64,000 nucleotides of DNA, taken from assembly GCF_025362475.1 (NCBI RefSeq), contig NZ_JANYGH010000014.1, positions 40,955-104,954 on the forward strand, read 5' to 3'. The stretch is from Mucilaginibacter sp. GTDB taxonomy: Bacteria; Bacteroidota; Bacteroidia; Sphingobacteriales; Sphingobacteriaceae. Every line of letters starts with the position of its first letter. Within the stretch, counting starts at the first letter, position 1. Position numbers and translations under genes: made by a program. Of this stretch, positions 1 to 64,000 are shown one piece after another. The notes beneath the pieces were generated by a model that was not told the origin of the DNA, made no database searches, and saw nothing but the letters and a program-made list of their open reading frames with translations.

Positions 1-768
1 ATCCAGTTCCTGCACAACAACTTCTTCCTCGTTATGTGAGGTTTGCTGAATAATTGCTCCAAATGGATTTGCAAAGAATGATCCTCCCCAAAATTTAACG
101 CCAGCTTCTTCGCCAACACGATTAACACTTACTACGTGTATGCCATTAGCTACAGCGTGTGAGCGTTGAATGGTTTGCCATGCATTGTATTGCTCTACGT
201 TAGTAGCTTCATCCTGCGTGGTTGCCCAGCCAATTGCTGTTGGGTAAAATAAAATATCGGCACCCATTAATGCGGTAATGCGTGCAGCTTCGGGGTACCA
301 TTGATCCCAGCAAATAAGTACGCCTAATTTGCCGTATTTGGTTTTAAATACTTTGTAACCCAAGTCGCCGGGGGTGAAATAAAATTTTTCGTAAAAGCCG
401 GGATCATCAGGAATGTGCATTTTACGGTATTTGCCTAAGTAGCTGCCATCGGCATCTAAAACGGCGGTTGTGTTATGATAAAGACCTTGCGCACGTTTCT
501 CAAACAGCGAAGCAATGATTACTACGTTAAGCTCGGCAGCAACTTTTGATAACTCATCCGTTGATGGGCCGGGGATAGCTTCGGCAAGTTTAAAGTTGTC
601 ATAATCCTCAACGTCACAAAAATAAAGTGAGGTAAACAGTTCCTGTAAACAAACTATCTGTGCGCCTTTGGCCGCTGCTTCTCTTACTTTAACAATGGCT
701 TTTTGCATGTTCTGCTGCTTATCTGCAGTACAGCTCATTTGCACTATGCCAACCTTTACTTTATTCAT
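1..768 (-). CDS. aguB: N-carbamoylputrescine amidase (carbon-nitrogen hydrolase), 3' end outside window
   Basis: Read on the minus strand from an ATG at 768, with 256 codons open to the window edge; the family is usually about 290 residues, so roughly the last 35 are missing. The nitrilase-fold triad is visible: Glu43 in LQELF, Lys116 in KYRKMHIP and Cys153 in LICWDQWYPE. The flanks of the Cys and Lys motifs match the N-carbamoylputrescine amidase branch, which converts N-carbamoylputrescine to putrescine in the agmatine route of polyamine synthesis. The partner agmatine deiminase would be expected next on this strand, beyond the left edge. The enzyme is cytoplasmic. The family call is firm; the exact substrate is inferred from motif similarity. 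Confidence 0.88.
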   Translation of the reverse strand, partial: MNKVKVGIVQMSCTADKQQNMQKAIVKVREAAAKGAQIVCLQELFTSLYFCDVEDYDNFKLAEAIPGPSTDELSKVAAELNVVIIASLFEKRAQGLYHNTTAVLDADGSYLGKYRKMHIPDDPGFYEKFYFTPGDLGYKVFKTKYGKLGVLICWDQWYPEAARITALMGADILFYPTAIGWATTQDEATNVEQYNAWQTIQRSHAVANGIHVVSVNRVGEEAGVKFWGGSFFANPFGAIIQQTSHNEEEVVVQELD

Positions 769-924
769 ATTGATAAAAATTTGCGCAAAAATACTTCTTT
801 TTAAAGATTAGTGATTAGTTGATTAAAGATTAGTTAGAATTTTGACCATTAGATTAGAGATTAATAATTTGTGAACAAACAGTGAATTTATTAGTTGATA
901 AAATTTAACTAATTACTAATTAAC

Positions 925-932
925 TATCTTTG
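925..932 (+). promoter_or_regulatory. Bacteroidota -7 element TATCTTTG
   Basis: TATCTTTG fits the Bacteroidota sigma-A -7 consensus TAnnTTTG. Only 7 nt separate it from the ATG at 940, so the transcript should have almost no leader. The -33 region was not clearly identified. Confidence 0.6.
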
Positions 933-939
933 CGGCCGA

Positions 940-1884
940 ATGACAGAAATAGAAGATATAGTTGACGAAGGCACCGAGCATAAAACCTGGAAAGGTAAGC
1001 TTTGGAATGTAGTTAAGGTTATTTTAATAATAGTGGTTACCGGCGGCCTGCTTTATTGGGTTTTTAGCAAGGTTCCTTTTGCTAAAATAAAATTCCGCCT
1101 TGCGCATGCTAACCGTGCCTGGTTAACTGCTGCTATTCTTTGCTACATTGGCTCAATGCTGTTTTCGTCATGGCGTTTACTCAGTTTCTTTAAATCTATT
1201 GGCCTTAAGCTGGATTGGCGTTTCAACCTGCGCTTATATTTTTTAGGTCTGTGCTACAACGTGTTACTACCGGGCGGTATAGGCGGCGATGGTTATAAAA
1301 TTTACTTACTGCACAAAACCTATAAACTACCTACCAAAAAAGTTTTCTGGGCTATTTTGTTTGATAGGCTAAGCGGCTTTTGGGCTATTGGCGCTATTGT
1401 GGTTGGCCTTATTATTTTAATCCCGAGTTTTCCGTATCATTTGGCCATTCCGCTGAGTATCGTGTCGGTGGGTTCAGTAATTTATTATTTTGTTGCACGA
1501 AAATTTTTCAGGGATTATACCCATAATTTTTTCTCAGGCCATTTAAAGGCTATCGGTGTACAAAGTATGCAATTGCTTACTATTGTATGCCTGCTGCTTG
1601 CACAGGATTTTAACGGCAAGTTTGCGCCTTACCTGTTATCGTTTCTCTTCTCTTCATTAGCAGCAATTATCCCCTTTAGTTTAGGTGGCGGCGGTATCAG
1701 GGATGCACTTTTTTTAACCCTGGCACGTCAGTTTAATCTTACGGAAGATATGGCTGTTTATTTAAGCTTTGGCTTTTACCTCGTCTCTATTTTTGTTGCC
1801 TTAATAGGTATTTACTATGTGATACGCCCAAGCCGGCTTGAGAAAGGGTTGCAAAAACCATCGGAATTTACTTCGGAAAATTAG
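940..1884 (+). CDS. UPF0104/YbhN-type integral membrane protein (LPG synthase TM family)
   Basis: 314 residues. A charged N-terminal tail of about 20 residues is followed by roughly eight hydrophobic segments. The conserved block PGGIGGDGYK near residues 110-120, and a second glycine-rich stretch SLGGGGIRDAL near residue 250, are typical of the lysylphosphatidylglycerol synthase transmembrane family (PF03706), also called YbhN/AglD-like. There is no C-terminal aminoacyl-transferase domain, so it is not an MprF. Members have been linked to lipid or glycolipid flipping, but no function can be assigned here. It is a single gene, divergent from the amidase, with a near-leaderless promoter directly upstream. 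Confidence 0.8.
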   Translation: MTEIEDIVDEGTEHKTWKGKLWNVVKVILIIVVTGGLLYWVFSKVPFAKIKFRLAHANRAWLTAAILCYIGSMLFSSWRLLSFFKSIGLKLDWRFNLRLYFLGLCYNVLLPGGIGGDGYKIYLLHKTYKLPTKKVFWAILFDRLSGFWAIGAIVVGLIILIPSFPYHLAIPLSIVSVGSVIYYFVARKFFRDYTHNFFSGHLKAIGVQSMQLLTIVCLLLAQDFNGKFAPYLLSFLFSSLAAIIPFSLGGGGIRDALFLTLARQFNLTEDMAVYLSFGFYLVSIFVALIGIYYVIRPSRLEKGLQKPSEFTSEN

Positions 1885-2001
1885 TTGTTAGTCGGAATAA
1901 TATTCCAATTTAAAACTCATATTAGAATCATATTCTGAATTTTGCAAGTGCGGCAACCATTTACTTAAATTGGCGTTCTATATATAAACCAATTTATTTT
2001 A

Positions 2002-3777
2002 ATGAGCCATTTTAATGATTTTAATAATCCGCAGGTAGCGGCATTGCCCGGTCATTTAAAACAATTTATAGTAGATCAGCACTACGAACATTACACGCCC
2101 ATTGATCATGCGGTTTGGCGTTATGTAATGCGGCAAAACTATAGTTACTTAAAGGATGTTGCTTATTATCCGTACATCCCCGGTTTAACCAAAGCCGGAT
2201 TAACTATTGAACGGATCCCAAACTTACAGGAGATGAATGATGCCCTTACCAAAATTGGCTGGGGAGCTGTTACTGTTGATGGTTTTATACCACCTGCCGC
2301 CTTTATGGAATACCAGGCTTACAGGGTGCTGGTAATAGCTGCAGACATTAGGCAGTTACGCCATATTGAATATACACCCGCGCCCGATATTATACACGAA
2401 TCGGCAGGGCACGCGCCAATTATTGCCGATAAGGATTACCATGAATATTTGAGCTATTTTGGTTCGATAGGGGCGAAAGCGATGTTTTCGGCGCAGGATT
2501 TTGAACTTTATGAAGCCATCAGGGCCCTATCAATTTTAAAAGAAATGCCCGATGCTGACCCTGAAGAGATCAGGAAAGCCGATGAACTGGTAGCTTTCAG
2601 GCAGGAAAACATGGGCGAGCCATCAGAAATGGCATTGCTAAGCCGCCTGCATTGGTGGACGGTGGAATATGGCCTGATTGGTACATTAGAGAATCCGAAG
2701 ATATATGGTGCCGGCCTGCTGTCATCTATTGGGGAAAGTGCCAGCTGTATGACGGCCGAAGTTAAAAAGCTTTGGTATACCATTGATGCCCTTAACTACA
2801 GCTATGATATTACTAAAACCCAACCCCAGTTATTTGTAACGCCAAACTTTCAAAACCTGATAGATGTGCTGGAGCAATTTGCCAATTCCATGTCGTTCCG
2901 CAGGGGAGGAGCTTATGGTTTGGGTAAGGCTTTTGAAAGTAAAAACACCTGTACGGTGGTCTATAGCTCAGGCTTACAGGTTTCCGGTACGATTACCGAT
3001 TTTAGAGTTGGTAAAAATGAAGATCCTTATTTTTTAAAAACCAGCGGACCATCTGTTTTGTCAGTGAATAACAAGCAACTAAAAGGTCATGGTAAAAATT
3101 ATCATCAGGATGGTTTCAGCTCGCCTGTTGGTAAACTTAAAAATATGCAGCCTTTAGAAAACATGGGGTTGGCGGAGTTGGAAGACATCGGTATTGCAAT
3201 TAAGAAAGACACGATCCTTGATTTTGAAAGTGGTATCACGGTTAAAGGCAGGGTTAAAAATATCTTTGTATCCGAAGGGAAAACGCAGATAATTACTTTT
3301 ACGCATTGTAGCGTTACTGATGAAAAAGGCGTAATACTATTTGATCCGTCATGGGGCGTTTATGATATGGCTGTGGGCGAAAGCATCACATCGGTATTTT
3401 GCGGTGCAGCTGATAAGGAGGCATTTGAGGAAGTTATTTACAAATCAAAAACTGCCACCCATCATGTAGAGCATGACTTTAAAAATATAGAATTGCACAA
3501 GTTATACCAGCAGGTGCGCTATTGCCGTCAAAAACAAGGTGAATATAGTTTTTTAGGCAATGTTTGGCTTAAATTGCAAAAAGATCATCATGACGACTGG
3601 CTTTGTGCCCTGGAGATACTGGAGTTGCTGGAACATGAGGAGATTGAGCCGATACTGGTAGCTGAGATTCGTGGTTTTCTTAAGCAAAAGGTAAAAGACC
3701 AGCCCGAATTAAAAAAACTTATCACTGATGGTTTTTACCTTATTGAACATCCTGTTGAGCAAAAATTGGTATTTTAG
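2002..3777 (+). CDS. Aromatic amino acid hydroxylase (phenylalanine 4-monooxygenase-like), long form
   Basis: 591 residues. The N-terminal half is the tetrahydropterin-dependent, non-haem-iron hydroxylase domain: HESAGHAP carries the two iron-ligand histidines (about His132 and His137), and WWTVEYGLIG near residue 220 carries the ligand glutamate. The expected reaction is phenylalanine to tyrosine with O2 and tetrahydropterin. Bacterial PhhA proteins are usually about 260-300 residues, so the C-terminal half of roughly 300 residues is an extension with no domain I recognise. Long forms of this kind occur in Bacteroidota. The gene is followed after 8 nt by an SDR gene, suggesting co-transcription. 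Substrate choice (Phe versus Trp or Tyr) cannot be settled by eye. Confidence 0.85.
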   Translation: MSHFNDFNNPQVAALPGHLKQFIVDQHYEHYTPIDHAVWRYVMRQNYSYLKDVAYYPYIPGLTKAGLTIERIPNLQEMNDALTKIGWGAVTVDGFIPPAAFMEYQAYRVLVIAADIRQLRHIEYTPAPDIIHESAGHAPIIADKDYHEYLSYFGSIGAKAMFSAQDFELYEAIRALSILKEMPDADPEEIRKADELVAFRQENMGEPSEMALLSRLHWWTVEYGLIGTLENPKIYGAGLLSSIGESASCMTAEVKKLWYTIDALNYSYDITKTQPQLFVTPNFQNLIDVLEQFANSMSFRRGGAYGLGKAFESKNTCTVVYSSGLQVSGTITDFRVGKNEDPYFLKTSGPSVLSVNNKQLKGHGKNYHQDGFSSPVGKLKNMQPLENMGLAELEDIGIAIKKDTILDFESGITVKGRVKNIFVSEGKTQIITFTHCSVTDEKGVILFDPSWGVYDMAVGESITSVFCGAADKEAFEEVIYKSKTATHHVEHDFKNIELHKLYQQVRYCRQKQGEYSFLGNVWLKLQKDHHDDWLCALEILELLEHEEIEPILVAEIRGFLKQKVKDQPELKKLITDGFYLIEHPVEQKLVF

Positions 3778-3785
3778 TCGCTACT

Positions 3786-4490
3786 ATGAACATCATTATA
3801 ACAGGCGCCAGCAGCGGCGTAGGATTTGAAGCTGTAATTGAACTTATACTATCAGGAAACCATAAGGTAATTGCCCTTGCCCGCTCGCAGGATAAACTGG
3901 AGCGTTTGCTGGAGATAGCCCATGGCCTTAACCCCGATTGCCCGTTATATGCCCTTACTTTTGATATTGTGCACGATGATTACCTGGGTTTACAGCAATT
4001 TATCGAGGTTAATTTTGATAACAAGGTGGATATTTTAATCAATAACGCAGGGGTGCTTATTAATAAACCTTTTACCCAGTTGTTAGAAACCGATTTTGTA
4101 GAAATGCTGCAAAGTAATTTTATAGGTCATGTACGTATTATACAAGCGCTTTTATCATTAATTTCGGCAGGGGGGCATATACTAAATATTGGCAGTATGG
4201 GCGGCTACTCCGGTAGTGCCAAATTTCCGGGTTTGTCGGCTTATTCGGCCAGCAAATCAGCGCTGCACACGTTAACGGAGTGCCTGGCGCAGGAACTTGC
4301 AGATCAGGATATTAAGGTAAACTGCCTGGCATTAGGGTCGGCACAAACAGAAATGCTGGAGAAGGCTTTTCCTGGGTACCAGTCGCCGGTTTTGGCATTT
4401 GAAATGGGTAAGTATATTGCAGATTTCGCATTAACGGGTCATAAATTTTTTAATGGTAAGGTTTTGCCCGTTGCAGTAAGCACGCCATAA
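3786..4490 (+). CDS. SDR family NAD(P)-dependent oxidoreductase
   Basis: 234 residues, a classical short-chain dehydrogenase. The dinucleotide loop is GASSGVGF at residues 7-14, NNAGV lies near residue 87, and the catalytic YSASK (Tyr near 153, Lys near 157) is preceded by a serine in NIGSMGG. It begins 9 nt after the aromatic amino acid hydroxylase, so the two probably share a transcript. One tempting idea is that it recycles the hydroxylase's pterin cofactor, since quinonoid dihydropteridine reductase is also an SDR, but the N-terminus here is of the general oxidoreductase type. The family is certain and the substrate unknown. Confidence 0.85.
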   Translation: MNIIITGASSGVGFEAVIELILSGNHKVIALARSQDKLERLLEIAHGLNPDCPLYALTFDIVHDDYLGLQQFIEVNFDNKVDILINNAGVLINKPFTQLLETDFVEMLQSNFIGHVRIIQALLSLISAGGHILNIGSMGGYSGSAKFPGLSAYSASKSALHTLTECLAQELADQDIKVNCLALGSAQTEMLEKAFPGYQSPVLAFEMGKYIADFALTGHKFFNGKVLPVAVSTP

Positions 4491-4554
4491 AATAATATTA
4501 AGTTATTACAAATATTTTATAACTTACGGGATATAAAAACCGTAAAAACCCCAT

Positions 4555-5994
4555 ATGGATATAAGATTCACATCCCTTTTTACTCATTCAAAAGATATTT
4601 TTTTTGTGATGGACGTGAATGGAGTGATTTTGCATACAAACCCTTCCTTTCAAAGCTTATTTGGCTATAGTGATGCCGAATTATCGGGTATTAATATTGC
4701 CGATATATGCCACCCGGCGGATAAAGAGCGAAAGGAGGAATCGCAAAACAGTTTGCTTTTACATAAGAAACTGCTGGGCTATCAAAGCAGGATAAAGGCA
4801 AAAAATGGCTGCTATTATAGCGTTACCTGGTCTGTAATTTTAAATGATGATAATCTTATCTATTCTACGGGTACCCCGCAGATGGATGCGCCTGTTCTAG
4901 CAGGATTGACGGGTAACGATATTGTACAACATACCATTCAAAGCCTGAACGAGGGTTTTATTGTGCTTGATGCCGATTGGAATATCATGGTTTTTAACCC
5001 GGCTTTTCTGGCTTTGGCCAATTTAAGCGCCGAAGAAATTAAACAATCGGGATTTACTCAGATAGAAAGCCTGGGTTTAACCCCAGAGGTACTAGCCGAA
5101 TTTAAACGATCATTAAACGATAATGTATCATTACAGCTTCAGTATTTAAATGCTTACTCAAATTCTTGGCTTCGCATCAACATGTACCCTTATCATAAAC
5201 AGATAGCGGTTTTTATCAGGGATATTACTGAAATCAAAATCCAGGAATGGGTGTTGGGATTGGAAAAAAAGGTGCTGGAGTTGAATGTTACCACACAATA
5301 TACACTTGCGCAAACAACCACCGAATTGCTTAAGGGAATTGAAGCGATATTCCCTGATATGCTTTGCTCTGTTTTGGAAGTAGATCACGCGCAGGAAAGG
5401 CTATTTAACCTTGCCGCGCCAAGGTTGCCAAAACCATATTGTGATCAGCTGGAAGGCCTTGAGATTGGACCCGATGTGGGCTCATGTGGTACTGCGGTAT
5501 ATTATCGCGAGCAGATTATTGTAAGTGATATTGAAAATGACTCCAGGTGGGTTGATTATACCCAACTGGTAAAACCGTATGGTTTAAAAGCCTGCTGGTC
5601 TGCACCGGTCATGAATACAAAGGGTACAAAGGTTTTGGCTGTATTTGGTATTTATTACACCACCGTTCGTGAGCCCAACAATGACGAACTACGACTAATT
5701 GAACGCACGGTTAATATCCTGCGCGTGTTGATTGAAAGCAAAAAAAATGAGACCTATATTAAAGAGCAAAATAACAGGCTTCACGCTATCGCCAATATAA
5801 GTTCGCACGAGTTAAGGCGCCCGGTGGCCACCATTTTAGGCCTGGTAAATTTGTTCGATAAGCACAACGAAATGAATCCGCTGAACAATGAAATAATCGA
5901 CTACCTTTATATATCAACCAGGGAGCTTGATAAAGTTATTCACGATATTGTTGAACAAACTATTAACGTAAACACCACCTGGGCAGAAGTTTGA
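4555..5994 (+). CDS. PAS-PAS-GAF-HisKA sensor protein lacking an ATPase domain
   Basis: 479 residues with no signal peptide or membrane segment, so probably cytoplasmic. Domain order is PAS (about 5-110, with LFGYSDAEL), a second PAS (about 123-225), GAF (about 240-385, with GSCGTAVYY) and a dimerisation/phosphoacceptor helix pair (about 405-470). The H-box reads ISSHELRRPVATI, with its histidine near residue 418. The protein ends at TWAEV right after this domain, and the following 230 bp do not encode an HATPase_c domain, so it has no means of autophosphorylation. It may be phosphorylated in trans or act as a scaffold. It starts 64 nt after the SDR gene on the same strand. Confidence 0.8.
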   Translation: MDIRFTSLFTHSKDIFFVMDVNGVILHTNPSFQSLFGYSDAELSGINIADICHPADKERKEESQNSLLLHKKLLGYQSRIKAKNGCYYSVTWSVILNDDNLIYSTGTPQMDAPVLAGLTGNDIVQHTIQSLNEGFIVLDADWNIMVFNPAFLALANLSAEEIKQSGFTQIESLGLTPEVLAEFKRSLNDNVSLQLQYLNAYSNSWLRINMYPYHKQIAVFIRDITEIKIQEWVLGLEKKVLELNVTTQYTLAQTTTELLKGIEAIFPDMLCSVLEVDHAQERLFNLAAPRLPKPYCDQLEGLEIGPDVGSCGTAVYYREQIIVSDIENDSRWVDYTQLVKPYGLKACWSAPVMNTKGTKVLAVFGIYYTTVREPNNDELRLIERTVNILRVLIESKKNETYIKEQNNRLHAIANISSHELRRPVATILGLVNLFDKHNEMNPLNNEIIDYLYISTRELDKVIHDIVEQTINVNTTWAEV

Positions 5995-6222
5995 TAGTTA
6001 AGAAAAGGAATGCCTTTTATTACTTTCAGCCAATCATTTCGTGATTGCCGAACCCAGTGAAATATCTACTTGCCAACATACAATGCTTGCCGGTAGAATA
6101 GTTCACTGCATTTTAGGATAACAAAAAGTTCATAATTTTTCATCGGGAGGTGATACCGCAAAGCGATCATCCACAGAACCAACCCGCCATTGCGCTCCTT
6201 TTGGTTCCGGCCCTTTTGCTCT

Positions 6223-6561
6223 TCAGCCCTTCGCACCAATTTTTAAAAATTCATTCACTACAATTTCTGATACGTAACGTTTTACCCCGTCCTTATCGGT
6301 ATAGTTGCGATTGGCCAGCTTGCCTTCAATGGCTACCTCATCACCTTTCTTTAAAAGATCTTCGGCAAGTTTGGCCTGTGCTCCCCACAAAACAAGATTA
6401 TGCCATGTGGTATCGGTTATCTTTTCGCCTTTGTCATTTTTATAGCTCTCGTTGGTGGCTATAGATATCCGCGCCATTTTTTTGTTGCTGTCGAAAACTT
6501 TTACTTCCGGATCCATACCTAAGTTGCCTACAAGGCGTACACTGTTTCTTAATGAGTTCAT
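6223..6561 (-). CDS. ssb: Single-stranded DNA-binding protein, short form
   Basis: 112 residues covering a single OB-fold. The start MNSLRNSVRLVGNLGMDPEV and the core block TTWHNLVLWG are diagnostic for bacterial SSB. It ends at FLKIGAKG directly after the fold and has neither the disordered linker nor the acidic DDDxPF-type tip through which housekeeping SSBs recruit repair and replication partners. It is therefore likely a secondary SSB paralogue, as many Bacteroidota carry several. It is divergently arranged with a small zinc-ribbon gene across a 150-bp spacer that contains a perfect palindrome. Confidence 0.88.
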   Translation of the reverse strand: MNSLRNSVRLVGNLGMDPEVKVFDSNKKMARISIATNESYKNDKGEKITDTTWHNLVLWGAQAKLAEDLLKKGDEVAIEGKLANRNYTDKDGVKRYVSEIVVNEFLKIGAKG

Positions 6562-6674
6562 CGTTTTGTTTTTTTAATGTTTGATATATGTTTTGATAAC
6601 GATACAAAGGTGCGGCTATCCCGAAAATTTAACCGGATAGTAACCGTTTATAGTCGATAGTTTCCGTTTGTAAG

Positions 6675-6686
6675 CGTTTGCAAACG
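6675..6686. promoter_or_regulatory. Perfect 12-bp palindrome CGTTTGCAAACG between divergent genes
   Basis: CGTTTGCAAACG is self-complementary and is flanked by further CCGTTT copies at about 6645-6670. It lies between ssb and the zinc-ribbon gene, 15 nt upstream of the latter's -7 element, a position that suits an operator for either gene. No binding protein is known from the sequence. Confidence 0.4.
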
Positions 6687-6700
6687 GATAGGTAATTGTG

Positions 6701-6708
6701 TATCTTTA
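6701..6708 (+). promoter_or_regulatory. -7 element TATCTTTA
   Basis: TATCTTTA is a near match to TAnnTTTG and lies 4 nt before the ATG at 6713. It overlaps the possible upstream GTG start at 6698, which argues that 6713 is the real start and that the transcript is practically leaderless. Confidence 0.55.
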
Positions 6709-6712
6709 TGCT

Positions 6713-7075
6713 ATGAACCAGGAAAGAAACTGTTTGGATTGCGGCGAACCCCTGCACGGCCGGGCCGATAAAAAATTCTGTAATGACCTATGCCGCAATA
6801 ATTATAACAACCAGCTTAACAGCAACAGTTATAACCTGGTGCGCAATATCAACAATATCCTGCGCCGCAACCGTCGTGTACTGGAAGAGCTAAACCCAAC
6901 CGGCAAAACCAAGACCACCCGCAAAAAACTGGCAGCAAAAGGCTTCGACTTTGATCATATCACCAGTATCTATCAAACCAAAACCGGATCAACCTATATG
7001 TTTTGTTATGAGTATGGTTATTTGTTATTGGATGGGGATGAGGTGTTGCTGGTTAAACGGGAAGGGGAGGGTTAG
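6713..7075 (+). CDS. Small zinc-ribbon protein of unknown function
   Basis: 120 residues from the ATG at 6713; a GTG at 6698 would add five residues but lies within the promoter element. The N-terminus has two Cys pairs, CLDC (Cys7, Cys10) and FCNDLC (Cys23, Cys27), forming a probable zinc ribbon of the kind often annotated in Bacteroidota as DUF2116-like. The middle is rich in Asn, Arg and Lys (RNINNILRRNRR), suggesting nucleic acid contact. The C-terminal part, about 50 residues, has an aromatic stretch near 100-110 (FCYEYGYLLLDGDEV). It is divergent from ssb. The stop codon is followed at once by a heptamer tandem repeat. Function is not known. Confidence 0.7.
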   Translation: MNQERNCLDCGEPLHGRADKKFCNDLCRNNYNNQLNSNSYNLVRNINNILRRNRRVLEELNPTGKTKTTRKKLAAKGFDFDHITSIYQTKTGSTYMFCYEYGYLLLDGDEVLLVKREGEG

Positions 7076-7143
7076 CAGTTGCCAGTTGCCAGTTGCCAGT
7101 TGCCAGTTGCCAGTTGCCAGTTGCCAGTTGCCAGTTGCCAGTT
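7076..7143 (+). repeat. Tandem 7-bp repeat, about 9.7 copies of CAGTTGC
   Basis: The unit CAGTTGC is repeated perfectly and without spacers over 68 bp, starting at the base after the stop codon of the zinc-ribbon gene. A 7-bp unit shifts frame with each copy change, but here it is downstream of the stop, so copy number would alter only the 3' untranslated region. Confidence 0.95.
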
Positions 7144-7170
7144 TTGAAAAAGGGCTAATCAAATTAGGTG

Positions 7171-7214
7171 AAATTCTGTTAATTCTTTAATTCTGAAAAT
7201 TCTGATTCAGACAA
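7171..7214 (+). repeat. Dispersed 44-bp repeat, single (half) copy
   Basis: The segment starts AAATTCTGTTAATTC and ends GATTCAGACAA. It matches the right-hand arms of the inverted-repeat elements at 7359-7476 and 61193-61284 in length and most positions, so it is a solo arm of the same family. Confidence 0.8.
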
Positions 7215-7358
7215 TGTGTTAGGGATGGTAGCGGTACCGGCCAATGAGCGTAATGCCTGCAGGCGTATTAGCGGACAGCCCGGGCCGCAGGCAACACCAT
7301 GAAAATAGTATCAAGTAGTTAGCATTAATTATCAGGTTTTTTCGATGTGCGGATGATT

Positions 7359-7476
7359 TTGTCTGAACCGGAATCAAACGAATTGAGGAATTGACAGAAT
7401 TATTTGAACGTTGAATATTCAGCGTCAAGGTAAAATTCTGTCAATTCTTTAATTCTAAAAATTCCGGTTCAGACAA
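7359..7476. repeat. MITE-like palindromic element (118 bp)
   Basis: The left arm 7359-7401 begins TTGTCTGAACCGGAAT and the right arm 7433-7476 ends ATTCCGGTTCAGACAA; they are near reverse complements of about 43 bp around a 31-bp centre. Between 7215 and 7358 lies a G+C-richer stretch with a CCCGGGC core and no gene. The element ends about 80 bp before guaA and carries no coding capacity. Confidence 0.8.
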
Positions 7477-7546
7477 AAAACTAAAGGTAAAACACCCCAT
7501 TTTTAAAAATCTCAAATCTCATATCTCACATCTCATATCAAAATCC

Positions 7547-7554
7547 TATCTTTG
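7547..7554 (+). promoter_or_regulatory. -7 element TATCTTTG of guaA
   Basis: TATCTTTG ends only 3 nt before the guaA ATG at 7558. With the usual spacing of about 4 nt to the start of transcription, the first base of the mRNA would be at or next to the A of the start codon. Confidence 0.65.
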
Positions 7555-7557
7555 CCC

Positions 7558-9087
7558 ATGCAAGAAAAAATCCTCATTCTTGACTTTGGCTCGCAATTTA
7601 CCCAACTTATAGCGCGCCGTGTCAGGGAGCTCAATATTTACTGTGAGATCCACCCCTTCAATCATTATCCCGAAATTGACAGCACTGTAAAAGGTATCAT
7701 CCTTTCCGGCAGTCCTTATTCTGTACGCCAGGAAGATGCTCCCCGGTTTGATTTTGAGCAATTTCATAACACAAGGCCTATTTTAGGTGTTTGTTACGGA
7801 GCACAATATGTGGCACATTTCCACGGCGGCGAGGTATTGCCATCAAGCACACGGGAGTATGGTCGGGCTAATTTAGAATACGTTAACAAGGCAAATCCGC
7901 TGTTTAAAAATATACCTGAGAACTCGCAGGTTTGGATGTCGCATGCGGATACCATATCAAGCATTGGTGATAACTTTGAGATCATAGCCAGTACAGATAC
8001 CGTAAAAATTGCGGCTTACCAGGTAACCGGTACTCAAACTTACGGTATCCAGTTTCACCCGGAAGTAACCCATAGTATTGATGGGAAGCAATTGTTAGAG
8101 AACTTTTTAGTTGATATCTGCGGATGTCACCAGGATTGGACTCCCGATTCGTTCATCGAAACTACTATTGCCGCCCTAAAAGAAAAATTAGGCGATGATA
8201 AAGTAGTATTAGGTCTATCTGGTGGTGTTGATTCATCAGTAGCCGCGGTATTGCTGCACCATGCCATCGGCACAAATTTGCATTGTATATTTGTTGATAA
8301 CGGCCTTTTGCGTAAGGATGAATACGAGCAGGTGCTTGATTCATACAAACACATGGGCTTAAATATAAAAGGTATTGACGCCAAGGATCGTTTTTACGAT
8401 GCGCTGGCGGGCCTAAGCGATCCTGAAAAGAAACGTAAGGCAATAGGCCGTGTGTTTATCGAGGTATTTGATGATGCCGCTCACGAGGTTCAGGATGTTA
8501 AATGGCTGGGCCAGGGTACTATTTACCCGGATATTATCGAGTCGGTTTCTGTTAAAGGGCCGTCGGCTACCATTAAATCGCACCACAACGTTGGCGGGCT
8601 TCCCGATTTTATGAAACTAAAGGTTGTTGAACCTTTAAATACCCTGTTTAAAGACGAAGTAAGGCGTGTTGGTAAGGCATTAGGTATTGATCCTAATATT
8701 TTAGGCAGGCATCCTTTTCCTGGTCCGGGACTGGCAATCAGGATATTAGGTGATGTAACCCCGCAAAAAGTTGCTATATTACAAGAGGCTGATGCGATTT
8801 ATATCAACAATTTGCGGTCATACGGTGTTTACGATAAGGTTTGGCAGGCCGGCGCGATATTTTTGCCGGTACAGTCGGTAGGAGTAATGGGCGATGAGCG
8901 TACTTACGAGAACGTAATTTGCCTGCGCGCTGTAGAGTCACTGGATGGAATGACAGCCGATTGGTGCCATTTACCTTATGATCTGCTGGCCAAGATCAGT
9001 AACGAGATCATCAATAACGTAAAAGGAATTAACCGGGTAGTATATGATATCAGTTCGAAACCGCCTGCCACAATTGAGTGGGAATAA
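7558..9087 (+). CDS. guaA: GMP synthase (glutamine-hydrolysing)
   Basis: 509 residues from the ATG at 7558; an in-frame TTG at 7552 lies within the promoter. It aminates XMP to GMP with ATP and glutamine, the last step of guanine nucleotide synthesis. The N-terminal class I glutamine amidotransferase has its nucleophile in GVCYGAQ (Cys near 79) and the His/Glu pair in FHPEVTHS. The ATP pyrophosphatase domain carries the P-loop SGGVDSSV near residue 221. The C-terminal dimerisation domain ends with KPPATIEWE, as in the family. Length is normal. It heads an operon with the next two genes, which overlap each other and this gene's 3' end. Confidence 0.97.
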
Positions 9088-10291
9088 ATGGTTATTATTT
9101 TTTATAGCGGTAATGTTACTGGCTGCATGTTCTCCAAAACTGCGGCCGGTAACTGCACCCGTAAAAAAACAAACTGAAAAGGAACCCGAAAAGAAGGTTG
9201 CCGAAAAAGCAACTACCAAACCGGCGGAAGCAAAACAGCTAAATATAGCCATGATTCTGCCTATGGGCCTGGATCACCTGAAACCGGGGGCAAAATATAC
9301 TTCGGCGGGCTTAACAAAAGCCAACATGAGCGTGGAGTATTACCAGGGTTTTAAAATGGCTTTGGATTCATTAACTGCTGCCGGCGCTAATTTTAAACTG
9401 CATTTATACGACTCGAAGGATGATGCCGCACAGGCTCACAGCCTTGCCTTTAACCCGCTCATTAAAAATAGCGACCTGATAGTTGGCCCTGTTTTTCCTG
9501 ATGGCATAAAAGTGTTTGCCGAGGTGCTCAATACAAAAGCACCAATTGTTTCACCGCTTTCGCCTGCATCGCCTGCCACCATCAACAGCCGTAATTTGAT
9601 CACTGTAATGCCGCCTTTGGAGTACCATGGCTGGGGCGCAGCGCAATATATCTGCAATAAATTAAAGCCTAAAAAAATCTTTATTCTACGTTCGGGATTC
9701 AGTCAGGAGCAAGATTATGTAAGGGGCTTTAAAAATGCTACGGATAGTTTAAGTAAAAAGAAGGTTAAAATAATTACCGTTATCATATCAAAAGGGCAGT
9801 TGGCCGGGCTAATTCCCCAGCTTTCAAAAACTGAGCAAAATGTATTTGTTGTAGCCGCTACCGATCAGGCGTTTTTAAGCGTAACCCTCCGGTCGTTAGA
9901 TACGTTGAACAGGCATTATCCGGTGGTGCTGTTTGGGCACCCGAGCTGGGAGAAATACAGTTTTTTGAAAGTGGATATTTTGCAGCGCTTAAAAACCCAT
10001 ATTACATCTGCAGACCAGGTTGATTACAAGTCTGATGCCAGTATGGAGTTTATCAGGGTATATCACCGGCTTTACCATGTTGAACCTACCGATTATGCCA
10101 TAAAGGGGTTTGATGAAGGTTTATTTTTTGGTAAACAGCTGATTGATAATAATTTTGAAGCATTGGATAAGGCGGATTTTACCGGCTTGCACAATAATTT
10201 TCACTTTGAAAAAAAGGGACCATTAGGGTGGGTGAACACGCATGTTAATATATTAATGTACAGTAACTTTGAGCTAAAACAGGTAGAATGA
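9044..10291 (+). CDS. Lipoprotein with periplasmic-binding-protein type 1 fold
   Basis: 415 residues from the ATG at 9044, overlapping the end of guaA by 44 nt; a TTG at 9074 would give a shorter signal peptide and is a fair alternative. The hydrophobic run ends in a lipobox, LLAAC (Cys29 in the longer form), and is followed by a Lys/Glu/Pro-rich linker and then a receptor-ligand-binding domain (NIAMILPMG..., [23 protein letters not shown]). This fold is shared by branched-chain amino acid ABC receptors and by LpoA-type activators of penicillin-binding proteins. No transporter genes are adjacent, so a cell-envelope role is as likely as transport. It overlaps the next gene by ATGA. Confidence 0.8.
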
Positions 10292-11451
10292 AGGCAATAA
10301 ATCAACTTAAAACGTTTCAGCGAATAATAGGTGAATACCCGGTTGATACGCCATTAAGTAAATTTTTACCAGGGTTTTACAGGCAAAACAAGCAGATGGG
10401 ATCTACCGATAGGCGGGTAGCCAATCGTTTAATATATAACTATTTCCGCATAGGGCAGGCTTTGCCCAACCTGGCTACAGATGAACGGCTGATTGTTGCC
10501 GAATTTTTATGCAATACCCAAAGCAATTCCTTTTTACAGCATTTTAAACCCGATTGGGCCGCTTGTATAAATTTTAATGTTGATGATAAGCTTGCCCTGG
10601 TAAAAAATGCTTACCCGGCTTTTAAGCTGGAGGATGTGTTTCCGTGGATGGATCAGGTTTCTGACGGAATAGACAAAGACGCGTTTTTAAAATCTTTTTT
10701 TTGCCAGCCCGATCTTTTTATACGCGTGCGTAATAATTACGATCACCTGGTAAAGGCCGAATTGACTAAAGCCGAGATAGCGTTTAAGGATGAAGGTAAC
10801 GGATGTTATTCACTACCCAATGGTACCCGCTTAGAAACCATATTTCCTAAACAGCATTGGTTTGAAGTGCAGGATCTTTCATCGCAGCAAACTGGCGGGT
10901 TTTTTAAGCCAAAGCGTTGGGATAGCTGGTGGGATGCCTGCGCGGCATCGGGCGGTAAATCGCTGTTGTTGCATGAGGACGAGCCAAATATAAAATTGGT
11001 GGTTTCGGATATTCGCGAGTCAGTACTCGCTAACCTGGATGAGCGTTTCCAATTGGCGGGCCTAACCAAGTATCAGAAAAAAGTATTGGACCTGACTACC
11101 AACATTGACCAATCCCTGCATGACTATGAATTTGACGGCATTATTTTAGATGCCCCCTGCAGCGGCTCGGGCACCTGGGGCCGTACGCCCGAAATGATAG
11201 CCCAGTTTATGCCGCCGAAAATTGAATTTTTTCAGCGCCTGCAAAAAAGTATCGCGCAAAACGTGGTAAAATACTTAAAACCTGGCAAGCCATTGATTTA
11301 TATCACCTGCTCGGCCTTTAAAGGCGAGAATGAGGAAGTGGTTGATTATTTGGTAAAGGAATTGGGTTTAAAGCTTGAAGAAAGCAAGGTGCTGAAAGGA
11401 TACGAGCATAAGGCTGATACCATGTTTGTGGCAAGGTTGTTAGGAGTTTGA
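10288..11451 (+). CDS. RsmB/NOP-family rRNA cytosine-C5 methyltransferase
   Basis: 387 residues. The start ATG overlaps the upstream stop in ATGA, implying translational coupling. The catalytic half shows the SAM-binding region at about 210-260, motif IV DAPCSGSGTWG near 287-297 and motif VI YITCSAFKGENEE near 345-355. The cysteines in PCSG and TCS are the release and nucleophile residues of the RsmB/NOP2 m5C methyltransferases. The N-terminal part is shorter and more divergent than in E. coli RsmB. The normal SAM motif I is weakly preserved (CAASGGKSLLL in place of CAAPGGK). The target is probably 16S rRNA; the exact position is unknown. Confidence 0.85.
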   Translation: MKAINQLKTFQRIIGEYPVDTPLSKFLPGFYRQNKQMGSTDRRVANRLIYNYFRIGQALPNLATDERLIVAEFLCNTQSNSFLQHFKPDWAACINFNVDDKLALVKNAYPAFKLEDVFPWMDQVSDGIDKDAFLKSFFCQPDLFIRVRNNYDHLVKAELTKAEIAFKDEGNGCYSLPNGTRLETIFPKQHWFEVQDLSSQQTGGFFKPKRWDSWWDACAASGGKSLLLHEDEPNIKLVVSDIRESVLANLDERFQLAGLTKYQKKVLDLTTNIDQSLHDYEFDGIILDAPCSGSGTWGRTPEMIAQFMPPKIEFFQRLQKSIAQNVVKYLKPGKPLIYITCSAFKGENEEVVDYLVKELGLKLEESKVLKGYEHKADTMFVARLLGV

Positions 11452-11492
11452 AAAATGGCTGATTGGAGGATTTGAAAATGATTTGCTTCTGT

Positions 11493-11500
11493 TATCTTTA
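11493..11500 (+). promoter_or_regulatory. -7 element TATCTTTA
   Basis: TATCTTTA lies 7 nt before the ATG at 11508, the same arrangement as for the genes at 940, 6713 and 7558, and indicates a separate promoter and a near-leaderless transcript for the acyltransferase gene. Confidence 0.55.
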
Positions 11501-11507
11501 GGCCTGC

Positions 11508-12647
11508 ATGGGTGATCAAAAAGTAAGAGTATTCGGGCTTGATTTTTTAAGATGCATCGCGATAATTTTAGTATTAATAGCGCATACTTTTTCTTTAAAA
11601 TTCGCAAATCCCACCCTTGAAATCATTACTCGCTATTGGGGTTTAATAGGCGTTGAAGCTTTCTTTGTACTGAGCGGTTTTTTAATCGGAAGTATTTTAA
11701 TAAAGACCCATAATTATTCGGGCATTACAAGCTTTTCTTCCATAAAGTTATTTTGGATCCGGCGCTGGTTCAGAACGCTCCCCAACTATTACCTGGTGAT
11801 CATCATTTATGAACTGTTGTACTATCCAAGTTACCACCACCTTATTTTTAGCGTAAGTAATAATTTTACTTATTTGGTTTTTTTGCAAAACTTTTATACC
11901 CCAATGCCCGAAAATATATTTGGTGTATCATGGAGTCTAAGTATCGAAGAGTGGTTTTATTTACTGTTTCCCTTATTCCTGTTTGGGATGCAATACCTCA
12001 TTAAAAGTAAACCAAAAGCATTTTTAGTTGTCGCTCTCGTTTTTGTTTTGTTCCCGCTTTTACTCCGGGTTTATTTAGCGTTAAATAATATGGATTTAAA
12101 ATGGGATCAGGGCTTCAGAAAAATGGTTCCGCTTAGGCTTGATGCCATTGGTACAGGCGTGTTGTTATCTTACCTGAAATATTACCACGCAGACTTTTTT
12201 TATAAATATAAAGGCTTATTTTTCTCCATTGGATTAGCCCTGTTTATTGGGGTTATCAGCTTTTTTTATAGTTCTGGTTTACTTCATATTCCTTACTCAG
12301 ATATTTTACAAAAAACAGTTGTGTTTACTTTTTTGAGTGTGTCCCTTGCCGCGCTCATTCCGTTGATGTATGAAATAAAAGCAAATAAGATCAGTAAGTT
12401 TATTCGGGGCCCCGTTACCTTTATTAGCCTCATATCGTATTCGCTTTACCTGTTACATCCTATTGTTATCATGGTGGTTTTCATATTTTCTAAAAAGTTT
12501 AACTGGAAGCTGAACGGGTATGCTTATATTACTGTAGTTTGGGTATTAACTATAGTTGTATCTTATCTGCAATATCATTTCTTCGAGCGTAAAATGACCG
12601 CATTAAGGGAAAAGTTTAGCAAAGGAAAACGAGTTACCGCGTTATAG
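11508..12647 (+). CDS. Acyltransferase family 3 (OafA/YrhL-like) membrane protein
   Basis: 379 residues with about ten transmembrane segments. The opening block GLDFLRCIAIILVLIAHTFS contains the conserved R and the catalytic His of acyltransferase family 3 (PF01757). Further family marks are EAFFVLSGFLIG, IRRWFRTLPNYY and SWSLSIEEWFYLLFP. Such proteins transfer acetyl or other acyl groups onto surface polysaccharides, O-antigen or exported sugars. There is no SGNH domain at the C-terminus. It stands alone with its own promoter, so the acceptor is not suggested by neighbours. Confidence 0.88.
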   Translation: MGDQKVRVFGLDFLRCIAIILVLIAHTFSLKFANPTLEIITRYWGLIGVEAFFVLSGFLIGSILIKTHNYSGITSFSSIKLFWIRRWFRTLPNYYLVIIIYELLYYPSYHHLIFSVSNNFTYLVFLQNFYTPMPENIFGVSWSLSIEEWFYLLFPLFLFGMQYLIKSKPKAFLVVALVFVLFPLLLRVYLALNNMDLKWDQGFRKMVPLRLDAIGTGVLLSYLKYYHADFFYKYKGLFFSIGLALFIGVISFFYSSGLLHIPYSDILQKTVVFTFLSVSLAALIPLMYEIKANKISKFIRGPVTFISLISYSLYLLHPIVIMVVFIFSKKFNWKLNGYAYITVVWVLTIVVSYLQYHFFERKMTALREKFSKGKRVTAL

Positions 12648-12708
12648 CTGATGGTAGAGTTTGTTCTTGCAGCTCCATCTGCACATCTGAAATCTATCAT
12701 CTGCACAT

Positions 12709-13278
12709 CTACAAATGCGTATTAGCCCTAAACAGCTTTATCGCGATAGCCAGCAAAATAATTCCGAAAGATTTACGCAGGATACTTAAACCCACCGGGC
12801 CTAAAAGCTTTTCCAGGAATTTTACATTTTTTAATACAATATAAACAACTATGGTATTGAGTATAATACCAACTATAATGTTTTGCGTTTGATACTGCGA
12901 TTTTAACGAAAGTAGGGTGGTCATGGTTCCTGCACCAGCAATAAGCGGAAAGGCGATAGGGACAATGGACGCTGACTGTGGAATCTCTTCTTTAAAAAAG
13001 TCGACCCCTAGCACCATCTCCATGGCTATAATAAATATCACCAGCGAACCTGCTATAGCAAAAGACGATATATCTAAACCGATAATAGCTAATAGTTCAT
13101 CGCCAACAAACAAAAAAACAACCATTAAAACCAACACCGCTATACTTGCCTTTTCCGATTCGATATGCCCTACACGTTGGCGCACCTGGATAATTACAGG
13201 TATAGCGCCCAGTATATCAATAATGGCAAAGAGGATCATCGTAACGGATAATATTTCCCTGAAAATTAGTGGCTGCAT
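12709..13278 (-). CDS. MarC family integral membrane protein
   Basis: 189 residues and six predicted membrane segments. The start FREILSVTMILFAIIDILGAIPV, the block AGSLVIFIIAMEMVLG and the segment IPIAFPLIAGAGTMTTLLS place it in the MarC (UPF0056) family, whose transport role is unsettled. It converges with the acyltransferase gene (61-nt gap) and is a single gene on the minus strand, preceded at 13279-13386 by a short A+T-rich spacer. Length is slightly below the usual 200-215 residues. Confidence 0.88.
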   Translation of the reverse strand: MQPLIFREILSVTMILFAIIDILGAIPVIIQVRQRVGHIESEKASIAVLVLMVVFLFVGDELLAIIGLDISSFAIAGSLVIFIIAMEMVLGVDFFKEEIPQSASIVPIAFPLIAGAGTMTTLLSLKSQYQTQNIIVGIILNTIVVYIVLKNVKFLEKLLGPVGLSILRKSFGIILLAIAIKLFRANTHL

Positions 13279-13386
13279 GGTGATAGTGTTTTGTTTATTT
13301 TGACTTTGACCGGAAACTTAAAGCTGTTACAATTAAAATCAGTATGAAGATAATAAGAAAATACTACGAACTAATAAATATAAGGC

Positions 13387-13425
13387 AACAAAAAAGGTTC
13401 TGAAAAATCCAGAACCTTTTTTGTT
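13387..13425 (-). terminator. Intrinsic terminator after the APC permease
   Basis: A perfect 16-bp stem (13387-13402 with 13410-13425) around a 7-nt loop. The arms contain AAAAAAGG / CCTTTTTT, so the hairpin ends in a T run on either strand. It lies 20 nt beyond the stop of the minus-strand permease gene. Confidence 0.9.
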
Positions 13426-13445
13426 ATTATTAATATAGTTCTATG

Positions 13446-15005
13446 TTATTCAACATATTTTGGATTAATAGGATCAACGGCGGCTTCAACCTTGCCATGC
13501 CTAACGTGCGAACGTTTAATGCTGTAACCAAAATAGATTACAAAGCCTATTAGTAACCAAACAATTAGCCTTGCCCAGTTTTCCCAGCCTTCAGAAGCAA
13601 TCATACCTAAGCAGATCAGCGCGCCAAGCGGGCAAACAATGTAATAAATAGGTGTTTTGAACGGACGAACCAAATGTGGATCGGTATTACGTAAGATCAT
13701 GATACCAAAACAAACCAGTACGAATGCGAACAGGGTACCTATACTTACCATGTCACCCACTATCCTGTCAGGAATGAAACCTGCAAACAGGGATACAAAA
13801 CCGAAGAATAACCATTGCGATTTGTAAGGTGTTTGGAATTTAGGGTGTAGTTTGGAGAAGATCTTAGGGATTAAACCATCAGTACTCATGGTATAGAATA
13901 CACGGGTTTGGCCCATTAACATCACGAGGATAACTGATGAGAAACCTGCAAGGATAGACACTGTTACAAGGTTAGCCAACCAATGGTAGCTTGGACCCAT
14001 AGCAGCTTTAATAGCATAAGTTACAGATGCTTCTTTACCCTGGATAAGGAATTCTTTGTATGATACCAAACCGGTTAATACGTGAGAGAACAAGATGTAA
14101 AGTGCAGTACAGATAACCAATGATATCAGGATACCTTTAGGCATATCTCTTTGCGGATTTTTTGCTTCCTGCGCGGCAGTTGAAACGGCATCAAAACCAA
14201 TAAAAGCGAAGAATACCACACTGGCACCACGTAATACACCAAGCCAGCCATGATTAAAGGTATCACCATAATTTACAACACCTGTGCTCACTTTTACTGT
14301 GCCCGCATCAGCAGGGATCATGTATGGAGTGTGCAACGCAGGGTTTATAAAATGCCAGCCTAAACCAATTATCATTAATACAATGGCAACTTTAATAACC
14401 ACAATAATGTTGTTTACCATGGCAGATTCTGCTGTACCTTTTATAAGTAATAAGGTTAACAGGAACAGGATCAGGATAGCTGGTAAGTTGACAATACCCC
14501 TGGTGCCCACTTCTGCGGCATACATACCAGCGGTTGTGTTGGATGTTTCAAAAAACGAGTGCGCCCATTGATAGGGTATGTGCACATTAAAAAAGGTGTG
14601 TAAAAACTCGTTAAAGTACTGCGACCATCCAATGGATACTGTTGCTGCACCTAATGCATACTCCAATACCAAATCCCATCCAATTATCCAGGCAATAAAC
14701 TCGCCCATGGTTGCGTATGAATAGGTGTAAGCCGAACCGGCAATAGGGATCATACTGGCAAATTCTGCATAGCATAAACCGGCCAGCGCGCAACCAGATG
14801 CGGCTATAAGGAATGAAATGGTAACAGCCGGACCGGCATGTTCACCCGCGGCTGCTGCCGTTCGCACAAAGATACCGGCGCCAATAATTGCACCAATACC
14901 CAAAGCTATAAGCGATCCAACGCCTAAAGTCCTTTTCAGCGTTTTCTCCGTTTCTGCCGAAGCAGCCATCAATTGCGCAATAGGTTTTTTAATAAATAAC
15001 TTCAT
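13446..15005 (-). CDS. APC superfamily amino acid permease (cationic amino acid transporter type)
   Basis: 519 residues and about 12-14 membrane segments. TLGVGSLIALGIGAIIGAGIFV at residues 27-48 is the unwound helix-1 signature of APC transporters. The segment FFAFIGFDAVSTAAQEAKNPQRD near residue 270, and overall size, match the cationic amino acid transporter (CAT/YfnA) branch. It would import amino acids by proton symport at the inner membrane. The substrate is not determined. It is a monocistronic gene with a strong terminator; the 5' flank is a 1-kb gene-free region. Confidence 0.88.
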   Translation of the reverse strand: MKLFIKKPIAQLMAASAETEKTLKRTLGVGSLIALGIGAIIGAGIFVRTAAAAGEHAGPAVTISFLIAASGCALAGLCYAEFASMIPIAGSAYTYSYATMGEFIAWIIGWDLVLEYALGAATVSIGWSQYFNEFLHTFFNVHIPYQWAHSFFETSNTTAGMYAAEVGTRGIVNLPAILILFLLTLLLIKGTAESAMVNNIIVVIKVAIVLMIIGLGWHFINPALHTPYMIPADAGTVKVSTGVVNYGDTFNHGWLGVLRGASVVFFAFIGFDAVSTAAQEAKNPQRDMPKGILISLVICTALYILFSHVLTGLVSYKEFLIQGKEASVTYAIKAAMGPSYHWLANLVTVSILAGFSSVILVMLMGQTRVFYTMSTDGLIPKIFSKLHPKFQTPYKSQWLFFGFVSLFAGFIPDRIVGDMVSIGTLFAFVLVCFGIMILRNTDPHLVRPFKTPIYYIVCPLGALICLGMIASEGWENWARLIVWLLIGFVIYFGYSIKRSHVRHGKVEAAVDPINPKYVE

Positions 15006-15803
15006 TTTAAATTAGTAAGATCAGTCTAAAAAATTAAAAATTTACATTTCCCCAAACGTACTTAAATTTATTGAAAAGATAAAGGGCCGAATGTAAGAAT
15101 GGATGCGCATAAATTACCCCAATTAAAGTTGGGAAAAGCGGACGGGATTGATTTTACTTGTAGATGAGTAAGTACCTCATTTGTTGTGCAATTGGATAAA
15201 TAATAGTGTCTTGATAACACTCCTGTTTTTAAGGAAAAAAAAATTAATTGTGTTGTGGAAACAGGGCGGAAATTGTTTGGTAAATAAAGAAGATTTGAGC
15301 GCAAATGTTGACCGAACCTTGTTTTGTTTATGCAAATTAATCTTTAACACCCGGAGCTGTTGTTGCCGATAACAATACTCAAGGGTGATGGAAAAGGCTG
15401 TTTAGCTTTTAAAAAGCAGGAGTATGCTATAATAGAATGATAAATTTCCCCTTTTCTTGTCAACAGATAAGTTTCGGGCGAAATAGGGCAGAACAATGGT
15501 GGCCTGTGTGCTGGAAAAGGGTATTAGCGATTTTGCCGCAGAGGGATGAGCGAACAAAGTGGGGCAAATTCGCGGCCCGCGGTTCTGCCCGATTTGCAGG
15601 GCAAAGGCCTTGTGCGGCAAAGAAACCTCTCTGCTGACTTGAATTTTGGTTACTTTGTTTCAAGACAAAGTAACAGCCCTCCCGCGGCAACTGAGCGGGC
15701 CAATGTTGTTTATATGCAAAAAATAAAGTTAGAACCTAAATAGCTGCTCTGTAAATTGGAGAGTGTTTTGAGTCTACCCATAACATTTTTCGAAAAAAAA
15801 CTT

Positions 15804-15901
15804 TTTGTCATCCTGAACGCAGTGAAGGATCTGTTATTCGCCCTGCTTCTTCGCCCTGTACAGTCTGTGAATAGATCATTCACTGCGTTCAGGATGACAA
15901 A
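15804..15901 (+). repeat. 98-bp palindromic element (GTCATCCTGAACG... family)
   Basis: Arms 15804-15832 and 15873-15901 are 29-bp reverse complements with a single mismatch (TTTGTCATCCTGAACGCAGT and its partner). The centre holds GCCCTGCTTCTTCGCCCTGT. A relative in the opposite orientation lies at 23961-24057. Confidence 0.9.
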
Positions 15902-15965
15902 CCTTTAAAAACGTCATTTTCCTTTTAGTGTCCACCGGACGTTAAAACGTGCAATAACAACCAAA

Positions 15966-15992
15966 AAAAGCCACCCTCATCAGGTGGCTTTT
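15966..15992 (-). terminator. Intrinsic terminator of hppA
   Basis: AAAAGCCACC (15966-15975) pairs with GGTGGCTTTT (15983-15992) around a 7-nt loop. On the minus strand the stem is followed by a T run. It lies 22 nt beyond the hppA stop. Confidence 0.88.
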
Positions 15993-16014
15993 CCTAAATA
16001 TCCCAAACTGGTTA

Positions 16015-18264
16015 TTAACCTTTCTTATCAACCTTGGTTATAGGCGATACAAAAGCCTGTACCGTAATTTGTTTTTTAACTTCGTGTTTCATCGCCGTTG
16101 GAGCAACGCGGTTTGCGTTTAAATGTGGTGCAATAACCAACGAAACGATAGACATCAGCTTGATCAAAATATTCATTGACGGGCCTGAGGTATCCTTGAA
16201 CGGATCACCTACCGTATCACCGGTTACCGATGCTTTATGTGGTTCTGATTTTTTGTAAAACATCTCGCCATTGATCAAACAACCTTTTTCGAATGATTTT
16301 TTAGCATTATCCCAAGCACCACCAGCGTTGCTCTGGAAAAGACCCATCAGTACGCCGGATACGGTAACGCCGGCCAATAAACCACCCAACACTTCGGGGC
16401 CGAAAGAGAAACCGATAATAATTGGCGTAATGAGCGCTATCAAACCAGGGGCAACCATTTCGCGGATAGACGCTTTGGTTGATATAGCCACACATTTTTC
16501 ATATTCGGGTTTGCCTTCATAGGTCATAATACCCGGAATTTCGCGGAACTGGCGGCGAACTTCTTCAACCATCGCCATAGCTGCACGGCCAACTGCCGAG
16601 ATACACAATGCCGAGAAGATAAAAGGGATCATCCCGCCCACAAATAAACCGGCTAAAACATCAGCCTTGTAAATATCAATATGCTCGATACCTGCAACAC
16701 CCACAAATGCCGCGAATAAGGCCAGTGAGGTTAATGCAGCCGAAGCAATGGCAAAACCCTTGCCTGTAGCAGCGGTAGTGTTACCTACGGCATCTAAATT
16801 GTCTGTACGGTGGCGTACTTCCTCGGGCAGGCGGCTCATTTCGGCAATACCACCGGCGTTATCGGCAATTGGTCCGAAAGCATCAATGGCTAATTGCATG
16901 GCTGTAGTGGCCATCATACCTGCTGCAGCGATAGCAACACCGTATAATCCTGCAAAATGGTATGACCCATAAATGCCCGATGCTAAAACCAGGATAGGCA
17001 ATACGGTTGATTCCATACCTACAGCTAAGCCGCCAATAATATTGGTAGCATGTCCGGTTGATGACTGGCGGATGATGCTCAGCACAGGGCGTTTGCCCAT
17101 AGCCGTGTAGTATTCTGTAATAAGAGACATTAATGTGCCTACTACTAAGCCTACTGCAATTGACATAAATACACCGTTTTTAGTAAACACCAACGACCCT
17201 GCTTTTATAGCATGGTTGGCATCCTCATCACGTACCATGTGGAAGCTATCAGCCGGTAACATCCATTGTACCACAAAATAAGTGGCAATGGCTGTTAAAA
17301 TGATAGAGGCCCAGTTACCTATGTTTAAAGCTTTTTGTACACTATCAGTTTCCTTATTAATCTTCACCAGTGATGCACCAACTATGGAGAATATCAGGCC
17401 TAAACCTGCAATAACCATAGGGAGCAATATTGGGGCTATACCACCAAATTTATCATGCGATACAATTTCGCGGCCCAAAACCATGGTAGCCAGCATAGTT
17501 GCTACGTATGATCCAAATAAATCGGCACCCATACCGGCAACGTCACCTACGTTATCGCCTACGTTATCGGCAATAGTAGCAGGGTTACGTACATCATCTT
17601 CGGGGATTCCGGCTTCTACCTTACCCACAAGGTCGGCGCCAACATCGGCGGCCTTGGTGTAAATACCACCTCCCACACGGGCAAATAGGGCTATGGATTC
17701 AGATCCTAACGAAAATCCGGCTAAAACATCAAGTGCTTTGGCCATGGCCTCGCCATTAACGGTGCCCCCTGTGTTTTTAACATATACCGTATAAAACACA
17801 ATAAACAGCGAACCTAAACCAATAATGGCCAGGCCGGCAACACCAAGGCCCATTACGGTACCTCCGGTAAAAGAAACTCTTAAAGCTTGTGCAAGGCTGG
17901 TACGCGCAGCTTGTGTAGTACGCACGTTAGCTTTGGTGGCAATGCGCATACCCATATAACCGGCAAAAGCCGATAAAAATGCGCCTACTACAAATGACAC
18001 GGCAATAACCGGGCTTGAGGTAGCAACCGTAGTGCCGCTCCAGGCCAGTAATACACCGGCAACTACTACAAAGTAGCTCAGCACTTTCCACTCGGCACGT
18101 AAAAAGGCCATTGCCCCATCAGCAATATAGCCCGATAGTTTTACCATATCGCCATCGCCGGCATCTTGTTTGGTAACCCACGCGGCTTTAATGGCCATTG
18201 CGGCAATGCCGATGAGCCCAAAAACCGGAATCAAATAAATTAAGTAAGTGTTCAGAAAATCCAT
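16015..18264 (-). CDS. hppA: Membrane-bound ion-pumping pyrophosphatase, K+-dependent type
   Basis: 749 residues from the ATG at 18264 (a GTG two codons upstream is possible). About 16 membrane segments. It couples pyrophosphate hydrolysis to Na+ and/or H+ export across the inner membrane. The substrate site is shown by [19 protein letters not shown] near residue 225 and a second Asp cluster, DNAGGIAEM, near 470. In [11 protein letters not shown] near 500, Ala and Gly stand where K+-independent pumps have Lys and Thr, so the enzyme should need K+. K+-dependent members include Na+ pumps and dual Na+/H+ pumps; I cannot tell which. It is divergent from an APC permease and ends at a terminator. 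Confidence 0.95.
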
Positions 18265-18417
18265 AGTCACAAGTTTGGTTTATAATGTAGTACTTTTTGG
18301 TGTTAAGTATAACAGGTGTAATTGGTGGTTGCAAAATAGTGATTTTATTTTCTTTACAATAGCCTGTCAATATTAAAGTTTTTGAATAGTTTAGGACTTT
18401 AAACCCTAAAACAATTT

Positions 18418-19854
18418 ATGGCAAAAGATCCCGGACAACCCAAAATGAAACATGAACTGAGCCTGCTGGATGGTACCATGCTGGTATCAGGCTCCATGAT
18501 AGGTTCAGGTATATTTATAGTTAGTGCAGATATTATACGCAATGTTGGCTCAGCAGGCTGGCTTATAGCAATTTGGGTTATCACCGGCTTTATGACTTTA
18601 ACCGCTGCCTTAAGTTATGGCGAGCTTAGCGGTATGTACCCCAAAGCAGGCGGGCAGTACGTTTATTTAAAGGAAGCCTATAATAAACTCATTGCTTTTT
18701 TATACGGATGGAGTTTTTTCGCGGTGATCCAAACCGGAACTATTGCTGCCGTAGGTGTGGCTTTCTCAAAATTTACGGCTTATTTGATCCCTGCTTTTAG
18801 CGAGGATAATATTCTATTCAATTTAGGCTCTATCAAAATCAGCGCCGCACAGGTAGTATCCATCATACTGATCATCATCCTCACATTCATAAATACCCGT
18901 GGTGTAAAAGGTGGCAAGCTGATACAAACAACTTTTACTATGACCAAACTCATCAGCCTTTTTGGTTTGATAGGTTTTGGATTTTTGGCATTTAAAGGAG
19001 ATATCTGGACAGCCAACTGGACAAATGCCTGGGATTTGCACAACCTCAACAAGGATGGCACCATCACTCAATTAACCGTAGGTACTGCTTTGGGCGCTGT
19101 GGCTGCGGCTATGGTAGGCTCTATTTTTAGCAGTGATGCCTGGAATAGCGTAACCTTTGTGGCCGGCGAAATGAAGAACCCTAAACGTGATGTGGCGCTA
19201 AGCATGATGTTTGGTACCATCATTGTTACATTGATTTATGTACTGGCCAACGTGGTTTACACTGGTGTGCTTTCGCTGCATGAAATTTCTGTGGCCGATA
19301 AGGATAGGGTAGCTGTAGCAGCATCGCATGTTATTTTTGGTAATGTAGGCACCTACATCATTGCAGTTATGATTATGATATCAACCTTTGGCTGCAACAA
19401 CGGCTTAATATTATCAGGCGCAAGGGTTTATTATACCATGGCTAAGGATGGTGTGTTTTTTAAACGTACCGGCACGCTCAATAAATTTGCGGTTCCGGAA
19501 TTTGGCTTATGGATTCAGGCCTTAGTTGCATCAGTGCTTTGCTTAAGCGGCCGTTATGGCGATCTGCTGGATATGATATCTTTGGTAGTTGTTATATTTT
19601 ATGTACTTACTATTGTAGGTATCTATATTTTAAGGGCTAAACTACCTAACACCGAACGCCCTTACAAAGCTTTTGGCTATCCTGTATTGCCTGCCATTTA
19701 CATTTTAATGGGTATAGCATTTTGTATTTTATTGCTGGTTTACAAAAGTACTTATTCGGTATTTGGTTTAGGGATCGTGTTGATAGGTATCCCAATATAT
19801 TATATATCGCAAAGGAACGTTAAGCATGAGGATGAAGCGGTTATTAATAGTTAG
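18418..19854 (+). CDS. APC family amino acid permease
   Basis: 478 residues and about 12 membrane segments. LLDGTMLVSGSMIGSGIFIV at residues 16-35 is the helix-1 APC signature, and GSIFSSDAWNSVTFVAGEMKNP near 240 is the LAT/YkfD-like helix-6 block. It belongs to a different APC branch from the permease at 13446-15005. It would move amino acids across the inner membrane; the substrate is unknown. The 3' end overlaps the start of the PBP4 gene by 29 nt, so the two are probably translated from one mRNA. Confidence 0.88.
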   Translation: MAKDPGQPKMKHELSLLDGTMLVSGSMIGSGIFIVSADIIRNVGSAGWLIAIWVITGFMTLTAALSYGELSGMYPKAGGQYVYLKEAYNKLIAFLYGWSFFAVIQTGTIAAVGVAFSKFTAYLIPAFSEDNILFNLGSIKISAAQVVSIILIIILTFINTRGVKGGKLIQTTFTMTKLISLFGLIGFGFLAFKGDIWTANWTNAWDLHNLNKDGTITQLTVGTALGAVAAAMVGSIFSSDAWNSVTFVAGEMKNPKRDVALSMMFGTIIVTLIYVLANVVYTGVLSLHEISVADKDRVAVAASHVIFGNVGTYIIAVMIMISTFGCNNGLILSGARVYYTMAKDGVFFKRTGTLNKFAVPEFGLWIQALVASVLCLSGRYGDLLDMISLVVVIFYVLTIVGIYILRAKLPNTERPYKAFGYPVLPAIYILMGIAFCILLLVYKSTYSVFGLGIVLIGIPIYYISQRNVKHEDEAVINS

Positions 19855-21238
19855 TTTATTTATTTTAAGCGGAAGGGTTTACGCCCAGGATCTTCAGCAA
19901 AAATTAGCGACAGCTTTTAACAGGTTACAGGCCGATAGCCAGTGTACTTATGCATCGCTGTCATTAACCGTTATTGATGCTAAGACCGGCGAACAGGTGT
20001 TTGCCGCTAATCCCAACATGGGTTTGGCTACGGCATCAACTCTTAAAACCATTACCAGCATTACCGCTTTTAACGTTTTGGGTGCCGATTTCAGGTACCA
20101 AACCCAGTTGGGTTACAGTGGAGAGATCACCACCGATGGTACCCTCAACGGCGATGTCATCATCAAAGGTGCCGGCGACCCAACCCTGGGCAGCTGGCGT
20201 TACGAGCAAACCAAAGAAGCGCACGTATTGGCTTTAATGACCGACGCCCTGAAAACCGCAGGCATCAAAAAAATAAACGGACGAATTATTGGCGATGACA
20301 GTATCTTCGGCACACAATCAATCCCCGAAGGTTGGATCTGGCAGGATATAGGCAACTATTATGGTGCCGGAACATCGGGCCTTTGCTGGCGCGAAAATCA
20401 GTTTGATATTAAATTGCGCACAGGTATTGCCGGTAACCTGATTGGCATCTCGCACACCGTACCCAACATTTCGTACCTTACCTTTAAAAGCGAATTGCTG
20501 AATGGTTCGGCAGGGAGTGGGGATAACGCCTATGCCTTTTTACCGGTTGGCAGCAAAGTAATGTACTTGCGGGGGAGCTACGCTACAGACCAGGAGAAAA
20601 AAAGTATCTCGACCGCCCTGCCAGATGCTGCCTATGATGCCGCCCTGCGTTTGGCAGATACACTGAAAAAATTAGGTATCACCATAAGCAATGATCCTGA
20701 ATCTGTTACAACGCTAACCGCTAAAGGATTACAGGCTCCGCTGATTTCGAAAAACCTGGCAACCATTCAGTCGCCGCCATTGAGTAAGATCATTTACTGG
20801 CTCAACCAAAAAAGTATAAACCTGTATGCCGAGCAATTACTTAAAACCATTGCCTGGAAGCAGGGCAAAAAGCCAACTACAACTAATGGTGCAGAGGAAG
20901 TCAGAAAATTTTGGCAGGCACGCGGCATCGACCCAAACAGCATCAATACCTATGATGGCAGCGGCCTATCGCCCGGAGATAGGGTAACTACCAATACACT
21001 GGCTAAAATTCTGCAATCTGCCAAAAAGGAAAGTTGGTTTAATGATCTGTACGAGAGCCTCCCCGTTTACAACAATATGAAAATGAAAAGCGGCAGCATC
21101 AACAGCGTGCTTTGCTATGCCGGTTACCAAACCCACAACGGGCGCGAGCTTTGCTTTTCTATCATGGTTAACAACTACAATGGATCTGGCAGGGGGATTA
21201 AGGAGAAAATGTTCAGGGTTTTGGATGTGTTGAAGTAG
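19826..21238 (+). CDS. dacB: D-alanyl-D-alanine carboxypeptidase/endopeptidase (PBP4 type)
   Basis: 470 residues. The signal peptide covers residues 1-20 (cleavage near VYA-QD), sending it to the periplasm. The three penicillin-binding motifs are in order: STLK near 71-74 (nucleophile Ser), SIN near 329-331 and KSG near 421-423. The large insertion between the first two motifs is typical of class C PBP4 (peptidase family S13). It trims or cleaves peptidoglycan cross-links. The start lies inside the upstream permease gene (29-nt overlap); an ATG two codons later is an alternative. Confidence 0.93.
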   Translation: MRMKRLLIVSLFILSGRVYAQDLQQKLATAFNRLQADSQCTYASLSLTVIDAKTGEQVFAANPNMGLATASTLKTITSITAFNVLGADFRYQTQLGYSGEITTDGTLNGDVIIKGAGDPTLGSWRYEQTKEAHVLALMTDALKTAGIKKINGRIIGDDSIFGTQSIPEGWIWQDIGNYYGAGTSGLCWRENQFDIKLRTGIAGNLIGISHTVPNISYLTFKSELLNGSAGSGDNAYAFLPVGSKVMYLRGSYATDQEKKSISTALPDAAYDAALRLADTLKKLGITISNDPESVTTLTAKGLQAPLISKNLATIQSPPLSKIIYWLNQKSINLYAEQLLKTIAWKQGKKPTTTNGAEEVRKFWQARGIDPNSINTYDGSGLSPGDRVTTNTLAKILQSAKKESWFNDLYESLPVYNNMKMKSGSINSVLCYAGYQTHNGRELCFSIMVNNYNGSGRGIKEKMFRVLDVLK

Positions 21239-21370
21239 GGGTTTAATAAAAGTATGTTATTGCTTAGTACCAACTTGTGTTTGTGCCTCGTTTTGCACAA
21301 ACATCGGCTTTGTGTATCAGATGCGATTCGTCATAATATTATACTAATTTTGTTATCTGCAACCTAATCC

Positions 21371-22069
21371 ATGAAGATATTAACCTTAACTCCACGTAAA
21401 CCAATAATCTATCCCCCGGGGATGATAAGTTTGTTTTTGTTGCCAATGTTTTGCCTGCTGTACTTGAAACAGCATAAGGCATTTGAGGGTCAAAGTTGGA
21501 TGAATGTGGCTATGTGGAGCGCTGATTTTGACAAAATGCTTCCCGAAAAATATCAACATAAATTTCCTGCAAGTAGAAATTATCTCGATATCAACTTAGA
21601 TGGGAATGATGTAAACGACAAAATACGGCTCGATTTTGCGAGGCTCGAAGTAAGAAGGATATTAGCTACCGGTGATACAATAAAAGGGGTGGACTTTCAT
21701 TTTGGTAAAACTGCCCGGTATTGGACTTTTATTAATTCGCTTGATATTCTTGGAACAGAAAATGCGCAGATGTATGGGCCTTATAAGGATGATATTTATT
21801 TTTGGTATAAAAAACCTCAGATTTATCCGAAGTCGAAGTATGGAGGGTTTCTAGCAAACGATATTATGATTCTACCACTAACGTCAGATGAGGTAAGCCA
21901 ACGTCTATGGAATGGAAGAATAGCGTTTCTTAACAAAGCATTAAAAGACTTTTGGGCACCCGGAATCGTATTTTTAATGATGCTGTTTTTTGCTATGAGA
22001 AAGCTTGTAGTAAACAACAGATTATACTCAACTCGTATTTCTCCTAATAAGTTAGTTAATATGGAATAA
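21371..22069 (+). CDS. Membrane-anchored protein of unknown function
   Basis: 232 residues, family not recognised. A hydrophobic segment near residues 16-33 and another near 197-212 (PGIVFLMMLFFAMRKL) enclose about 160 residues, probably on the outer face of the inner membrane. That domain includes LDINLDGNDVNDKIRLDFARLEVRRIL and then VDFHFGKTARYWTFINSLDIL. The layout of two helices with a soluble loop, and the phrase about a small-displacement domain, recall Bacteroidota proteins found near biopolymer-transport genes, but no such genes are adjacent. The flanks show no operon partner. Confidence 0.6.
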   Translation: MKILTLTPRKPIIYPPGMISLFLLPMFCLLYLKQHKAFEGQSWMNVAMWSADFDKMLPEKYQHKFPASRNYLDINLDGNDVNDKIRLDFARLEVRRILATGDTIKGVDFHFGKTARYWTFINSLDILGTENAQMYGPYKDDIYFWYKKPQIYPKSKYGGFLANDIMILPLTSDEVSQRLWNGRIAFLNKALKDFWAPGIVFLMMLFFAMRKLVVNNRLYSTRISPNKLVNME

Positions 22070-22164
22070 ATAGTGCTTTTGCCAGTACTTATTATGTAAG
22101 ACGATATTTCTATCCCTACAAATTCCTGTTTGTTTTAGAGTATCAGTTTAATAACAGGGCTATT

Positions 22165-22881
22165 TTATGCCAAAACCTTACTCTTCTTCGATAATCTTTT
22201 CCATTGCCCCACATATTGTCTTCCTATTGGTATTTCGATTTTACCAATTTCAACATCGTAATTGGTAAAGGCAGTAATTCTGCTGACCGCGACAATAAAA
22301 GACCGATGGACCCGGGCAAATAAATTATGCGGTAACTTTGCTTCCAATGCTGTTAAAGAATACTTAACTACTAAAGGTGCATTAAGCTGCCTGTATATCT
22401 TAATGTAATTTTTAGCGCTCTCTATGTAAATAATTTCGTCCAAAAAAATCTTAACTGTTTTTCTGTTTGCTTTAAGATACAAGCATTCGCGTTCTACATG
22501 GATATTCAGTCCTTCTTCAGGAGAAATGCCGGCCTCGATGACCTTATTAACAGCTTTAAAAAAACGCTCCAGGCTTATTGGCTTTAGTAAAAAATCCACC
22601 GCATTTAAATCAAAAGCTTCGGCAGCAAATTCTTTATAAGCAGTTATAAAAATTACTTTGGGGGGATTTTGTAGACTTCTTAGAAAGCTAATGCCCGATA
22701 ATTCAGGCATCTGTATATCCAGAAAGAGTAAATCTATCTTTTCTGTTTTCATGGTCTCCATTGCCTGTAAGGCGCTGTTGCACACAGCTACAACTTCAAG
22801 CTGCTCTACCATGTCGGTCCATTTTTTAATTATCATTAAAATAATTGGATCATCATCTACGATTAAACATCTCCACCGCAT
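22165..22881 (-). CDS. LytTR-family response regulator
   Basis: 238 residues. The receiver domain (about 1-120) has the acid pocket DDD at 9-11, the phosphoacceptor Asp55 in LLFLDIQMPE, the switch Thr in FITAYKEF and Lys in LLKPIS. The LytTR DNA-binding domain covers about 140-235 (IIYIESAKNYIKIY, VHRSFIV). Such regulators are usually paired with a LytS/YehU-type membrane kinase, but no kinase gene is next to it, so it is an orphan in this window. It is convergent with the gene at 21371-22069. Confidence 0.9.
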   Translation of the reverse strand: MRWRCLIVDDDPIILMIIKKWTDMVEQLEVVAVCNSALQAMETMKTEKIDLLFLDIQMPELSGISFLRSLQNPPKVIFITAYKEFAAEAFDLNAVDFLLKPISLERFFKAVNKVIEAGISPEEGLNIHVERECLYLKANRKTVKIFLDEIIYIESAKNYIKIYRQLNAPLVVKYSLTALEAKLPHNLFARVHRSFIVAVSRITAFTNYDVEIGKIEIPIGRQYVGQWKRLSKKSKVLA

Positions 22882-23348
22882 ATTTTAATCAGTTTATTTT
22901 ATTTACTTATTGTATATGCATACAAGGAGTAAATAAAAATAGGCAGTATTTAAACTATTGCAAAAGTTAAAATAGGCTCTTCAAAGATGTTCTCATTATT
23001 ATTTTTCGTGTTGATGTATTTGTATTTAATAAGAATAGAAATTAAAAAAAAGAGAACCCGCTTAACTTAAAATAAACACAGTTGTATCAATCACTTATAT
23101 GACGCATCAACTGATAAATAGTTACAGAATGTCTTTGATTTTAGACAAATAACTAAAAAGTAAAGCCAACAACCCATTTCGATGGATAAACTGTGATTAC
23201 CAATTAATAACGTATTCAATCCACATAATCTTGTCGTATAAATCCAGATTTCCGGCATCTATACACACTATTATTTAACCCATCAAATGTGATTTAGTTT
23301 TGCGTTTGATGTAAAATCTTTTTATTAAAAATTAAAATATAAGACACC
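22882..23348. other. A+T-rich intergenic region with promoter
   Basis: No credible gene in 467 bp. It must hold the promoter of the LytTR gene at its left end. At 23295-23302, TAGTTTTG matches TAnnTTTG and gives a leader of about 40 nt for the gene at 23349. I see nothing else recognisable. Confidence 0.6.
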
Positions 23349-23843
23349 ATGAAAAAATTAATTATTCCCTTTTTGTTAAGCGGATTAATATTAGCAATAG
23401 GGGTCAACACTGCGTCTGCGCAGGTCCAACTGAAAGAAGTTACTATTTCGGGTGGAGCAACCAGAGTTGAGGTATCAAAAAAGGTCTCAGACTCGTTCGC
23501 CAGCTTATTTAAAGGCGCTGAAGCACCTAAATGGTTTCAGTCTAATAAAAATTATGTGGTTAGGTTTATTCTGAATAACCAGTCAAACAAGGCGGAATTT
23601 ACAAAAAAAGGCAATTTAGTGTATCATATGGCTTTTGGGAACGAAAATCAGATGCCTGCTGATATCAGAACTATTGTAAAAAGTAAATATTTCGATTATA
23701 AAATTAACTCCACTGTTAAAGTAGATTTTGAAGAAAAGAGTGCTTGGATTGTTAATATTGAAGATGGCAAGCAGTTTTATGTGCTGAGAGTAATAGATGG
23801 TGTTATGGATGTCTTAGACAAAATTAATAAAGAAAAAGCATGA
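23349..23843 (+). CDS. Secreted PepSY-like (BLIP-fold) protein
   Basis: 164 residues. The signal peptide at 1-25 (KKLIIPFLLSGLILAIG, cleaved at ASA-Q) indicates export to the periplasm. The rest is a single small domain with APKWFQSNKNYVVRF, a hydrophobic strand and the repeated alternation seen in PepSY-like/BLIP-type proteins of Bacteroidota. Their function is not established. It has its own promoter (TAGTTTTG, 23295-23302) and is followed by a hairpin terminator at 23904-23933, so it is monocistronic. Confidence 0.65.
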   Translation: MKKLIIPFLLSGLILAIGVNTASAQVQLKEVTISGGATRVEVSKKVSDSFASLFKGAEAPKWFQSNKNYVVRFILNNQSNKAEFTKKGNLVYHMAFGNENQMPADIRTIVKSKYFDYKINSTVKVDFEEKSAWIVNIEDGKQFYVLRVIDGVMDVLDKINKEKA

Positions 23844-23903
23844 GGTCAGGAAAGTTGATTCAATGAACTGACATTTTAAACGGTTTGTAACAAGCGGCGA
23901 AAG

Positions 23904-23933
23904 ACTTACGAAGTAATTTAAAACTTCGTAAGT
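23904..23933 (+). terminator. Probable terminator hairpin after the PepSY-like gene
   Basis: ACTTACGAAG (23904-23913) and CTTCGTAAGT (23924-23933) form a perfect 10-bp stem with a 10-nt A+T loop, followed by TTTGG. The T run is short, so the terminator call is moderate. Confidence 0.6.
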
Positions 23934-23960
23934 TTTGGATTGAAATGAGGTTTTAAAAGG

Positions 23961-24057
23961 TTTGTCATCCAGAACGAAGTGAAGGAACTATTCGCCGATT
24001 TACAGGGCGAAGAAGCATGGCGCATAATAGATCCTTCACTCCGTTCAGGCTGACAAA
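23961..24057 (-). repeat. 97-bp palindromic element, second copy in opposite orientation
   Basis: Arms begin TTTGTCATCCAGAACGAAGT at 23961 and end GTTCAGGCTGACAAA at 24057. The centre ACAGGGCGAAGAAGCATGGCG is close to the reverse complement of the centre of the element at 15804-15901, so the two are copies of one dispersed family. It lies 26 nt beyond the osmC stop. Confidence 0.85.
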
Positions 24058-24083
24058 AAGTTTTTTTTTACAAGTGATATTAC

Positions 24084-24503
24084 TTACGCGTAAGTAACAC
24101 TCAAGGTAATAGGCACACTTAGTGCTTTTGAAATGATGCAATTAGCTTTTGCGCCTTCGGCAATGCCTTTGAATGTAGCTTCGTCAACACCGTCAATAAC
24201 CGCTCCGTTAAGCTCCAGAAGGATGCCGGTAACGCTTAGCGCTTGCATGTCCAGGTCAAGGATGGCGTTAGTTGTCAGGTCGCCTGGGGTGAAGCCGGCT
24301 TGTGTAAGAGCTGCACTAACTGCCATAGTAAAGCAACCTGCATGAGCTGCAGCTAAAAGTTCTTCGGGGTTGGTGCCAATGCCATCGGCAAAACGGGTTT
24401 TAAATGAATAGTTGGTTTTGTTAAGCACGGTGCTTTGAGTGGTGATCTCTCCGGTACCGGCTTGTAAAGTGCCATTCCAATGGGCGTTTGCTGTACGTTT
24501 CAT
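24084..24503 (-). CDS. osmC: OsmC family peroxiredoxin
   Basis: 139 residues. The two redox cysteines are in place: Cys57 in AAHAGCFTM and Cys122 in KANCIISKAL. The N-terminal HWNGTLQAGTGEI and FKTRF stretches agree with the OsmC rather than the Ohr subgroup. It reduces organic hydroperoxides with thiol in the cytoplasm. Length is normal. A 100-bp spacer separates it from the old yellow enzyme gene on the same strand, which could be co-regulated in oxidative stress, though no shared operator is visible. Confidence 0.92.
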   Translation of the reverse strand: MKRTANAHWNGTLQAGTGEITTQSTVLNKTNYSFKTRFADGIGTNPEELLAAAHAGCFTMAVSAALTQAGFTPGDLTTNAILDLDMQALSVTGILLELNGAVIDGVDEATFKGIAEGAKANCIISKALSVPITLSVTYA

Positions 24504-24607
24504 AGTTTGTGGTTTTTGTTGTTTATGGTTTTTGTTGTGTTATTGATTATTGTCAAAGCAATCAAAAAGTATTTTGTCCTTTATCTAAAAATCCTTGCTC
24601 CAAAGAA

Positions 24608-25675
24608 TTACCATTTAGCGCGTTCATATTGAACCGGCCATTTTACCTCGTGACCCAGCTCATGCGCCGCACGCAGTGGAAAATACGGGTCGCGCAGCAT
24701 TTCGCGGGCTAAAAATATGAGGTCGGCTTCACCTTCTCTTATAATTTCATCAGCCTGGTGCGATTTGGTTATTAAACCTACAGCACCTGTAAGTATACCA
24801 CTTTCTTTTCTAAGTTTCTCTGCAAATTCAACCTGATAACCTGGTTTTAACGCTATCTTAACACCTGCAATGTTTCCGCCTGTTGAGCAGTCTACCAGGT
24901 CAACACCTTTATCCTTTAGTATTTTGGCCAGTGCCACAGAGTCATCGGCTGTCCATGCGCCTTCTGTCCATTCTGTTGTTGAAAGGCGTACAAAGAGCGG
25001 GTTCTCTTTAGGCCAGGTTTCCTGAACACTTTCAATAACTTCCAACAAAAAGCGGATCCGGTTTTCGAAGCTGCCCCCATAGTTATCAGTACGTTTATTA
25101 CTTACCGGCGATAGAAACTCGTTAATCAGGTAGCCATGAGCGCCATGCAACTCTATCACATCAAACCCTGCTTTTACCGCCCTTGCAGCAGCAGCCTTAA
25201 AATCGGCCTTTATTTTTTCAATTCCTGCTTTATCCAATTCAAGCGGTGCTTCTTCACTTTCGATAAAGGCTACCGGGCTTGGCGCGTAGGATTTCCATCC
25301 GTTCGGCTCACCGGAAGGAACCTGTTTGCCTCCGGTCCATGGTTGCTGGTGACTTGCTTTCCTGCCTGCATGAGCCAGTTGTGTACCGGCGTAAGCGCCA
25401 TGCGCATGCATAAAATCGGTAATCTGTTTTAATTTTTCGATATGCTCATCCTTGTAGATCCCCAGATCTGCAAAGGTGATGCGTCCTTCGGGCGATACTG
25501 CTGCGGCTTCGGTAATAATTAAAGCGGCGCCGCCGATAGCGCGGCTGCCCAGGTGTACAAAATGCCAGTCGTTAGCAAAACCGTCTTCGCTGGAATACTC
25601 GCACATGGGTGATACCACGATGCGGTTTTTAAGTTCGATATTTTTTATTTTCAGAGGGGAGAATAGATGCGCCAT
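24608..25675 (-). CDS. NADPH-dependent ene-reductase of the YqjM type (old yellow enzyme)
   Basis: 355 residues from the ATG at 25675 (MAHLFSPLKI); an ATG at 25708 would add eleven atypical residues. The FMN-binding TIM barrel is marked by VVSPMCEYSS near 22-31 and DWHFVHLGSRAIGG near 37-50. The substrate His pair is in ELHGAHGYLINEFLSP near 170-185. YqjM-type enzymes have the Cys in SPMCEYS that tunes the flavin. It reduces activated C=C bonds or quinone-like electrophiles. The neighbours, OsmC downstream and a divergent dienelactone hydrolase, fit detoxification. Confidence 0.92.
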   Translation of the reverse strand: MAHLFSPLKIKNIELKNRIVVSPMCEYSSEDGFANDWHFVHLGSRAIGGAALIITEAAAVSPEGRITFADLGIYKDEHIEKLKQITDFMHAHGAYAGTQLAHAGRKASHQQPWTGGKQVPSGEPNGWKSYAPSPVAFIESEEAPLELDKAGIEKIKADFKAAAARAVKAGFDVIELHGAHGYLINEFLSPVSNKRTDNYGGSFENRIRFLLEVIESVQETWPKENPLFVRLSTTEWTEGAWTADDSVALAKILKDKGVDLVDCSTGGNIAGVKIALKPGYQVEFAEKLRKESGILTGAVGLITKSHQADEIIREGEADLIFLAREMLRDPYFPLRAAHELGHEVKWPVQYERAKW

Positions 25676-25836
25676 AAATTGCTTTTTTACAAATATGGTA
25701 AGTAACATCCATTACAGCCTCAGTGTTTTGTAAATTATTGATGCGATGGAAAGGTGAAGGGCACAAAGAGCTGTAATAACCATAAAGCGGGAAGTTAAAG
25801 CACATTGCCCGCCTGTGGTAATTTTGTAAAATGGAT

Positions 25837-25844
25837 TAACTTTG
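25837..25844 (+). promoter_or_regulatory. -7 element TAACTTTG
   Basis: TAACTTTG matches TAnnTTTG and lies 25 nt before the ATG of the dienelactone hydrolase gene. Confidence 0.5.
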
Positions 25845-25869
25845 AATATTAAGCCAATTTGTGAATATC

Positions 25870-26580
25870 ATGAATAATCAACAAAACTATGTAGAACTAC
25901 CGGTGGCTGATGCAGGTACCATGGCTGCTTATACCGCGTTTCCTGCTGATGTTAAGCAGCCTGCTCCGGCAATCATAGTATTGCAGGAAGCATTTGGGGT
26001 GAATCATCATATCCGTAGCGTTGCGGATAGGTTTGCAAGCGAAGGCTATATTGCCATTGCGCCCGAACTTTTTCACCGTACTGCCTCTAAAGGTTTTGCA
26101 GGCGACTATGCTGATTTTAACACGGTAGTTCCGCATACTTCTAAACTAACTAATGACGGTTTTAAGGCCGATCTTGAAGCGACCTGGCAATGGTTAAGTA
26201 CACAAACCAATGTAAATATCAATGCCGTGTATGCTATAGGTTATTGCATGGGCGGCAGGGTAGCGTTTATTGCCAATGCATTATTGCCATTAAAGGCGGC
26301 CGTATCTTATTATGGCGGTGGTTTAGATAAAGTTGCCTCAATGGCTGCGGATATACATGGCAAACACCTATTTTTTTGGGGAGGAAAGGATGCACACATC
26401 AAAACCGAAAATATCAAGACCATCATTAATGCGGTTGATGAGGCTGGCAAGGATTATATAAACGTAAAAATATCATACGCCGACCATGGCTTTAACTGCG
26501 ATGAGCGCCCCAGCTACAACGAAGCGGCATCAAATGAAGCGTGGGCATTAACACTGGCATTTTTAAAGAATAACAGGTAA
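25870..26580 (+). CDS. Dienelactone hydrolase family protein
   Basis: 236 residues from the ATG at 25870; the GTG at 25861 would add three residues. Alpha/beta hydrolase with the DLH triad: Cys126 in IGYCMGGRVAF, Asp in GGKDAHI near 172 and His in YADHGFN near 204. There is no signal peptide, so it is cytoplasmic. In ring-cleavage pathways DLH opens dienelactones to maleylacetate, but no other genes of such a pathway are here, and many members act on other esters. It is divergent from the old yellow enzyme gene. Confidence 0.9.
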   Translation: MNNQQNYVELPVADAGTMAAYTAFPADVKQPAPAIIVLQEAFGVNHHIRSVADRFASEGYIAIAPELFHRTASKGFAGDYADFNTVVPHTSKLTNDGFKADLEATWQWLSTQTNVNINAVYAIGYCMGGRVAFIANALLPLKAAVSYYGGGLDKVASMAADIHGKHLFFWGGKDAHIKTENIKTIINAVDEAGKDYINVKISYADHGFNCDERPSYNEAASNEAWALTLAFLKNNR

Positions 26581-26619
26581 AAAGTTAAGTGTAAGAACGG
26601 AAATTTCATCCATCAAAAT

Positions 26620-29040
26620 TTAATGGATACGATTCCGCTCTTCTTCATTACCGGTATCCCGGCTTTGGGTGCTGGTTTCGTTACCAAAGCGGTAACTGAG
26701 AGTTAGCTGTACAAACCTGTTAAGCTGAAAATTGGTAAACCTGGTATTAATGCCATTTACCGTATAGCTTACTGCTGATGCACTACTGTGGAAAGCATCA
26801 TTGAGGTTTAGAGTTATATTCAGTTTCTTTTTCAGTGCAATGGCGGTAAGCCCAAGATCCAGTTTATAGTACCTTTCAGATCGGCCGATATGATCAACCT
26901 CCGGGAATTGGTACCAGAAATTTATAGCCGCGGCAAAAGTTTTATTGGCATTAAAATAAAGGGTGTTATTGGCGGCAATATACAAACCGTAGCCTTTGAT
27001 GCTTTTGATATACGATAGGGAGGAATTAGCATCTGTATGGTAAAAAGTGACCTGGTTATTATTATCAAACCAGGAAGCAGGGTGGAGGGTTAAAGTTTCT
27101 GATAAACCAAGGCGGTAGGTTTTTATAAAGTTAAGCGGGAATGTACGCACCAGGTTGGTATCAACACTGGCAATAACTAAATTATTGAAACCATTATCCG
27201 TAATATTAAAAAATATAGAAGAGGTAAGTACGCTTTTATAAACGTGCGACAGCTCGAAATTACTGTTGTATTCCGGTTGTAAAAAGGGATTGCCCTCGCC
27301 ATAGCTATAAGCTGTAAATAGTGATTTAAACGGGTTCAGGTTCCAGAAAGTAGGGCGGTTAATGCGCCTGCCAAATGTAAAGCCAAACGTGTTATTGGTA
27401 TCTGCCTGGAAGGTTAGTGCTACAGACGGAAACAGTTTAAGATATTTTTTTGGGGTGGTTTGGTTCAGGGTTATCGATTGGCCTTTTGTTTCTGTGTATT
27501 CGGCCCGTAAGCCGCCCTGGTATTTCCATTTGCCCTTCTCTCTGTTGATATTGACATAAGCGGCCTGTGTGTTTTCAATATACCGAAATTCGTTACTTAG
27601 GTTAGTATTGTAGCTGAGCTTATCATTGGCGTCCTTATCGTAATAAAACGCGTTGCTGTAATTATTGATAAAGTTAAGCTTGGTACCCAACGTTATTTTC
27701 GCGAACGAAGTTGGTATATCGGCATCGGCTTTAAAGGTAAATATCTTGATGTTTTGTTTGTTGGTATCGTAATATCGGGTTGTAGAGGCCGGGATGAGTT
27801 GGCCGTTGGGCAAATAGCTGTTCCCCTTAAAGTCCGATCGGTCGGTACGGTAATAATTAAAGTAATCGGCGTTGAGCAGTAACTTTGTGCCGGTAGTGTC
27901 AAACTTGATCAACGCGTGCACATTGCCCGAATTGCTGAGTGCGATGGGATGATAAGTTGCATAGGTTCTTAAAATAGAATCTAAACCGCCGGCCCTGTTG
28001 TAAATAGGATTGTTTACATTGTCAGATCCGATGTAAACTTCCCGCCCGCCCAGGTAACTGATCCCGATAGTGGTTTTTGAGCTAAGTTTATAGTCAACAC
28101 CGGCTACAATATTATAGCTATGCATTTTATAATCGCCGGTATCAGTTTGCATCCAGCTTTGTTTAGGATAAAATACATCCGTTTCAAAACCTTCCAGTTC
28201 ATGATCTGCAGCAATATTTAAACTTCCGTATGCCGACCACTTATTGGAGTTGTAATTAAGATTTGCGCTGCCGCCGGCCAACCACCAGTTGCTGTTTCCA
28301 TAAACGGTTGCGGGGCTTTGAAACCAGCGCCTGTCATTAAACTGTACATTGCCCGAGAAGCCATGTTGGGTGGTGTGCTTGGTAGTAATATTGATGAGGC
28401 CTGCGTTCCCTTCGGCGTCATAGGCAGCTGAAGGGTTTTTGATCAGCTCGATTTTCGAAATTTGATTGGCCGACATTGACTTTAAAAAACGGACCAGGTC
28501 AGTACCTGCCATTTGGATGATCCTGTCGTTCACCATTACTTTCACCAATCCTTTGCCGGCAATGCTGATATCATCGCCGGATACTTTGATGCCGGGCACT
28601 TTGCCAATGGCCGCGAGGGCATCGCTGCCGGTTGCAGTAACACTCGCCGATACGTTGTATACCAGCTTTTCCTGATTGTTTTGGATAACCGGCTTAGTTG
28701 CGGTAATAACCACCTCGCCCAACTGCGTGTTGGAAGCTTGCAGCGCGATATTTAAAAGAGTATCGGCATTTAGGTTTAATTTATTTTCAAAGGGTTGAAA
28801 GCCTGAAAAGGATGCGCTAAGCAGGTATTGGCCAACGCTAAGCTGATCAAATTTAAACCGGCCTTCGCCGTCTGTTTGTGTCGATATTTTTTTTTGATCG
28901 GCCAGGTTTATGATGCTGACGGAGGAGAAGCTTAGCGCATGTTTTGAGGCATCATCGGTAATGGTGCCTGTAAGTTTTATTTGTGCATGCAGGTTCAATT
29001 GCAGCAATAAGCAGATAAGAAGCGTAAAAATAGATCTCAA
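26620..29040 (-). CDS. TonB-dependent receptor, outer membrane beta-barrel (OMP_b-brl_3 type)
   Basis: 806 residues. Signal peptide 1-19 (LLICLLLQLNLHA-Q), then a carboxypeptidase-D regulatory-like domain (about 20-105, KLTGTITDDASKHALSFSSV), a plug domain (about 125-220, with GKGLVKVMVNDRII) and a long beta-barrel. It lacks a SusD partner and belongs to the outer-membrane beta-barrel family of Bacteroidota receptors, whose ligands are often unknown. Its start begins with ATG directly before RSIFTLL. A small 4-TM protein gene lies upstream on the same strand, 86 nt away. Confidence 0.88.
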   Translation of the reverse strand: MRSIFTLLICLLLQLNLHAQIKLTGTITDDASKHALSFSSVSIINLADQKKISTQTDGEGRFKFDQLSVGQYLLSASFSGFQPFENKLNLNADTLLNIALQASNTQLGEVVITATKPVIQNNQEKLVYNVSASVTATGSDALAAIGKVPGIKVSGDDISIAGKGLVKVMVNDRIIQMAGTDLVRFLKSMSANQISKIELIKNPSAAYDAEGNAGLINITTKHTTQHGFSGNVQFNDRRWFQSPATVYGNSNWWLAGGSANLNYNSNKWSAYGSLNIAADHELEGFETDVFYPKQSWMQTDTGDYKMHSYNIVAGVDYKLSSKTTIGISYLGGREVYIGSDNVNNPIYNRAGGLDSILRTYATYHPIALSNSGNVHALIKFDTTGTKLLLNADYFNYYRTDRSDFKGNSYLPNGQLIPASTTRYYDTNKQNIKIFTFKADADIPTSFAKITLGTKLNFINNYSNAFYYDKDANDKLSYNTNLSNEFRYIENTQAAYVNINREKGKWKYQGGLRAEYTETKGQSITLNQTTPKKYLKLFPSVALTFQADTNNTFGFTFGRRINRPTFWNLNPFKSLFTAYSYGEGNPFLQPEYNSNFELSHVYKSVLTSSIFFNITDNGFNNLVIASVDTNLVRTFPLNFIKTYRLGLSETLTLHPASWFDNNNQVTFYHTDANSSLSYIKSIKGYGLYIAANNTLYFNANKTFAAAINFWYQFPEVDHIGRSERYYKLDLGLTAIALKKKLNITLNLNDAFHSSASAVSYTVNGINTRFTNFQLNRFVQLTLSYRFGNETSTQSRDTGNEEERNRIH

Positions 29041-29126
29041 AGCAGGGTGGGCAGGTTAAAATTAAGGTAATAATAGGAAAAGAAACAGGAAACAGAAATT
29101 CAAAATGTATTTACATAAAGAATAAA

Positions 29127-29546
29127 TCAGGATGCCAGTTCTTCATCGTCGTCATCATCAAGCTTAAAAATCCATACACCCAATATCAGCGGGAGTGAGT
29201 AAGGTAATAGGAGCATTGATAAAACCAGGGGCGGATATGCATCTTTTGCTACAATGCATACCAGGAATGAAAGGATAGTTAACACGCTAATAATTAATGT
29301 GGTCCATCGTTTTAACAGGATGGGTTTAATGTTTTTGCTTAATTTACTGATGGTTAAAATAAGCAGAAGCCCTACCGGTAAAGTGCATAAAAATACGATG
29401 CCCATAGATAAAGGGTAAGCGACAATATATTCTCTTGTGCTGGTTGTTAAATTAAACACAATCGCGTTTGACGACATCTGCAAAGCCGGCGCAAATACCA
29501 CCATAGTGAGCCATACCTTTAAACTATAAATTTGTGCCTGGTTCAT
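29127..29546 (-). CDS. Small four-helix membrane protein, unknown function
   Basis: 139 residues with hydrophobic segments near 10-30, 42-64, 80-100 and 106-127, and a C-terminal acidic tail of five successive Asp and two Glu residues. I recognise no family. It may share a transcript with the TonB receptor gene 86 nt downstream. It is divergent from the antiporter gene at 29692. Confidence 0.65.
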   Translation of the reverse strand: MNQAQIYSLKVWLTMVVFAPALQMSSNAIVFNLTTSTREYIVAYPLSMGIVFLCTLPVGLLLILTISKLSKNIKPILLKRWTTLIISVLTILSFLVCIVAKDAYPPLVLSMLLLPYSLPLILGVWIFKLDDDDDEELAS

Positions 29547-29691
29547 TCATGAGTTTGTATAAAGTAAATATACAGTATCCCGGGTTTCGGTCAAGGCCGC
29601 AATTTTAATCCCTGTTATTTCCTCACAAACAATACTTCAATTTGAACGTTAAGGCTGATTTAGGTATTCACCCTGTTAAGCTATCCTTAAT

Positions 29692-30882
29692 TTGACTACA
29701 TACACAACCCTGATTATACTCAGCGGACTGGTAATTTTCTCCTACCTGTTTGATCTGATAGCCGGCAAAACAAAAATTCCTTCAGTTATTTTACTGTTGC
29801 TGCTCGGCATTGGCATCAGGCAGGGTGTGGACTATTTTGGACTGAAGATGTTTGATTTTAAACTGATCCTGCCAACGCTGGGAACCTTGGGGCTGATACT
29901 TATTGTGTTTGAAGGTGCGCTTGAATTAAGGTACAACAGTAACAAAAATGCCATCATCAAAAAGGCATTCTTTTCTGCATTAAGCATTTTGCTTATAAGC
30001 GCTTTTGCCATCACCTTCATTATTTACTATTTAACCAATCACAGCATTTATCTGTGTTTTGTAAATGCTATCCCGTATTGCGTGGTAAGTTCGGCAGTGG
30101 CTATCCCTTCGGCATCAAACCTCAGCAAAAGTAAAAAGGAGTTCATTATTTACGAATCCTCGTTTTCTGATATCCTTACGGTGGTTTTGTTCAACTTCAT
30201 TGTACGTAACCCACATATTGATGTGGTATCCTTTGCCAAACTTGGGGGCGAACTGGCAGGTATCATATTGGTTGCCATTATATCATGCCTGTTGCTGCTT
30301 TATTTAATCGGCAGGTTAAAACACCATATCAAGTCGTTTCTTATCATCTCACTGCTGATATTGGTTTATTCGGTTGGGCAATCATACCATTTGTCGGCGC
30401 TGATTATTGTGCTGGCTTTAGGCCTGTTTCTGAATAATGCCAACCAGATCACCTTCCCTTGGTTCAAAAAGTTATTTATCTATCCAACTTTTCAGCACGA
30501 TATTAAACAGCTGTTCCAGCTTTCGGCCGAAAGCGCTTTCCTGATGCGTACCTTCTTTTTTATTGTGTTTGGGTATTCTATAGATGTTTTTCAGCTACAG
30601 AATGTTACGCTGTTATTAACCGGCGGAGCTATACTGTTGTGTATTTACCTGGTGCGTTTTTTGTATATCAAACTGGTATCCAAAACCGACCTGATGCCCG
30701 AACTGGTGATAGTGCCCCGCGGGCTTATCAGCGTTTTGTTGTACTACAACCTGCCCGATAATTTGAAAATACCACAGGTGGGTACCGGTCTGCTTTTTAT
30801 AGTGGTGCTGGGTACAAGTTTGATATTGAGCCTGGGGCTATTGATAACTAAACGGCAGGCAGTTGGTAAGATATCTGAATGA
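29692..30882 (+). CDS. Cation/proton antiporter (CPA1/NhaP-like)
   Basis: 396 residues from a TTG at 29692; no ATG occurs in frame before residue 51, and the TTG start gives the expected first helix. About 11-12 membrane segments. GTLGLILIVFEGALELR near residues 61-78 is the conserved NhaP/NHE helix, and ESSFSDILTVVLFNFIV near 155-171 has the two acidic residues in place of the classical ND/DD pair. It should exchange Na+ or K+ for H+ at the inner membrane. It lacks the C-terminal RCK/TrkA domain of the longer family members. Confidence 0.85.
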   Translation: MTTYTTLIILSGLVIFSYLFDLIAGKTKIPSVILLLLLGIGIRQGVDYFGLKMFDFKLILPTLGTLGLILIVFEGALELRYNSNKNAIIKKAFFSALSILLISAFAITFIIYYLTNHSIYLCFVNAIPYCVVSSAVAIPSASNLSKSKKEFIIYESSFSDILTVVLFNFIVRNPHIDVVSFAKLGGELAGIILVAIISCLLLLYLIGRLKHHIKSFLIISLLILVYSVGQSYHLSALIIVLALGLFLNNANQITFPWFKKLFIYPTFQHDIKQLFQLSAESAFLMRTFFFIVFGYSIDVFQLQNVTLLLTGGAILLCIYLVRFLYIKLVSKTDLMPELVIVPRGLISVLLYYNLPDNLKIPQVGTGLLFIVVLGTSLILSLGLLITKRQAVGKISE

Positions 30883-31055
30883 TAATTTAAAGAGTTTTAG
30901 AGCTGCCGGAATTTTTAATTGCATAAAAATTATTGAAGTTTGCTTTGTAGCCTGTTAATAATTAACGCTGTAAATTCCTTTCAGATTATTGAGCAAGTTC
31001 CGGGTTTTATAGCGTTCCTTATCAGCCTACATTTGTGGTGTAAATAACAAATAAC

Positions 31056-31913
31056 ATGATGAGCACACAAGAAAACATTAATTATGAGCGTATTGCCGAG
31101 GCAATAAATTATATAAAACTCAACTTTAAAGCCCAGCCCAATTTGGATGAGGTTGCCGAAAAGGTAAATCTAAGTCCCTTCCATTTTCAACGCTTGTTTA
31201 CCGATTGGGTAGGCATCAGCCCTAAAAAGTTTTTGCAATACCTGAGCCTGGAATATGCCAAGGGGATATTGAAGGATAAGCAGGCCACCTTGTTTGATAC
31301 CGCTTATGAAACCGGACTATCAGGAACCAGCAGGTTGCATGATCTGTTTATTAACATTGAAGGCATGACCCCGGCCGAATACAAAAACGGAGGTAAAGAA
31401 TTGAGCATCAATTACAGCTTTGCGCAAAGTCCGTTTGGTAATATCATTGTAGCATCAACCCCTAAAGGGATTTGTTATATGGCTTTTGCCGACGACCATG
31501 CCGATGCGCTTGATCAGTTAAAACAACACTTTCCCAATGCCACTTATACCCAGGTAGTTGACCTGGCCCAGCAGGATGCTTTATTTATCTTTAAAAAAGA
31601 TTGGTCGCAATTGCCTGCTATTAAACTGCACCTTAAAGGCAGTAGTTTTCAACTGAAAGTATGGGAGGCATTGCTTAAAATACCTATGGGTGGATTATGC
31701 AGTTATGGAGATATCTCGCAAAATATACAACTCCCCAATGCCAGCAGGGCGGTGGGCAGCGCGATAGGGGCCAATCCAGTAGCATTTTTGATTCCCTGCC
31801 ACAGGGTCATCCGGGCCACGGGCGAGTCGGGTCAATACCATTGGGGCTCAACCCGTAAATCGGCCATAATAGGCTGGGAAGCAGCAATGCTAAATCAACC
31901 GGTATCAATATAA
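31056..31913 (+). CDS. AraC-type HTH fused to methylated-DNA--protein-cysteine methyltransferase (Ada-like)
   Basis: 285 residues. Residues about 10-108 form an AraC-family DNA-binding domain (LDEVAEKVNLSPFHFQRLF and GMTPAEYKNGG). Residues about 115-280 form the O6-alkylguanine-DNA methyltransferase domain, with the suicide Cys248 in IPCHRVIRATG. It therefore resembles E. coli Ada without its N-terminal zinc domain, which here is probably the separate gene at 32624-32886. It repairs O6-methylguanine and likely activates the neighbouring genes after methylation. The next gene starts 0 nt after the stop. An ATG one codon later is an equal start. Confidence 0.93.
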   Translation: MMSTQENINYERIAEAINYIKLNFKAQPNLDEVAEKVNLSPFHFQRLFTDWVGISPKKFLQYLSLEYAKGILKDKQATLFDTAYETGLSGTSRLHDLFINIEGMTPAEYKNGGKELSINYSFAQSPFGNIIVASTPKGICYMAFADDHADALDQLKQHFPNATYTQVVDLAQQDALFIFKKDWSQLPAIKLHLKGSSFQLKVWEALLKIPMGGLCSYGDISQNIQLPNASRAVGSAIGANPVAFLIPCHRVIRATGESGQYHWGSTRKSAIIGWEAAMLNQPVSI

Positions 31914-32627
31914 ATGGCTATGGAAATTAAAGAAAGAATTGACGGTTTAAACTGGGCCGATATTAAAGCCCAAATGGATAGCAAAGGATATGCATTGGTT
32001 AAAAATGTTTTAACGGCCAGTGAGTGTGGTAGCCTGGTAGCCCAATATGCTAATGAAAATTTGTACCGTAAAACCGTAGTGATGGAGCGGCACCACTACG
32101 GGCGGGGCGAGTATAAGTACTTTAAGTATCCGCTGCCGGACCTTATTCAACAATTGCGAGGAGGTATTTACCCTCACTTAGCTCCAATAGCTAATAACTG
32201 GATGGAATTATTGAATAAGGAGCTGCGTTTTGCCGGCACTTTGGATGAACTGTTGCAGCATTGCCATGAGCATGAACAATTGCGCCCTACACCGCTTATA
32301 TTGCAATACTCCAAAGGCGGCTACAATGCCATGCACCAGGATTTATACGGTGAAGTATTTTTTCCAATCCAGTCGGTATTTGTGTTGGATGAACCGGGTG
32401 TGGATTATGAGGGCGGCGAATTTATTTTGCTGGAACAAAAGCCAAGAGAACAATCAAGAGCGATGGTGTTAAAGCCAGCCAAAGGTGATATGGTATTGTT
32501 CACTACCAATTACCGGCCTGCAAAGGGAAGCAAGGGATATCACCGGGTAAATATGAAACATGGCATCGGCGAAATTACCGAAGGCGAACGCCGCAGCATG
32601 GGCATTATTTTTCACGACGCTAAATGA
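31914..32627 (+). CDS. 2OG-Fe(II) oxygenase linked to alkylation repair
   Basis: 237 residues. The iron-binding triad is HxD...H: His141 and Asp143 in MHQDLYG, and His210 in KGYHRVNM, followed by an Arg in RRSMG for 2-oxoglutarate. The start codon follows the Ada-like gene's stop directly, and its stop overlaps the next ATG by four bases, so the three genes form one translational unit. The setting with a methyltransferase and an Ada zinc domain suggests oxidative dealkylation of nucleic acid, as for AlkB, but the sequence is not a typical AlkB; related proteins are often annotated as prolyl hydroxylase-like. The substrate is inferred from context only. Confidence 0.85.
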   Translation: MAMEIKERIDGLNWADIKAQMDSKGYALVKNVLTASECGSLVAQYANENLYRKTVVMERHHYGRGEYKYFKYPLPDLIQQLRGGIYPHLAPIANNWMELLNKELRFAGTLDELLQHCHEHEQLRPTPLILQYSKGGYNAMHQDLYGEVFFPIQSVFVLDEPGVDYEGGEFILLEQKPREQSRAMVLKPAKGDMVLFTTNYRPAKGSKGYHRVNMKHGIGEITEGERRSMGIIFHDAK

Positions 32628-32886
32628 TAAAAAACCTGGCACTGGGTGATACTAATTTTTCAAGAAGCAGGAGGCTAAAATACCTGCTTGATACCGGCGA
32701 AATTCAATTGGCGGGTAATGCCAAACTCAAAATATATGGTACACTCGGTTGTGGCTCCGGTAAAAGGATGAAGGCCAAAAACCGGGTGTTTTTTTATCAG
32801 AAACCGAGGCAATAGAAAAAAACTACCGCCCCTGTGGGCATTGTATGCGCAACGCTTATAAAAAGTGGCTTGATTTTGGTATTTAA
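32624..32886 (+). pseudogene. Ada-type metal-binding domain protein, frameshifted in a T7 tract
   Basis: The reading frame from 32624 (MIKNLALGDTNFSRSR...) stops at 32815 after 63 codons. Shifting frame at the T7 run 32789-32795 restores VFF-SETEAIEKNYRPCGHC and a normal end at 32886, for 87 residues in total. Adding one T (T8) gives the continuous VFFLSETEAI. The recovered RPCGHC has the second Cys pair of the Ada methyl-phosphotriester domain, and LGCGSGKRM holds the first. As written, the product loses both Cys of CGHC and could not bind zinc. It may be a true lesion, phase variation or a homopolymer sequencing error. It overlaps the oxygenase stop by ATGA. Confidence 0.8.
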
Positions 32887-32992
32887 AGGGTTGACAATGA
32901 ATTGATAGTTAATTGATGATTCATTTGACGAGTAAATCGCTAATTATTTTTTTATTAAATTTAGCGCAGTGATATATTAACTCCCTTTTAGG

Positions 32993-33547
32993 ATGGCCGA
33001 TAAAATAGTCATAAGCGATGTGCAACTGATTGATCGATTAAAATCGGGCGATGATGGCGCGTTAACGGCTATTTATAAAAAATATTGGCAACAGTTATAT
33101 TTATCGGCCTATCATATTTTGAAGGATGAACAGGCTTGCGAGGATATCATCCAGGAACTATTTATAAAACTTTGGGATAACAGGAGCAGCGTTCAAATAT
33201 CGGTATCATTAAAAGCCTACCTATATGCGTCTATCCGTTATGAGGTGTATAGGCAGGTACGCAATAGCATGTCAACCAGCGATGTTTTTGACACGCTTTT
33301 TGATCGGCTGCAAACACCCGTTGATTATGAAAATATCGAATACAAAGAACTAATAGCCCAGGTAAGCTCGGCAGTAAATGCCCTCCCTCAAAAATGCCGC
33401 GAAGTTTATAAACTTAGCCGCGAAGAGTACCTGAGTCATAAACAAATTGCTTCACGGCTAAACATCTCCACCAAAACCGTCGAAAATCATTTGACCAAAG
33501 CACTAAAACAATTGCGTACTTCTTTAGGCTGTTTCCTGTTGTTGTAG
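32993..33547 (+). CDS. ECF RNA polymerase sigma factor (FecI-like) of the glycan locus
   Basis: 184 residues. Region 2 is at about 25-90 (YLSAYHILKDEQACEDIIQELFIKLWD) and region 4 at about 125-175 (ALPQKCREVYKLSREEYLSHKQIASRLNISTKTVENHL). This is the sigma half of a FecI/FecR-type trans-envelope switch. It is followed after 97 nt by an anti-sigma gene and then by a SusC with an STN domain, the usual order for polysaccharide loci controlled by outer-membrane signalling. It should direct RNA polymerase to the susC promoter when the glycan is sensed. Confidence 0.92.
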   Translation: MADKIVISDVQLIDRLKSGDDGALTAIYKKYWQQLYLSAYHILKDEQACEDIIQELFIKLWDNRSSVQISVSLKAYLYASIRYEVYRQVRNSMSTSDVFDTLFDRLQTPVDYENIEYKELIAQVSSAVNALPQKCREVYKLSREEYLSHKQIASRLNISTKTVENHLTKALKQLRTSLGCFLLL

Positions 33548-33644
33548 ATGGTGATTTTGTTGCCGGGGACGTAACCCATAATTTTTTTTTACTCCCAATA
33601 GGGGATGTCCCCATTTTTATACTCTCCCTATAAAAACCAGGGTT

Positions 33645-34805
33645 GTGCAAAAGCGAGAATTTCAACAGTTAATTGATAAGTACCTTAGCGGGGAGGCCTC
33701 TGACGAAGAAATTCAGCTATTAATGGATCTGTTTGATAGTTTTCAAACCGATGAAGATTGGGATGAACGGATACTTGGCGTAAAGCAACAACTGGAAGAT
33801 AAAATGTTACAGCGTTTGCAAAGCGCTGTTCAGCAATCAAAAAAGCAAGATCAACCAAAAGTATTCAGGCTTTTTGCCTACCGGAATATTGCCGCTGCTA
33901 TAGTGGTCATGTTTATCAGTGCCGGGGTTTATTACAGCTTTCAACACGCTGCTAAAAGTCCCTTAACAGCACAAAATAAAACCTCGGTTAAGCACGATGT
34001 TGATCCTGGTAAAAATAGAGCAATCCTAACCTTAGATAACGGCGACAAAGTGGTGCTCGATTCCGCAAGAATCGGCACCCTTGCCAAAAAAGGTAACATC
34101 AATATTAAAAAAACTAAAGACGGGCAGTTGATCTATACGGTTGAAAGCGACAGCAATTCACCGGAAAATGATGTTGTGAGCTATAACACCATCACCACAC
34201 CCCGTGGCGGCCAGTACCAGGTAATATTGCCCGATGGCAGTAAAGTTTGGCTTAACGCGGCATCATCTCTTAAATTTCCAACCGCTTTTACAGGTAACCA
34301 GCGCCATGTTGAATTAACCGGCGAAGCTTATTTTGAGGTCAGCAAAAATCCATCAAAACCATTCACAGTAAATGTTAATACGCTTAATGTAAAAGTATTA
34401 GGCACACACTTTAATATTAATGCCTATAGCGATGAGGATGCCATAAGGACTACCCTATTGGAGGGTTCTGTACAATTAACCACCGGTACAGTAAGCAATT
34501 TGTTAAAACCAGATCAGCAGGGCATAATAAAAGGGAATAATATCCAGGTTGTTGATGTAGATGCAGAAAGATCCGTCGCCTGGAAAAATGGCATTTTTGA
34601 ATTTAACCGCTCTGGCATCCAGGATATCATGAAACAGCTTTCGCGCTGGTACGATATTGAGGTAGTTTATACCGGGAAAATGCCCGATGACGAGTTTGTG
34701 GGCAAAATTGAGCGGAACGCAAAACTATCGCAGGTATTGCACATACTGGAACTTAGCCATGTCCATTTTAAAATAGAAGACAAAAAGATAATTGTATCAC
34801 CTTAA
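33645..34805 (+). CDS. FecR-family anti-sigma factor
   Basis: 386 residues from a GTG at 33645 (QKREFQQLIDKYLSGEAS); no ATG fits this conserved beginning. Residues 1-80 are the cytoplasmic sigma-binding part, one membrane helix lies near 86-104 (IAAAIVVMFISAGVYY), and the periplasmic FecR domain (about 180-280, TPRGGQYQVILPDGSKVWLN) is followed by a C-terminal STN-contacting DUF4974 domain (about 310-385). It holds the sigma factor until SusC signals. A weak hairpin, GGGGATGTCCCC (33601-33612) with an ATTTTTAT tail, precedes it and might lower its expression relative to the sigma factor. Confidence 0.92.
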   Translation: MQKREFQQLIDKYLSGEASDEEIQLLMDLFDSFQTDEDWDERILGVKQQLEDKMLQRLQSAVQQSKKQDQPKVFRLFAYRNIAAAIVVMFISAGVYYSFQHAAKSPLTAQNKTSVKHDVDPGKNRAILTLDNGDKVVLDSARIGTLAKKGNINIKKTKDGQLIYTVESDSNSPENDVVSYNTITTPRGGQYQVILPDGSKVWLNAASSLKFPTAFTGNQRHVELTGEAYFEVSKNPSKPFTVNVNTLNVKVLGTHFNINAYSDEDAIRTTLLEGSVQLTTGTVSNLLKPDQQGIIKGNNIQVVDVDAERSVAWKNGIFEFNRSGIQDIMKQLSRWYDIEVVYTGKMPDDEFVGKIERNAKLSQVLHILELSHVHFKIEDKKIIVSP

Positions 34806-34904
34806 CCATATCGATTAATAACAATCACTTGAAATTAAATCGTTTACCTATGAAAAAAAACAGACCTCTCCATTAACACCCTACACCTACCTTACCTATA
34901 AAAA

Positions 34905-34932
34905 AACCGGGGGTACTGCAATACCCCCGGTT
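34905..34932. terminator. Strong hairpin between fecR and susC
   Basis: AACCGGGGGTA (34905-34915) pairs with TACCCCCGGTT (34922-34932). The A run is on the left, so only minus-strand transcripts would get the T run; on the plus strand it is a stable hairpin without a T tail. It may act as a leader stabiliser or a barrier before susC. Confidence 0.5.
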
Positions 34933-35000
34933 AAAATGTATGGGTCAAGTTTTTCCTGAGTTTTCTTAACAGACACATTAACCCAAAACGCAATAAAGTT

Positions 35001-38000
35001 ATGCAATTAAACTTTAGGGGGAAAGTATTTTATGTCCCCGGTACACTAACCTCCAAGCTGTTTTTGACTATGAAGTTAACGGTTATTCTGATTTTTATTG
35101 GCTGTTTACAGCTTAGCGCTAAAAGTTATTCGCAAACTATAACGTTAAGCACAACCAATACTGCTATTGATAAAGTATTTACCGCTATTGAAAAGCAAAG
35201 CGGCTTTTACTTTTTTTACAAATACAAAGAAATTAAGCAGGCCAAACCTGTTACCCTATCATTAAAAAACGCCACACTTGATGAAGCACTGCGCATGTGC
35301 TTTAAAGACGAGCCTTTTACTTATACTATAGATAATAAAACCATCATTGTAAATAAGAAAGATGAAGAGCTGGTTGTACCTGATAAGATAACTGTAACCG
35401 GGCAGGTACTTGATAATGCCAAACAGCCTTTACCGGGTGTAAACATTACCGTTAAAGGAACTAATACCGGTGTAATAAGCGGCGGCGATGGTAAATACAG
35501 CATCCAGGTTGATGATAACGCGGTATTGGTTTTTAGGTTCGTGGGCTTTAAAAGCAGGGAAGAGCCGGTTAGCAAAAGAACCGTCATTAACATATCTCTT
35601 GAGGAAGATAACCAGCAGATGAGCGAGGTTGTGGTTGTTGGTTACGGTAACCAGGAACGGAAAGATGTTACCGGCGCCATAGGTACCGTTAAAATGGGAA
35701 ACATCAAAGAGATAAAGGCCGCCAGTATTGATCTGAAGCTTGCCGGGCAGCTTGCAGGTGTTACCGTAAACCAGGTTACAGGTACCCCGGGTGGCGGTGT
35801 TTCTGTTAACATCCGTGGCGCGGGTTCTGTAGGCGCGGGTGATGATCCGCTTTATGTGGTTGACGGATTTCCAATTTCTCCCGGTTTTGACCAATATTCA
35901 AATCCCATAAGCACTATTAATCCTGATGATATTGAAAGCATCAGTGTACTTAAAGATGCTGCATCTACAGCTATATATGGGTCTCGTGGTGCAAACGGCG
36001 TTATCCTTATCACTACCAAAAGGGCCAAAAAAGGCGAATCAAGTGTTACGGTAAATACGTCAACAGGTATACAAACCATCCTCCCTAAGAGCAAGCTTAA
36101 AATGATGACAGCATCTGAATTTGCCCAATGGCGAACAGAAGCAATACAGGATGCCAACGCGGTTAATGGCACAAATAACCCCATCCCCGCCGCTTACAAA
36201 AATCCTAAATCGTTGGGTGTGGGAACCGACTGGTTTGATGCGGTAACAAGAGTTGCCCCCATGCAAAACTATGATGTCACTATTGCCAATGGTACCGAAA
36301 AAATGCGGTCGTTATTCTCTTTGGGGTTTTTTGACCAGCAGGGCACTGTGATAAACACAGCTTTTAAAAGGTATTCATTAAAGGCTAATATGGATGCCGA
36401 TGTAGCCAAAAATTTTACAGTTGGCCTTAGTATAGCGCCTACCTATAGTTTAAGGAACTTACAGGAAACCGACGGCCATTTTATTTCGGGTGCTTTAAGC
36501 CAGGCCTACCTGGAAAGCCCACTCACCCCGGTAAAACAGCCCGATGGATCATATACCAATGTTGTTGGCTCGCCCGGTACATTTCAAAATGTTAACCCGG
36601 TAAGTGAGTTGGTAAATACAACCAATAATCGCAATGAATTTAGGGTGCTTTCCAATGTTTATGCCGATTGGGAAATACTTAAGGGCTTAAACTTTAAATC
36701 AACCTTTGGCGTCGACTATCAAACCAAATCACAGGATTATTTCAGGCCATCTTTTCTTGGTGGTTTCAACGTTCCCAATCGCGATGGAAACCAACAGAAG
36801 GCAGTAGGCTCTTTTACTTCAAGCAATGTTTTTAACTGGCTTAATGAAAACAGTATTAACTACAAAAAAACGTGGGGTAGCCATACTTTAACGGTATTGG
36901 GCGATTATTCTATCCAGCAGGAAAATTCCCATAATCGTTTAACCTTTGGCACCGGGTTTCCGGATGATGCTATAAGGTCGGTTAATAATGCAACTATTAT
37001 TACCGCCAGCGCCACCGATGCAGAATGGCGCTTACTTTCCTTAATTGGCAGGGTGAACTACGCGTATAAGGATAAATACCTGTTAAGCGGATCTATCCGT
37101 CGTGATGGCTCATCCAGGTTTGCCCCGGGGCACAGGTGGGGTACTTTCCCTTCCGTATCTGGCGGCTGGCGTATTTCTGATGAATCATTTTTTCCTAAAA
37201 CAGCAGCTATTGACCAGTTGAAGTTTACCGCCAGCTATGGTCTTGCGGGTAACAACAATGTTGGCTACTATGACTATATACCATCTGTTGATGCGGCCAA
37301 CTATACATTTGGCGGCGCGCTTGCTCCCGGTGCTTCAGAAACCGACCTGATTGGAAATAAAGAACTTGGATGGGAAACCACCCGCCAGCTTGACATCGGT
37401 TTGGACCTTTCATTACTTAAAGGCCGCATTTATTTAATTGCAGAGTACTACAACCGTTTTACGCAAAAAATGCTGCAATACATCCCTATTCCTATTGTAT
37501 CCGGCCATGGCTCAGCTTTAACAAACGTTGGTAATGTGCGCAACCGTGGATGGGAATTTACCTTAACCACCAAAAATATTGTTGGGCACGCGTTTAATTG
37601 GTCAACAGATCTTAACATCTCCTTTAACCGCAACAAAGTATTAAGTTTAGGCCCAAACCCGTATATATATGATGCGCCGGCCAATGATAACCCTACCAGC
37701 ATCACTAAGGTAGGCTTGCCACTGGGCCAGTTTTACGGATATATTTTTGAAGGGATATTTCAGAACCAGGCCGAGCTTGATAAATACGCGCATTTTGATG
37801 GTGAGCAGGTTGGGAATATCAGGTACAAGGATATTAATAAGGATGGGGTAATTGATGGTAACGACCAAACCAATATTGGCAACCCCTGGGCACAGTTTAC
37901 ATTTGGTTTCAATAATCATTTTTCATACAAAAGCTTTGATATGAACATTATCTCCGCGGGTTCGGTAGGCGGGCATGTGTTTGATATGTACAAACAGTTT

Positions 38001-38390
38001 ACCACCAACCTTGACGGTGTTTTTAATGTGGAAGAATCTGTTATTCATCGCTGGCGTTCTGCAAGCAATCCCGGCGATGGGTTGTTGCCTACAACCGTTT
38101 CAAACACCAACCTGGCCCGCGATTATTACCCATCCTACTGGGTTGAAAGCAACTCGTACTTAGCGGTTAAGAATATTGATATCGGCTACAATTTTAAAAC
38201 CAGGTTCAGTAAAAATTTCAGGGTTTATTTCAGTGCGCAAAATGCCATCCTCATAACAGGTTATAAAGGCGGTAACCCCGAAGTTGGCATAGATGGACAG
38301 GATGGTAACCGCTCACTTTCACCAAATGTGAATTTTACGGGTTACCCGGTTTCTGCGGTTTATACGCTGGGGTGCAACGTAACATTTTAA
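35001..38390 (+). CDS. SusC/RagA-type TonB-linked outer membrane transporter with STN domain
   Basis: 1129 residues. Signal peptide about 24-44 (KLTVILIFIGCLQLSAKSYS-Q) preceded by a 23-residue positive extension; an ATG at 35070 would remove it. Then an STN domain (about 45-115) for signalling to FecR, a carboxypeptidase-D-like domain (about 133-205, VTGQVLDNAKQPLPGVNI), a plug domain (about 215-330, VVVGYGNQERKDVTGAI and LYVVDGFPI) and the barrel. It imports oligosaccharides with the SusD lipoprotein through a TonB-driven pedal-bin mechanism. The STN domain and the sigma/anti-sigma pair upstream indicate transport-coupled gene control. Confidence 0.95.
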   Translation: MQLNFRGKVFYVPGTLTSKLFLTMKLTVILIFIGCLQLSAKSYSQTITLSTTNTAIDKVFTAIEKQSGFYFFYKYKEIKQAKPVTLSLKNATLDEALRMCFKDEPFTYTIDNKTIIVNKKDEELVVPDKITVTGQVLDNAKQPLPGVNITVKGTNTGVISGGDGKYSIQVDDNAVLVFRFVGFKSREEPVSKRTVINISLEEDNQQMSEVVVVGYGNQERKDVTGAIGTVKMGNIKEIKAASIDLKLAGQLAGVTVNQVTGTPGGGVSVNIRGAGSVGAGDDPLYVVDGFPISPGFDQYSNPISTINPDDIESISVLKDAASTAIYGSRGANGVILITTKRAKKGESSVTVNTSTGIQTILPKSKLKMMTASEFAQWRTEAIQDANAVNGTNNPIPAAYKNPKSLGVGTDWFDAVTRVAPMQNYDVTIANGTEKMRSLFSLGFFDQQGTVINTAFKRYSLKANMDADVAKNFTVGLSIAPTYSLRNLQETDGHFISGALSQAYLESPLTPVKQPDGSYTNVVGSPGTFQNVNPVSELVNTTNNRNEFRVLSNVYADWEILKGLNFKSTFGVDYQTKSQDYFRPSFLGGFNVPNRDGNQQKAVGSFTSSNVFNWLNENSINYKKTWGSHTLTVLGDYSIQQENSHNRLTFGTGFPDDAIRSVNNATIITASATDAEWRLLSLIGRVNYAYKDKYLLSGSIRRDGSSRFAPGHRWGTFPSVSGGWRISDESFFPKTAAIDQLKFTASYGLAGNNNVGYYDYIPSVDAANYTFGGALAPGASETDLIGNKELGWETTRQLDIGLDLSLLKGRIYLIAEYYNRFTQKMLQYIPIPIVSGHGSALTNVGNVRNRGWEFTLTTKNIVGHAFNWSTDLNISFNRNKVLSLGPNPYIYDAPANDNPTSITKVGLPLGQFYGYIFEGIFQNQAELDKYAHFDGEQVGNIRYKDINKDGVIDGNDQTNIGNPWAQFTFGFNNHFSYKSFDMNIISAGSVGGHVFDMYKQFTTNLDGVFNVEESVIHRWRSASNPGDGLLPTTVSNTNLARDYYPSYWVESNSYLAVKNIDIGYNFKTRFSKNFRVYFSAQNAILITGYKGGNPEVGIDGQDGNRSLSPNVNFTGYPVSAVYTLGCNVTF

Positions 38391-38440
38391 TTAAAATGAG
38401 AATTGAAAAGAACGATGGTGAAACCATAACAACTGAAATC

Positions 38441-39934
38441 ATGAAAATTAACATATATGCTTTTCTTATTCTTGCAGCAATTGGTTTAGCCGGCTGTAAA
38501 AAAGATTACCTTAACCTGCAGCCAACAGGAACTCAAAATACAACCATTTTTTTTAAAACGCCCGCGCAGTTTACGCAGGCTGTAAATGGTGCTTACGCGC
38601 CTTTGCAGGGTTTATACAAGGGCAGTTTTTGGGCCATGGGCGAAATGCGGTCTGATAATACTTCCTATGAATTTGATCCTTATGATCGCTCCGGTACCAA
38701 CAAAGAGGAAATAGACGAATTCAGGGAAGCGGGCAATAACGATATGGTTGGCGCTTTTTTTGAGGCCAGCTATACAGGCATTGGCCGGTGTAATGCTATT
38801 TTAAGCAGGCTGCCAGCAGCCAAACTTAATGCAGCAGTTGCAGATACCATAGCCGGGCAGGCCAGCTTTTTACGGGCCTTTAATTATTTTAATATGGTGC
38901 GTATGTTTGGCCAGGTTCCGTTGGTGCTCAATGAAGTAGAATCGGTAAGTGATGCCTTCAAGGTAGCTACCAAAGCCGATATTAATGCCGTTTATGCCGC
39001 TATTATTGCTGATGCACAGGTGGCTATTGCCAAACTACCGGTAAGATATAGTGGAGCCGCCAACAAAGGAAGGGTAACCAAGGGCACTGCAGAAACGATG
39101 CTTGCCGAAGTGTACATGACTCAAAAGAAGTTTGACCTGGCTATACCGCTGCTACGCAATATCATCACATCAAACGCTTATAGCCTGAATGCCGATTATG
39201 CCGATAACTTTGATAATACTAAAGAGAACGGTCCCGAATCGATATTTGAGATCCAGTATATTGAAGGCCCCAACGGACTGGGCAGCAATTTTATGGATAC
39301 TTTTATTCCCTGGGATTATTATGACAGTGACGTAACCGGCTTCGAAATAGCCAACGGCGCGCAAAATGGCTGGAATATCCCAACGCAAGACCTTGTAAAC
39401 GCTTATGAAGAGGGCGATAGCAGGAGAGATGCTTCGTTAATTGATTTTACATCTGATGAATATGGTATCGATTTACCCTTTATCAGGAAATTTCAAACCA
39501 CAAGCGCTGTGCAAGGTGTAACTGGCAAAAATTTCCCGGTATACCGCTACGCTGATGTTTACCTGATGCTAGCCGAATGTTTGAATGAACAGGGTTTTGC
39601 GGGTGGCGGCGATGCATTTAAATATTTAAACCTGGTAAGGGAACGCGCCGGTTTGGAACATATGTCTGTCGGCAATGCAGATCCGGCATTAAATGTTTCC
39701 GGTCAGGATGCGTTTCGTGCAGCTATCGCGCATGAAAGGCAGGTGGAGTTAGCCTTTGAAAATCATCGCTGGTTTGATCTTTTACGCACAGGAAAGGCGG
39801 CTGCAGTAATGACAGCCCATGGCGCCAGGGAAAAGGCAGAAAAGAAGGATTCATGGACTATCAACCCGGCTGCTTACACCAACATCCGGTTGCTTTTCCA
39901 ATATCCGGCAAATGAAGCAGCCTTAGAACATTAA
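38441..39934 (+). CDS. SusD/RagB-family nutrient-binding outer membrane lipoprotein
   Basis: 497 residues from the ATG at 38441, which gives a proper signal peptide with lipobox GLAGC (Cys19); ATGs at 38396 and an upstream GUG-like start would put about 20 charged residues in front. It carries the SusD marks: LNLQPTGTQN after the Cys, FDLLRTGKA near the C-terminus (RWFDLLR) and the TPR-like helices. It captures glycan at the cell surface for SusC. The gene follows susC after 50 nt. The cell-surface export signal at +2 to +6 (KKDYL) is charged, as usual for Bacteroidota surface lipoproteins. Confidence 0.93.
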   Translation: MKINIYAFLILAAIGLAGCKKDYLNLQPTGTQNTTIFFKTPAQFTQAVNGAYAPLQGLYKGSFWAMGEMRSDNTSYEFDPYDRSGTNKEEIDEFREAGNNDMVGAFFEASYTGIGRCNAILSRLPAAKLNAAVADTIAGQASFLRAFNYFNMVRMFGQVPLVLNEVESVSDAFKVATKADINAVYAAIIADAQVAIAKLPVRYSGAANKGRVTKGTAETMLAEVYMTQKKFDLAIPLLRNIITSNAYSLNADYADNFDNTKENGPESIFEIQYIEGPNGLGSNFMDTFIPWDYYDSDVTGFEIANGAQNGWNIPTQDLVNAYEEGDSRRDASLIDFTSDEYGIDLPFIRKFQTTSAVQGVTGKNFPVYRYADVYLMLAECLNEQGFAGGGDAFKYLNLVRERAGLEHMSVGNADPALNVSGQDAFRAAIAHERQVELAFENHRWFDLLRTGKAAAVMTAHGAREKAEKKDSWTINPAAYTNIRLLFQYPANEAALEH

Positions 39935-40083
39935 CACCTGTATTTGTGGCCTTGTGAAACTTTTACAGGGCTATATTACGTTTATATACAGGTATTGCAA
40001 TTACCACATCATTTTTACTCAATTTGGCGATAAAAAAGTAATGCACGTTAAAACAAAATCGTTCTAAAGCTATATTTAATGGC

Positions 40084-42870
40084 ATGAATTATACTCAACT
40101 CATAGGCGTGTTCAAAAAAACATGTTTAAGTATCGTTTTATTACTTTTTTTACAACCCCGGGGCTATACTCAGGTTCAGCCCGTCCCCGTTCCTTTTAGT
40201 GTTGATAAACTGATATGTGAATATAAAACCAATCCAATATCTGTTGATGCAGCCAACCCCCGCCTCGGTTGGAAACTGGTGACCCAGGATCGCGGCATTC
40301 AGCAAACTTCTTATGAAATCAGGGTAGGCAGTAACGCGGTATCATTAACCAAAGGCAAAGATATTATATGGGGTACCGGCAGGATTTACTCAGATCAGTC
40401 GATACAAATTTACTATGGTGGCCCGATGCTAACATCGAGGCAAAAAGTTTACTGGCAGGTAAGGGTATGGAACAATAAAAACCAGGTAAGCCCCTGGAGT
40501 ATGGTTTATTTCTGGAAAATGGGTTTGCTAAAACCAACCGACTGGACAGCCAAATGGATCCAGGATACTTATTTGTCTGATACAACAGGAGGGCCTGCCC
40601 CCATGTTCCGTAAAGCATTTAAACTGGAGCATAAAGTACGCGCTGCTCATTTGTATATAACCGCACATGGCGTTTTTGAAGCGCAGCTGAACGGAAAAAA
40701 GATAGGTGCCGATTATTTTGCACCCGGCTGGACAAGCTATAACAAACGCATTCAATACAACGTGTATGATGTTACATCCATGTTGCTAAAAGGCGGTAAT
40801 GCCGTTGGGGTAACCATTGGCGATGGTTGGTACCGTGGCTATACATATAACCGTAAAAAGGATGTATATGGTAAAAAACTGGCTTTGCTTTGCCAGCTGG
40901 AGATATTATATACCAATGGCAAGCGTGAGGTCATCAACTCCGATAAAAGCTGGAAGGTAAGTTATGGGGCTATCCAGTCTTCATCGTTTTTTGATGGTGA
41001 GGTTTACGATGCACGCAAAGATAAACCTGGCTGGACAAACTCCGCCTATCGCGACCTTACTTGGGATACGGTTAAAACAGATGAAACTATTAAAGATAAT
41101 CTGATAGCCACTGCCGGGCCAACGGTAAAAAAGCATGAAAAATTTTTACCGCTGAAAGTATTTACTACACCAGCCGGCGAGCGGGTAGTTGATTTTGGGC
41201 AGAACTTGGTAGGCTGGGTACAGTTTAAACTTAAAGCAAAAGCGGGCGATACCCTCCGGCTGTTCCATGCCGAAGTGCTTGATCAAAAAGGGAATTTTTA
41301 CACTAAAAACCTGCGCACTGCCAAACAGGAGATCAGCTATGTTTTTAAGGATGATAGTGTTGCCACCTTTGAGCCTCATTTTACCTTCCAGGGATTCCGG
41401 TTTTTGAAGGTAGTTGGCTATGATGGTCCGCTTGATTCAACTAATCTGGCGGCTTATGCATTGTACTCAGATATGGCGCAAACGGGCAAGTTCTCGACAT
41501 CAAACCCGCTTATTAACCAGTTGCAGCATAATATTCAATGGGGACAAAAAGGAAACTTTATTGATGTACCTACAGATTGCCCTCAGCGGGATGAACGCAT
41601 GGGGTGGACGGGTGACGCCCAGGCTTTTTGCCGTACCGCAACCTTCAATATGGATGTTGCCGGTTTTTTTACCAAATGGCTAAAAGACCTTGCTGCTGAT
41701 CAGCATAAAGATGGTGCAGTGCCTTATGTAATTCCAAGTATGCTGGATAGCGCTTCTGCTGCAGCGTCGGGCTGGAGCGATGTGGCAACTATTGCCCCAT
41801 GGAATATTTATCTGGCCTATGGCGATAAACGGATTTTGCAGGAGCAGTATGAAAGTATGAAAGCATGGGTGGGTTATATCCAGGCGCATAGCCGCAGCTA
41901 CCTTTGGGATACCGGGAATCACTTTGGCGACTGGCTGTTTTATGCCGGCACCAATTATGAAGATGGCGCTGCCCTTACCGATAAAAATTTGATAGCGCAG
42001 GCGTTTTACGCGCATTCAACGCAATTGGTTATCAATGCCGCCAAAGTATTGGGCAAAAGCGATGATGTGCAAAAATACTCGCAATTACTCTACAATATCA
42101 AAAAAGCATTTAATAGCGAATATGTAACGCCAAATGGGCGCATGATATCCGGTACGCAAACCTCTTACGTATTGGCACTTAACTTTGATATGCTGCCCGA
42201 AGAGCTGAGGCAGTCGGCCGCGAAAAGATTGGTGAAAAATATTGATGATTATGATGAGCACATAACAACCGGCTTTTTGGGTACACCTTATATTTGCCAT
42301 GTATTAAGCCGGTTTGGATATAGTGATGTAGCTTATGGTTTGCTGAGGAAGGAATCGTACCCTTCATGGCTATACCCGGTAAAAAATGGCGCCACTACCA
42401 TTTGGGAGCGATGGGACGGCATTAAACCCGATGGCACTTTTGAAGATCCGGAGATGAACTCATTTAATCACTATGCCTACGGTGCCATTGGCGATTGGAC
42501 GTACCGGGTAATTGCGGGTATTAATACCGATGAAAATGATCCGGGATTTCACAAGATCATCATCGCGCCGCATCTTGGGGGTAAACTAACCAGCGCCCAG
42601 GCCGAACTGGAAACATTGTACGGTAAAATTAAGTCGGCATGGAGCGTAGATAATGGCGTATTTACTTTGGATGTTATCATACCACCCAATACCACAGCTA
42701 AGGTAGTTTTGCCATCAGTAACCGACCAAATTACCGAGAGTGGACTTGATATAAACACGATAGAAGATATTACGGAAATTAAAAAAGTTGGTAATGACGA
42801 ACAAGTGAATATTGTATCGGGCACCTATCATTTTGTTTATAACCTTAAAGTTACCGGGAAAAAGAACTAA
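40084..42870 (+). CDS. Alpha-L-rhamnosidase, GH78
   Basis: 928 residues with a signal peptide about 1-29 (VLLLFLQPRGYTQ), so exported to the periplasm or surface. N-terminal beta-domains (about 30-350: Bac_rhamnosid_N and the adjoining jelly-rolls) precede the (alpha/alpha)6 catalytic domain (about 480-840). CPQRDERMGWTGD near 499-511 and WERWDG near 775 carry the conserved acidic residues of GH78. It releases terminal alpha-L-rhamnose from pectin (RG-I/II), exopolysaccharide or glycosides. It lies directly after the SusCD pair in the same orientation, 149 nt downstream. Confidence 0.92.
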   Translation: MNYTQLIGVFKKTCLSIVLLLFLQPRGYTQVQPVPVPFSVDKLICEYKTNPISVDAANPRLGWKLVTQDRGIQQTSYEIRVGSNAVSLTKGKDIIWGTGRIYSDQSIQIYYGGPMLTSRQKVYWQVRVWNNKNQVSPWSMVYFWKMGLLKPTDWTAKWIQDTYLSDTTGGPAPMFRKAFKLEHKVRAAHLYITAHGVFEAQLNGKKIGADYFAPGWTSYNKRIQYNVYDVTSMLLKGGNAVGVTIGDGWYRGYTYNRKKDVYGKKLALLCQLEILYTNGKREVINSDKSWKVSYGAIQSSSFFDGEVYDARKDKPGWTNSAYRDLTWDTVKTDETIKDNLIATAGPTVKKHEKFLPLKVFTTPAGERVVDFGQNLVGWVQFKLKAKAGDTLRLFHAEVLDQKGNFYTKNLRTAKQEISYVFKDDSVATFEPHFTFQGFRFLKVVGYDGPLDSTNLAAYALYSDMAQTGKFSTSNPLINQLQHNIQWGQKGNFIDVPTDCPQRDERMGWTGDAQAFCRTATFNMDVAGFFTKWLKDLAADQHKDGAVPYVIPSMLDSASAAASGWSDVATIAPWNIYLAYGDKRILQEQYESMKAWVGYIQAHSRSYLWDTGNHFGDWLFYAGTNYEDGAALTDKNLIAQAFYAHSTQLVINAAKVLGKSDDVQKYSQLLYNIKKAFNSEYVTPNGRMISGTQTSYVLALNFDMLPEELRQSAAKRLVKNIDDYDEHITTGFLGTPYICHVLSRFGYSDVAYGLLRKESYPSWLYPVKNGATTIWERWDGIKPDGTFEDPEMNSFNHYAYGAIGDWTYRVIAGINTDENDPGFHKIIIAPHLGGKLTSAQAELETLYGKIKSAWSVDNGVFTLDVIIPPNTTAKVVLPSVTDQITESGLDINTIEDITEIKKVGNDEQVNIVSGTYHFVYNLKVTGKKN

Positions 42871-42906
42871 TTCACCGGGGTTAATCTATTGATGATCAAA
42901 TAAAAA

Positions 42907-44058
42907 ATGACAAATACGGTAGTTGGCGATAAGGCCACAAGCACCAGCAGACCAAGGCTGCTTTCGCTCGATTTTTTTCGTGGATTTACTGTAGCTGCCA
43001 TGATCCTGGTAAATGATCCCGGCGATTGGGGACATATTTACTGGCCGCTGGAGCATTCCAAATGGAATGGCTGCACCCCAACCGACCTGGTATTTCCTTT
43101 CTTCCTGTTCATGGTAGGCGTATCTATCGTTTACGCGATGCAGGCAAAAAAAGCGGATGAAGTCAATCACAACAAAGTGATCCTTTCCATTTTGCGTCGT
43201 TCTCTTATCATTGTATTATTGGGCATTTGTTTACCGCTCATCAGCAATTTTCAGTTTGCTCACCTGCGTTTTCCAGGGGTATTGCAGCGAATAGGAGTAG
43301 TTTTTGGCATCACGGCTATAATGTACCTGAAAACCAGTACCCGCACACAAATTATTATTGCGGCCAGCTGTTTAATAGGCTATTATTTAATAATGACGTT
43401 TGTTCCGGTACCAGGCGTTGATCATCCTAATTTAGAAAAGGAAACCAATTTGGGAGCTTATATTGATAGAATTGTTTTTACCAGTAACCATCTGTGGGCG
43501 CAATCAAAAACCTGGGATCCCGAAGGTTTGCTGGGAACTATTCCCGCCATAGCTACCTGTTTATTGGGGGTATTTACAGGTACCTGGCTCAAAAGCGATA
43601 AACTTAAAAATACTAAGGAGATCTTTAAACTCACCGGAACAGGCGTATTACTGGTGATTGCCGGTTTAATATGGAACCTGTTTTTCCCAATCAATAAACA
43701 ATTATGGACAAGCTCCTTTGTACTCTTCACCGCGGGGCTGGCTATCATTATTCTTTCCGTTTCCTATTGGCTTATTGATGTAAAGGGCTATAAAAAACTG
43801 TTACCTCCTTTCCAGGCATTTGGCCGTAATGCCATTGTTGCTTATGTATTGGCCGATGTAATTCCCGAAGTTTTATCTATTATCCCGGTTATGAATAATG
43901 GGCATAAAACCAATGTATGGTCGTACATGTACTTTCACCTGCTTACGCCAAATTTTTCGCCAGAGAATGCATCATTGATATCGGCCATACTTACCGTTAT
44001 CATCATATTTATACCCGTTTGGATATTGTACGCCAAAAAGATCAATGTTAAAATTTAA
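42907..44058 (+). CDS. NagX/DUF5009-type transmembrane acyltransferase
   Basis: 383 residues and about 11 membrane segments. RLLSLDFFRGFTVAAMILVND near residues 15-35 and CTPTDLVFPFFLFMVGVSI near 56-75 are the signatures of the heparan-alpha-glucosaminide N-acetyltransferase-like family. In Bacteroidota loci these proteins are next to GlcNAc-releasing hydrolases and probably acetylate amino sugars across the inner membrane. It starts 36 nt after the GH78 gene and is followed 12 nt later by a GH20 hexosaminidase, which supports a role in GlcNAc handling. The catalytic reaction itself is inferred from the family. Confidence 0.85.
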   Translation: MTNTVVGDKATSTSRPRLLSLDFFRGFTVAAMILVNDPGDWGHIYWPLEHSKWNGCTPTDLVFPFFLFMVGVSIVYAMQAKKADEVNHNKVILSILRRSLIIVLLGICLPLISNFQFAHLRFPGVLQRIGVVFGITAIMYLKTSTRTQIIIAASCLIGYYLIMTFVPVPGVDHPNLEKETNLGAYIDRIVFTSNHLWAQSKTWDPEGLLGTIPAIATCLLGVFTGTWLKSDKLKNTKEIFKLTGTGVLLVIAGLIWNLFFPINKQLWTSSFVLFTAGLAIIILSVSYWLIDVKGYKKLLPPFQAFGRNAIVAYVLADVIPEVLSIIPVMNNGHKTNVWSYMYFHLLTPNFSPENASLISAILTVIIIFIPVWILYAKKINVKI

Positions 44059-44070
44059 GCCACTTCATAA

Positions 44071-46347
44071 ATGAACATTATTCGCTTCAAAATAAAATAT
44101 ATAGCCGCAATCTTCAGCCTATGTTTATCAGTATCTGTAAAGGCCCAGTTGCATATTATCCCGCAGCCGCTGCATTTAACGGAGCAAAAAGGCGCGTTTG
44201 TTTTAAGCGGGAAGGCAGTTATCGGGGTTGATAAAGAAAGTGAAGCCGTAGGTAAATACCTGCAGGATTACCTTGCAACAAATTATAAGCTGAATTTAAA
44301 ATTGAAGGTTTATCCTAAAATACCGATTGCTACGGCCATACAGTTGGTTACCATGGTGAGTAACAAAGAAGGTGCATACAGCCTTAATGTTAAACCAGGC
44401 AGCGTTAAAATAGCAGGCAATGGCGCAGGAGTGTTTTATGGCGTGCAATCGCTGCTACAACTGCTTCCGGCAAAAGCTATTGCGCCCTTAAAGATAACTA
44501 CATGTGCTATTGCCGATGAACCTCGTTTTCAGTGGAGGGGGTTGAGCCTGGATGTTAGTCGTCATTTTTTTACGGTTGAGGAGGTGAAAAAATACATTGA
44601 TGTAATGGCGCATTACAAACTGAATGTATTTCACTGGCATTTAACGGATGATGAGGGCTGGCGCATCCAGATTGACAAATATCCCAAACTAACCGAGGTG
44701 GGTTCAAAGATTAGTTTTTATGAAAAGCAGGGCAAGTTTCGCAAGCTGGATAATTTGATTGATGGCGGTCGCGATGGTTTTTATACCAAAAATGATATCC
44801 GCGAGGTGATCAAATATGCGCAAGCCAGGTACGTAACCATACTACCCGAAATTGAAATGCCCGGCCACAGCGAAGCAGCTATATTCGCCTACCCTGAACT
44901 GGGCTGCCAGGATTCGACCGGAGCCAAACACCGCGTGCGTATGCTGGATCCCAGTGAACACACTTTCGGTTTTATGGAAGATGTGCTTACCGAGGTGATT
45001 GCGCTTTTTCCTAATCAATACATCCATATAGGGGGCGATGAAGCTGAAATGATAGACTGGCTGAAAAGCCCTGCTGCCGTTGCGCTGATGAAAAAGGAAG
45101 GGCTGAAAAACGAGAAGGAAATACAAAGCTACTTCATCAAAAGGATAGAAAAATTCCTGCTCTCCAAAAATAAAAAGCTGGTGGGTTGGGACGAGATCTT
45201 GCAGGGAGGGCTGGCCGAGTCGGCTACGGTAATGAGCTGGCAGGGTGAAGCCGGGGGCATTGCAGCGGCTCAAATGCACCATCATGTGGTGATGACACCA
45301 TTGCCATACATGTATTTTGATGCGCCGCAGGCCAATGAGGAGCTGGAGCCTGTTGGCTGGAATCCACCGGTAACGTGGCAAATGGTTTACAATTATGAGC
45401 CGCAGTCAAAAGAGTTAAGTCCGCAGGAGGCCGAATATATTTTAGGTGCACAGGGTAATATCTGGGCCGAAAAAGTTCCGAATGCACTACACCTCCAGTA
45501 TATGGTTTATCCCCGTGCGCTGGCCGTGGCCGAGCTCACGTGGTCGTCAAAGGCAAACAAGAATATCAATCGCTTTGAGTATAAAATGAAGCAGCAATAT
45601 GGCTACTTTAAATTATGGAACTTAAACGCCCGCCTGCCCAACATTGTAGGTATGGACAATATTGTTACCAATAGCAACCAGTTTGGGCTGGTACTTCAAT
45701 ACCCTTTGTTGGGTGCACAAATACGCTACTCCGTTAACGGTAAAATGCCCGATAGCAACGCAAAGGCACAGGGATTTCCCGTTAATATCAGTGCTATGCT
45801 TAAAGATAGTTTAGTGCTAAAAACCTACACTACCTGGACCCTGAATAAGCAACACATTTTCCAGGTGGCAACTATAAAGCACGCCAACATTACCGCAAGT
45901 AATGTTGACCAGGCAGGACTAATCCCCGGCTTAGGCTATGAACTCATAAAAAGCAAAGAAACCAATTTCGCCAAACTGGATACTACTGTTATTGCAACAA
46001 GCGCGGTAGTAAACACTACCAATCCAATGGTTTTACCTGTTACCGATGGCGACCTTACCTGGGTAAAAATGAGCGGCTACCTAAAAATTGATGTCGACGG
46101 TGATTATGAATTAACCTCGGGTTTTGAGGTTAGTCCGGCTTTGTTTTTGGATGGTAAGCCGGTGATATATAAAAATAAAAATACGTACGTTGAACCTCAA
46201 AAAGCGCTGCTGCATCTTAAAAAAGGCGTTTACAATTTAAGCGGATATTATATAGCCGATAATATAAACCGCATGCAGGATTTGTTATTGTTAAAGGAGG
46301 CTGCTACCGATAAATTGGTTGACCCCGGAAAATATATGTTCCATTAA
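44071..46347 (+). CDS. Beta-N-acetylhexosaminidase, GH20
   Basis: 758 residues, signal peptide about 1-25 (IAAIFSLCLSVSVKA-Q). An N-terminal GH20b domain (about 30-145) is followed by the TIM-barrel catalytic domain (about 150-500). FHWHLTDDEGWRI near 190-202 and HIGGDEAE with the catalytic pair Asp323-Glu324 are exact family motifs. A C-terminal region of about 240 residues includes chitobiase-type and carbohydrate-binding-like sheets. It removes terminal beta-GlcNAc or GalNAc, as on N-glycans. It follows the acyltransferase by 12 nt and its end overlaps the upstream frame of the GH92 gene, whose own start is 10 nt later. Confidence 0.94.
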   Translation: MNIIRFKIKYIAAIFSLCLSVSVKAQLHIIPQPLHLTEQKGAFVLSGKAVIGVDKESEAVGKYLQDYLATNYKLNLKLKVYPKIPIATAIQLVTMVSNKEGAYSLNVKPGSVKIAGNGAGVFYGVQSLLQLLPAKAIAPLKITTCAIADEPRFQWRGLSLDVSRHFFTVEEVKKYIDVMAHYKLNVFHWHLTDDEGWRIQIDKYPKLTEVGSKISFYEKQGKFRKLDNLIDGGRDGFYTKNDIREVIKYAQARYVTILPEIEMPGHSEAAIFAYPELGCQDSTGAKHRVRMLDPSEHTFGFMEDVLTEVIALFPNQYIHIGGDEAEMIDWLKSPAAVALMKKEGLKNEKEIQSYFIKRIEKFLLSKNKKLVGWDEILQGGLAESATVMSWQGEAGGIAAAQMHHHVVMTPLPYMYFDAPQANEELEPVGWNPPVTWQMVYNYEPQSKELSPQEAEYILGAQGNIWAEKVPNALHLQYMVYPRALAVAELTWSSKANKNINRFEYKMKQQYGYFKLWNLNARLPNIVGMDNIVTNSNQFGLVLQYPLLGAQIRYSVNGKMPDSNAKAQGFPVNISAMLKDSLVLKTYTTWTLNKQHIFQVATIKHANITASNVDQAGLIPGLGYELIKSKETNFAKLDTTVIATSAVVNTTNPMVLPVTDGDLTWVKMSGYLKIDVDGDYELTSGFEVSPALFLDGKPVIYKNKNTYVEPQKALLHLKKGVYNLSGYYIADNINRMQDLLLLKEAATDKLVDPGKYMFH

Positions 46348-46357
46348 TAACAGGTTT

Positions 46358-48556
46358 ATGATGCAATTGAAAAGCTTGTTTAAAATACTTTTGGCACTCA
46401 GCTGTTTGTTTACAAGCGTTATTGCTTATGCCCAAACTTATGGTAAATATGTTAATCCATTTATAGGTACATCAGCAACAGGGCATACTTTTCCCGGTGC
46501 TACGGTGCCATTTGGTTTGGTTCAGTTAAGCCCGGAAACAGGCAATTTCGGCTGGAATTATTGTTCCGGTTACCGGTATGAGGACCGGATTATCACAGGT
46601 TTTGCGCATACCCACTTAAGTGGCACAGGCGGTGTTGATCTGGGCGATGTATTGTTTTTTCCTTTCCAGGGGAATGATCCGGTCAAATTTACCTGTGCTT
46701 TCTCACATCAAACAGAAAAAGCTTCACCGGGCTATTACGAGGTGGTTTTAGCTGATCATAACATTAAAGTGCAGCTTACGGCTTCGGCTCACACTGGCTT
46801 TCACCGTTATGTTTTCAACAAAGCCGGCAAATCGCATTTGCTGATAGATATGCAAAGTGGTTTGGTTGAGGATGCCGAACAATTAAAAGAACATGTATCT
46901 GAAGGTAATATCACTATCAATAGCAAAACCACTATCAGTGGCTACGCGTATTCGAGCCAATGGGTAGATAAGAAGGTGTTTTTTACGGCGAGGTTTAGCA
47001 AGCCATTTACCGGTCATCATTTTATTGATGGGGATACCCATCGCCGTTTAGTAGTTGATTTTGATACCCATCCCGGCGAGGCGGTGGAAGCCAAAGTTGG
47101 TCTCTCGGCTGTAAGTATCGATGGCGCCCGCAAAAACCTGGCTGCCGAAACGGCAAATAAAACATTTACACAGGTTAAAACAGATGCCGCAAAAGTTTGG
47201 GAAAGCTACTTCGCCAAACTAAAATCAGAGGGTGCCGAAGAACAAAAGATAGCCTTTTATACCAGCATTTATCACGCGTTAATTCAACCCAATAACATTG
47301 CCGATGTGGATGGAAAATACCGTGGTGCTGATGGCCGGGTACATCAATCTGCCGATAAAGTGTATTATTCAACGCTATCCTTATGGGATACTTACCGCGC
47401 CGCACACCCGCTTTATACCCTCATTTGCCCTGATAAAGATGGCCAAATGGTTGAAACCATGTTGCAGCATTTTAGCGTTACCAAACTATTGCCCATATGG
47501 ACCTTGTTTGGCAAGGAAAGTTACGCCATGATAGGTAACCATGCCATACCTGTGATTGTAGACGCCAGCCTGAAGGGTATTAAGGGTTTTAATAAGGAGC
47601 AGGCGTTTGAAGCCATAAAAGCCACACTCACTACCAATAAAAACCCAAAGTACAATTGGTCGCTTTATATGCAGCATGGCTATCTGCCATCAGATAGTGT
47701 AAAACGTGAAGCAGTATCCCGTACGCTTGAAGCCGCTTATGACGATTGGTGTGCTGCTGAGCTGGCTAAATCTCTTAACAAAACGGCAGATTACAACTAT
47801 TTTCACAAACGATCAACGTTCTATGTAAACCTGTTCGACAGATCAACCGGTCTGATGCGGGGCAGGCTGGCAGATGGTAGTTGGGTGCAGCCTTTTGCCA
47901 ACCTGGATAGCGGGCAACTGGCTATCGGGGGTGACTATACCGAAGGAAACGCATGGCAATATACCTGGCAGGTACAGCATGATATTCCGGGGCTAATAAA
48001 ACTGATGGGAGGGAAGGAGCACTTCATAGCCAAACTCGATTCGTTGTTCAGTATGGATTCAAAAGTGTTTGGCAAAGGTTCAACGCTTGATGTCACCGGG
48101 CTGATAGGCCAATATGCGCATGGCAACGAACCTAATCATCATATTGCCTATTTATACACACTGGCCGGTTATCCGGCTAAAACCCAGCGGCTGGTAAGGC
48201 AGATAGCAGATCAGTTTTACCAGAACAAACCGGATGGCCTATCGGGAAATGATGATTGCGGGCAAATGTCGGCCTGGTATATTTTTACGGCAATGGGCTT
48301 TTATCCCGTTAACCCTGCCGATGGAAGGTATGTATTTGGCGCGCCGCAATTAAGCCGGATCAGCCTTGCCTTACGCGGCAATAAAAGTTTTGTTATTGTG
48401 GCCCAAAACTTATCAGTAACTAACAAGTATGTACAAAGCATCAGCTTGAATGGTAAGCCTTATTTAAAGAATTATATCAGTCATCAAAATGTAATGAACG
48501 GCGGGAAATTAGTTTTTGTGATGGGCGATAAGCCCCTGGCGGCAAAGGCCGATTAA
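46358..48556 (+). CDS. Alpha-mannosidase, GH92
   Basis: 732 residues from the ATG at 46358 (MMQLKSLFKI); an ATG at 46361 is equivalent. Signal peptide about 1-27 (LLALSCLFTSVIAYA-Q). The N-terminal beta-sandwich (YVNPFIGTSATGHTFPGATVPFG, residues 30-52) and the (alpha/alpha)6 domain with GNDDCGQMSAWYIFTAMGFY near 640 match GH92, calcium-dependent exo-alpha-mannosidases of which alpha-1,2 activity is commonest. Together with GH20 and the NagX-like protein this suggests that the locus trims a mannose- and GlcNAc-bearing glycan. It is the last gene of the plus-strand run. Confidence 0.93.
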   Translation: MMQLKSLFKILLALSCLFTSVIAYAQTYGKYVNPFIGTSATGHTFPGATVPFGLVQLSPETGNFGWNYCSGYRYEDRIITGFAHTHLSGTGGVDLGDVLFFPFQGNDPVKFTCAFSHQTEKASPGYYEVVLADHNIKVQLTASAHTGFHRYVFNKAGKSHLLIDMQSGLVEDAEQLKEHVSEGNITINSKTTISGYAYSSQWVDKKVFFTARFSKPFTGHHFIDGDTHRRLVVDFDTHPGEAVEAKVGLSAVSIDGARKNLAAETANKTFTQVKTDAAKVWESYFAKLKSEGAEEQKIAFYTSIYHALIQPNNIADVDGKYRGADGRVHQSADKVYYSTLSLWDTYRAAHPLYTLICPDKDGQMVETMLQHFSVTKLLPIWTLFGKESYAMIGNHAIPVIVDASLKGIKGFNKEQAFEAIKATLTTNKNPKYNWSLYMQHGYLPSDSVKREAVSRTLEAAYDDWCAAELAKSLNKTADYNYFHKRSTFYVNLFDRSTGLMRGRLADGSWVQPFANLDSGQLAIGGDYTEGNAWQYTWQVQHDIPGLIKLMGGKEHFIAKLDSLFSMDSKVFGKGSTLDVTGLIGQYAHGNEPNHHIAYLYTLAGYPAKTQRLVRQIADQFYQNKPDGLSGNDDCGQMSAWYIFTAMGFYPVNPADGRYVFGAPQLSRISLALRGNKSFVIVAQNLSVTNKYVQSISLNGKPYLKNYISHQNVMNGGKLVFVMGDKPLAAKAD

Positions 48557-48600
48557 TCTTTTAAAAGCCTGATAATTTTTGTACCCTAAATTGGTATTTA

Positions 48601-49422
48601 CTATTGAATACCGGTATTAAATTGATAATTCAATATCGGCTCCACATGTACACTTTTAACAATCTTCCATTCCTTTAATTCATGAATAAACTCCGGTTTT
48701 TCAAATCCTGAATTTAAGGCGGCGCTGGTGTAAAAAATAGATTTTGCAGGATGATTCGGCGAGCAGCCATTAAACAAATACCCAAAAGCATTTTTATCGA
48801 TAATGGCCCTGGTTAATCCGATGCAATCATTCAAATGTATCAGGTTCACTGGTGCATCTCCATTGGGGATGTCTTTTTTACCCGCAAAAAATCGGCCCGG
48901 ATCGCGTCCTGGTCCTATCAATCCCGCAAAGCGGATAATGGTAGTTTTAAACGTTTCCTCTTCCGTAAAAAGGCTTTCGGCAGCAAATAATATTTTACCG
49001 GCTTCGGTATTGGGTTGCGGTGGTGTGTTTTCGTCAACCTCCATATTCAAATCGGCATAAACACCGGTAGAGCTGATGAACACTATTTTTTTTAAGCCAT
49101 GCTGATTTATAGCGTTGATGATGGCCTTGATCTTATTAGTAAAATTTGCTCCCTGGCCCGACCGTGCTTTTGGCGGAATAGCAATTAAAAGCACATCGCA
49201 ATTGAAAAATTCGGCGTCGTAAGGTTCGTGATCAACAGACAAATCAATCAAATATGGTTCAATACCATCAGCCAAAAGCAGCTCCATTTTTTGAGGAGAT
49301 GTGGTTGATCCTTTTACCTGTATACCATCATTGATCAATGTTTTGGCCAATGCCTGCCCGTACCAGCCGCAACCTAATATGCTGATGACTTTTTTATCCT
49401 GAAATGTGGCTGTTGTACCCAA
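48601..49422 (-). CDS. Extended SDR (NAD-dependent epimerase/dehydratase-like, YeeZ type)
   Basis: 273 residues from a TTG at 49422; no ATG lies in frame close upstream, and a -7 element TACCTTTG sits about 16 nt before it. The Rossmann motif GCGWYGQAL is at about 17-25, FISSTGVYAD near 108-117 and the final third contains a short substrate lobe. Members of this group (YeeZ-like) are annotated as NAD-binding nucleotide-sugar epimerases, but the YxxxK triad is not obvious, so activity is doubtful. It converges with the GH92 gene. Confidence 0.75.
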   Translation of the reverse strand: MGTTATFQDKKVISILGCGWYGQALAKTLINDGIQVKGSTTSPQKMELLLADGIEPYLIDLSVDHEPYDAEFFNCDVLLIAIPPKARSGQGANFTNKIKAIINAINQHGLKKIVFISSTGVYADLNMEVDENTPPQPNTEAGKILFAAESLFTEEETFKTTIIRFAGLIGPGRDPGRFFAGKKDIPNGDAPVNLIHLNDCIGLTRAIIDKNAFGYLFNGCSPNHPAKSIFYTSAALNSGFEKPEFIHELKEWKIVKSVHVEPILNYQFNTGIQ

Positions 49423-49527
49423 TTTTAATGTTTTGTGGCAAAGGTAATTAAATATTTCAGGGTGGTGCGAGGGGTAAATATGTGCTTATTGTTTAAACTT
49501 TTTGGGTGTGCTGGTCGTTATGGTTGT

Positions 49528-50061
49528 ATGAAGAAAGAGATTTTGGCAACTTCTGTTGTACTGGGTTTGGCTGCATTGGCACTGCAAGCCCGGGAAAAAC
49601 CATTGGAAACTGTTAACTATGTCGACCTTAAAAAGTACCTGGGTACCTGGTTCGAAATAGCCGCTTTCCCTCAACCTTTTGAGAAAGGGTGCTCATGTAC
49701 CTCGGCAACTTACGGATTAAATAAAGATGGCAGCATCATTGTAAAAAATCGCTGCATAAAAAATAATAGCCTTAAAGTAACTGAAGGAAAAGCTTTTGTT
49801 ACTGATAAGGGCACTAACTCCAAGCTGGCCGTTCAGTTTTCCTGGCCTTGTAAAAGCAAATACTGGATAATTGATTTGGCAAAAGATTACAGCTATGCTG
49901 TAGTTGGGCATCCAAACCGCAGGTTTCTTTGGATTTTGAGCCGCCGCCCAACACTGGATGATCAAACTTATAACCAACTAGTGGTACGCGCAGCCAACAA
50001 AGGATTTGATGTAAGGCACCTGGAAAAGACAGAGCAGATAGGTGATCTATCGGGCTTTTAA
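49528..50061 (+). CDS. blc: Lipocalin family protein (Blc-like)
   Basis: 177 residues from the ATG at 49528 (MKKEILATSVVLGLAALALQA), which gives an ordinary signal-like N-terminus; upstream in-frame GTGs would put a polar extension before it. The bacterial lipocalin core is visible as YLGTWFEIAAFPQPFEKGCS (GxW motif) near residues 33-52 and YWIIDLAKDYSYAVVGHPNR near 110-130. It binds hydrophobic or lipid ligands in the envelope. There is no clear lipobox, so unlike E. coli Blc it may be soluble. Its stop overlaps that of the convergent YhcH-like gene by four bases. Confidence 0.85.
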   Translation: MKKEILATSVVLGLAALALQAREKPLETVNYVDLKKYLGTWFEIAAFPQPFEKGCSCTSATYGLNKDGSIIVKNRCIKNNSLKVTEGKAFVTDKGTNSKLAVQFSWPCKSKYWIIDLAKDYSYAVVGHPNRRFLWILSRRPTLDDQTYNQLVVRAANKGFDVRHLEKTEQIGDLSGF

Positions 50062-50669
50062 TCCGGTAAATTTATTACCCTGATCTTGATAACCAACTTT
50101 TTAACGGTATCATAACCATTAACTTTGACGTTTGGTCGGTGTGCATCACCCGGAAAAAACAGGAAAAATGCATTTGGCGCGGCAGTATAAAATTTGCCTT
50201 CAAAGTTGTAATGAATTATATCTTTAGCAGCATCGTAAGGCTCGGTTACTGCGGCGCTATCAACAGGCGCTATTGCTATTTTTTCTTTACCCCTGATCAC
50301 ATATTGAAGGTCAATATAGTTTTTGTGGGATTCCCATGCCGATTGCTCAAATGTTTTTGAAGATGCTTCGGTTACGGATGCGTACACATTTTCGCCATCA
50401 ATGGGGTATTTGCCGGGAGCTATGAGATCGAGGTTGCGATCGCGGAGAAAATCAATCGCCTTATCCCAGGCAGCTTTATTGGCCTTATACTGTTTGGCAA
50501 ATTCAAGTTCATTGGCCGTTGAATGCAGTGAAATCTTTAGCCCATTTTTCCATATGCCACTTTTAACCCATTGATGTGCGGCTTTGGCCGTTAAGGGTTG
50601 CTGTTGCGCGTGGGATACAGCCCCCATCAGCATAAAAACAATGATTAAGGTAACATGCAGGTTTTTCAT
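50058..50669 (-). CDS. YhcH/YjgK/YiaL family protein with a signal peptide
   Basis: 203 residues. A signal peptide spans 1-22 (LHVTLIIVFMLMGAVSHA-Q). The remainder is a DUF386 cupin-like domain with ISLHSTANELEFAKQYKANKAAWDKA, ESHKNYIDLQYVIRGKEKIAI and FFLFFPGDAHRPNVKV, the last with the conserved His. Cytosolic relatives act on sialic acid or other sugars; the exported form is an oddity. It could serve the neighbouring glycan locus, but that is inference. A length of about 150 residues is usual for the domain; the extra part is the export signal and a linker. Confidence 0.85.
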   Translation of the reverse strand: MKNLHVTLIIVFMLMGAVSHAQQQPLTAKAAHQWVKSGIWKNGLKISLHSTANELEFAKQYKANKAAWDKAIDFLRDRNLDLIAPGKYPIDGENVYASVTEASSKTFEQSAWESHKNYIDLQYVIRGKEKIAIAPVDSAAVTEPYDAAKDIIHYNFEGKFYTAAPNAFFLFFPGDAHRPNVKVNGYDTVKKLVIKIRVINLPD

Positions 50670-50806
50670 AATGGATTTGAATAATTGGTAAGAGCAATTT
50701 AATACTATCCTTTTACAAATTGAAAAACTATTATTGGGGGATATTAATTGTCTTTTTTAAAGTATTTTATCCATCAAAACTCCGGTCGGTCATCCAGGGT
50801 TAAGCA

Positions 50807-50843
50807 TAAAAAAAGCCTGCCGGGATTACCGGAAGGCTTTTTG
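50807..50843 (-). terminator. Intrinsic terminator after the FadL-like gene
   Basis: AAAAAGCCTGCCGG pairs with CCGGAAGGCTTTTT around a short loop with one bulge. On the minus strand it ends in a T run, 24 nt beyond the stop of the FadL-like gene. Confidence 0.85.
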
Positions 50844-50866
50844 TAAAAAAAAATATTTTTGGATAA

Positions 50867-52345
50867 TTAAAAGCTATATCCTAAAGTAAGGAAGGCATTG
50901 TTATTTGTCTTTTTTAAATATGCAGATGGGCTTGCAGCGGCTATCTCATATGGGTAAACAGTTTGCGAACCACTTAAATGTGCATAGGTTGCATCTACAT
51001 AATAATTACCAAACCTTACACCAATACCACCGGTTACTGTTTTAATATCGCTACCATTTTGTTTAAGCGGGCTTCCCTGTATACTGTAACCACCACGCAG
51101 GTAAAGCATGCTGTTTAAACGGGCTTCGGCGCCAACATGCGCGTTAATGGTTGAGCGGTAAAGCGCTTTAATATTGCCATTGTCAAAATCGGCAGTATAA
51201 CTATCATTACTGCTGATGTGGGTGGTTTTATAGTCAATATAATCTACGTCGCCGGATATGAAGCCGTATTTGCCAATAAAGATAGCGGCACCACCGGTAA
51301 ATTTAAAGGGTGTACGCATATTGTAGGATAAAGAATAATCCTGCGGACCGTTTGCAAAAGCGCTGCCATTATTAAATTTGGTTGCAAGGCTTTCATCGTA
51401 AGAGTCATCGATACTATAAAACGTTGGCGAAGTAACTGTAAAGCCTAAACGGAGGGTATTAACCGGTTTATAAATTAAACCCAGCTTAACATTACCGCCA
51501 GAACCCTTGGTGATCTGGTCCTGAACAAAGCCCGAATTAAAGCCAACATTTGTGCCGATATTATTCACCAGTATGTTTGCGTTACCGGTTTCGTTAAATA
51601 CGCTGTATGAGTTGTACCTGATATCTGATAACGACAAACCTAAACCTAAATACAGCTTGTTGCTGTAATTGGCTCCAAATGCAAGGTTTACTTCTGACTG
51701 GCCTCCAGAACGTATGGTATTGCTTAACTGGTCAACCGTGCCAAATGCATTCCTGCGGTATTCAGATCCGCCTCCGGTAGTACTATAGCTATCTATCAGG
51801 TTTTGCTGGTAAGCCCAATCATCAAGTCCGCCCTGGTTTACCTGGCCATTTGCATTGGCAAGGCTGGCATAGTAATCACCAATAGAGTTTGATGCGTTTT
51901 TACCGCCATAGGTTATGTTTTCGTAAAAGTTATTGGTGCGGCTGTAGGCAGCTCCATAATTAAAGCTTAACCATCCTTTTGTTTTGTCGCGGCCCTTTGG
52001 TGTATTCAATCGCTGGTAAATTACTACCGAAGCGTTATTGAAATTAAGGTTGCTTTTGCTGTCGGTGCCAAACTGGCCAAGGTAAGTTGAGTTTACCTTT
52101 GAGCCATTAAACTCGGGCGTTATGCTTATTTCCGAGTGGGTGAAAAAACCAAGGCCTGCAGGGTTTCCACTTATCGAGCTTAGGTCGCCACCAACAGCTG
52201 TCCCTGCATTGCCTATTGCTTTGATGCGCGAAGTTGACCCCGTTTGAAAGGTGCTGAAGCGGATGGCATCCTGCGAATATTGCGCAAAACTATCTTTTGT
52301 AAATGCTACTATAGCAATTACACTGAGTAAATATTTAATCTTCAT
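50867..52345 (-). CDS. OmpP1/FadL-type outer membrane transporter
   Basis: 492 residues. Signal peptide 1-21 (LLSVIAIVAFTKDSFA-Q), then the FadL-like N-terminal hatch (AIGNAGTAVGGDLSSISGNPAGL, residues 42-64) and a long beta-barrel ending with an aromatic residue (LGYSF). FadL-type channels let hydrophobic compounds through the outer membrane; in Bacteroidota such proteins often have unknown ligands. It lies 18 nt after a Gly/Tyr-rich lipoprotein gene on the same strand, so the two are probably co-transcribed, and ends at a terminator. Confidence 0.85.
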   Translation of the reverse strand: MKIKYLLSVIAIVAFTKDSFAQYSQDAIRFSTFQTGSTSRIKAIGNAGTAVGGDLSSISGNPAGLGFFTHSEISITPEFNGSKVNSTYLGQFGTDSKSNLNFNNASVVIYQRLNTPKGRDKTKGWLSFNYGAAYSRTNNFYENITYGGKNASNSIGDYYASLANANGQVNQGGLDDWAYQQNLIDSYSTTGGGSEYRRNAFGTVDQLSNTIRSGGQSEVNLAFGANYSNKLYLGLGLSLSDIRYNSYSVFNETGNANILVNNIGTNVGFNSGFVQDQITKGSGGNVKLGLIYKPVNTLRLGFTVTSPTFYSIDDSYDESLATKFNNGSAFANGPQDYSLSYNMRTPFKFTGGAAIFIGKYGFISGDVDYIDYKTTHISSNDSYTADFDNGNIKALYRSTINAHVGAEARLNSMLYLRGGYSIQGSPLKQNGSDIKTVTGGIGVRFGNYYVDATYAHLSGSQTVYPYEIAAASPSAYLKKTNNNAFLTLGYSF

Positions 52346-52363
52346 AGATATAAGCTGATAAAA

Positions 52364-53287
52364 TTATGGTCTAACTGGTCTGCCGCCACCGCCGCCACTG
52401 CTTGAGCCACCACCGCTGCTTGAGCCACCGCTTGAACTTGGCGAAGGTGATTGTGCAGGTTGTGAACGTTCAACACTTTGTGTTGCCGGCCTGGTATCTT
52501 GTTGCCTTACCGGGCGCGAATCGCGTGAGTAACTGCTATTGCTGTTATTTGAATTGCCGCGGGTGAGGCCGTCAGTAGTCCGGTTTGCCCGGCCACCTGG
52601 TATATAGCCTATACCTGTTCTTGAGCTTTGCGCCGGGCCGCCAACACGGGTGCCACGACCATAAGCACTATTTGCCGGTGTACCACGGCCACTTAAAGGG
52701 CTGCCTGTGCCACGAACCGGGCGTGGCGTACCCGATGATACATAACCACCGCCGCCGTAACCGCCGCCACCATAAAAGCCGCCGCCGTATAAACCACCGT
52801 AGCCATAACCACCATAGCCTCCATAACCGTATCCGCCGTATCCAGAGCCAAAACCTAAGCCCCAGCCACCATAACCATATCCTAAGCCCCAGCCACCATA
52901 GCCGCCGCCGTAAGCATAAGGAGAGTAGCCATAGCCATAAGGGCCGTAATTAAAACCTAAGCTAAAGCCGTTATTGAAATATGGATTACTGTAACCGTAA
53001 TATAAATTATCATAATAACTAAACGGAGAGTAGTAACTGAAACGGTTTATGCGCGATGCATAATCATCATAGTAAAAGTAATCATCATCATCCTGCTGAT
53101 CTTGCTGATATTCATCCCCATTTTGATTGTAAACAGGCTGTACAGCGTAGATAGGCTCATCGCCCGCCTTGGCATTTGAAAAATAAACGTCATCATTATT
53201 GGCGGTAGTAGCCAGTTTTTGAGTAGAGCAGGAACTCAGTGCAAGGGCACTGATGAGAAAAATTCCTATTGCAATGTTCCGTTTCAT
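52364..53287 (-). CDS. Gly/Tyr-rich low-complexity lipoprotein
   Basis: 307 residues from the ATG at 53287, which gives a lipoprotein signal [20 protein letters not shown]; upstream in-frame starts would put hydrophilic sequence before it. After an acidic Tyr/Asp-rich stretch (about 50-85) comes a Gly-Tyr region (about 110-185) made of GYGG and [12 protein letters not shown] units, then a Ser/Thr/Arg/Gly-rich tail ending in a run of SSGGG repeats and PVRP. No enzyme domain is visible. Low-complexity Gly/Tyr lipoproteins of this type occur in Bacteroidota; the role may be structural, at the cell surface. It shares an operon with the FadL-like gene. Confidence 0.75.
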
Positions 53288-53383
53288 ATACAGGTTGTAA
53301 AAGTTCGGGTTCGAATAAGTTTTAAATTTATAAATTTGAGCGCAATATACAATAATTGCAAAGTCAAATTCTATCCAATCAAT

Positions 53384-54856
53384 ATGAGCAAAGGTGTTAT
53401 TAGTAAAGACGAAGATTATTCGCAATGGTTTAACGACTTAGTAATTAAATCTGACATGGCCGAATATTCGCCGGTTAGGGGCTGTATGATCATTAAACCA
53501 TATGGGTATTCTATATGGGAAAAGATACAGGCCGTGCTTGATCAGATGTTTAAAGACACAGGGCATAGCAATGCTTATTTCCCGTTGTTGATACCCAAAT
53601 CCTTCTTTAGTAAAGAGGCCAGCCATGTTGAGGGTTTTGCTAAAGAATGTGCTGTTGTTACACACTATCGCCTAAAAAACGACGGCGACGGAAATATTAT
53701 AGTTGATGAAGATGCTAAACTTGAAGAAGAGCTGATCATTCGCCCAACATCAGAAACCATTATCTGGAACACCTATAAAGGCTGGATCCAATCATACCGC
53801 GATTTGCCCATCTTGGTTAACCAGTGGGCCAACGTAATGCGCTGGGAAATGCGTACCCGTTTGTTTTTGCGTACAAGCGAATTTTTATGGCAGGAAGGGC
53901 ATACCGCCCACGCTACCGCAGATGAAGCTATCGCCGAAACAGAGCAGATGCTGGAGATTTATTCGGATTTTGCCGAGAACTGGATGGCTTTGCCTGTAGT
54001 AAAGGGTCGCAAAACGCCTAATGAGCGTTTCGCAGGTGCTTTGGATACCTATTGCATAGAGGCATTGATGCAGGATGGTAAAGCCCTGCAAGCAGGTACA
54101 TCGCACTTTTTGGGGCAAAATTTTGCTAAGGCTTTTGACGTAAAGTTTACAACCCGCGATAATAAACAAGATTTTGTTTGGGCAACCTCATGGGGGGTAT
54201 CAACACGTTTAATTGGTGCGCTTATTATGGCCCATAGCGATGACGCCGGCCTGGTATTGCCTCCAAAGTTAGCTCCTATTCAGGTAGTTGTTGTGCCGAT
54301 ATATAAACATCAGGAAGAGCTGGATAACATTGCAACATTTGTTGCCGGCTTAACTAAGGAATTAAAAACCAAAGGAGTATCGGTTAAATTTGATAAACGC
54401 GATACCCACCGCCCCGGAGCTAAATTTGCAGAATATGAATTAAAAGGCGTTCCGTTGCGCGTTGCCATTGGCAGCCGTGATATGCAGAATGGCACCGTTG
54501 AGCTTGCACGCCGCGATACCAAAACCAAAGAAACTGTAAACCAGGATGGTTTGGCGCTGCATATTGAAGCCCTGTTAGAAGAGATTCAGAATAATATTTA
54601 CAAAAAGGCATTCAATTTCAGAGCGGAGAATACCACCGAGGTTGACACCTACGAGGAGTTTAAACGCATGCTTGATGAGCAGCCTGGTTTCCTGAGCGCC
54701 CATTGGGATGGCACGCCGGAAACCGAGCAAAGGATAAAAGAGGAAACTAAAGCGACAATCCGTTGCATACCTTTGGATAACAAACTGGAAGAAGGTAAAT
54801 GCATTTTGACAGGTAAACCATCGACGCAGAGGGTTCTGTTTGCACGGGCATATTAG
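53384..54856 (+). CDS. proS: Prolyl-tRNA synthetase, short (archaeal/eukaryal-like) type
   Basis: 490 residues from the ATG at 53384 ([19 protein letters not shown]); the longer frame upstream overlaps the divergent lipoprotein and is not real. Class II motifs 1-3 are present: motif 2 [16 protein letters not shown] near 165-180, [16 protein letters not shown] near 125-140 and the C-terminal anticodon-binding domain (about 285-390). It lacks the editing insertion of E. coli ProS, so it is of the ProS type 3 common in Bacteroidota. It charges tRNA-Pro. The stop is followed at once by a palindromic repeat that fills the gap to the next gene. Confidence 0.95.
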
Positions 54857-55018
54857 CCCCCCAACCCCTGAAGGGGGAGCTTTTGATTTGCAGCTTTGAT
54901 AAGCAGTCAAAATCGTTGGGCTTAAATGAAATAATCCTTCCCTAAAGGATAATACAAAATAGGCTTCCTCTTAGGGAAGGAAGCAAATCAAAAATTCCCC
55001 CTTTAGGGGGTTAGGGGG
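54857..55018. repeat. 162-bp palindromic element filling the proS-metB gap
   Basis: The left arm 54857-54891 starts CCCCCCAACCCCTGAAGGGG, and the right arm 54983-55018 is close to its reverse complement (TCCCCCTTTAGGGGGTTAGG). A nested inner pair, CCTTCCCTAAAGG and TTAGGGAAGG, adds a second hairpin. It starts on the base after the proS stop and ends 4 bp before the next ATG. A shorter copy lies inside the gene at 56240-57076. Confidence 0.9.
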
Positions 55019-55022
55019 CCAC

Positions 55023-56162
55023 ATGAAATTCGCAACTAAAGCAATACACGCAGGGCAGGAGCCCGATCCAACTACGGGCGCTATCATGACGCCGATATAC
55101 CAGACATCTACCTACTGGCAAAAATCGCCGGGCGATAATAAGGGTTATGAGTACTCACGTGGTACCAACCCAACCCGCAAGGCGCTTGAGGATTGTTTGG
55201 CGGCATTGGAGAATGCAAAATTTGGCCTGGCTTTTTCAAGTGGAATGGGTGCTACAGATGCGGTAATGAAATTACTGGCGCCGGGCGATGAGGTGATAAC
55301 CGGGAACGACCTTTATGGTGGTTCATACCGTATTTTTACCAAGATATACGCCAACTATGGCATCAAATTTCATTTCCTTGATCTTTCTGATCCCGAGATA
55401 ATCCGCCAGTACACTAACGATAAAACTAAGCTGGTTTGGATAGAAACGCCTACCAATCCCACCATGCAAATTGTGGATATAGCGGCTATCGGTAAAATAA
55501 CCAAAGAGAAAAACCTGCTTTTTGTGGTTGATAATACCTTTGCTTCGCCATACCTGCAAAACCCTATAGATCTTGGTGCCGATGTTGTGATGCATTCCGT
55601 AACTAAATACATTGGCGGCCACAGTGATGTGGTCATGGGCGCCCTGATGCTGAACGATGAGGATTTGTACAAAAAACTATGGTTTATTTACAATGCCTGC
55701 GGTGCTACACCCGGTCCTATGGACAGCTTTTTAGTGCTTAGAGGTATAAAAACATTGCATTTGCGTATGAAAGCCCATTGCGAAAATGGCCGCCAGATAG
55801 CAGCGTTTTTAAAAACGCATCCAAAAGTTGAAAAGATCTACTGGCCTGGGTTTACCGATCATCCAAACCATGAAGTTGCTAAAAAACAAATGCTTGATTT
55901 TGGCGGTATGATCAGCATCGTGCTAAAAGGAGCCGATCTGCAGGAAACTTTCCGCATAGCATCATCTTTCAAGGTGTTCTCACTGGCAGAATCTTTAGGT
56001 GGTGTGGAATCTTTAATCAATCACCCCGTAAGCATGACGCACGGATCAATCCCCAAGTCGGAACGTGAAAAGGCGGGTGTGGTAGATAATCTTTTACGCC
56101 TCAGCGTAGGGGTAGAGGATATTGAGGATTTATTGGAAGATTTGAAGCAAGCGTTGAGTTAG
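55023..56162 (+). CDS. Cystathionine gamma-synthase/lyase-type PLP enzyme
   Basis: 379 residues. The PLP lysine is Lys195 in [13 protein letters not shown]. The N-terminal [17 protein letters not shown] and the [22 protein letters not shown] block are typical of the Cys/Met metabolism PLP family. In this family cystathionine gamma-synthase, cystathionine gamma-lyase and methionine gamma-lyase are hard to separate by eye. It would take part in transsulfuration between cysteine and methionine. Its start lies 4 bp after a palindromic repeat, so any promoter or ribosome-binding site must come from that element. Length is normal. Confidence 0.9.
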
Positions 56163-56233
56163 AATCAAGAGACAAGAGTCAAGAATCAAGAAGGGAAAAA
56201 TCTTACCTCTTGATTCTTGACTCCTGATTCTTT
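56163..56233. repeat. Palindromic repeat, (AGTCAAGAATCAAG) family
   Basis: AGTCAAGAATCAAG (56177-56190) is an exact reverse complement of CTTGATTCTTGACT (56209-56222), with further partial matches in the flanks. It fills almost the whole gap between the PLP enzyme stop and the next ATG at 56240. Confidence 0.85.
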
Positions 56234-56239
56234 GTAACT

Positions 56240-57076
56240 ATGATAGAAAACATTAAGTCCTTTCTCGACGCCAAAGTTGCCCAATATAATCGCCCGGAGT
56301 TTATTGAGAACGACCCTATCGTGATCCCTCACCTGTTCAGCAAAAAGCAGGATATCGAGATCATGGGTTTTTGGGCGGCTACCCTGGCCTGGGGGCAACG
56401 GGTTACTATCATTAAAAAATGTAAGGAATTGATTACATTGATGGATGGTGCACCGCATGATTTCATCATCAACCACGAAGAAACTGACCTTAAAAAGCTG
56501 CTGCACTTTAAGCACCGCACGTTTAATGATATCGATACGCTGTATTTTATAGCGTTTTTCAGGTACCATTATGAAAAGTTTGAATCTTTGGAGGATGCTT
56601 TTTTACCGCAGCCCCCCAGCCCCCTGAAGGGGGAGCAAGCGAAACTCCTCGTAAATCAAGAAACTCCCCCTTCGGGAGGCTTGGGGGTCGAAGATTATCT
56701 CAACCATTTCAGGAAGTATTTCTTCTCCTTGCCAGACTTTCCTCATCGTACCCAAAAACATGTATCATCGCCCTCGCAAAAATCTACTTGTAAAAGACTG
56801 AATATGTTTTTACGATGGATGGTACGCAAGGATGATAACGGTGTAGACTTCGGTATCTGGAATCACATTAATCCCGCCGATCTCATCTGCCCGCTTGATT
56901 TGCACGTCGACCGTGTATCCCGCAAACTCCTCCTTATTACCCGCAAACAAACCGACTGGCAAACTGCCATTGAACTAACCCAAAGGCTAAAACAATTTGA
57001 TCCCCTCGACCCGGTGAAATATGATTTCGCTTTATTTGGATTAGGGATTGAAGAGCGCTGGGGAGTGCAGTTTTAG
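56240..57076 (+). CDS. TIGR02757/DUF2400 family protein with an in-frame palindromic insert
   Basis: 278 residues. The start MIENIKSFLDAKVAQYNRPEFIENDPI and the block CKRLNMFLRWMVRKDDNGVDFGIW are highly typical of the TIGR02757 family. The family looks like a helix-hairpin-helix DNA glycosylase relative but has no proven function. Between LEDAFLP and EDYLNHFRKYFFSLP there are about 26 extra residues, QPPSPLKGEQ...PPSGGLGV, encoded exactly by an inverted repeat at 56612-56687 related to the element at 54857-55018. The frame stays open through it, so the protein is probably made with a surface loop. The upstream gap is itself a palindromic repeat. Confidence 0.85.
   Translation: MIENIKSFLDAKVAQYNRPEFIENDPIVIPHLFSKKQDIEIMGFWAATLAWGQRVTIIKKCKELITLMDGAPHDFIINHEETDLKKLLHFKHRTFNDIDTLYFIAFFRYHYEKFESLEDAFLPQPPSPLKGEQAKLLVNQETPPSGGLGVEDYLNHFRKYFFSLPDFPHRTQKHVSSPSQKSTCKRLNMFLRWMVRKDDNGVDFGIWNHINPADLICPLDLHVDRVSRKLLLITRKQTDWQTAIELTQRLKQFDPLDPVKYDFALFGLGIEERWGVQF
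56612..56687. repeat. Palindromic repeat inserted in a coding sequence
   Basis: CCCCCCAGCCCCCTGAAGGG at 56612 onwards pairs with CTCCCCCTTCGGGAGGCTTG (56664-56683) around a 28-bp centre. The arms match the intergenic element at 54857-55018. In this orientation both arms are read without a stop codon. Confidence 0.85.
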
Positions 57077-57097
57077 GGTTGGTTTTTATATTTCGAA

Positions 57098-57189
57098 GTC
57101 ATCCTGAACTTGTTTCAGGATCTCACAGGACAGGTAACCATCATGTTGTCCACTTTGCATGTGGGGTGCCGAAATAAATTCGGCATGAC
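57098..57189. repeat. Palindromic repeat (GTCATCCTGAACTTG family)
   Basis: GTCATCCTGAACTTGTTTCA at 57098 and the partly complementary TGCCGAAATAAATTCGGCAT ending at 57189 bound a 92-bp unit. It is related in design to the elements at 15804 and 23961 but has a different arm sequence. Confidence 0.75.
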
Positions 57190-57256
57190 TTTTTGGTTTT
57201 TAAGTCGATTTTTTGAATAATTTTCTTCAAAATTCAACCCCTCTTACCTGCTATCA

Positions 57257-57295
57257 AAATGATAAAACCTATCATTTTGATAGGTTTTATCATTT
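57257..57295. repeat. Perfect 18-bp inverted repeat with a 3-nt loop
   Basis: AAATGATAAAACCTATCA (57257-57274) and TGATAGGTTTTATCATTT (57278-57295) are exact reverse complements. There is no flanking T run of the usual terminator kind. It is 223 bp upstream of kup. Confidence 0.9.
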
Positions 57296-57517
57296 CAGTT
57301 ATAACTACTTTTTAATAGATAAGTATTTGTAAAATAGGTAATTGTGAAAATAAAACCGCGGCAGGCATGTGTTTTGGCTAAGCGATTTCATCAATAAAAT
57401 TAGTTTATGGTGATAATATTTCCTGTTGCTGCTGCCAAAAAAACCAGAAAGGCTGGCAATTGCTCATTACGCAGCGGGGTCACCACGTTCCCAATCCCCT
57501 ATTTTTTATCTTATTAA

Positions 57518-59518
57518 ATGAATTCGCACGTTAAGCACCTCACTTTTGCGGGTATGATAGTTACCCTCGGTATCATTTTTGGCGATATCGGTACATCCCC
57601 CCTCTATGTTTTTCAAACCCTGCTGGTTGAGGGTGGTAAGGTTAACCAGGACCTGGTTTTAGGCTCAATCTCCTGTATCTTCTGGACACTTACGCTACAA
57701 ACCACCTTTAAATACATTGTGATAACCCTGCAAGCCGATAATAAAGGCGAGGGCGGTATTTTTTCCCTGTATGCCCTGGTAAGGCGCTATGGTAAATGGC
57801 TGGCTATCCCGGCTATTATTGGAGCAGGTACCTTACTGGCCGATGGTATTATTACCCCGCCTATATCGGTAACATCCGCTATTGAGGGGTTAAACCTAGT
57901 ACCGTATTTTTCAAGTGTTATAGTACCCGGTAATAACCTTATTTTACTAATTGTTATTGTTATCATCATATTGCTGTTCTTTTTTCAGCAGTTTGGCACC
58001 AAGGTGGTGGGCGCGGCTTTTGGGCCGGTGATGCTGATGTGGTTTATAATGCTGGGAGTTTTGGGTACCATCCAGGTAATGCATTACCCGAGTATATTTA
58101 AAGCATTAAATCCTTATTACGGTGCGCATTTGCTTATGGATCACCCTAAAGGTTTCTGGTTGCTGGGCGCGGTATTTTTATGTACCACAGGTGCCGAAGC
58201 TTTATACTCCGACCTTGGCCATTGCGGCCGGAAGAACATCCAGGTAAGCTGGATATTTGTTAAAACTACGCTTATCCTCAATTACCTTGGGCAGGGTGCA
58301 TGGGTGTTGTCGCAGGCGCCAACCAAAAATTTTAGCGGGGTGAATCCTTTCTTCGAGATTGTGCCACACCAGTTTTTGATACCAAGCATTGCGCTGGCTA
58401 CTATGGCTACTATCATTGCCAGCCAGGCTTTAATCAGCGGATCGTTTACGCTGATCAGCGAGGCTGTGAGCATGAACTTTTGGCCGCGGATAACCATTAA
58501 GTACCCATCAAACATTCGCGGGCAGATCTATATCCCCAGCATTAACTGGATTTTGTGTGTTGGCTGTATTTTAGTTTCGCTGTATTTTCGCACCTCCAGC
58601 GCCATGACAGCTGCTTACGGGTTTAGTATCACTATAGCCATGCTGAGCACCACTATTTTAATGTACTATTTTATGCGCTATGTAAAGCACTGGCCTGTAT
58701 GGCTGGTAACTATTATATTGTGCGTCTTTTTAACGGTCGAATTCTCGTTTTTTGTAGCCAACGCGGTTAAAATATTAAAACGTTTATTCTTTGTTGGCTT
58801 TGAGGTAGGATTGATATTTACCATGTACATCTGGTTTAGAGCCCGTAAGATCAATAACCGTTTCCTGAATTTTATTGATATCAAAGAACAATTACCCTTG
58901 TTAAATGCGCTTAGCGCCGATACTACCGTTAATAAATACGCTACCCATCTTATTTACCTTACTAAAGCCAACAACGGCAAGCAGATTGAAGAAAAGATCA
59001 TATACTCTATCATGAGCCGTCGGCCTAAACGTGCCGATACCTACTGGTTTGTGCACATTGAGCGTACCGACGAGCCCTACACCATGGAATATAGTGTAGA
59101 CCAGATTGAGCCCGGCAAGGTGATCCGCATTGAGTATCGCTTAGGTTTCAGGATACAACCAAGGGTGAACGTGCTGTTCCGTAATGTGGTGGAGGATATG
59201 GTGAAACGTCAGGAGATAGATATTACCAGTCAGTATGCGTCGCTTAATAGATATAAAATAGCGGCCGATTTCAGGTTTGTGATCATGGAAAAATTCCTGA
59301 GCTATAACAACCTGTTCAGCATGAGCGAAGGGTTTATTTTGAACAGCTACTTCGCCATCAAAAAATTGGCCCAGTCAGAAGCTAAAGCATTTGGTCTTGA
59401 TACCAGCGAAACCCGGATTGAGAAAATACCGTTGGTGGTGAAGCCGGTGAGTAATTTACACTTGAAAAGGGTGGAGCCCGTTACTTACGGAGCAAGTAGT
59501 TTGGTTGAGGTAGAATAG
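57518..59518 (+). CDS. kup: Kup-type potassium/proton symporter
   Basis: 666 residues. About 12 membrane segments in residues 1-460 are followed by a cytoplasmic domain of about 200 residues. The opening TFAGMIVTLGIIFGDIGTSPLYVFQ (residues 8-32) and LQADNKGEGGIFSLYALVRR near 70-90 are canonical KUP/HAK/KT motifs, and GAEALYSDLGHCGRKNIQ near 230 is the conserved third block. It imports K+ across the inner membrane. It is monocistronic and converges with a small lipoprotein gene through a symmetric terminator. The upstream 441 bp contain a strong palindrome. Confidence 0.95.
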   Translation: MNSHVKHLTFAGMIVTLGIIFGDIGTSPLYVFQTLLVEGGKVNQDLVLGSISCIFWTLTLQTTFKYIVITLQADNKGEGGIFSLYALVRRYGKWLAIPAIIGAGTLLADGIITPPISVTSAIEGLNLVPYFSSVIVPGNNLILLIVIVIIILLFFFQQFGTKVVGAAFGPVMLMWFIMLGVLGTIQVMHYPSIFKALNPYYGAHLLMDHPKGFWLLGAVFLCTTGAEALYSDLGHCGRKNIQVSWIFVKTTLILNYLGQGAWVLSQAPTKNFSGVNPFFEIVPHQFLIPSIALATMATIIASQALISGSFTLISEAVSMNFWPRITIKYPSNIRGQIYIPSINWILCVGCILVSLYFRTSSAMTAAYGFSITIAMLSTTILMYYFMRYVKHWPVWLVTIILCVFLTVEFSFFVANAVKILKRLFFVGFEVGLIFTMYIWFRARKINNRFLNFIDIKEQLPLLNALSADTTVNKYATHLIYLTKANNGKQIEEKIIYSIMSRRPKRADTYWFVHIERTDEPYTMEYSVDQIEPGKVIRIEYRLGFRIQPRVNVLFRNVVEDMVKRQEIDITSQYASLNRYKIAADFRFVIMEKFLSYNNLFSMSEGFILNSYFAIKKLAQSEAKAFGLDTSETRIEKIPLVVKPVSNLHLKRVEPVTYGASSLVEVE

Positions 59519-59529
59519 ACCTTTACATA

Positions 59530-59568
59530 AATCAGGCTTACAGGATATGATATTCTGTAAGCCTGATT
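59530..59568. terminator. Bidirectional-type hairpin between kup and the small lipoprotein gene
   Basis: AATCAGGCTTACAG (59530-59543) and CTGTAAGCCTGATT (59555-59568) form a perfect 14-bp stem with an 11-nt loop between convergent genes. The T runs are weak on both sides. Confidence 0.75.
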
Positions 59569-59588
59569 CATTAAGGCTATACAAATGT

Positions 59589-59873
59589 TTAGCTTTTTCT
59601 TTGTTCAATAATAATATCCGGGTTGTTTTCAACACGTTCCATACGTACTAATTTACCATCTACAAAATAGTAGTACATGTTTGCTGTTACTGTTTTACCG
59701 TCACTTTCAACAGCCCTTTTATAAATGGATCTTCCCCGGGATGCCTCAACTAAGGTTAAATTGTATTTTTGAGAAGCGGTAAATTCTTTTTCGCTCATGC
59801 CTATAGCGTAATTGGGGACTTTGCAGCTTGTAATAATAAATAGCAGTGATAAAATAAAAAGTAGTTTTTTCAT
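59589..59873 (-). CDS. Small lipoprotein of unknown function
   Basis: 94 residues with a lipoprotein signal MKKLLFILSLLFIITSC (Cys17) and a short domain. YAIGMSEKEFTASQKYNLTLVEASRGRSIYKR is followed by a tail with YYYFVDGKLVRMERVENNPDI. The layout of a GMS-x-EF segment and a strand pair ending in DGKL resembles SmpA/BamE-like small envelope proteins, but I cannot claim membership. It converges with kup. Confidence 0.7.
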   Translation of the reverse strand: MKKLLFILSLLFIITSCKVPNYAIGMSEKEFTASQKYNLTLVEASRGRSIYKRAVESDGKTVTANMYYYFVDGKLVRMERVENNPDIIIEQRKS

Positions 59874-59939
59874 TGAGATGTTGTGATTTGGTTAACTAAA
59901 AATTGTTTCGGTATTGTTAGTAAGACTTGGAACAATAAA

Positions 59940-59978
59940 AAAGGTTTATCAGATTAGATATTTTTCTGATAAACCTTT
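59940..59978 (-). terminator. Intrinsic terminator after the nucleoid-associated protein gene
   Basis: AAAGGTTTATCAG (59940-59952) pairs with CTGATAAACCTTT (59966-59978) around a 13-nt loop. On the minus strand the stem is followed by a T run. It is 26 nt beyond the stop. Confidence 0.85.
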
Positions 59979-60004
59979 GTGGTTTTAGTTTAATAGGTTT
60001 ATTC

Positions 60005-61063
60005 CTACGCTTCCTCTTTAAAAAATACCTTATAAAAGTTCATATTCTTACCATCATCAAAGCCCTTTTCAATGAGTTCTTTATCACCATGGATATAGAT
60101 GTGGAAGTTTTTATCAAGCTTTAATACGCTTTTATAATCGCGGGCTTGTTTCTTTACGGCGTTGCCGGAGATTTCGAAGGTGTTGGCGATGGGGCTGTCA
60201 AAATCCTGCTCGTACTGATTTTTGAAGTTTTTGAATGATTCTATTGCTTCGGGGTTGCCTATTACTTCATTGCCAAATTCATCCATATCAAAGGTTTCTT
60301 TTTCTTTGAAGTATTTCATGGAGCGGTTAAGCAGATCGATTTTATCGGCCTTGCTCATTTCAAACTGATCGTCGAGTTTTTGGGTAACAAAGTTTTTGTA
60401 GATGCCCAGTGTATTACTGGTTTGGTTATAGCTATCGTTCCGGATCTTGAGCTGTAGAAACTCATCTTTCCAGTATACGGCGGCATCCTGGCCACCATTG
60501 GTTTTATCAACCACCACCACTTTATAGCCGTTTTCTTTTTCGATGTTAAAGATCAAAACGCCCTTATCCAGTTTGTTGATATTGATGGCATCCTGCTCAT
60601 AGTCAACCTGGAAACCGCCCTTATCCGGGTAAACTTTCAGGTAAGTTTCTTTGTTTTCTGATTTAAATATGCCGATGGCATCCAGCGGGTTACCCTCAAT
60701 TTGTACCTTGTTAAAGTATACCACATAAAGTTCGCCACCTTTAATGTTAGGGTGGGTGGTTACCTTAAACAAGTGCTTGGCTATCTTTTCAGATGCCTCA
60801 TGAAATTTCTCTTTATCATCAAATGCCTGTGTGGCAAAATGGTGTAGTTCGTTAAGGGCCAGATCGCCGCTGCTATGCATCAGGTGATAAACCTCGTTAA
60901 CCTTTTCAAATGGTTTTAAAAAATACTGCATCAGCAGGTTGGGGATAATATCATCCTTTAATTCCAGCGGATTATCTGATAAGGAGTACATCTCATCCTG
61001 CAATGGGTTGCCAACATGATGTACCGAAATAGTATCGAGCGAAGCTTCAAAAAAAGTTACCAT
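60005..61063 (-). CDS. Nucleoid-associated protein (NdpA/YejK family)
   Basis: 352 residues from the ATG at 61063 (MVTFFEASLDTISVHHVGN). A longer frame reaches an ATG at 61108, but a -7 element TAGCTTTG at 61072-61079 on this strand places transcription start between the two, supporting the inner one. The family block (PF04245) is seen in PLQDEMYSLSDNPLEL near 20-35 and GGELYVVYFNKVQ. It binds the nucleoid; the precise role is not known. A terminator follows the gene. Confidence 0.85.
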   Translation of the reverse strand: MVTFFEASLDTISVHHVGNPLQDEMYSLSDNPLELKDDIIPNLLMQYFLKPFEKVNEVYHLMHSSGDLALNELHHFATQAFDDKEKFHEASEKIAKHLFKVTTHPNIKGGELYVVYFNKVQIEGNPLDAIGIFKSENKETYLKVYPDKGGFQVDYEQDAININKLDKGVLIFNIEKENGYKVVVVDKTNGGQDAAVYWKDEFLQLKIRNDSYNQTSNTLGIYKNFVTQKLDDQFEMSKADKIDLLNRSMKYFKEKETFDMDEFGNEVIGNPEAIESFKNFKNQYEQDFDSPIANTFEISGNAVKKQARDYKSVLKLDKNFHIYIHGDKELIEKGFDDGKNMNFYKVFFKEEA

Positions 61064-61192
61064 AATTTGCGCAAAGCTAAAGCTTTTTAGCCATTGGTTA
61101 CTGGTCATTCGTCATTTGTTGAAGCGTCATTAAGTCATTGAAAAGTAGTTCATTTGGGATGGTTCATAGTTGATGGTAATTTGTTTTACTTT

Positions 61193-61284
61193 TGCATTCT
61201 GAACCCGAATTAATCGAATTATAGAATTATAAGAAATTTAAAATTCTGCAAATTCATTAATTCTGAAAATTCAGGTTCAGACAA
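61193..61284. repeat. MITE-like palindromic element upstream of mnmE
   Basis: The right arm 61241-61284 (AAATTCTGCAAATTC...GGTTCAGACAA) is 44 bp, as in the copies at 7171 and 7433. The left arm, about 61195-61240, is a looser reverse complement (TTCTGAACCCGAATTAATCG). The element ends 6 bp before the mnmE ATG. Confidence 0.75.
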
Positions 61285-61290
61285 TTAGCT

Positions 61291-62715
61291 ATGGATAATC
61301 AAAACTCAGCAGTCACTCACCACCCACAACAGGAAACAATAGTTGCCCTTGCAACACCAAACGGAATTGGCGCTATCGCGGTGATCCGCCTTTCGGGGTT
61401 GGATGCCATTGCTATAGCCAACAGCGTTTGGAAGGGTAAGGATTTAACAAAGCAGGCTTCGCATACCATTCATTTCGGCCATATTGTAGATGGTGACCTG
61501 GTATTGGATGAGGTACTGGCATCATTGTTTGTGGCGCCGCGATCATACACCCGCGAGAATGTGGTTGAAATTTCCTGCCATGCATCGGGTTACATTATCG
61601 AGAGTATCATCAAGTTGTTTATCAAAAAAGGGGCACGCTCTGCAAAGCCCGGTGAATTTACCTTAAGAGCGTTCCTGAACGGTCAGCTTGATTTGTCGCA
61701 AGCCGAAGCTGTTGCAGACTTGATAGCCTCCAACTCCAAAGCATCGCAACAGGTGGCACTACAACAGCTTAGGGGCGGCTTTAGCACTCAGCTGCAAACC
61801 CTGCGCGAACAGCTGGTAAACTTTGCCTCGCTGATTGAACTGGAACTTGACTTTGCTGAAGAAGACGTTGAATTTGCCAACCGCGACCAGCTGAAACACC
61901 TTATCCATGAAATTACCAAAATAGTAGGCCGGCTCATTCAATCGTTTGAGTTGGGTAACGCCATTAAAAATGGCGTAAATACCGTTATTGCAGGCAGGCC
62001 AAATGCAGGTAAATCAACCCTGCTTAATGCCTTGCTAAACGAGGAACGAGCTATTGTAAGTCATATCCCGGGTACCACCCGCGATACCATTGAAGAGGTG
62101 TTGAATATACAGGGCATCAATTTTAGGTTGATAGATACAGCAGGTATCCGCGAAGCTACAGATGCTATTGAGCAGATAGGAGTACAGCGGACTATGGAAA
62201 AAATAAGCCAGTCGGCATTATTGATCTATGTGTTTGATGCCGAACTTATCACCTTAGACGAACTTAAAAGTGATTTGGAAAGTCTGCAGAAACCCGGTGT
62301 GGGCATGTTAATGGTGGCCAATAAAATGGATCTTTTAGATGAGGATATACTGAAGTTGGAAAGCATCCAGGCTTTTTTCACTACCTCGGGATTGCCGGAT
62401 ATGCAAACCACTTTTATATCAGCCAAAGAAAAACTGCATATAGACGACCTCAAGAACAAGATCTACACTGCTGCCATCAAAGACCAACTCAGTGGAGACG
62501 AAACCCTGGTGACCAACATTCGCCACCTGGAGGCACTTCAAAAAACCGAAGAAGCATTGGTAAGAGTTTTGGGCGGCATAGATGGCAGTATCACGTCTGA
62601 TTTCCTATCGATGGATATTAAGCAAGCCCTGCATTACTTAGGCGAGATTACAGGTGTGGTAACTACCGATGATCTGCTGGAGAACATATTTAGTAAGTTT
62701 TGTATCGGCAAATAG
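61291..62715 (+). CDS. mnmE: tRNA uridine-5-carboxymethylaminomethyl(34) synthesis GTPase
   Basis: 474 residues. The N-terminal tetrahydrofolate-binding domain (about 15-130, [16 protein letters not shown]), a helical domain, and an inserted G domain at about 225-390: G1 GRPNAGKST near 234-242, G2 and G3 with DTAG, G4 NKMD near 344. The C-terminal CIGK motif (Cys471) is intact at the end, FSKFCIGK. It modifies U34 of tRNA together with MnmG. The start is 6 bp from a palindromic repeat. The gene's 3' end borders a probable integrative element. Confidence 0.96.
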
Positions 62716-62900
62716 GCCTGACAAACACCCTAAACTTACGACAACTTATGACAAGTAAATAACTCATTGTTAATAAGTTAGTAATATTTCGCTTGTCCAA
62801 ATTCTTGGATAATTGGCAGTGTATTTCTTATATTTGGTTCTATCTTGGTACTCAAAATAAAGAAATTACGAGTCTGCAAGATTTGGGAGAAATTAAGTAG

Positions 62901-62950
62901 CTTATATACCCTTATTTACGCTTATTGCGCCTTATATACGCTTAATTGCC
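62901..62950 (+). repeat. Five tandem 10-bp repeats, consensus CTTATATACG
   Basis: The units read CTTATATACC, CTTATTTACG, CTTATTGCGC, CTTATATACG and CTTAATTGCC. They are contiguous and in phase, one helical turn each, as in integrase arm sites or iterons. Confidence 0.85.
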
Positions 62951-62966
62951 CCCATTAATGGAGCCA

Positions 62967-63005
62967 TAACCACCGATGATTAATTACCCCTATCATCAGT
63001 GGTTA
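62967..63005. promoter_or_regulatory. 14-bp inverted repeat near the excisionase-like gene
   Basis: TAACCACCGATGAT (62967-62980) and ATCATCAGTGGTTA (62992-63005) are reverse complements with one mismatch, around an 11-nt loop. The position, 125 bp upstream of the gene, fits an operator or a recombination accessory site. Confidence 0.5.
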
Positions 63006-63129
63006 AGTCCCCGGTTATTTCGCCAGCGTGAGATAACAATCTGATTATTAAGGTTTTGAAAATGGCGAAATTATCGCCCTGGGATTGCTTTTGCCAAATT
63101 TTGACAAAGGCCTAAAAGTTGATTTTGAC

Positions 63130-63687
63130 ATGAGCTCGAATTTTACAGTAAATAGGATATGTATTCAATGCGGAAGTGTATTCGTTGCCAAGACTACTGT
63201 TACCAGGTACTGCAGTAAGTTGTGTGCAAAACGCTACAATAAGCAAATCAAAAGGGATTCGTCTATGGCTTCGATGAATGAGGCTGTAAAGAAAGTGCTT
63301 GAAGTTAACGACCCCGATCTGATATCAGGCGAGTTTCTAAATGTCAGATCCGCTGCGAAATTGCTGAAGGCATCAGACAAGATGATATATCATCTGATCA
63401 ATATTGGGAAATTAACTGCGGTCAACCTGTCTAAAAGAAAAACCCTTCTCTACCGAAAGGACATTGACAGGCTATTTGAGCTGCCTCCGGTAGTTCAACT
63501 GAAGGAGCTCAAACCTCCACCGATATCGGAATGCTATAATATGGGAGAAGCCCAGCGGGTTTTTAATATCTCGGAGAAAGCATTATTCGATATCATTAAA
63601 CGAAATAACCTGTTCAAGTTTCAAGATGGCTGGTACACTTACGTGGCTAAATCGGATCTGGACGGGGTATTTAATCCAAAAGCATAA
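63130..63687 (+). CDS. Excisionase-like protein with zinc ribbon and HTH
   Basis: 185 residues from the ATG at 63130 ([15 protein letters not shown]); earlier in-frame starts are TTGs. The first 45 residues contain CIQC and YCSKLC pairs as a zinc ribbon. Two MerR-like/excisionase-type helix-turn-helix stretches follow: [19 protein letters not shown] near 73-91 and [20 protein letters not shown] near 138-157. The integrase gene begins 1 nt after the stop, so the two are coupled. Proteins of this form sit upstream of tyrosine integrases in Bacteroidota integrative elements and probably regulate recombination direction. Confidence 0.75.
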
Positions 63688-63688
63688 T

Positions 63689-63871
63689 ATGGCAAAGGTC
63701 CACATTAGGAAAAAGGCGTTGACAAACGGACGTCATTCTATATACCTTGATTTTTCCCCACCGTTGCGTAATAAAAAAACCGGTAAACCGCAGCGATACG
63801 AATTTCTGGATATCATTACTTATGATAAGCCCACTAATTACCTCGAACGCCGTCATAATTGGAGATTCTGA
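63689..63871 (+). pseudogene. Tyrosine integrase N-terminal fragment, broken by an IS21-like element
   Basis: The frame begins MAKVHIRKKALTNGRHSIYL, the arm-binding N-terminus of a Bacteroidota tyrosine recombinase, whose full length is about 400 residues. Homology runs through residue 57 (YLERRHN, ending at 63859). The next codons, TGG AGA TTC TGA, are foreign and end the frame at 63871. The catalytic domain is absent from the window. It could continue beyond the insertion sequence. The start lies 1 nt after the excisionase-like gene. Confidence 0.85.
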
Positions 63872-64000
63872 TGAACCAGACCACCTGATTCCGGCGCAAG
63901 CTGACCACCAATTCCGGGGCAAACTGACCAGGGGATTCCGGGACAAACTGACCACCCTGAACGTGTAGCAAATGCTGTAGAAGCAACCATCTTTCGGAGG
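63860..64000 (-). mobile_element. End of an IS21-like insertion sequence (continues past the window)
   Basis: The presumed tip is TGGAGATTCTG at 63860, ending CA on the opposite strand as IS21 ends do. Three imperfect direct repeats of 23-24 bp follow at 63879-63902, 63903-63925 and 63926-63949, each with GACCA...ATTCCGG...CAA-CT. Such multiple end repeats are the transposase-binding sites of the IS21 family. The transposase genes istA and istB are not in the window. The right boundary is unseen. Confidence 0.75.

Follow-up and report, generated by a model that had tools for sequence, protein, structure and literature searches.

The TIGR02757/DUF2400 gene of this Mucilaginibacter sp. carries an in-frame insert that is one of many copies of a palindromic repeat dispersed across that genome. 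The repeat was probably inserted into the gene, and in related species the corresponding loop has probably been replaced repeatedly by short mobile repeats, which persist only when they keep the reading frame. Many times over, a single protein loop has likely gained and lost selfish-looking DNA. These sequences would stem from repeats of the host genome itself, and we infer both their mobility and the order of events. The window, to which coordinates given without a contig name refer, is the whole 64-kb stretch of DNA that was analysed.

The host gene occupies positions 56240..57076 on the + strand as an open frame encoding 278 aa, and profile searches with this product return DUF2400 (E 2.8e-84) and TIGR02757 (E 5.3e-61). 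The insert, a palindromic element of the repeat type designated family A, comprises 27 residues (Q124-V150; 56609..56689, + strand) located after LEDAFLP and before EDYLNHFRKYFF. Arm comparison places its left arm, which encodes PPSPLKGE, at 56611..56635 (+ strand) and its inverted right arm at 56664..56687 (- strand), where the + strand reads TPPSGGLG. The arms are separated by a 28-nt spacer (56636..56663, + strand) that encodes a different peptide in the related protein P0002. Over 24 nt, 56612-56635 and 56664-56687 are 88% complementary, and each family-A arm by itself makes up a small hairpin with the pattern GCCCCC(C)NNCCCCCTRAAGGGGGAR. The first-pass annotation put the extra residues at about 26. 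The stretch from LEDAF to FRKYFF spans 35 residues here, compared with 14-16 where the genus has it shortest, so that about 20 residues are extra.

A second family-A element lies at 54857..55017, in the gap between a ProRS-like gene and a Cys/Met-metabolism gene (neighbours named by family, strand unassigned). Complementarity between its arms, 54857-54891 and 54983-55017, is 83% over 35 nt, and the left arms of the intergenic and coding elements match at 88% over 24 nt. The proposed relationship between the two inverted repeats is thereby confirmed, as is the absence of a stop codon from the insert, since the frame is open throughout 56240-57076. At up to 3 mismatches, the 16-nt family-A core occurs four times in the window, a number reached by none of 100 dinucleotide shuffles (mean 0.12), and Rfam contains no family matching the 64-kb window at gathering thresholds. 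Other inverted repeats flank the DUF2400 gene, namely a 25-nt pair of the GAATCAAGA type upstream (56167-56232) and a perfect 18-nt repeat downstream (57257-57295).

Copies of the unit elsewhere in the genome, named by the first-pass annotation as support for its reading, are abundant and mostly intergenic. A relaxed arm pattern yields 47 + 51 matches genome-wide, with overlapping registers counted twice, against 0 + 1 for the reversed pattern. The regions around these matches, 34 in number, contain 64 family-A cores, a few of which may be due to chance; 17 outward-facing pairs are spaced 45-133 bp apart, and the remaining 30 cores are single or otherwise paired. Three 20-kb control regions contain no family-A core. 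Family A thus amounts to about 60 copies, mainly intergenic, most of which fall in no ORF of at least 133 residues. Within conserved genes of this genome, with homology on both sides, it is found in DUF2400, in RadA (TIGR00416, E 2e-174), which has a full family-A pair in frame, and in RecN (TIGR00634, E 8.4e-137), which has one arm in frame. Further copies lie at the putative starts of homoserine kinase, 2-phosphosulfolactate phosphatase and GNAT-type ORFs, and another near the end of an ORF without a Pfam family. One locus (G000:C42:68562-69701, in L048) reads as a single open frame from DUF559 through a family-A arm into HisF, as if the repeat had fused two genes.

Structurally, the insert falls in a predicted disordered loop between two helices. 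The AlphaFold model of the protein has a mean pLDDT of 86.5, and residues 125-147 form the sole stretch with a pLDDT <50; stop-free inserts would be tolerated at this position because the loop is predicted to be disordered and connects two helices. The protein as a whole is predicted to adopt a DNA-glycosylase-like fold, the model conforming to the overall HhH-GPD fold, an assignment based on structural re-alignment and not on the direct Foldseek search. The latter gave no match at E <=0.001, its top rows nevertheless being DNA glycosylases. A sequence search of solved structures produced three matches up to E 1 and nothing useful; one solved-structure match, to a designed repeat protein (E 2.1e-05), contains no stretch that passes by itself.

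In relatives, the same loop is filled by several unrelated repeat families, a genus-wide pattern that the first-pass annotation missed. Loop length and content vary strongly among the 110 loci examined first, 93 of which are distinct. To classify loop DNA, we used local alignment to five repeat consensus sets (A-E) with shuffled loops as control; loops given a class score above 60 shuffles each, the shuffles keeping base composition only. The least biased count comes from an evenly drawn set of 61 genomes of the genus, of which 59 have a DUF2400 match and 2 have none. A recognised genomic repeat occupies the loop in 47 of these 59 genomes (A 34, B 9, C 2, D 1, E 1). The larger set of 104 distinct sequences from the genus divides into A 59, B 20, E 3, C 2, D 1 and none 19, with one locus (L126) moved by hand from E to B because both families are present in its loop, another (L147) scored as none although its peptide resembles those of its E neighbours, and palindromes outside families A-E (e.g. 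L100) also scored as none. Both arms are present in 24 of the 59 family-A loops, the left arm alone in 21 and the right arm alone in 14. By eye, B-like or other repeat-like peptides can be recognised within the family-A loops of P0056, P0098 and P0103. Homologues without the segment, the other support that the first-pass annotation asked for, exist both within the genus, where 12 of the 59 genomes have no recognised repeat in the loop, and in other genera with short loops. Both checks thus favour its interpretation.

Outside the genus, one of 68 loci (40 from the same family, 28 from the wider phylum) received a call, a weak family-C match in L208 (score 13) that we take as the false-positive level. 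Loops have 17-20 residues in one group (g2, probably Sphingobacterium), 13-17 in the wider phylum, and about 40 to 50 in several other groups and in most loci of g3 (Pedobacter). The g3 loop has a conserved sequence, ..SS.CY..L...IEQALNH (L205-L244), with no recognised repeat, and could be an old insert that has since settled. The first-pass annotation had counted a similar loop with unrelated DNA throughout the phylum as evidence against its reading, and this situation exists in part: most Pedobacter-group homologues have such a loop of about 40 residues, but its sequence is conserved and non-repetitive. The loop is therefore tolerant of length across the family and repeat-filled in the genus of the window. 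Variation in loop length across the family without recognised repeats is what would be expected of an ordinary variable loop. Nevertheless, such a loop, or an assembly or annotation artefact, is hardly credible as an explanation: every called loop outscores its 60 shuffles, repeats are present in the loop in many separate assemblies, including the single-contig genomes G034, G042 and G048, and the DUF2400 ORF is single and unbroken in 59 of 59 genomes.

All five families are genomic repeats in their own right. Across the 61 genomes, family A is found as exact cores in 54, B in 43, C in 31, D in 59 and E in 38, and the reversed control patterns for families A-E match in none of the 61. Genomes whose loop contains A (34), B (9) or C (2) are richer in that same family (one-sided p 0.006, 0.013 and 0.023), in a test that ignores kinship, includes the loop's own copy and relies for C on two genomes only. 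Loop content does not simply track copy number, because family D (GTCATTGCGAGGNACGAAGCAATC), the commonest with 3398 copies in 59 genomes, fills one DUF2400 loop. This family reaches 365 copies in G013, and by our own reading its unit is open in most frames. A variant of family B links one loop to its host more specifically: among the copies listed, 36 of 41 in G016 have CAGA instead of the consensus CTGA, against 0 of 109 in ten other genomes, and the copy in the DUF2400 loop of G016 is one of the 36. This variant is not unique to G016, because the loops of other species (L135, L145, L191) share it (VIQS).

The DUF2400 loop is also a hot spot for family A. Named loci comprised the best 80 of 349, 74 of them titled Mucilaginibacter and 6 Bacteroidetes or Sphingobacteriaceae bacterium. 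In these best 80 of 349, the loops total 6.5 kb and contain 49 family-A cores, spread over 38 of the 80 loci, against 53 cores in 459 kb of sequence beyond the DUF2400 ORF; shuffling the letters of all 527 kb leaves 9. A further 15 cores, from 12 of the 80 loci, all fall within the first 30 residues of the stop-to-stop DUF2400 ORF and may represent a second in-frame site, or some of these arms may precede the true start. At this N-terminal site (e.g. L077, L083, L090, L106 and L131, in the range L075-L154), the right arm occurs in more than one reading frame. Other ORFs of at least 150 residues have internal A or B matches in 3 of 80 loci, in each case in a spurious-looking ORF on the minus strand (153-240 residues). 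In RadA and RecN, family A occurs at the same place in 14 of 30 and 16 of 30 loops, respectively, among the best 30 of 58 matched genomes for each protein (one of the 58 RecN genomes being marginal), and these proportions are biased upwards because loci were ranked by likeness to an insert-bearing query. Several RadA and RecN loops without family A contain, by eye, other repetitive-looking DNA of the GTTGGCAGT, AAATCCGAAATC and GTCGGAAAGTC types (L289-L293, L299, L302, L304, L306, L307, L323, L324), possibly belonging to further repeat families.

Closely related proteins can differ in the loop while being nearly identical elsewhere. The window protein differs from P0002 at 1 of 233 core residues, and peptide comparison indicates different family-A elements in the two loops; it differs from P0007 at 5 of 233, the loop of P0007 being B-like by peptide and that of the window protein family A. 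Similarly, the cores of L086 (A) and L142 (B) are identical at 225 of 229 residues, with 90.6% identity in the flanking DNA. Core identity reaches 97.5% or more in 56 pairs; loop identity is at least 80% in 20 of these and below 50% in 14, in a sample that leans towards differing pairs because the proteins represent 90% clusters. On a gene tree made without the loop, a quick tree of weak resolution that leaves 59 of 108 inner branches open, the repeat class changes at least 23 times when repeat classes only are considered, at least 20 times at SH-aLRT >=80 and at least 14 times at >=90. Shuffled labels give averages of 24.0, 21.3 and 16.5 changes, respectively, and because the observed counts lie near these values, the agreement of repeat class with the tree barely exceeds chance.

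Exchange of short gene pieces between strains or species by homologous recombination could also place different loops on nearly identical cores, so that the pairs differing at 1 to 5 of 233 core residues would also fit imported alleles in place of repeats drawn from the host. We consider such allele exchange unlikely, as loops tend to hold a family that is more numerous in their own host, the G016 loop contains the variant dominant in that very genome, and the first entry of repeats into the gene would be left unexplained.

The state of the repeat DNA within the loop would also fit replacement by the host's own repeats. Across 35 loops (595 pairs), third codon positions are 78% identical in left-arm codons versus 56% in flanking codons, and thus the repeat DNA itself is kept, beyond the peptide that it encodes. 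In pairing between the arms, the centre base is concordant in 14 of 17 cases (Fisher p 0.009), a value that comes from related, non-independent loci and from which we do not argue. Two of the three frames through the left arm of family A are open, and the phase of this arm in DUF2400 is the same in 40 of 40 loops scoring >=16, though a second phase is open; this other open phase is the usual one in RadA (12/13) and RecN (8/8). These phases were counted on left arms; right-arm counts are set aside as unreliable, since the right-arm pattern can also match a left arm. One phase per gene suggests one founding insertion per gene, or a fixed or preferred insertion point, followed by renewal in place, and it therefore implies fewer truly independent family-A insertions.

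The single phase is also what would be expected if family A had entered once in the ancestor of the genus and descended vertically, later loops being decayed forms with only a small number of other repeats added. This scenario agrees with the predominance of family A, present in 59 of 104 loops, and with the 20 of 56 close pairs that keep their loop. We nonetheless regard a single ancestral entry as quite unlikely: arm third positions have stayed nearly identical despite drift in the flanking codons, families B to E differ in sequence, some near-identical cores carry different loops, and the loop class goes with the host copy number.

A further explanation is that the loop is selected for a function, residing in its peptide, its length or an RNA or DNA hairpin, with repeats serving as handy raw material. 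The long, conserved, non-repeat loop of most Pedobacter-group homologues is in keeping with a selected function, as is the presence of family A in both RadA and RecN, two DNA repair proteins. Several properties of the genus loops fit such selection poorly, which makes it improbable: unpartnered single arms are common (35 of 59 family-A loops), the peptides show the right arm of family A read in several frames across DUF2400 loops, and loops of 14-16 residues exist within the genus.

Repeated in-frame replacement from the host's own repeats, the reading that we favour, would proceed as follows. Short palindromic repeats of the host would spread through the genome by virtue of a putative mobility, and most insertions into genes would be lost, the survivors being those that fall in a disordered loop, contain no stop and keep the frame. 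A loop already holding a repeat could then be refilled, either through a new insertion beside or inside the earlier repeat or through a swap with a copy from elsewhere in the genome, and partial deletion would subsequently trim the refilled loop. More tentatively, the flexible loops of the DNA-repair proteins DUF2400, RadA and RecN in this one genus could serve as docking sites for its own repeats, with selfish DNA acting as an engine of loop diversity, a possibility that we consider rather doubtful.

Cases of repeat DNA becoming protein sequence have been described in Rickettsia and a small number of other bacteria, mostly as single inserts. One loop refilled many times within a genus constitutes a natural experiment with dozens of parallel cases, through which the turnover rate of repeats inside genes, the tolerance of proteins to such inserts and the question whether new peptide ever comes into use can be addressed. 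In this genome, RadA, RecN and a protein predicted to fold like a repair enzyme are the clear internal hosts, three in all, which echoes a remark in the REP literature (PMC3733652) and makes that remark testable.

Rickettsia palindromic elements (RPEs) are a close parallel by description, being in-frame repeats found in many genes according to PMC10969869. As described in PMC10969869 and PMC3733652, palindromic repeats here lie in frame in conserved genes, with several families per genome. The window insert resembles an RPE in being a palindromic repeat with other genomic copies, in frame in a conserved gene, at a position where the predicted fold can bear it (pLDDT <50). The likeness to RPEs drawn by the first-pass annotation was apt, and the occupation of one loop by five families goes beyond what it described. 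Unlike RPEs, these repeats belong to another phylum, and several unrelated families occupy the same loop of orthologues across the genus.

Family A also resembles REPINs and their associated RAYTs, as its REP-like arms form inverted pairs 45-133 bp apart and the genome contains four Y1_Tnp genes. The difference is that no Y1_Tnp gene is flanked by family A: in the 7-9 kb stretches analysed around these genes (genome 95% complete), no family-A arm is closer than 3,985 bp. Membership in the REPIN/RAYT system was considered and is not claimed, because other palindromes flank the four Y1_Tnp genes. The surroundings of these genes (L070, L071) have palindromes of their own, e.g. CAACGGGTTAAAACCCGTTG and AACTTACGAAGTTTT/AAAACTTCGTAAGTT, which are candidate REP partners. 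MITEs are defined by terminal inverted repeats with a target-site duplication and a related transposase, and of these traits inverted arms are present in family A.

A precedent outside Rickettsia is provided by the intragenic GTAG and CGTC REPs (PMC3733652). These repeats are described in ORFs of several bacteria, many of the hosts being genes for DNA synthesis or repair; dimers or groups encoding 20 to 30 residues make up over half of the ORF inserts; CGTC repeats are reported from Bacteroidetes; and recB of two Xanthomonas species has different REPs at about the same site. The first-pass annotation, which knew of no counterpart in the phylum, overlooked this precedent (PMC3733652) for in-frame REPs beyond Rickettsia. 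In the open literature, with subscription papers largely outside the search and most sources covered through abstracts and passages, we found no report of such in-frame inserts in Bacteroidota proteins, nor of several repeat families sharing one protein loop across a genus. Family A differs from the intragenic REPs in having no constant GTAG or CGTC tag, the bases before GCCCCC being GTA, TTA, CAG, TAG, ATA or AAA, and the same-site pattern here involves five families across a whole genus. Proteins with in-frame REPs are therefore already known, and what looks new is the occupation of one loop by several repeat families across a genus.
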